Positions 1-23,848 of a DNA stretch of 23,848 nucleotides are shown here, one piece after another. Within the stretch, counting starts at the first letter, position 1. Each line of letters opens with the position of its first letter. The position numbers were made by a program, and so were the translations under genes. The notes under the pieces are model-generated. The model had not been told where the DNA came from. It saw only the letters and a program-made list of their open reading frames with translations, and did no database searches. The DNA comes from a virus, in IMG/VR virus record IMGVR_UViG_3300048625_000405, positions 1 to 23,848 of that record; one strand, given 5' to 3'.

Positions 1-450
1 GATGGTGCGAATAGCCTTAGTGTTGGAATACAGGAAATGTCGCTAGTGATCCAGTCAGTGGATGCTGTAGTCAAAATTGAGCCGATCGAAGGTGATTTTC
101 CGGATTACACAATGTTAATTCCGTCCAACTACCACGGTAGTATCCTTTTTGATAACAAAACACTCGCAGCGGATGTCAGTAAATTCAAAGACAGTCATAT
201 CTTGGTTTCAGTTGCCGACGGGAAAGTGGTTTTACGAAATTCAGATGATTCAGTAGTTCTCGTATCGTCTAGCGTGAGAGAATCAAGTAATAACGCTTCG
301 TTATCCTTTTACGTAGATCCCAAGTTGTTCGAGATGGCATTACTGTCGGTTGACGCTCCAATGCTTTACCAAGAAAATAAATTACGGCCACTGGTCTTCA
401 AGAACGATCTCGACTTGTTTCTACTGATGCCGATGAGGAACTTTTATTAA
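1..450 (+). CDS. dnaN: DNA polymerase III beta sliding clamp, C-terminal part (partial at window start)
   Basis: The frame is open from base 1, so the gene begins upstream and about 149 C-terminal residues are visible. The stretch I-E-G-D-F-P-D-Y-x-x-x-I-P matches the clamp signature IEGxFPDYxxxIP at the start of domain III. The protein ends in LLMPMRNFY, close to the usual VMPMR(L) clamp end. In the family the clamp forms a ring on DNA that tethers replicative polymerase and repair partners through a pocket partly made by this domain. An internal ATG at 37 could be mistaken for a start, but the clamp similarity continues across it. It lies convergent to the resolvase gene, with a shared terminator between them. 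A clamp next to phage genes suggests a phage-encoded processivity factor; a host gene at a prophage border cannot be excluded because the left side is missing. Confidence 0.75.
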   Translation, partial: DGANSLSVGIQEMSLVIQSVDAVVKIEPIEGDFPDYTMLIPSNYHGSILFDNKTLAADVSKFKDSHILVSVADGKVVLRNSDDSVVLVSSSVRESSNNASLSFYVDPKLFEMALLSVDAPMLYQENKLRPLVFKNDLDLFLLMPMRNFY

Positions 451-481
451 AAGTCTGCATTAAAAACTCTACCCATCGAAT

Positions 482-519
482 AAAAGGAAGTACTTGAGCA
501 GTGCTTCCTTTTGTTTTGT
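482..519. terminator. Bidirectional intrinsic terminator
   Basis: Inverted repeat AAAAGGAAG (482-490) and CTTCCTTTT (504-512), followed on the + strand by TGTTTTG and with A-rich DNA on the other side. It sits between the convergent clamp and resolvase genes and can serve both. Confidence 0.75.
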
Positions 520-522
520 CGG

Positions 523-861
523 TCAATCAATTCTGATCACAGTGACAAGTTCTCTTTCTGGGAAGTACTCAATTGTTAATTTATTCACTACGGTTAGCCT
601 GTCATCTACCAGGACGCCTGCTTGCACCAAAGCATCCATTACGCTTCCCAGGATGTTATCGGCATCCCCACGGTGCTTCCCCCCTATCTCAACAGAGACT
701 ATGGCTTTGTCGATCGGAGGCAACCCCGCGTATTGCAAAGTAAGTTGACCGATCGCATTTGTTTTCCAGTCCTTGTAGTTTTTGGGCGTATATGCGTGCC
801 CATAAGAAAGTCTTGGGCGTGCTTTTGGAACAATTCGTCCAGTCAGAGTAAATAAAATCAA
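523..861 (-). CDS. rusA: RusA-family Holliday junction resolvase
   Basis: 112 residues, within the usual 110-140 of RusA nucleases, which cut four-way junctions symmetrically as dimers using Mg2+. Visible hallmarks are P-K-A-R-P-R near the N-terminus (residues 12-17), the acidic motif G-D-A-D-N (65-69; D66 and D68 as metal ligands), then MDALVQAGVLVDD with D86/D87 as the third acidic position. The lysine usually found three or four residues after the DN pair is a glycine here (G72). The start is TTG at 861; the frame upstream has no ATG before a stop at 892-894. Phages use RusA to resolve replicating or recombining DNA before packaging. It is a lone gene with a terminator downstream and the 750-base repeat-rich region upstream. 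Confidence 0.8.
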   Translation of the reverse strand: MILFTLTGRIVPKARPRLSYGHAYTPKNYKDWKTNAIGQLTLQYAGLPPIDKAIVSVEIGGKHRGDADNILGSVMDALVQAGVLVDDRLTVVNKLTIEYFPERELVTVIRID

Positions 862-963
862 AACATTTTTCTTATTGGTACTCCCTAGATCTTAACCCGA
901 CAGATCCGTTCTCACCGCAGAAACGTACTTCACTGTGTTGTTAAACGTACACAGAGACGGCGT

Positions 964-1058
964 GTAAGACATCACGTAATCTCATTGGAAGTATCATGGA
1001 TTTACTCAAGCAACTCTGTAGTAGCTTCGTCAGACATCACATAAGACATCATAAGATC
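964..1058. repeat. TAAGACATCA direct repeats, left cluster
   Basis: GTAAGACATCACGT at 964-977, CAGACATCAC at 1031-1040 and TAAGACATCA at 1043-1052. The same motif is in inverse orientation at 14070-14094, including an exact 14-base match to the first copy. I saw it only in non-coding DNA. Function unknown; a protein-binding site is plausible. Confidence 0.6.
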
Positions 1059-1149
1059 TGTGCCTGCCATTACTATACTTTTGCTATTCTATTGCTATAC
1101 TAGAGTCCGTAAAATATCCCCATGGCTGTTAGTGCCATTTTAGGCAGAT

Positions 1150-1171
1150 TGTATCAGATATTGATACAAAA
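1150..1171. promoter_or_regulatory. Operator-like palindrome, left copy
   Basis: Arms TTGTATCA and TGATACAA around a 5-base centre. It aligns without gaps to the 22-base palindrome at 14717-14738, differing in about four central positions. It sits 69 bases beyond the 19-base repeat at 1241-1259, on the resolvase side. The symmetry and the second copy suggest a dimeric repressor or activator site. Confidence 0.55.
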
Positions 1172-1232
1172 GCAATTTTTACCCTTTAGCCGACACTTTT
1201 CCGCTGCATCTGTTGCCAGGCATTGCTTCCAG

Positions 1233-1345
1233 AACTTGCGAAAAACTTGCGAAATCCTACATATATATTCTTTAATTCTGTTTTCGCAACTTTTCACAAC
1301 TCGGATCGTACCAATAGAAATCCTCGTGAGCGCGATCTGATCAGT
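1233..1345 (-). repeat. Four-copy intergenic element, copy A (promoter-like)
   Basis: Contains the perfect 19-mer AAAAACTTGCGAAATCCTA at 1241-1259, then an AT-rich stretch ending TATTCTTTAA, then an opposed TTTTCGCAAC arm, so two TTGCGAAA boxes face each other around an AT-rich core. An extra ACTTGCGAAA box lies at 1234-1243. Further along it shares GATCGTACCAATAG and GAGCGCGATCTG with copies B and C. Read on the minus strand toward rusA it offers a possible -35 TTGCGA with TATAT-type -10 at 17-18 bases. That promoter reading is inference. Confidence 0.6.
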
Positions 1346-1535
1346 TTGTGAACAAATACTCTTATTGGTACGATTAAAGCCATTGCACACACACCCAATA
1401 ATAAGCACCCTTGAAGGCGACTCCGGAACGCTAAACGATGAATCCCACAGCCCCATAGGTTAAGGCAGCTTGCTGGGTCTGTTAGATGCCTCACAGGACA
1501 TCCTAGTATTTTAATTCAGTATGCGTTTAACAGAC

Positions 1536-1576
1536 AAAAGAAAACCCCCACCAAGAATTGCTTTAGTGGGGTTGCT
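1536..1576 (-). terminator. Intrinsic terminator after the methyltransferase operon
   Basis: Stem AACCCC(C)AC (1543-1551) with GTGGGGTT (1566-1573), one bulged C. On the minus strand the stem is followed by TTTTCTTTTG, a good U-tract. It lies 40 bases past the methyltransferase stop. Confidence 0.75.
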
Positions 1577-1593
1577 TTTCGGCAATCAGGTGT

Positions 1594-1646
1594 TAACGGG
1601 GTGACATACATGTCCCTAACGGGGTGACATACATGTCCCTAACGGG
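1594..1646. repeat. 23-base tandem repeat across the methyltransferase stop
   Basis: Two full copies of a 23-base unit starting TAACGGGGTGACATAC (1594 and 1617) plus a 7-base partial third at 1640. The unit is not a multiple of three, so the copy boundary sets the reading frame of the last residues and supplies the stop at 1616-1618. The unit is itself nearly palindromic around GACATACATGTC. Confidence 0.85.
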
Positions 1647-2155
1647 CTAAATACTTCATAGAATTTTGATGTATTGTTTGTGATGCCAGGTAAATATGTA
1701 ATTACTTGACCGTGAGTTGGACTGTTAAAAGTACCTTCTTTTGATAAAAACTTTACCCTTTTAGAGGGGATACAGAGTGGAAAGTCTCCGATCGCTTGGC
1801 TACAGTTTTGAGTCACTTGCAATTGCTCCAGGGAAAATCCAATAAAAATAGCATGTTGTAGCATTCCTGATTCTCTGAACTTCAACAGCTTTTCCCAGAA
1901 CTGCTTCATTAAACTCTTTCCTTGACTCTTTCCACTGGGAGGGTTCAGGAATACGCTAACAGGAAAACCTGACCAGTCAGCCGCTAGCCCGTCTTCCAGT
2001 GAGTCTATGAATCGCTTCGCCTTCACCGTCTGGTTTGCGTACTCACAAGAAGCTGGATCCAGATCAATAGATCCCAGTACTTCTCGGCTTAGTTCGATCA
2101 AGTAGGAAGGGGTGTACCATTCATCTGTTTTGGAGCTTAACAATGCTTGTGTCAT
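1616..2155 (-). CDS. Phage Dam-like DNA N6-adenine methyltransferase
   Basis: 179 residues, the usual size of the phage DNA N-6-adenine-methyltransferase family (PF05869 type). It opens with D-E-W-Y-T-P (11-16), continues to I-D-L-D-P-A-S (30-36) and carries F-L-N-P-P-S-G-K (69-76) as the catalytic motif IV region, followed by an FWEKLLKFRESG helix and a late P-S-K-R-V-K-F motif. Family members move a methyl group from S-adenosylmethionine to adenine N6, often protecting phage DNA from restriction. The motif is NPPS rather than the classic NPPY/F/W; I recall glycine or serine there in cyanobacterial relatives, so activity is likely but unproven. The last residues come from the 23-base tandem repeat. 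It is the last gene of a minus-strand run, with a terminator downstream. Confidence 0.8.
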   Translation of the reverse strand: MTQALLSSKTDEWYTPSYLIELSREVLGSIDLDPASCEYANQTVKAKRFIDSLEDGLAADWSGFPVSVFLNPPSGKSQGKSLMKQFWEKLLKFRESGMLQHAIFIGFSLEQLQVTQNCSQAIGDFPLCIPSKRVKFLSKEGTFNSPTHGQVITYLPGITNNTSKFYEVFSPLGTCMSPR

Positions 2156-2184
2156 TTTTTGTGTTTTAGTTGTGTGTATTCAAT

Positions 2185-2550
2185 TTATTTGTCGTTGCGG
2201 AACTCGCATTCCTTAGACAGATCTTTTATGAACCATCCTAAGTTCTTGACCTTATCTGAGGGTGTGCGACCTTCCACTTTGTACTGCTCAACGCGCTTCA
2301 TGTAGCGATCGTAAGGGAGATCCACCGTCGAGAATATTGCGATGTTCTGCAGGTTATAGATCTTGTCCCCGGCAAACATCTCGTCCAGTGTGAGAGATGG
2401 CGTGGAAAACTGAAGACGTTCCATTATGGCAGAAACAACTTGAAGGTCAGCACAGTGACCAGCCAAGGCTTTTTGAGGTGTTAACAGTGTTAGCAGTACC
2501 GAGGTTGTCAGCGACACTGAAACAGATAATCCAACGAGTATATTCTTCAT
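2185..2550 (-). CDS. Small exported protein of unknown function
   Basis: I choose the ATG at 2550 (121 residues) over the in-frame start at 2610, because AAGAAG lies just before it and the protein then begins with a classic signal peptide: MKN, a hydrophobic stretch rich in L, V, S and T, and A-L-A at about residue 30 as the signal peptidase I site. The mature part of about 91 residues begins GHC and has a second cysteine near the C-terminus (KECEF), so one disulfide is possible. I do not recognise the family. It lies 30 bases upstream of the methyltransferase in the same direction. Being exported, it could act on the host envelope, for example in exclusion or lysis, but nothing in the sequence decides this. 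A host-derived gene is also possible. Confidence 0.6.
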   Translation of the reverse strand: MKNILVGLSVSVSLTTSVLLTLLTPQKALAGHCADLQVVSAIMERLQFSTPSLTLDEMFAGDKIYNLQNIAIFSTVDLPYDRYMKRVEQYKVEGRTPSDKVKNLGWFIKDLSKECEFRNDK

Positions 2551-2584
2551 TTTCTTCTTGGTAACAAGGTAATTGATCAACTGA

Positions 2585-2917
2585 TTATTGTGCCTGAATA
2601 TTCCCACCAATTAAATCTCGTGCCATCTCTGGCGCACTAGAGTTACTGAAGTCGGCAGAGGCAGCGAGTTTCAGTACCAGGTAACCAAAGTCTTGTAATG
2701 TAATGCAGAGGACTTTGCGGCCACTAAGGCCAACTTCCAGTTCAATCGGAGAACAGTACTGGAGGTATCTTGACGCTGGATGACCAAAATCGTCAATGCA
2801 ATCAGCGAAACCAAAACTAACCAACTGCGGGACAGAAACCCACTGACTGTTATCCTCAGATTGGAGAACCTCGACTTGAATGCCGCCGACCAATATATTT
2901 CCTACGATTGCTTTCAT
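2585..2917 (-). CDS. Hypothetical protein, 110 residues
   Basis: Starts at ATG 2917 and ends 34 bases before the ATG chosen for the exported protein, in the same direction. The N-terminus (GGIQVEVLQSEDNSQWVSVPQLVSF) has the look of a small beta-rich domain with an I-x-V-E-V-L-Q strand and W-V-S-V-P. This faintly recalls cyanobacterial phage Bro/antirepressor-like N-termini, but the match is weak and from memory. There is no catalytic motif, membrane segment or signal peptide. Codon use and position fit a real gene. Its promoter should lie in 2918-2980, between this gene and the terminator of the scaffold operon. Confidence 0.55.
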   Translation of the reverse strand: MKAIVGNILVGGIQVEVLQSEDNSQWVSVPQLVSFGFADCIDDFGHPASRYLQYCSPIELEVGLSGRKVLCITLQDFGYLVLKLAASADFSNSSAPEMARDLIGGNIQAQ

Positions 2918-2983
2918 TTTTTTAAGAATAATTGTTTTGTTCCTTAGTTATAACTTAGTAATATTCGACTGTCAAGCACTTAA

Positions 2984-3026
2984 CTCAAAATCCCCGCTGG
3001 TTACAAAACTTGCGGGGATCTTGATT
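2984..3026 (-). terminator. Intrinsic terminator of the scaffold operon
   Basis: Perfect 8-base stem ATCCCCGC (2990-2997) and GCGGGGAT (3012-3019). On the minus strand it is followed by TTTTGAGTT. It lies about 30 bases past the scaffold stop codon. Confidence 0.8.
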
Positions 3027-3052
3027 TTGGTTCTTGTAGGCTCTCTGGGATC

Positions 3053-3805
3053 CTAAGTACTAGCTAATCGTTGCAGCTCAATTGCTCGCGCAGGATCTTG
3101 GCGATAGATATTGGACTGTTCTGTTAGGTTGAATGTGTCAGGATGAAATGGATTAGGAGTTCCTGTTCTGCCATTAGAGGGATTTAACCCACTTCCGCCA
3201 CCAAACTTTCCAGCAAAGTATCGTTGGTGAGTTGGATCTCCCTTGAAGTTGGTTATCAACGTCTCTAGCGTGTAGTCAACCACATCAGTTGGACGCTTAC
3301 CTCGAACTTCGCCAGTCTCTTGATCCACGTACATCTGAACACCACGAGCTTGTAAGATGGAGTAGTAGTCATCCGCAAAATCAGCGTCAACCCCAGCTAC
3401 TTTAGCTGCCTGCTGGTACTGACTCTTGATCTGAGACTGTTCAATTTTCTGTAGTAACTGCTCTCTCTCTTTATTAGCTAGTTCCAGTTTCGCAGACAAT
3501 TCTCCATTACTGGATTTGAACTGATTTCTCTCTGTCTCTAGTTGTGACTGGAACCTTTTGAGCTGCTCGTCATTACTGGCATTCATGTCGAGAGTGTCTA
3601 ACGCATCGATCGACAAGCCCTTTGAAATTAACTTTTCCTCAATTGCGCGGTATTTCTCCTGTATTGCCTTCTTCTCGCCCAACAACTCTGTATTCTTACC
3701 TCGCAGCTTAAACACCTCTGTAAAGGCAGTCTTACCCTCGTCCAATGCACTGAGAACGTCACTACTGAGTTCGTGTCCTGTAAAGTCTGAATCAATGAGT
3801 CCCAT
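3053..3805 (-). CDS. Phage capsid scaffolding protein (GP20-like)
   Basis: 250 residues. The middle (about 25-130) is a charged, heptad-like coiled coil rich in K, E, Q and L. The C-terminus carries N-P-F-H-P-D-T-F-N-L-T-E-Q followed by Y-R-Q-D-P-A-R-A, the pattern that ends GP20-type scaffold proteins (NPW..ETFNLTxQ...ENPELA). Scaffolds line the inside of the procapsid, guide shell assembly and then leave or are cleaved. The ATG at 3805 begins one base after the stop of the gene before it, so the two are probably translationally coupled, with AAAGGA upstream. Scaffold genes usually lie directly before the capsid gene on the same strand; here it is in the opposing operon across a divergent promoter region. 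Confidence 0.75.
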   Translation of the reverse strand: MGLIDSDFTGHELSSDVLSALDEGKTAFTEVFKLRGKNTELLGEKKAIQEKYRAIEEKLISKGLSIDALDTLDMNASNDEQLKRFQSQLETERNQFKSSNGELSAKLELANKEREQLLQKIEQSQIKSQYQQAAKVAGVDADFADDYYSILQARGVQMYVDQETGEVRGKRPTDVVDYTLETLITNFKGDPTHQRYFAGKFGGGSGLNPSNGRTGTPNPFHPDTFNLTEQSNIYRQDPARAIELQRLAST

Positions 3806-3806
3806 T

Positions 3807-4421
3807 TTAGTTTAATCCTTTGAATTCGTTAAATTTTGTACCGTCAACAAGCGTTGTGTCAAATCGCCTTAATCCCATACTACGACAAATTCCCATAAAT
3901 TTGGCGTGTGTTGCGGGGTATTTCCCGACTAAACAGCCTGCACTCCATCGACCTACTAGAGCAGTTGGAGTATTAGTCGTGTGCTGGTTTAGGCCATAGT
4001 CAGAGCCAACAAACACCTTATCACCAGTCCTGGTACCGTCCTGATTCGCATCTCTGCAGACCTCTAGGTTTCCACATTGAACCAATGCGTCTTGTCCTCT
4101 GTGATCACCAATCTGCCAGCAATCCAAGTACTGCCCAAATTGCAATTGAGCCGCCCCATTTGTATTCATCCGATTAAGACGATAGTACCAGCCTGGCTCG
4201 GTAGTAGCTGTTGCAGCCATCAGGACATCACCTTCGTCGGTAATGACAGATCGGACGTCATTCCAATAGTCAATGCGATCGTTATTGACTGTTTTTAGAT
4301 CGGTGTCAAGACCTTCAAAATAGACGATATTCAGTGCGCGAATCTTGTAATTCTTGAACTGCATATACTGTAAGGTCTTGATTCCTTGCGCCTTTAGTTC
4401 TCTAATTGGTTCGTATGCCAC
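3807..4421 (-). CDS. Putative phage cell-wall-active protein with H...SAGC motif
   Basis: 204 residues, GTG start preceded by GTGGAG; it lies 4 bases after the small-terminase stop. The central part has W-Y-Y, an L-Q-F-G-Q-Y run, G-D-H-R-G at 105-109, then Y-G-L-N-Q-H (142-147) and W-S-A-G-C-L-V (159-165). The pairing of a conserved histidine with S-x-G-C recalls the active site of YkuD-type L,D-transpeptidases (HG...SHGC), and similar INxH...WSxGC proteins occur in other phages. I therefore infer a peptidoglycan-active enzyme, such as an endolysin or virion-associated lysin, with H147 and C163 as candidate catalytic residues. There is no signal peptide or membrane segment. No holin was recognised beside it. 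The family is not certain; it might instead be structural. Confidence 0.45.
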   Translation of the reverse strand: MAYEPIRELKAQGIKTLQYMQFKNYKIRALNIVYFEGLDTDLKTVNNDRIDYWNDVRSVITDEGDVLMAATATTEPGWYYRLNRMNTNGAAQLQFGQYLDCWQIGDHRGQDALVQCGNLEVCRDANQDGTRTGDKVFVGSDYGLNQHTTNTPTALVGRWSAGCLVGKYPATHAKFMGICRSMGLRRFDTTLVDGTKFNEFKGLN

Positions 4422-4425
4422 ACAT

Positions 4426-4989
4426 TTACTCCACGCTAATTAGTTCTTCTTTAATGCCGGATGTCACCTGAATGGGAACATCGATCGTTCCTAGACTACC
4501 CGGTAATTGGATTGGTACCTGAACAACCTCTACCCTTAATAATGATGCCACAGGAGAAGGGTCTACTTTTTCTGCATAAGCTTCTAACCCATTCCATCTG
4601 TTGGCCATCTTAGCCGCAGCAGCAACATCAGTTGGAGTATATTTGCCTTCGTAGTATCTTTGTACTGCTTTGTCATATATTCTTTCAGTTCTGGCACGCT
4701 CCTTACTCAGTAGGAACTCCAAATCTAGATCCTCATACATCGTGACAATCTTTTCTTCAAAGTACTTCTTGGCAGTTACGTGATTGATTCTTAACTTCCT
4801 TGCAATTTCGGAAAAGCTACACCCTTCCAACCCTAGTTCTAAAGCTCTAATTCTAATTTCCTCCATCTCTTCAGGAGGAATATGAGTGCGGTGTGGATCG
4901 GAACTAACCGCGTGTTTTTTTATAACCTTGGTCGTAGAACCCTTAGGGGTGTATGTTTTCGGCTTTGCCTTCTTTACTTTGTCGGCCAT
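4426..4989 (-). CDS. Probable terminase small subunit (helix-turn-helix)
   Basis: 187 residues. A basic N-terminus (KVKKAKPKTYTPKG) is followed at about 45-80 by a helix-turn-helix, with E-G-C-S-F-S-E-I-A-R-K-L-R-I-N-H-V-T-A as turn and recognition helix. A helical part follows (about 85-140) ending A-A-A-A-K-M-A-N-R-W-N-G-L-E-A, a pattern seen in phage small terminases, and then a hydrophobic valine/proline-rich tail. Small terminases bind the packaging site and load the large subunit. It is the first gene of a minus-strand operon with the wall enzyme and scaffold, divergent from the capsid gene, which fits a packaging and head role. A transcription regulator is the alternative. The large subunit is not in the window. 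Confidence 0.5.
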   Translation of the reverse strand: MADKVKKAKPKTYTPKGSTTKVIKKHAVSSDPHRTHIPPEEMEEIRIRALELGLEGCSFSEIARKLRINHVTAKKYFEEKIVTMYEDLDLEFLLSKERARTERIYDKAVQRYYEGKYTPTDVAAAAKMANRWNGLEAYAEKVDPSPVASLLRVEVVQVPIQLPGSLGTIDVPIQVTSGIKEELISVE

Positions 4990-5008
4990 TTCACTAGATT
5001 TATTTTAA

Positions 5009-5037
5009 TTTACTTGTTCTCGTGATTGTATTATAAT
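5009..5037 (+). promoter_or_regulatory. Candidate sigma-70-type promoter for the head-tail operon
   Basis: TTTACT at 5009-5014 (4 of 6 to TTGACA), a 17-base spacer and a perfect TATAAT at 5032-5037, in the 140-base divergent gap before the capsid gene. Transcription from here would give a leader of about 85 bases holding the two hairpins that follow. Confidence 0.5.
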
Positions 5038-5075
5038 CCCATATAGGAACACGGATAGAAAGTTCTCAAGTATTC

Positions 5076-5106
5076 TTGGGCTGTGCCCAAAGTTATCAGT
5101 GATAAC
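5076..5106 (+). promoter_or_regulatory. Two adjacent inverted repeats in the capsid leader
   Basis: TTGGGC-TGT-GCCCAA at 5076-5090 is immediately followed by the 15-base perfect palindrome GTTATCAGTGATAAC at 5092-5106, ending 23 bases before the capsid ATG. The second resembles TetR-type operators (TATCAGTGATA) and could bind a repressor. Alternatively both form RNA hairpins that stabilise the mRNA. No clear Shine-Dalgarno sequence lies between it and the start codon. Confidence 0.5.
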
Positions 5107-5129
5107 AAAAACAACCCTTATTAAATTCA

Positions 5130-6224
5130 ATGGCTGTCGGCATTACTCGTTTACCAGATTTAGTTGTACCAGCAATATGGTATCCCTATTTCTCTCAACT
5201 GTCTCCTAAAACCAGTGCATTCCTAATGTCTGGTGTTATGGATCGCAACCCTTCATACGATGACATGGCACTCGGTAAGGGTCTAACTGCAAACGTCCCC
5301 TTTACACGCCCACTCGTTGAGCGCGCACAAGCATGGAAAGCTGATGGTACCAATACCACAACAGCAGAGAAGCTGGTTACTTCTCAAATGACTGTACCGC
5401 TCTTGAAGCGTCGTCACAAGCTCGGCTGGAACCAGTTGGCTAACCACATTGCAGGTACCACTGGTATTCTGACTATGGGTAAAGCTAGTTGGGGTCAAGA
5501 GGTTAAAATCAACCCCGGTGACACATCAAGCCTGTTGGCTAATTTGATGATCGATTTGTGGAATGAAGATCTCCAACAGACTGTTTTCCAGGTTCTTACT
5601 GGTTGCTTTGCTAGTACCACCAATGCTAGTAGCTTTGTTGATGGTACTGCTGGACTGGCTTCCCAGTCTGTTGACGCAACTATCACTACTGGAGTTATCA
5701 GTGTCAGCAATCGTGTTAGCCCAGCAACGTTAGGTCGTGCAGCAGGTGTCTTAAGCGATCGAGGTTCTACCTTGACAACTCTAGCTATTCACCCTGAAGT
5801 CTATTACGGCAACTTGTTACCCAACAACGTTACCCCTAACTTCCAGACCTCTGATCAGCAGTGGCAGATTCCCCGGTACTTACAGTATCAATTGATCCTT
5901 GATGATACTCTACCAGTCGATCGTACTTTACCTGCTTACCCTAAATACACTAGTTACTTGTTTGCTCCTGGCTCTATTTGCTTCGGCGATGGTAAGTTAG
6001 ATGCACTAACTGGTGCTGAGGTACAGCGTGACGTAGATCAAGCTGAAGACTTCTTACACACTCGCCGTGCTTACTTGGTTCAACCCAAGGGCATGAGTTA
6101 TGTAGGCGCGGCTCCATCTACTGGAGAGGGACCATCTGATGCTGCATTTGCAACAGGGGGCTCATGGAGTCGCTGTGATTACAGTAAAAATATTGGAATC
6201 GTGAGACTTATCACCAATGGCTAA
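5130..6224 (+). CDS. Phage major capsid protein
   Basis: 364 residues, ATG start. The N-terminus (I-T-R-L-P-D-L-V-V-P-A-I-W-Y-P-Y-F) and the pattern of hydrophobic strands, L-L-K-R-R-H-K-L-G-W near 93, and a C-terminal half with I-H-P-E-V-Y-Y, Y-L-F-A-P-G-S-I-C-F-G and H-T-R-R-A-Y-L-V-Q-P-K-G fit capsid proteins of the HK97-fold gp13-like group, which assemble the icosahedral shell. Position supports this: it heads the operon whose following genes have connector, terminator and tube character, and a scaffold lies just across the divergent gap. There is no N-terminal maturation-protease cleavage region and no protease gene nearby. Codon use looks smooth and strong, as expected of a highly expressed gene. 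Its stop overlaps the next ATG by 8 bases. Confidence 0.75.
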   Translation: MAVGITRLPDLVVPAIWYPYFSQLSPKTSAFLMSGVMDRNPSYDDMALGKGLTANVPFTRPLVERAQAWKADGTNTTTAEKLVTSQMTVPLLKRRHKLGWNQLANHIAGTTGILTMGKASWGQEVKINPGDTSSLLANLMIDLWNEDLQQTVFQVLTGCFASTTNASSFVDGTAGLASQSVDATITTGVISVSNRVSPATLGRAAGVLSDRGSTLTTLAIHPEVYYGNLLPNNVTPNFQTSDQQWQIPRYLQYQLILDDTLPVDRTLPAYPKYTSYLFAPGSICFGDGKLDALTGAEVQRDVDQAEDFLHTRRAYLVQPKGMSYVGAAPSTGEGPSDAAFATGGSWSRCDYSKNIGIVRLITNG

Positions 6225-6369
6225 ATCTAAAGAGTCCGAAGAGACTACAAATGAAGACACTCCTGTTATTACTCCTGTTCCTAGCAGTACTGATAGCAAT
6301 AGTCCTACTGAGTGGAGCTACGCCGAGTTAGCGAGATTTCAACTTACAGGCGAGAAGCCAGTTCGATAG
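6217..6369 (+). CDS. Small head-region protein, 50 residues
   Basis: An ATG at 6217 lies inside the end of the capsid gene, and the frame ends TAG at 6367-6369, directly against the ATG of the next gene (TAGATG). The product begins MAKSKESEETTNEDTPVITP, is acidic and rich in S, T and P, and ends in an ordered segment WSYAELARFQLTGEKPVR. It is too short for many gene callers, but the tight overlaps on both sides argue for a coupled gene. Small proteins at this place can be head fibres, decoration or connector accessories. I do not recognise a family. Confidence 0.6.
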   Translation: MAKSKESEETTNEDTPVITPVPSSTDSNSPTEWSYAELARFQLTGEKPVR

Positions 6370-6783
6370 ATGTTCAACTCCAGTACCAAGGCTAGAATCA
6401 TGTCCGTTCTTTCGATCCAGATCACCCAAGAGAATTCCGATCGACTCGGTGCTATCTTGGGTGAGATTGACTCGATCGATAACGGGTCAATGGTTGCTCC
6501 TATCGAAACTCTACTGACTCAAATAGAATCGATTCAACAAATCGCTGTCAGTCCCTCATCACTCAAATTGAGTGGGATGATCAAAGCTGATGTTGTTGAA
6601 TGGCAGCCTAATGGAGGTGCGGGTGCTGGTATCAAACTTCAACTAAAGGAGTTAAAAGATCAATTACGAGGTCTTTTAGGCTTAGGTCGGGTAGATGACT
6701 CTGTGACAATGTGTCGCGGGGATAGATACTCGTTGGCTGGCAGAGGCGGCTATTATTCTGATTGGAGGTTCTTGGCATGGTAA
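6370..6783 (+). CDS. Hypothetical head-tail connector-region protein
   Basis: 137 residues beginning at the ATG that follows the previous stop without a gap. A second ATG at 6400 (MSVLSIQITQ) would give 127 residues and is an alternative start. The protein is mostly helical (LGAILGEIDSIDN, PIETLLTQIESIQQ, LQLKELKDQLRGLLGLG) with a glycine/aromatic tail. Position directly after the capsid gene suggests the head-completion or adaptor protein, but no family motif is recognised. It overlaps the next gene by 7 bases, which also holds that gene's ribosome binding site. Confidence 0.5.
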   Translation: MFNSSTKARIMSVLSIQITQENSDRLGAILGEIDSIDNGSMVAPIETLLTQIESIQQIAVSPSSLKLSGMIKADVVEWQPNGGAGAGIKLQLKELKDQLRGLLGLGRVDDSVTMCRGDRYSLAGRGGYYSDWRFLAW

Positions 6784-7208
6784 CTATAATCGGTAGCGTG
6801 CTTCAGAATGCTGTCATTCAAGCAGGTGTTCTCAGTGGTACTTTCACTGTTGATCCTGATAATGGCAATCCAGTACCATCTCTCAGGTTGTATACAGTCT
6901 CGGCATATCTGAAATTCAAAGAAAAGCCTCCAAAGCAATTCGAGAATTCTCAGCCAACAGACGCCCCATTAACATGGGTTGAAGGGTATATAACCTCAGT
7001 AGTTGATCCACTGTCTCCAGCAATCCCATTGCCATCTGCAATGCCAGACTCTCTCGGTTCCGAAGGTCTCTCTATTCTTCTAGGAGATAAGGCTGGTACG
7101 TTTTACCCGATCTCTCGGATTTACGATACAGCACTGGATCCTTATTTGGATCGTGAAATTCTAGGCGAAAAGATATGGGGGTGGTTTGATGCTAAATCTG
7201 AACAGTAG
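6777..7208 (+). CDS. Hypothetical head-closure-region protein
   Basis: I choose the ATG at 6777 (143 residues) because GGAGG at 6764-6768 is a strong Shine-Dalgarno at correct spacing; an upstream in-frame start at 6762 has none. The product is beta-rich (LSGTFTVDPDNG, RLYTVSAYLKFKEKPP, WVEGYITSVVDPLSP) and may form a barrel, like head-closure (stopper) proteins at the portal exit. This role is inferred from gene order only. It overlaps the next gene by 20 bases. Confidence 0.5.
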   Translation: MVTIIGSVLQNAVIQAGVLSGTFTVDPDNGNPVPSLRLYTVSAYLKFKEKPPKQFENSQPTDAPLTWVEGYITSVVDPLSPAIPLPSAMPDSLGSEGLSILLGDKAGTFYPISRIYDTALDPYLDREILGEKIWGWFDAKSEQ

Positions 7209-7578
7209 CTCCGACATAATGGCCGCGATCGCGCTTGCATACGAGGCTACTTCCCTTGAGGTAGACAACGCAATGCTTGAATCGATCGTTGACGCCCGAT
7301 ATTCATGGCCACGAGGCGAAAGCCCACGAGACATTGTGGATACGGGAGCATTGGGGGAATCTCAGTCAGTAGTGCTGAACGGAGATGTCATCAATATGTC
7401 GTGGAGTGTTGATTACTCCATAGCGGTTCACGAAGGTGTTGACAATAAACCAGCACGTCGCTGGACACGAGAAGCGATCGCAGGGGACGAAACAGCCCCA
7501 CTCGAATGGCAAAATCCAAGAGCAATATTAAATGTTCCAGCCTATTTCACCGATAAATTTAAGTCCGTTTACGAGTAG
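7189..7578 (+). CDS. HK97 gp10-like neck/tail-completion protein
   Basis: 129 residues from the ATG at 7189, with GGGGGTGG just upstream; a TTG at 7186 is a possible alternative. The features are a long N-terminal helix, R-D-I-V-D-T-G-A-L (48-56, counting from the ATG), then a strand ending W-S-V-D-Y-S-I-A-V-H-E-G-V and R-R-W-T-R-E-A-I. The D-T-G-A-L and V-x-Y-x-x-x-V-H-E-G elements are typical of the HK97-gp10-like family, which joins head and tail. It lies between the presumed stopper and tail terminator, the usual order in siphophages. Confidence 0.6.
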   Translation: MLNLNSSSDIMAAIALAYEATSLEVDNAMLESIVDARYSWPRGESPRDIVDTGALGESQSVVLNGDVINMSWSVDYSIAVHEGVDNKPARRWTREAIAGDETAPLEWQNPRAILNVPAYFTDKFKSVYE

Positions 7579-7948
7579 CAATATTCGTCAGCGACTGATA
7601 GACGCGATCGGCTCTGAGCTTGGTGAATACTCACAGGGTATCCCTGCTATCTATTTTGTCACCAATCCTGACACCGACCCGCCAAAATCCTATCGCACTA
7701 ATAGGCTAGAGTGCTTGATCTTCGCCCCAATCCCATTGGCTGCCAACCCATTGCATCATAATGCAATAGTAACTGAGTCGTGGGAGGTCAGGTTAATCCA
7801 GCGAGACAGGAAGAAAACATGTTTAGCAGCTTATAGCTCAATCCTTGCTAAATATCCGGATGTATACTTGAGTTCACACTTACGAGCTAACCGAGATGTG
7901 GACGAACAGATCAATCTCTCAATCTCTCAAATAGGCATAATTCAATAA
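7532..7948 (+). CDS. Probable tail terminator protein
   Basis: 138 residues; the ATG at 7532 overlaps the previous gene by 47 bases. An N-terminal helix (NIRQRLIDAIGSELGEY) is followed by strands with Y-F-V-T-N-P-D, R-L-E-C-L-I-F-A-P-I-P and W-E-V-R-L-I-Q-R, then helix A-A-Y-S-S-I-L-A-K-Y and a final strand. This alpha/beta layout and size fit tail terminators, which cap the growing tube and dock it to the head. No diagnostic motif is seen, so the call rests on layout and position just before the tail tube gene. Confidence 0.45.
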   Translation: MFQPISPINLSPFTSSNIRQRLIDAIGSELGEYSQGIPAIYFVTNPDTDPPKSYRTNRLECLIFAPIPLAANPLHHNAIVTESWEVRLIQRDRKKTCLAAYSSILAKYPDVYLSSHLRANRDVDEQINLSISQIGIIQ

Positions 7949-7949
7949 C

Positions 7950-8507
7950 ATGGCACGTACCAGTTTTAAAGGCGTTAACGTATTAATCTCAGTAGGCGTA
8001 CCCGCAGTACTTGCTCCGGTAGCGACCTACGGAGCTTCCCTTACCACTGGAGGTTTAAAGGTTATTACAGCTATTGCTAACGAACCTTCTACCTTGTTCT
8101 TCCTTCCCACAGGTAAGACCTCTGACTTACACAAGCAGAAAACCAGCGAACGTCATAAGTTCCATGGTGGTACTGAAGTTGGAGACTTATTTGAACAAGA
8201 TGAGTCCATTATGGGTTCAGTTGAGGCTGTGTTAGTCCGCTCAGTAGCTGCTGATGGTTACTATGATCCAGCGATCGACTTAATGATTCAAGCCGCACAA
8301 ACATCCAATCAAGACATCTATGTCAAAATAGAGCGTTACATGGGATTTGTATCAGCAACTCTCGGTCATAGCTACCACGTTAAAGCTGCTTTAGTCAAAG
8401 TCAAATCCGACAACAATACTGTTGCGGCTGACTCTAAGGCTGTAACACAGACCTTCTCATTTGAGGGATCGGGCAACTACATAGAAGGGTACCAGTATAA
8501 ATTATAG
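7950..8507 (+). CDS. Major tail tube protein
   Basis: 185 residues, beginning one base after the previous stop. It starts MARTSFKGVNVLISVGVP and is beta-rich throughout, with a long loop containing K-T-S-E-R-H-K-F-H-G-G and a C-terminal block A-V-T-Q-T-F-S-F-E-G-S-G-N-Y. Late Q-x-F-S-F-E-G strands are common in tube subunits, whose stacked hexameric rings form the tail shaft. It is the last gene before a strong terminator, and strong expression would be needed. Alternative: a tail-associated decoration protein. Confidence 0.6.
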   Translation: MARTSFKGVNVLISVGVPAVLAPVATYGASLTTGGLKVITAIANEPSTLFFLPTGKTSDLHKQKTSERHKFHGGTEVGDLFEQDESIMGSVEAVLVRSVAADGYYDPAIDLMIQAAQTSNQDIYVKIERYMGFVSATLGHSYHVKAALVKVKSDNNTVAADSKAVTQTFSFEGSGNYIEGYQYKL

Positions 8508-8539
8508 ATTACTGAGTTAGTCTTAACACGCTAAACTCC

Positions 8540-8578
8540 AATAAACCCGCTATTTAAACGTAGCGGGTTTATTTTGTT
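8540..8578 (+). terminator. Intrinsic terminator of the head-tail operon
   Basis: A 12-base perfect stem, ATAAACCCGCTA (8541-8552) with TAGCGGGTTTAT (8561-8572), followed by TTTGTTTC. It closes the capsid-to-tube transcription unit. The 150 bases that follow, up to 8730, are AT-rich and probably hold a promoter for the next gene (TATAAT at 8616, TACAAT at 8701), but I see no convincing -35 for either. Confidence 0.85.
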
Positions 8579-8730
8579 TCACTGTATTTACGGATGTTTT
8601 CTGAAGGGTTCGGTTTATAATGGGGTAATCATTCAAATAAAAACAAATACCGCAACCTTGTATTAATTCCTTAGTCAACAACGAAGTAGATCGATTCTGT
8701 TACAATAAAGCTACTCTATAGAGAACACTC

Positions 8731-8991
8731 ATGCCTTCAAGTCAAAACATTGTATCAAGCGCGTTAATTAAAGAGCGTTTTCCAGGGTCTATTGCCCCCG
8801 TACCGTCCGCTATTTCAGTGTCGATCGCAAATATTATTGGAGATTCTGCCATTAGTAGCGCGCTGATCAACACTCGTTTTCCAGGGGGAATCGCCCCTGT
8901 ACCGTCGGGTATTGGAGTTTCTATTGCCTCGATAATCGGAGACTCTCCAGTGGTTAGCGCACTCCAGTTAGCTGATTTTCCACCTCCATAA
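8731..8991 (+). CDS. Small internally repeated protein
   Basis: 86 residues made almost entirely of a 33-residue repeat: copy 1 at 7-39, copy 2 at 40-72 and the start of a third at 73-86. The unit reads S-S-A-L-I-x-x-R-F-P-G-x-I-A-P-V-P-S, then S-V-S-I-A-x-I-I-G-D-S. It has few charges and no cysteines or signal peptide. It is its own transcription unit, framed by terminators on both sides, between the tail tube and tail-tip genes. I do not recognise the family. The position suggests a virion component such as a tail decoration, spike or assembly factor, and separate transcription suggests a dose different from its neighbours. Confidence 0.6.
   Translation: MPSSQNIVSSALIKERFPGSIAPVPSAISVSIANIIGDSAISSALINTRFPGGIAPVPSGIGVSIASIIGDSPVVSALQLADFPPP
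8749..8988 (+). repeat. 99-base tandem repeat encoding the 33-residue units
   Basis: Units at 8749-8847 and 8848-8946 and a partial unit at 8947-8988. The two full units keep the protein sequence better than the DNA, many third positions differing, which points to an old duplication under selection. Confidence 0.75.
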
Positions 8992-9004
8992 TAAGTTCAG
9001 TACC

Positions 9005-9046
9005 AAAACAAAGCAGTTGGGTCTCTTGATCTGACTGCTTTGTTTT
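9005..9046 (+). terminator. Intrinsic terminator after the repeat protein
   Basis: A 13-base perfect stem, AAAACAAAGCAGT (9005-9017) with ACTGCTTTGTTTT (9034-9046), 16-base loop and the T-run at the end of the stem. The next gene begins 28 bases later, so it may need read-through or a promoter overlapping the stem. Confidence 0.8.
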
Positions 9047-9073
9047 ATACTTAGAGAAACTACAAAAGATTTT

Positions 9074-9430
9074 ATGGCTACTTTTCCACTGCCAGTAGAG
9101 GCAGAAATGACAAGCTCTTTGGCAGTCACAACCCGATCGACACAGTTTGGCACTGGTGCTAGACAATCAAAATCGGGTGGTATCAATCCAATCCAGAAGT
9201 GGGAGGTATCCCTGGCACTTAAAAGTCAAGTCGATCGATTGACACTGGAAACCTTTCTTGACACAGTGGGGCAAAGTACGGTATTTCAATGGAGATCTCC
9301 TTATGATACTGGACTAGAGAACTACAGGATCGAAGGACAAGCTACTTTTAAAAAATGGAATGGCGGTGGGAAAGAACCCGTATATTACATTGCTCAGTTA
9401 ACCTTCAGACGTGTTTATACGATCGTTTAG
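9074..9430 (+). CDS. Lambda gpM-like minor tail protein, copy 1
   Basis: 118 residues. It aligns with lambda gpM: an N-terminal strand, the F-G-T-G-A-R-Q segment where gpM has F-G-D-G-Y-x-Q, then W-E-V-S-L-A-L, L-T-L-E-T-F-L-D-T-V-G, F-Q-W-R-S-P and a C-terminal beta strand. gpM belongs to the tail-tip assembly that starts the tube (PF05939 type). The next gene begins with a clear paralog of this protein, so the two came from a tandem duplication. Copy 1 has lost the D-G-Y of the signature. The ATG lies 3 bases before the stop-to-start junction of the pair ends (9430 to 9433), so they are probably coupled. Confidence 0.7.
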   Translation: MATFPLPVEAEMTSSLAVTTRSTQFGTGARQSKSGGINPIQKWEVSLALKSQVDRLTLETFLDTVGQSTVFQWRSPYDTGLENYRIEGQATFKKWNGGGKEPVYYIAQLTFRRVYTIV

Positions 9431-9432
9431 TC

Positions 9433-10710
9433 ATGGCATTATTTCCCCTTCGTGTAACAGCAGAAATATCCTCAACCAAATCATTCCCTGGTACTAATTT
9501 CCAGTTCGGGGATGGTTACGAGCAGAATAGGTTAAACACTCTAAGTACTCCTGAAACTATTTGGGACATAAAAGTTGTCTTCACTACAAGCATTGAGCTG
9601 CAAACACTACAGGCTTTTTTGCTATCAGTAGGTCAACACAAGCCTTTTCAATGGAAATCTCCGATCGACACAGTTCCCCAAGATTACCAGATAGTAGGAA
9701 AAGTCTCTGGAACAAAAAGGAATGGAGGTGGCGCGAAACCACTTTTCTTTACTCGCACAATGCAATTCAAGAAGTATCAGAAGCAATCAACAATATTACT
9801 AATTACGCCTATATCAAGTGCGACCTATTCGATCGCAGAAAATGTCAGGAAATCATTTATTTCAACAACCTATAAATCTGCGGCTCCCATAAACCTAATT
9901 CCAGTCGTAGTAAGCGTTACCAGCACAGAGACTGGCTGGAGGATTAGAAAGGCTGGGACAACCAATACTCCAATAAACTACTCGATCACTGTTAATCAAG
10001 CCAATTTTCCAGCTTATACAAATAACTACACGCTACCAACTAACGCCTCTGTTACCACGGATATTCCTGTTCTACCTAGCTATAGTGGAACCCAAACACT
10101 GACAATACTACCTGGTGCCGCATACATTGTCGCACCTAGTTCTGGTTCGGCCACGAAAACAATTCCAAGCACACCCGCAGCTCTGTATTATGGCGGGTAC
10201 AATTATTGGTTGCTTTATGCAGAGGTAGGGACGACTGTCAACTATGCAATTCAAGTGGGTGTCCAGGGATTCCCATTCTATTTCCAAACAGCCTCGGCAA
10301 GGTATATCACTTCGTATCCTGAAAGGATCGATCTTTTGCCTATTCGCAATGACGGATATGAAAGAGCTGGTGGCTATCAATACTGCTATGTTGGGGTCGG
10401 GAATTATACAGTCTCTACTATTAGCAATGCATACACTCTCTATGTCCCACCTGTTCCAGTGATAGTCTATTCGACTACTCCAACTACTTGGACTATCTCC
10501 GGAGGTCAGTACTGTGTCGTAAGTTATACCATCAGGGTAGTGCAAGGCTCGGTTACAAATACCTTCTCATATACAACGACTCTGGATATTAATGGCATCT
10601 CATTCATCAATGCACTAAATTTCCCCAATGCACAACAACGATTGCAGATTCAAAGCGGAAACCCTACATACGCAATCGGATCCAGTAATAATTACATTAT
10701 CTACACTTAG
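9433..10710 (+). CDS. gpM-like tail protein, copy 2, with a beta-rich C-terminal extension
   Basis: I choose ATG 9433 (425 residues), where the gpM similarity starts (MALFPLRVTAEIS, like MATFPLPVEAEMT of copy 1). An upstream in-frame start at 9355 lies inside copy 1. Residues 1-115 keep the full signature F-Q-F-G-D-G-Y-E-Q, L-Q-A-F-L-L-S-V-G and F-Q-W-K-S-P. The remaining 310 residues are rich in T, S, Y and N and appear to be three degenerate domains of about 90 residues, each with strands like T-x-x-W-x-I, V-N-Y-x-I-x-V and a late I-L-P-G/I-Q-S-G turn. Such Ig-like or fibre-like modules often reach the virion surface to bind carbohydrate. The fusion would place receptor-binding domains directly on the tail tip. 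Confidence 0.7.
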   Translation: MALFPLRVTAEISSTKSFPGTNFQFGDGYEQNRLNTLSTPETIWDIKVVFTTSIELQTLQAFLLSVGQHKPFQWKSPIDTVPQDYQIVGKVSGTKRNGGGAKPLFFTRTMQFKKYQKQSTILLITPISSATYSIAENVRKSFISTTYKSAAPINLIPVVVSVTSTETGWRIRKAGTTNTPINYSITVNQANFPAYTNNYTLPTNASVTTDIPVLPSYSGTQTLTILPGAAYIVAPSSGSATKTIPSTPAALYYGGYNYWLLYAEVGTTVNYAIQVGVQGFPFYFQTASARYITSYPERIDLLPIRNDGYERAGGYQYCYVGVGNYTVSTISNAYTLYVPPVPVIVYSTTPTTWTISGGQYCVVSYTIRVVQGSVTNTFSYTTTLDINGISFINALNFPNAQQRLQIQSGNPTYAIGSSNNYIIYT

Positions 10711-10719
10711 TACCCTACA

Positions 10720-11487
10720 ATGCTACACAAAACAGCCGACATTTCAGCAACTAGTGATTACTTCTCCAGCTTCCCCGAGCAAGCGACTTTTGATACGGCG
10801 GGAACCCTAAATATCTCAGTCAATGGTACTGGTCTCATCAAAGGAACCTCAGGGCTCCGGTGGTGGGATAGCTCCGTTGTCGCACCGGGGATAGTCTCTG
10901 GTGCGCCAGGATCTGTACTGGTCTTCCCTTTTACTCGACAATTTTTCGCGCCTTATTATTTAGACCTGATCGCAACAGTAAATGTTGATGCAGTTCCCTA
11001 TGTTTATGCAACCTCTAATCACCCCGATAATGCGATCCTAACATCAAGCAGCTTAAACGTGGATCTGTTCTATCTAGAGCTTTGCACCTTGGGAAAGGGT
11101 GTTGTAAATGGAACCACTACAGTTCTAGGGAGTAATACCACAAATAACCACTTCATGCAAGGCGGTACTCCAAAAACCGCTACAGATGGCGCGGCAGTTC
11201 CAGTGCGCTTTCCTGTTCCAGCGGTTACTGCGGGTACGTTACGACTTGTCGTAGACTATTATGCTTATAACGGTGATGCTCCGATCGGTACTTTCTATAA
11301 GTCAGTGAATTACGTAGCCGGAGCCACTTCAGTGCCCACTACCTCACCAGTAGAGTTATACAATCACTACAACAATTTATTTAATTACAAAACTGCCTGG
11401 TATCCTGGTTACTACAAGATTGTCGTAACAAGTACCGTTCCTTCAGCCCGCAGCCTACTGAAAGCGTACCACTGGGGTATTGGGTAA
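10720..11487 (+). CDS. Probable tail-surface structural protein, beta-rich
   Basis: 255 residues, 9 bases after the gpM-like fusion gene. It is rich in T, S, G, Y, N and V with regular short strands: a strand-rich N-terminus (T-L-N-I-S-V-N-G-T-G), L-R-W-W-D-S-S, then F-T-R-Q-F-F-A-P-Y-Y-L-D-L-I, L-R-L-V-V-D-Y-Y and a C-terminal Y-Y-K-I-V-V-T-S-T-V. There is no signal peptide or membrane segment. I do not recognise the family. Composition and position after tail-tip genes suggest a tail fibre, baseplate or receptor-binding component. It ends one base from the convergent gpI-like gene with no room for a terminator. Confidence 0.5.
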   Translation: MLHKTADISATSDYFSSFPEQATFDTAGTLNISVNGTGLIKGTSGLRWWDSSVVAPGIVSGAPGSVLVFPFTRQFFAPYYLDLIATVNVDAVPYVYATSNHPDNAILTSSSLNVDLFYLELCTLGKGVVNGTTTVLGSNTTNNHFMQGGTPKTATDGAAVPVRFPVPAVTAGTLRLVVDYYAYNGDAPIGTFYKSVNYVAGATSVPTTSPVELYNHYNNLFNYKTAWYPGYYKIVVTSTVPSARSLLKAYHWGIG

Positions 11488-11488
11488 A

Positions 11489-12028
11489 TTACCCTGGAGC
11501 GTTGTCAACAACTACTGATATTGGTACTGGAGCAAAGATCCTCTCTCCGTATAGTAGCGGGACTGGCGCGCCTTGAACAGCTCGACTAACCCCGCTAGCA
11601 TCATACAAGAAACTCTCTTTCCCTTCCGAGTCGTTCTGCTCCTGGGGGGAAAGCAATTGAGTAATTCCCCCTAAAATCATAGAAGCTCCAAACAATCCAA
11701 TGGTGGTACTAGAAACCCCCAAGATCGCACCAGGTATCAACAGGGAAGCCCCAAGTAATGCCACCCCTAGAATAATTCTTCCAACAGCTCCACTGCCTGT
11801 GATGTGCGGGCAGATTGTCATCGATCGTTGAATCCTGGAATCCAGAACAAAATCATCCCCATCATCAACTATCACTTCATAAGCCTGCTCTGTGTTCAGA
11901 TAGTCTACAAAACCAGGGGATTGAGCTGCGATCGCTCTGATTGCTTCGACAGGCGATCGCACACTCAAGCTCCATTCTTTCCCAAACACTTGCCCTAAAT
12001 GACCAAGTAATGTAATTTTAACTAACAC
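11489..12028 (-). CDS. Lambda gpI-like tail assembly protein
   Basis: 179 residues. The N-terminal 90 residues resemble lambda tail assembly protein I: V-K-I-T-L-L-G-H-L-G-Q-V-F-G, S-P-V-E-A-I-R-A-I-A-A-Q-S-P-G-F, then a ubiquitin-like strand pattern and I-C-P-H-I-T-G-S-G. Next comes a hydrophobic glycine/alanine-rich segment (about 84-125) and G-A-S-M-I-L-G-G-I-T-Q-L-L-S-P, which matches the GASMVLGGVAQMLAP end of gpI. The family acts in tail-tip initiation next to gpK and the central fibre protein J. An extra 50 residues after LLSP resemble the start of a J-type protein (AVQGAPVPLLYGERI..P). The ATG overlaps the end of the gpK-like gene by 11 bases. Confidence 0.75.
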   Translation of the reverse strand: MLVKITLLGHLGQVFGKEWSLSVRSPVEAIRAIAAQSPGFVDYLNTEQAYEVIVDDGDDFVLDSRIQRSMTICPHITGSGAVGRIILGVALLGASLLIPGAILGVSSTTIGLFGASMILGGITQLLSPQEQNDSEGKESFLYDASGVSRAVQGAPVPLLYGERIFAPVPISVVVDNAPG

Positions 12029-12752
12029 CGTAGTACCTCAAGAACTTTATAGTATATTCAGACCAGGGAGATCCCCAGATTTCAAGGCCGCTTTTTCGCT
12101 TGGCTAACTGATGAAGCAGGGTATTATCACCCATATAAATAGCCAGGTGATTAATTCCTCTGGCATTATTACCTATGCTCATAGCTAGTACATCACCCTG
12201 TTCCGGACTTGACACCTCTCTGAAACCAACTGATTGGTACTGAGAGTCAATCCAGTCCCACTCTACCTTATCCCATACTAGCTCGTCTGACGATCTGTGA
12301 TAGTTAGGGATCTCTACGCCCTTCACTTGCTTATAGTAGTCACGAATCATTGAGTAACAGTCGTAGATACCATAGCAGAAATCCCTTCCAATCAGTTCGG
12401 TATCTCCGCTAGGGTCGATCGCGCTGAATCTATTATGTACGACATCGTACAATATTACTGGTTTTTGAGTTCTATTGGCCAGATCTACGTCACTAGCTGT
12501 AAACTCCATGTTGCCATTTGTATGACTGTGGTAGATAGCCTTCACCCCTTGCTTATTCTCAGCGCGAGAATAAACTCTTGAGTCAATGGCGAAGTTGAGT
12601 GTTGGGTCACTGTCCTTATTCACACACTCCTTGATCGAACCATCAAGCAATATCAGGCCACAGCATTCCTTTTTGCCATCATCGTATTCCTTCCTTGCGA
12701 TCGCAGAGATCCGCTCTAGTCCTTTATTATTCAGTAGCTTGTTGATTTGCAT
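12018..12752 (-). CDS. Lambda gpK-like tail protein: JAMM peptidase plus NlpC/P60 domain
   Basis: 244 residues, the size of lambda gpK. Residues 1-110 form a JAB/MPN domain with E29, the H-S-H of 75-77 and S87-x-x-D90 as the zinc site. Residues 115-244 form an NlpC/P60 domain with catalytic Cys132 in Y-D-C-Y-S, His202 in I-N-H-L-A-I-Y-M-G-D and polar partner candidates H214/Q215. NlpC/P60 enzymes cleave peptidoglycan stem peptides; in tails this domain may open the wall during DNA entry or be lost during assembly. All key residues are present. It overlaps the gpT frame upstream by 26 bases and gpI downstream by 11, the lambda order K-I. Confidence 0.85.
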   Translation of the reverse strand: MQINKLLNNKGLERISAIARKEYDDGKKECCGLILLDGSIKECVNKDSDPTLNFAIDSRVYSRAENKQGVKAIYHSHTNGNMEFTASDVDLANRTQKPVILYDVVHNRFSAIDPSGDTELIGRDFCYGIYDCYSMIRDYYKQVKGVEIPNYHRSSDELVWDKVEWDWIDSQYQSVGFREVSSPEQGDVLAMSIGNNARGINHLAIYMGDNTLLHQLAKRKSGLEIWGSPWSEYTIKFLRYYGVS

Positions 12753-13745
12753 AACTTGATTCCGCCATTACTTGTACTATGATTGCCATTGCAAAAGTCG
12801 GTATTCGACACGTAGAGAGTTCCATTCTGCATATTCTTTCTGTCTCTATATCAAGAATCAAACTTCCACACTCTTCTTCCTCTGGTACGTACCCAGGTAA
12901 GAACGACTGAGGTTGTGATTTGTATTTGGTTTTGTCACTTCCATATAGAGAGTGAACGATCGACAGCACACAATCTGTTAAGTATGCTGTCGTAATACTT
13001 TCTGCTTGAAGTCGATCCTTCTCTACCTGCTGTAGTTCGACGTATATTTTCTGTATATACACCGAACTTAAATCCCAAAAAGAATTACAGTGAAACACGG
13101 GATCTGAAAGATATCTATTGAGATAAACATGTACCTTCAGCCAGTAGTCTCGCTCAATGACTCTATTTTCGTAATTGAGAATAGAGTCATTAAGTAATTC
13201 AATCTCTGTCTTTACTTTCCCACTTTTCCAGTGGTTGGTTCATCCTTTTCACCAGTCGATTCCTTGCTAAAGAATTCAATGAGCTTCGGATGTATTTCAG
13301 CAGTTGCCTTAGTGAACTCCTCAGTCCACTCACCAGCATAAATGAGTCCGAACTCAGCCTCGAATTCTACCGTAGGAAACTTTTCCTTAATGATTCGTGA
13401 GTCCATCATAAAAGTCAATTCGGCCTCTTCAACATCCCTGTTGGTTTTCATTGGGGACTTGAGACTTAGAAGCTCAATGCGATCTGAGCTAACAGAATCT
13501 AATACGCCTCTGTCATACTCTTTAACAGCATGGTAAGCCTCTTCCTGGCCTGCGAGACCTAAAGTTTCTTTTACGTTGTCTACGAAGGCTAAATAGGCAA
13601 TGTTCCACTCGTTACGAGCAGCTTCACTATTTTCCTGTAACCAGATACGTTCCTTAGGGCTTAAGGACTGACGTTTGAACAATGGAATTCCGCAGATTAC
13701 GACTTCTTCACGTACAACGCCGAAAAGACTGACTGATTTTGCCAT
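12727..13745 (-). CDS. gpGT-like tail assembly chaperone, -1 frameshift product
   Basis: The frame from 13239 down to the stop at 12727 has no ATG and no good start before a weak GTG at 13098, yet it is long and protein-like. It is in the -1 frame relative to the gpG-like gene upstream. A slip at G-GGA-AAG (13215-13221) would join 177 residues of gpG to 162 further residues beginning VKTEIELLNDSILNYENRV, giving about 339 in total. In lambda, gpGT is made the same way at the same heptamer in a small percentage of passages; the T part recruits tail tube subunits to the tape measure while G coats it. Both products are needed in the right ratio. The downstream half has no independent ribosome binding site. 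Confidence 0.7.
13156..13191 (-). promoter_or_regulatory. Strong RNA hairpin downstream of the slippery site
   Basis: In the mRNA, AATGACTCTATT and AATAGAGTCATT form a perfect 12-base stem with a 12-base loop, starting 23 bases after the heptamer. Stimulatory structures usually sit 5-9 bases away, so its part in frameshifting is uncertain. Confidence 0.5.
13212..13745 (-). CDS. gpG-like tail assembly chaperone
   Basis: 177 residues from ATG 13745 to TAA at 13212-13214. It is acidic and mostly helical, with L-S-P-K-E-R-I-W-L-Q near 28-37, a run W-N-I-A-Y-L-A-F-V-D-N-V-K and a flexible charged tail (KESTGEKDEPTTGKVGK), typical of chaperones that coat tape measure proteins. Sequence similarity to lambda gpG is not obvious by eye; the call rests on position before gpK/gpI, the open -1 frame downstream, and GGGAAAG as the last two codons. 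It is divergent from the tape measure gene rather than just upstream of it. Confidence 0.65.
   Translation of the reverse strand: MAKSVSLFGVVREEVVICGIPLFKRQSLSPKERIWLQENSEAARNEWNIAYLAFVDNVKETLGLAGQEEAYHAVKEYDRGVLDSVSSDRIELLSLKSPMKTNRDVEEAELTFMMDSRIIKEKFPTVEFEAEFGLIYAGEWTEEFTKATAEIHPKLIEFFSKESTGEKDEPTTGKVGK
13215..13221 (-). promoter_or_regulatory. Programmed -1 frameshift slippery heptamer GGGAAAG
   Basis: Frame-0 codons are GTG GGA AAG TAA, so G-GGA-AAG fits X-XXY-YYZ and is identical to the lambda G/T slippery site. After slipping, reading continues GTA AAG ACA into the gpT frame. The heptamer lies immediately before the gpG stop codon. Confidence 0.75.
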
Positions 13746-13927
13746 GAGATTAGTTTTAGTGAGTACTAAAGGTATTCTAACATTCCGTCTAGGCGCGTTT
13801 TTGTTCAGCGAGCTCCACGCGACTTTATGTGATCAGCCTCAGATAGGAAGATTGCCGGGTTAACTGTAGCATCCGGAGAGTAGCTTTTGAAGTGCTTTAA
13901 TCTGTATCCGTTGCCAGATATACATTA

Positions 13928-14043
13928 GAGCCCTAATCAAAAACTTGCGAAATCCTATATATATTATCTTTAATTTGGTTTTCAGCATGTTTTCACGACT
14001 TGGATCGTACCAATAGGAAGTTTTTTTTGCGGGCGTGATCTTT
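13928..14043 (-). repeat. Four-copy intergenic element, copy B
   Basis: Begins GAGCCCTAAT, holds the perfect 19-mer at 13939-13957 and the AT-rich core ending ATCTTTAA, then CAGCATGTTTTCACGACTTG and GATCGTACCAATAG (14003-14016). Its right arm is degenerate compared with A and D. It points to gpG, 194 bases away. Confidence 0.65.
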
Positions 14044-14069
14044 TAGTGCCAATCAATCAAACTGAAGCA

Positions 14070-14094
14070 CGTGATGTCTTACTGATGTCTTACT
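14070..14094. repeat. TAAGACATCA repeats, right cluster (inverse)
   Basis: ACGTGATGTCTTAC at 14070-14083 is the exact reverse complement of 964-977, followed directly by TGATGTCTTAC at 14084-14094. Confidence 0.65.
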
Positions 14095-14204
14095 GTAAAA
14101 TCATCGATCTTCGGAGGCTGAAATCATAGAGAACAAGCTTGAGCATGGTAGTTTTTTGCTATACCCTACCGAAAGGCACTCAACTTAGCTCTAGCCGTTA
14201 CTTT

Positions 14205-14306
14205 GAGCCCTAACTAAAAACTTGCGAAATCCTATACAGTTATTCTTTAGTTTTTGCAGCATGTTTTTTTTCGTACTGCCGAAGACCTTTTGCGAGCGCG
14301 ATCTGG
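14205..14306 (-). repeat. Four-copy intergenic element, copy C
   Basis: A direct repeat of copy B 277 bases away: GAGCCCTAAC, the perfect 19-mer at 14216-14234, TATTCTTTAG, GCAGCATGTTTT and then GAGCGCGATCTGGCAAG, the last part shared with copy A. TATTGGTACG follows at 14340-14349. Confidence 0.65.
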
Positions 14307-14586
14307 CAAGCATGTTTTCGCTCCCTTGCCAAAGATTTCTATTGGTACGCTTCATCCACCTTAAAGCCCCTTCAAGGCATCGGAAAAGTATCTCAGGATA
14401 AGAACTACCAGTGAAGATACTAAGGCACCTTCACAACCCTCCTGGTGGCCTCTCAAGGAATGTTAGCTTATTGGGTGGATTTGTACCAAAGAGAACCTAA
14501 GTAAGCCCAATTAGTATGTTTCACAGGTACTTCTCGTGTAGTCAACAACCTTTCGTTCCCTTGATAATTTTTGGAAGTGACAACAT

Positions 14587-14655
14587 CCAAAAAGTTGCGA
14601 AAATCTGTTTTAAAGAATATATGTATAGGATTTCGCAAGTTTTTGGAGAGGACTC
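14587..14655 (+). repeat. Four-copy intergenic element, copy D
   Basis: Inverse of the other copies. It has near-perfect arms CCAAAAAGTTGCGAAAA (14587-14603) and ATTTCGCAAGTTTTTGG (14630-14646) around an AT-rich core, with the 19-mer as its complement at 14626-14644. TTGCGA (14595-14600), 17 bases, TATATG (14618-14623) is a possible promoter into the tape measure gene. Confidence 0.65.
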
Positions 14656-14716
14656 TAACTCAACCTCAGTATTGGTTCTGTTGAAATAACCATCTTTTTG
14701 AGCCTGATTACGGAAA

Positions 14717-14738
14717 TGTATCAAACTTTGATACAAAA
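14717..14738. promoter_or_regulatory. Operator-like palindrome, right copy
   Basis: GTATCAAA-C-TTTGATAC, perfect 8-base arms, followed by AAAA. It is 72 bases beyond the copy D 19-mer and matches the left palindrome at 1150-1171. Its last base is the A of an alternative tape-measure ATG at 14738, so a bound protein would block that start region. Confidence 0.6.
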
Positions 14739-14827
14739 TGCCTGCGATCAAATTCGATACGATACCGCGCCGTATTTGCCTGATCAATGTTACTATCGAG
14801 TCACGTCTCTTTCTAGATATTTCTCTT

Positions 14828-17800
14828 ATGTCTATTCTCGGTACTCTTACCCTTGACATCTCAGCCCCCACCGCACAATTATCTAGAGACTTAGATAAGG
14901 CTGCTTCGATGATCAGAGAATCAAGTTCGAGAATGATTCCAACGATCGGAATTTCGACTGCCTTACAGAAGGATTTAAGAGCAGGTCGAAGCATTTTAAA
15001 TAACTCCATGCAGCAAATGGAGTCTGATCTAGGGAAATATGATCTTGATAATTATTCTCAAGAAGTAGACGACCTGAACTCATCAAAAATAACCCCCAAA
15101 GTTGACGACAGTCAGTTGACAGCCCTAAACAAGCACTTATCTTTAAAAGAAGAACATCTTGATCGTGTAGTACAAAAGTTTAGTAGTCAAAAGATTAAGC
15201 CCAACTTTGTAGCGGGGGACAAAATCCCAGATCAAAGCTTCAACGTCACTGTCAATCTTCGTCCAGAGAATCAAGAGCAGATAGCTAAGAGTACCTCACG
15301 CGCGATCGAGAAGGGGCTAGCTCAATCTAAAGGAAAGGGGTTGAGTCTGTTTGACGGGGTTCAATTATCTATAGGTCAGTCAATCGGAAAATCTTTATCT
15401 TCTGCACTTAAAGACATCACGGGATTTGACCTTGGCAAGGGAATTAGAACTGCTGCTAAATCGCTCTCTCAACCAATAAAAATACTTATTACCGACAATC
15501 CTCAGCTAAAAACAGAGATTGCTAAAATTAGAGCTGATATTAGTGAGAACTTAGACAGAGCGGGTTATCAACTAGCTGATGCAATTGTTGCGGGCTTAGA
15601 CAGTAGAGATGGAGACATCAAGTCACGACTGAAAGCCTTCGGCGGAGAGTTACTTAAAGACAATGTACTGAAAAATGAAGGAACGGAGATATTTGGCAAG
15701 GTCAAGGGTGGCAGTAGAAATGTAATTGATGCTGTCTTCCCTAAGGATAGAATATCAAGTTACGTAACTCCTTTTGACGAAGCACTCACTCGCCGTCGAG
15801 AAAAAACAATAAGAGAGCGTGGGATTCCAGCGGCAATGGCGCGCGCCCAAGAGATCATCTCCGACGGAAAGCTTAAAAATTCAGGGAATGCTGTCACTGA
15901 GGACACTCAGGAGCTGATTGTTGCTACAGGTGGCTATGCCAGGGCTAGAGGGCTTTCGGGTAGAAGATTACAACAGACCATCAAAGATCAGGCACCAGAG
16001 GGAACACAGGTTATTTGGATTAAAAACACGGACAGCAGTCTTGACGAAAGAACAAAGGGAGATGCAACGGCCGGAAACATAGGATCTGCGATAAACCTCG
16101 CCAAGCCCAATATCAGAGGTTACAGTCTTGACGCTACAGAGATGGTTGCACAGGCATTGGCCGCAATTGAAAAGAACCCAGAAATCAAGATTAAATTTAT
16201 AGGTGAATCTGGTGGTGGTTTTCCCGCGGAAGAGGCTGCTAAAACCCTGCAGATGATGGGGAAAAACAATGTTGAGTACCTTGGAGTTGGTACGCCCGAT
16301 TTTATTGGTGGACTGAATGCACAGGGACAAAAGATCCTTAGTCAAGATGAGTTTTTGGGAGCTAGAACACAAAAGACCTTTCAGACACTAGGTTTAGCTA
16401 AACCTAGCGAAGGCCAAAGCTTGCTAGGTGTCAAGGGGCATTCCTACGAGAATTACGAAGCAGCAACAGTAGCTCAGTTAGAGAATTTTATTAAGGGTAA
16501 GCCGGAGGAGTTTAACGAAAGGCAGATAGAGCACCTCAAAAAGGTTGCCGGAACATTTGAGTCGATGGATACCAAGTCGATGAATGATGAAGAGCTTACT
16601 AGTCTAGCTAATCAGGCATACGCAACCTTTCAGTTAGTAGAAAGACATGTTCTTGGTGCTGTAGGTAACAAGAAGGCTCAGTTGGAGACGATCGCAAAAC
16701 GATTTGAATCGGTGTACCTAAAGTCCGCCGCAGAACCAGAAGAGATGGCTGGTGTCCGTTCAGCTATAGAAAATGCTAAGAACGGCTTCCTGGATATCAA
16801 CGACAATCGCGGCGTAGAAGCAGCGGCACAAGCTAAATCAACTCAGAAAGAATTACAGAAGTACCAAAGAGATTTGGATGCACTGTATCAAAGATCCACT
16901 GGAACTATCCAAGTTAAGTATCAAAGATTAAGTGCTGAACTCAAGGGGTTGATAGACCAGTACGGGGATCCTCTTCTGGCCGTTAAAGGATCTAAACCCG
17001 ATCAAGTTGCCGCGTCAGGCACTGAGGTGGTAATGGAACCAGAAGTAGACGTATTTGCAGAAGCGGCTCGTAAATTAGAAGCGAGAAAGCGGGTTCGCCA
17101 ATTACGTAAGCCATCAATTTGGGATGAAGCACCGGAATCAGAGTCGTTTTCCTTCCTGGAAGCAGGGAAGAACTCCAAGGTCAATAAAATAGCCGTTCCA
17201 CAAACAGCAGAAACGAAGTTCGATCTTGCGGTAGATAAATTTGGTCGTGCGGTAGATAAGTTTGCCAACAATCAGGAGAAGATGAATCTTCAGGCAAATC
17301 CCTTGGATGATTATGTCGAGGGCGAGTTTGAGTATGCTGAACAGTCTACTGGTGGCAAAGTGCTTTCGGCTACTCGCCAAGCCCTGAGTTTAGCTTCACA
17401 ACCCATTGGTCAAATCGGAGCTGTCGCAGTCGGAGCCGAAGCAGCCTTGTTTGATGCACTGTCATTCCTTAAGCCACTTAAGGGCGCGCTCCAAATAGGT
17501 GGAACTCTGGCCATTGGAGGTGTTTTATCTCAAAACCCAGTTGGACAAGCAGCTATCTCGGCTACCTCTAGCACTATGCAGACGATCGCCAATATACCAA
17601 TTAGCGAGTTTGCTGGACTTACAAGCGGTGCAATTGAGCAAGTGTTGAGCGGGGCTTTAGCCAATCTACCTGGCGGAGTAGGACTAGCTCAGTCGATCGC
17701 AGTGGAGGTTCAAAGAGCATTGCAGTCAGGAGGTGTTCAGGTAGCAGGTGCTATTGGTACAGTCTTATCTCCATATCTCGTTGCGCGTATGGGCATTGGG

Positions 17801-20800
17801 GCTGCTGGGGCTGGGTTCAAACAACTAATGCCTGGGCTACAGGGCAATGACAACCTTGCAAGCTCTACGCAGCGTGCACTCACAGGAGCTGGACGAGTTG
17901 TCAAGCAGTTGATGCCAAGTACCACTATTGAGCCTTTCTGGGATGTAGAGGCGGAAGTGGTAGAAGATCGCGCGTTACCAGGTGGGACACTAAAAGCACT
18001 ACCCCCAGGAAAGAAGACTGTCAACCCTGAGTGGGCAAAGATTGTAGGAGAGCGTCTCAATACAACCCGATCTAAGGTTGAGGAAGCGATCAAGGCTGGG
18101 AATATCGAGTTGGCTCGTCAACTCAGAAGCCAATTAGAAGTCGATGTTAACGCTGCCTATAGAATGGCAGGCTTGGCAAAGAAAGATCCGAATATCTCCA
18201 AAGAGGATCTAGGTCAAATCAGTTCAATCTTGGGGAACTTAAAGAAAAAAGTTAACTTCTTGAAAACCTCCGGAGAAGCAATCGATCAGTTGGAGTCCGG
18301 GGATGTTGGATCCGTCAAAAACAAGGTTGGCTGGTCTCAACAACTAAAGAAGAGGGTGGTTGAAGGTATCCAGAAGAATATGGGTATTACCAGTAAAGGT
18401 GCCGAGGGTGGTTTTATTGATTTTCCCGTGCTCTACAGGGCGTTATTCACTCCGATACCTAATATATTTGCCGGATTAGGCTCCAGCTCCAAGAAGCCCG
18501 CACCAACAGATACTTCATTAAATACTCCATCATTTGTTTCATCAACTCCACCTCCCCCACCTCCCCGTCCTAAATTTTTGACTTTGAATGATGGTGAATC
18601 TCAACCACCATCCTCTGGTACCAGCAACCCACTATCTAAGCTGGTTGGTGCTGGCAAAATGGCTCTAGGAGTGTTTGCTGGGTTTACAGCGGCTGCTCTA
18701 GGTGTACCAGCAATGATAGCCCTAGGTAGTGCCACTATAGAGACAGCCTCAAGCTTTGAGAAGTTGCAAGCTAGGTTAGCCGGAGCTTCTAGTTCAGCTC
18801 AAACAGGGAAGGCACTCTTTAATTCACTGAGCGATAAGGCAGACAATCTAGGTATTTCTCGTTCAACAGCTCTGGGTACTGGGGCTGCAATTGCAGGGGT
18901 TACTTTTGGTACTGAACTAGAGGGCAAGCCTTCCGAGGCTATGACCCAACAGATCCTGGAACTTACGAAATCCAGGGGTCTTAATAAGGATGAGAGCCAA
19001 GGGCTGATCCGCGCACTGTCTCAGGTATTAACCAAGCCAAAAGTTAGCGCAGAGGAGATCAACCAGTTAACAGAGTCAGGAGGCATTTCAGATGCCAGAT
19101 CTATTGCTGCGCGATCGCTAGGACTGACCCCTCAGCAATTCGCAGCGCAACAGGCGAGTGGTGCTGGTATTGATTCGCAAAAATTTGTTCAGGGCTTCTT
19201 ACTTCAAGCTAATCAAGATTCGCGAACAGGTGCGGATATAGTCCAAAACTCTATTGGAGCTAAACAGAATAAGCTTGAGGCTACCAAGGAAAGATTCTCG
19301 CTGAATGCTGGTAATGCAGTCTCGCCAGTATTCAAGGCTGGTTTAGACGCAATTACTGCGGCCTTGGGGTTACTTAACGTAGCACTTGAACAAGGCTCCA
19401 CAGTATTGCTGAGTTTTGCACTTCTTGGTATCACTAAGACTGCCATGGCCTTACTCCCACTCGTTGCCAACCTTCGTTTTGTTACGTCCACAATGGCCGC
19501 ACTTCAGGGTGGGATGGCTGGAGCTGGGGCGGCGGCACTTTCAATGGGAAAAGCCTTGGCAGTCCCAGCCCTTCAGATGGCAGCTTTTTATCTGATTGCT
19601 GAGTCCGTCAAGCAGATTGGAAAAACCTGGAGCAACACCAGTCAAGAGATTGAAGATTCTGCAAACAAAATCGGAGCTTCCTTGGCCAAGGTAAACAAGA
19701 AGCCAGATCCAGAGAAGCCTAAAACAGCCTCTGATGTGCAAGGAGAAGGTTGGTTTGAAAGTGGTATTCTGGTTGCCCAACGTGGCCTAAAAGACCTTCA
19801 GAGGCTGAAAGAGAACGTCTTTGCCGCACCAGCCAGAGCACTTGGGCTTAAAGTGGAATCGGAAGCAGATGGCTTCCTAGATTCTAAGCAAAAAGAGGAT
19901 CAGGATCGCAAGCTGTCCGTAGCCAAATTAATAGAGAAGTCCTCTAAAGCAACTGAAGTAACGCTTCAAACAAGTCAGCAGGGTAATAAACTGACCGAAA
20001 TAGATCGTCAGCTAGCCGCTATCGATACAGAATTTTCGGGGCTTTTTGCAAGCGGCAAGCCAGACGCTGTTAAGCTTTCTGACATTAACAAAAAGAAAAA
20101 CGCTTTAGTAACAGAGCGATCAACGCTTATTGGGGAGAGTATTGTTCCTCAACAGACGATCGCTCAGGATAACGTTAACGAATCAAAAGCCGCACTGGCT
20201 AAACTAGAGTCCGATTTTGCGAAAGGTCAAGTACCATTAGATACCTACACTACGCAGAGAACTTTGTTGGTTTCTGCGGTTGCAGATGCTGAAAAAGCAC
20301 AGATAAAGCTGAATGAAGCCGTTAAGTCAGGATTGAGCAACCTCACTCCGTGGCTGCTTTCTCTAGATAAAATCGCTGCCAGATTTGAGGACATTGGATC
20401 CGCAGCCAATAAATCTAGAGACGCGCTTCAAGATGCTCGTGGCAGAAGTGAAATAAGTGGTGCTATCACAAAAGGAGGTTCTGAACGTCAAGCCACTCAA
20501 GACAACGAGAAAGTCACACTCAATGAGATCAAGCAGCGTAGAGCAACTATAGCCGAGTTAAAGGCAACTCTCAACTCCTTAAATCCAAACAACGTAGCGA
20601 ATGTTCAAAAAGCTTATTCTGTCAACGACAACACATCAGTAGCTCAACTTAAATTAGCTGCTAATGGTGCGGCTAATCAGAGTGACAAGGTAACATTAGA
20701 GAAGCTTGCTCTCGCCAAAGAGGAAAGCTCGAAAGTTGAGTCACTAGATTCAGGACTGAAAAATGCCCGCCTAGAGGTTTTTCGCCGAATTCGCTCTGAA

Positions 20801-23800
20801 AACAGAGAGGCGGCATTGTATTACACTTCACTAGCTCAACAAATAGATCCAGCGGGTACTGCATTCCAGAAAGTTATCTCTCAAATGAGTAGAGAGAAGA
20901 ACAAGTTTCTCTCTAAATTAAACAACTACGGAACAGGAGGTTTTGATGTCTACACTGACGCAGTGATCGCATTACTCGACGTTAGTAAAGAAAGGATGGC
21001 CGCTCAGGCAAAGGCAGCCCAAGAGAAGAAAGCAGCGATCGAAGGTGCTTTCAACAGAAAAAATGAGGATCTGGGAAGAAGGTACGACGATTATGACACC
21101 AGTGTCGGATCGCCACGGAGACCTGCGCCAAAGAAACAGATCAGTGTCTTACCCCCTCAAGAGGCTGTCTATAGTCCAGTAGCCCCCAAGGCTGCAACCC
21201 CCAAAGCAACAGTCCCCAAAGCAACAGCATCTATTATTGGTACTGTTGAAACAGCTAAAGCAAAAACAGCTAAAGCAAAGGCAGTTAAACCAAAACCCCA
21301 AAAGGCTGCTCCTAAGGTGAAAACTGCTGTCAGCGCGGCAGTAAACTCACTATCGCCCGTACAGAAGAAAAGGTATCTAACAACATCTTTCTCTGTTGAT
21401 GGTAAAACTGACCTGGGCTTCGACATGAGAGATCCTAGCGAAGCGGCACTGGCCAGAAAGATCGCGGCGGGAACAGTAAACAAGCCAGTATCCGCAGTTG
21501 CAGTTCCTAAATCAAAAAAAATACCAGCTACCACTCCATTAATTAAAGTACCAAAGCCAAAAGCAGTTAAGAAGGCTACTCCAAAGGCCACTAAACCCGC
21601 TCCAAAGGTCGCTAAACCCGCTCCAAAGGTCAAGTCTGATCCTTTTATGGTTGATATTGAAAGTAGTTCTTTTAGTCCTGTAAGTATCTTTGACAAACCC
21701 AAAGCAAAAGCCAAGGCAAAGCCAGTAGTTAAAGTCAGTAAGGTCGGCAAGGGAACAAAACCCAGCAAACAACCCAAGGCGATCATGCCAGCCAAGCCAA
21801 AGCCTCTCAAGGGTACCGGGGTTGGAGGAAAGATGACTACGACTGATTGGAGAGATGCATCAGATGCCTTGTCCAATCAAATCGCAGGCAATCAAGTTGC
21901 TAAAGCTGGACTGGATTTTGGGGATACCAACTCCGATCTTGCTCTGAGAGAGCAAAAAGCGGCTAAAGAGTTAGCTAGAAAAGAAAAACTTGCTCAACAA
22001 GCAGCCAGAAAACAACTGAGAGATCAACAGATCGCAGACATGGAATTAGTCCCATCCAGTAATATACAGGAGACTCAGCGCAGAGAATCGGTGAAACAGA
22101 AGAACTCTTTCATTGATACCCGTGAAGATCAGGCAGGCAAGATCGCAGATATGGTGGATCAGATCCAGAATGCTGAGGCAGCTATCGAGTTACTGGCTGC
22201 AAAAAGCAATAGAAGCTCCGCTGAAGAGTCTGTACTGTTACGCGCTCAGAAAGGCTTGCCACAGGCGCGTAAGACCTTACAGCTTCTGCAGGCTCAAGCG
22301 GCTCGTCGTCCAGAGATTGAGGCGCAGGCAGAAAAGAAACTAGCAGAAGATCAGGCGTACCAAATAGAGCAGATGAAAGAAAGGGAGTTGATTGACAGGA
22401 AGAAGGCAGAAACCGCTGTTATTCGTGCAGATCAGACAAACGTTCGGCAACGCCTTGCTGTCTCTCCATATAGCGAGGGATTAAAAGCTACCTCTCGCGA
22501 TCTAGATCAAAAGGAAGCTAAGAATGAAGCCGAAGTCGGAAGAATTCAGGGATTGAGGGAAATTGAAGACAGAAAAAGACAAGATGCAAGTTACTCTCCG
22601 GGAGCTCAAGCAGCCGATCGTAAGAGGGTTGAGCGAATCTATTTGGACACGCTGAAAAACGCTGGACAAAAGAGATCTCAAGATTCCGTTCGCGCCAAAC
22701 AAGAACAAGAGTCAGAACTCGCAACCAATCTGATTGCCCAAAAGCGAGGGACTGAGGAGGGCGTTGGAATACAAATACGTGCATCTGAATCAACTGACAA
22801 GACTGATGCCCCTTTTGCTAATACCCGAACCATCGAGATGAAGGCGGCTCAATCCCTTCGATCAGTCGATCTAAGACAGGCTGAAAAAGACAGGCAGTAC
22901 AAGGAGGCAAGGATTAAATATGCCGACAACGCTGCTTTACTTGCCAGTGTTGAGCAACAACAGTTGGACTCAACAAAACAACTTAGTGCCGAGAAGGACG
23001 TTATTAAGAACGAACTTAACGCCGCGTTAGCCGATGCCGCCAAACAAAAGGCTGCTTACGACTTCAACAAAACTCAGGTTGCTCAATCCCAGTCCAAGGC
23101 ATTCAATGTTGCTGCAATTACAAGAGTAAGACAGAGAGGGGGTGATACAAAAGACCTTGAGTATGCTGAAGCTGTTACAGATCGCAAGGCACAGACCAGC
23201 AAGGAAGTGTTTGATCTGCAGCAACAGAAAGCCACTATAACTGGGATGACTGCCGAGGCCGATAAAGCTAGGGCTGAAATAGATGCTCTGATTGAGGGTT
23301 TCTATAAGCTTGAAAAAGTTGATCTCTCAAATATCGCTGAACAGTTTGATCGCATTAATGAGGTAATTGGAGATACTCAAAAAGCTACTACAAGTGTGTT
23401 GACTGATTTCGTGAAAACTGGCAATTTTGACTGGAAGAAGATCCTGGTCACTGGCTTGGACTCAGGTATCAACCAGATCATGAACAAGATTGTTCCCGAT
23501 CTTTTCTCTGGATTGTACCGAAAAGGCAGCGCACCAACTGATCAGCCTATTGAGGAACAGACACCAGTTCTTGAACCTCGTCCCAAACTTTCTCTGGAAA
23601 ACACCGCGATCGCGAAGGCCGAGCTTTTACGGAAAGACAGAGTCTTCAATACTCAACTTCCACAGCCAGAGTTACCTAAAAAGGTTAACCCTGACATCAT
23701 TCAGTCGATACAAGCAGAGTCGCCCAAAAGAGTCAACCCTGACATTGATCTAGTTTCAAGCTTCGTCTCACCTCCTCTCTCTGGTGCGCAAAAGAATGGC

Positions 23801-23848
23801 GAGTTACCCACCATCTTCACTCCTTCGTCTAATAACCCAGTACCAGTT
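14828..23848 (+). CDS. Giant lambda-type tail tape measure protein (partial, runs off the window end)
   Basis: The frame is open from 14828 to the last base: at least 3,007 residues. An in-frame ATG at 14738 would add 30 residues; neither start has a clear ribosome binding site, and I prefer 14828 because MSILGTLTLDISAPTAQLSRDL looks like a tape measure N-terminus. Order: helical N-terminus; alpha/beta-hydrolase-like domain about 362-545; helical and coiled-coil parts; hydrophobic segment about 845-902; polyproline run at about 1241-1246; hydrophobic 1272-1308; tape-measure N-terminal-type domain 1309-1461 with G-L-I-R-A-L-S-Q and S-A-E-E-I-N-Q-L-T-E; hydrophobic 1511-1550; coiled coils; Lys/Ala/Pro-rich 2119-2335; coiled coils; and a lambda-type C-terminal block near 2858-2885 (F-V-K-T-G-N-F-D-W-K-K). 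It sets tail length and helps DNA pass into the cell. Divergent from gpG/gpGT. Confidence 0.85.
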   Translation, partial: MSILGTLTLDISAPTAQLSRDLDKAASMIRESSSRMIPTIGISTALQKDLRAGRSILNNSMQQMESDLGKYDLDNYSQEVDDLNSSKITPKVDDSQLTALNKHLSLKEEHLDRVVQKFSSQKIKPNFVAGDKIPDQSFNVTVNLRPENQEQIAKSTSRAIEKGLAQSKGKGLSLFDGVQLSIGQSIGKSLSSALKDITGFDLGKGIRTAAKSLSQPIKILITDNPQLKTEIAKIRADISENLDRAGYQLADAIVAGLDSRDGDIKSRLKAFGGELLKDNVLKNEGTEIFGKVKGGSRNVIDAVFPKDRISSYVTPFDEALTRRREKTIRERGIPAAMARAQEIISDGKLKNSGNAVTEDTQELIVATGGYARARGLSGRRLQQTIKDQAPEGTQVIWIKNTDSSLDERTKGDATAGNIGSAINLAKPNIRGYSLDATEMVAQALAAIEKNPEIKIKFIGESGGGFPAEEAAKTLQMMGKNNVEYLGVGTPDFIGGLNAQGQKILSQDEFLGARTQKTFQTLGLAKPSEGQSLLGVKGHSYENYEAATVAQLENFIKGKPEEFNERQIEHLKKVAGTFESMDTKSMNDEELTSLANQAYATFQLVERHVLGAVGNKKAQLETIAKRFESVYLKSAAEPEEMAGVRSAIENAKNGFLDINDNRGVEAAAQAKSTQKELQKYQRDLDALYQRSTGTIQVKYQRLSAELKGLIDQYGDPLLAVKGSKPDQVAASGTEVVMEPEVDVFAEAARKLEARKRVRQLRKPSIWDEAPESESFSFLEAGKNSKVNKIAVPQTAETKFDLAVDKFGRAVDKFANNQEKMNLQANPLDDYVEGEFEYAEQSTGGKVLSATRQALSLASQPIGQIGAVAVGAEAALFDALSFLKPLKGALQIGGTLAIGGVLSQNPVGQAAISATSSTMQTIANIPISEFAGLTSGAIEQVLSGALANLPGGVGLAQSIAVEVQRALQSGGVQVAGAIGTVLSPYLVARMGIGAAGAGFKQLMPGLQGNDNLASSTQRALTGAGRVVKQLMPSTTIEPFWDVEAEVVEDRALPGGTLKALPPGKKTVNPEWAKIVGERLNTTRSKVEEAIKAGNIELARQLRSQLEVDVNAAYRMAGLAKKDPNISKEDLGQISSILGNLKKKVNFLKTSGEAIDQLESGDVGSVKNKVGWSQQLKKRVVEGIQKNMGITSKGAEGGFIDFPVLYRALFTPIPNIFAGLGSSSKKPAPTDTSLNTPSFVSSTPPPPPPRPKFLTLNDGESQPPSSGTSNPLSKLVGAGKMALGVFAGFTAAALGVPAMIALGSATIETASSFEKLQARLAGASSSAQTGKALFNSLSDKADNLGISRSTALGTGAAIAGVTFGTELEGKPSEAMTQQILELTKSRGLNKDESQGLIRALSQVLTKPKVSAEEINQLTESGGISDARSIAARSLGLTPQQFAAQQASGAGIDSQKFVQGFLLQANQDSRTGADIVQNSIGAKQNKLEATKERFSLNAGNAVSPVFKAGLDAITAALGLLNVALEQGSTVLLSFALLGITKTAMALLPLVANLRFVTSTMAALQGGMAGAGAAALSMGKALAVPALQMAAFYLIAESVKQIGKTWSNTSQEIEDSANKIGASLAKVNKKPDPEKPKTASDVQGEGWFESGILVAQRGLKDLQRLKENVFAAPARALGLKVESEADGFLDSKQKEDQDRKLSVAKLIEKSSKATEVTLQTSQQGNKLTEIDRQLAAIDTEFSGLFASGKPDAVKLSDINKKKNALVTERSTLIGESIVPQQTIAQDNVNESKAALAKLESDFAKGQVPLDTYTTQRTLLVSAVADAEKAQIKLNEAVKSGLSNLTPWLLSLDKIAARFEDIGSAANKSRDALQDARGRSEISGAITKGGSERQATQDNEKVTLNEIKQRRATIAELKATLNSLNPNNVANVQKAYSVNDNTSVAQLKLAANGAANQSDKVTLEKLALAKEESSKVESLDSGLKNARLEVFRRIRSENREAALYYTSLAQQIDPAGTAFQKVISQMSREKNKFLSKLNNYGTGGFDVYTDAVIALLDVSKERMAAQAKAAQEKKAAIEGAFNRKNEDLGRRYDDYDTSVGSPRRPAPKKQISVLPPQEAVYSPVAPKAATPKATVPKATASIIGTVETAKAKTAKAKAVKPKPQKAAPKVKTAVSAAVNSLSPVQKKRYLTTSFSVDGKTDLGFDMRDPSEAALARKIAAGTVNKPVSAVAVPKSKKIPATTPLIKVPKPKAVKKATPKATKPAPKVAKPAPKVKSDPFMVDIESSSFSPVSIFDKPKAKAKAKPVVKVSKVGKGTKPSKQPKAIMPAKPKPLKGTGVGGKMTTTDWRDASDALSNQIAGNQVAKAGLDFGDTNSDLALREQKAAKELARKEKLAQQAARKQLRDQQIADMELVPSSNIQETQRRESVKQKNSFIDTREDQAGKIADMVDQIQNAEAAIELLAAKSNRSSAEESVLLRAQKGLPQARKTLQLLQAQAARRPEIEAQAEKKLAEDQAYQIEQMKERELIDRKKAETAVIRADQTNVRQRLAVSPYSEGLKATSRDLDQKEAKNEAEVGRIQGLREIEDRKRQDASYSPGAQAADRKRVERIYLDTLKNAGQKRSQDSVRAKQEQESELATNLIAQKRGTEEGVGIQIRASESTDKTDAPFANTRTIEMKAAQSLRSVDLRQAEKDRQYKEARIKYADNAALLASVEQQQLDSTKQLSAEKDVIKNELNAALADAAKQKAAYDFNKTQVAQSQSKAFNVAAITRVRQRGGDTKDLEYAEAVTDRKAQTSKEVFDLQQQKATITGMTAEADKARAEIDALIEGFYKLEKVDLSNIAEQFDRINEVIGDTQKATTSVLTDFVKTGNFDWKKILVTGLDSGINQIMNKIVPDLFSGLYRKGSAPTDQPIEEQTPVLEPRPKLSLENTAIAKAELLRKDRVFNTQLPQPELPKKVNPDIIQSIQAESPKRVNPDIDLVSSFVSPPLSGAQKNGELPTIFTPSSNNPVPV
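15911..16462 (+). other. Alpha/beta-hydrolase-like domain inside the tape measure protein
   Basis: Residues about 362-545. A first strand E-L-I-V-A-T-G-G-Y could supply the oxyanion-hole loop. T-Q-V-I-W-I and a helix E-M-V-A-Q-A-L-A-A-I-E follow, then strand I-K-I-K-F-I and the nucleophile elbow G-E-S-G-G-G (Ser461). Next come a helix E-E-A-A-K-T-L-Q, strand V-E-Y-L-G-V-G-T-P-D-F (Asp491) and G-H-S-Y-E-N-Y (His538). The order Ser-Asp-His and spacing suit a serine hydrolase of the lipase type. The substrate is unknown. Confidence 0.6.
21182..21832 (+). other. Lys/Ala/Pro-rich low-complexity segment of the tape measure protein
   Basis: Residues about 2119-2335 contain many A-P-K, K-A-K, K-P and T-P-K units, resembling the tails of histone H1-like proteins. 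A short ordered-looking stretch (KKRYLTTSFSVDGKTDLGFDMRD) interrupts them. Probably disordered and strongly basic. Long open frames on the other strand here are shadows of the skewed composition. Confidence 0.7.

Follow-up and report, generated by a model that had tools for sequence, protein, structure and literature searches.

A candidate alpha/beta-hydrolase domain in the tape measure protein of a tailed phage, with a possible role late in entry

The window analyzed here, a 23,848-base IMG/VR contig taken whole, ends in a very long open reading frame that raises a question: does a phage tape measure protein contain a serine hydrolase and, if so, when during entry and on what would it act? 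A sequence-only reading had drawn attention to a GESGGG turn, an Asp, and a His in this frame, and all of them are indeed present in the one ORF (coordinates of this and the other features are given in Table 1). The residue numbers of that reading (Ser461, Asp491, and His538) assume a start at Met31 (position 14828), which is the likelier start of the protein; in the ORF numbering used below they correspond to Ser491, Asp521, and His568.

The carrier was said to be a tape measure protein, and this holds. PF20155 (TMP_3) matches residues 1333-1516 at 44.4 bits (cut-off 41; E 2e-11), the product comprises at least 3037 aa, and the gene lies in a tail module, near tail proteins that match phrog_30, phrog_32, and phrog_14. 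Other genes in the window encode a major head protein, a minor tail protein, a tail protein with JAB and NlpC/P60 domains, and a tail assembly protein. On this gene content, the window is part of a tailed phage whose tail genes are lambda-like. The JAB and NlpC/P60 protein is likely the phage's own peptidoglycan-cutting tail enzyme, and Pfam finds no wall-cutting domain (M23, NlpC/P60, lysozyme, or transglycosylase) in the visible part of the tape measure ORF. Toward the other end of the window, genes for a head scaffolding-like protein (phrog_206; 3056-3805, - strand) and an endolysin-like protein (phrog_33083; 3810-4421, - strand) lie on the strand opposite to the major head protein. A Dam-type DNA adenine methyltransferase (PF05869) is encoded at 1616-2152 (- strand), and at 1-447 (+ strand) the window start cuts a DNA polymerase processivity factor-like protein (phrog_947), leaving its C-terminal part.

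Table 1. Positions in the window of the tape measure ORF, the hydrolase-like domain with its motifs, and a separate tail enzyme
Feature	Position	Strand	Basis or remark
Separate tail protein with JAB and NlpC/P60 domains	12018..12752	-	Pfam NLPC_P60 1.9e-11, Prok-JAB 2.4e-7; phrog_30 minor tail protein
Tape measure protein ORF	14738..23848	+	3037 aa, open at window end; homologous to five other tape measures
Alpha/beta-hydrolase-like domain, core residues 384-590	15887..16507	+	Alignment A2, AlphaFold, Foldseek, hhalign to CL131 repeats
GGYAxARGLSG motif following the first strand of the core, candidate oxyanion-hole loop	15929..15961	+	Invariant save one residue in six homologs
Conserved helix RGxSxDAxEMxAQA ahead of the nucleophile strand	16115..16156	+	Alignment and model
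Nucleophile elbow GESGGG with Ser491 (codon 16208-16210)	16202..16219	+	Invariant 6/6; strand-helix junction in model; aligned with GHSAGG of CL131
Asp521	16298..16300	+	Rejected as catalytic acid; D/D/Q/N/K/D in homologs
KIxSxDExLGA motif with likely catalytic acid Asp537 (or Glu538)	16331..16363	+	K, I, S, D, E, L, and G invariant 6/6
LLGVKGHSYENY motif with His568 (codon 16439-16441)	16421..16456	+	His invariant in 6/6 homologs and 4/4 CL131 repeats
TMP_3 tape measure region	18734..19285	+	Pfam profile

It should be noted that the motif alone is weak. A loose strand-GxSxG-D-H pattern appears in ~1% of shuffles of the tape measure, and GxSGGG in 0.4%; the domain is considered real because it is conserved among homologs. 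These were found with degenerate DNA patterns laid over the motifs and scanned across IMG/VR, the first of which included the serine motif. The scans yielded five relatives: IMGVR_UViG_3300037310_000552 (G001), 3300035000_000003 (G002), 3300049811_000649 (G003), 3300049491_000955 (G004), and 2775506876_000001 (G005). Most matches of the first in-frame scan, as well as three of a later scan, were discarded as wrong-frame or glycine-rich noise, and a motif pattern set one base out of frame gave 14 matches, which serves as the chance estimate. An independent pattern, placed on the upstream GYAxARGLSG motif, recovered these five records again and none that lacks the serine (its extra matches were again wrong-frame or glycine-rich); thus, including the serine in the earlier patterns had not restricted the set of relatives.

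In each relative the domain sits inside a very long open frame (2395-3502 aa), and all five frames match TMP_3, above the Pfam cut-off in three cases and below it in G001 and G005. Alignment A2 comprises six sequences only, the window and these five. Over the aligned domain, identity to the window is 44-49% in four relatives and 35% in the fifth. For the first stretch that aligns with each relative, identity is 32-41%, compared with 22-29% around TMP_3, and by this measure the domain is the most strongly conserved part of the tape measure. The invariant residues of A2 fall into five clusters (GGYAxARGLSG, RGxSxDAxEMxAQA, GESGGGFxAEEA, KIxSxDExLG, and the GH region of GVxGH), with conservation highest at the Ser, acid, His, and oxyanion-loop motifs. 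Residues invariant in the six homologous tape measures include Ser491, His568, Gly398-Gly399-Tyr400, and the Asp537-Glu538 pair of an S-x-D-E motif. The triad first proposed survives in part: the alignment keeps its Ser and His in 6/6 tape measures, but not its Asp (Asp521), which reads D, D, Q, N, K, and D across the six and was rejected as the catalytic acid. Judged by conservation, the acid is likely to be supplied by S-x-D-E instead, with the choice between Asp537 and Glu538 ambiguous.

Sequence databases do not recognize this family. No significant match was obtained for the window domain family in Pfam, NCBIfam, PHROG, or, at the sequence level, the PDB (where matches were chance only), and no hydrolase family in Pfam or NCBIfam recognizes it. 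The Cutinase profile (PF01083) matches none of the six members, and the DUF676 and Lipase_3 profiles give nothing above cut-off. Single-sequence searches of viral contigs and genome contigs found no relatives, nor did a two-sequence alignment against genome contigs (one viral tblastn scan used a consensus taken from the alignment, for searching only). Searches of INPHARED and PLSDB by tblastn returned nothing useful except the cyanophage vB_AphaS-CL131 matching itself. Among other cyanophages, there was no match in the Microcystis phages Mic1, Me-ZS1, and Ma-LMM01, in Nodularia phages kac65v151 and 2AV2 (for 2AV2, with the A2 profile only), or in Nostoc phage A1, Planktothrix phage PaV-LD, and Pseudanabaena phage PA-SR01. 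A weak match of Nostoc phage N1 to the CL131 profile was set aside, as the protein is a tube protein (CIS_tube).

With two sequences AlphaFold gave a poor model (pLDDT 59); with six, the model reached a pTM of 0.72 and a mean pLDDT of 69, with a beta-alpha-beta order. It is good for the four N-terminal strands and their flanking helices, and places Ser491 between strand 138-143 and helix 148-160 (domain numbering), the position expected of the G-x-S-x-G elbow (here GESGG) in an alpha/beta-hydrolase. A conserved acid followed by a His, also expected of this fold, is present as sequence features, and the strands nearby are of low confidence in the model (pLDDT below 50 at domain residues 178-198 and 209-230). 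The sheet topology is suggested in part, by four strands in the expected order and by the cutinase matches, with the C-terminal half of the core below pLDDT 50. In a Foldseek search of the PDB, cutinases and other alpha/beta-hydrolases came out on top (probability ~1.0, but a modest E of 6.5e-3), with TM-scores that are low, mostly 0.3-0.49 (target-normalised). Among viral models, the top matches (E 2.7e-8 to 2.4e-4) were an unnamed 1191-aa protein, a "Tape measure domain protein [Bacteriophage sp.]," and two proteins without a name, 905 and 330 aa long, which fit CL131 gp048 and gp047, respectively, by accession range and length. Mycobacteriophage LysB proteins were among the weaker viral fold matches.

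Phage CL131 infects the filamentous cyanobacterium Aphanizomenon flos-aquae, and a profile search of its record (MG209611) matched gp047 (ATW59315, 330 aa) and gp048 (ATW59316, 1811 aa), the two genes immediately preceding the one annotated as the tape measure (gp049). According to notes in the record, gp047 resembles a Leptolyngbya "tape measure domain protein" and gp048 a protein from Pseudanabaena. The hydrolase module occurs about three times in gp048. The CL131 copies have GHSAG(G), an invariant Asp, and an invariant His, and one copy reads AHGYGG, without the serine; the GGYAxARGLSG motif of the window domain aligns with TGGFYGSMG of gp048. When A2 was compared with the CL131 repeats using hhalign, the probability was 98.0% (E 2.3e-13), with the Ser, the acid (within one residue), and the His aligned, whereas a control comparison of A2 with the TMP_3 profile gave 0.2%. 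Moreover, gp048 itself matches DUF676 (2.7e-8) and Lipase_3 (2.3e-5) above cut-off, and Abhydrolase and Cutinase below it. Taken at the level of profiles, this combination of homology to CL131 and hydrolase-family matches of gp048 is the strongest argument for an alpha/beta-hydrolase identity. A cyanobacterial host for the window phage is suggested indirectly by the homologous CL131 proteins, together with the cyanobacterial best hits in the CL131 record. Mass spectrometry of the CL131 virion identified 23 proteins; the main text of that paper names no hydrolase, lipase, or esterase, and gp047 and gp048 are annotated as hypothetical (PMC6293099).

Given the conserved Ser and His, the fold matches, and the CL131 profile link, we consider that the domain very probably has an alpha/beta-hydrolase fold, in agreement with the original proposal. 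That it is an active enzyme, as predicted from its sequence, is probable, with somewhat less assurance. The serine-less CL131 repeat implies that the fold can persist without catalysis, and the module might instead be non-catalytic, with the fold kept for assembly (e.g., for binding a chaperone, the neck, or the tail tube). Consistent with such a structural or binding role are this repeat, which lacks the nucleophile and yet has the fold signature, the lack of conservation of Asp521, and the fact that the window domain is recognized by no known hydrolase family. Against it, the Ser, acid, His, and oxyanion-loop glycines are invariant despite only 35-49% identity to the window, as expected of a working active site, and we regard a purely structural module as unlikely.

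The tape measure C-terminus is at the tail tip in lambda (PMC10721106), 80alpha (PMC11661146), and JBD30 (PMC11445458), and its N-terminus is at the neck in 80alpha (PMC11661146). In each of the six proteins the domain lies on the N-terminal side of TMP_3; thus, it should emerge last, after any wall enzymes. Peptidoglycan enzymes occur C-terminal of TMP_3 in three relatives (M23 in G001, M23 and DPBB in G004, and VanY with a weak M23 match in G005). Because of these, and the NlpC/P60 tail protein of the window phage, the hydrolase would be an addition to the wall-cutting enzymes rather than a replacement. The domain is distinct from the known peptidoglycan-cutting types, as the sequence-only reading held.

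We infer the catalytic activity, ejection order, target, and substrate of the domain as follows. Residues ~384-590 would form a serine hydrolase of the alpha/beta-hydrolase superfamily, with a triad of Ser491, Asp537 (or Glu538), and His568 and an oxyanion loop at GGYA. In the virion, the domain would be packed in the head-proximal tail, probably unfolded or compact; three folded copies of such a globular domain would probably be too large for the tail lumen, and the domain may therefore regain its fold once ejected or be placed at the neck. During entry, the C-terminal part of the tape measure, which in several relatives carries peptidoglycan hydrolases, would open the wall first, and the hydrolase would exit last and refold in the periplasm or at the inner membrane. 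There, it may cut an ester bond, most likely a lipid acyl bond, and so help the tape measure to make or open a channel for the DNA. We give this account as a whole an even chance of being correct. A broader version, in which lipid- or ester-cutting serine hydrolases form a family in siphophage tape measures, leave last, and act on the inner membrane after the wall has been opened, with wall- and membrane-modifying enzymes travelling in a single ejected protein, is tentative and on balance doubtful.

The target originally favored was an outer one, with the enzyme cutting lipid, acyl, or sheath ester bonds of the outer membrane or sheath early in entry. The fold does resemble those of cutinases and lipases that act on surface ester polymers, the CL131 host is a filamentous cyanobacterium, and CL131 has several copies of the module. 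However, in 6/6 proteins the domain is N-terminal of TMP_3 and would lie at the neck end, which exits last, and CL131 encodes the module apart from its tape measure. Last-out exit would favor a late target, at the inner membrane or in the periplasm, over the outer membrane, so this first target is weakened and an outer-layer enzyme seems distinctly unlikely. The same last-out position at the DNA end, together with the occurrence of the module as separate proteins beside the CL131 tape measure, could instead suit an injected effector, one that enters the cytoplasm or remains at the inner membrane and, early in infection, modifies lipids or thioesters of the host or a defence molecule. We find this improbable, and rank it below an outer-layer enzyme: there is no sign that the N-terminal part of a tape measure arrives in the cytoplasm in one piece, a cleavage site was not identified, and no connection with a defence system was seen. 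Resemblance by chance (a protein rich in coiled coils, with helices and a GESGGG turn, but no alpha/beta-hydrolase), to which motif triples in ~1% of tape measure shuffles and the lack of a direct Pfam match might point, is very improbable and already contradicted by the invariant motifs in six diverged proteins, the fold matches, and the 98% profile link, with its clean negative control, to CL131 proteins of which gp048 matches DUF676/Lipase_3.

The proposed late-acting hydrolase can be set beside several known systems. The closest are CL131 gp047 and gp048, which share with it profile homology over the Ser, acid, and His and a tape measure neighborhood, but differ in being separate proteins, in the roughly threefold repetition of the module in gp048, in having GHSAGG rather than GESGGG, and in the one serine-less copy. 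Cutinases and other alpha/beta-hydrolases are the best fold matches of the model, the DUF676 and Lipase_3 profiles recognize the CL131 homolog, and the order GxSxG, acid, His is shared; in contrast, the window domain has no sequence-level match to any of these families, has a GESGGG elbow, and lies inside a virion protein of some 3,000 residues. Tape measures with peptidoglycan hydrolases, such as those of T5 (pb2), phiIPLA35, and TP901-1, counted among virion-associated lysins, likewise bear enzymes, and relatives of the window protein hold M23, DPBB, or VanY domains too; unlike these enzymes, the window domain has a probable serine esterase/lipase-type fold, lies N-terminal of TMP_3, and is not wall-cutting. 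Mycobacteriophage LysB is a phage-coded esterase that acts on envelope lipid, but it is an exit (lysis) enzyme found outside any tape measure (PMC6116005). In the same review of phage entry enzymes, tape measure lysins are peptidoglycan-degrading and the word lipase is absent. In the portion of the open-licence PMC full texts that was covered, no publication describing such a hydrolase domain in a tape measure was found. Enzyme domains in tape measures are already known; what is new relative to that literature is one with this fold and likely target.

The account bears on how siphophage tape measures take DNA across the inner membrane. The enzyme domains known from tape measures are peptidoglycan-cutting. 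If the proposed account is correct, a serine hydrolase at the DNA-side end would introduce an enzymatic step on a membrane lipid or other ester late in entry. The homologous proteins of CL131, a cultured cyanophage, make the hydrolase idea testable.

Some features of the individual relatives deserve mention. Rhodanese-like and HrcA genes follow the G003 tape measure (L078:18745-19902), which suggests a provirus with a host chromosome flank; no cyanobacterial reference for the HrcA flank is among the plasmid matches listed. The G004 tape measure (L080) combines M23 with a DPBB lytic transglycosylase, and that of G005 (L082:1-9615) combines the hydrolase domain with a VanY D-Ala-D-Ala carboxypeptidase in addition to its weak M23 match. 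In CL131, gp047 and gp048 (L100:3717-10141; MG209611 41716-48140) carry a repeated Cys-rich motif, CKxGKxCGxxCIPKxxxC, ahead of the hydrolase modules.
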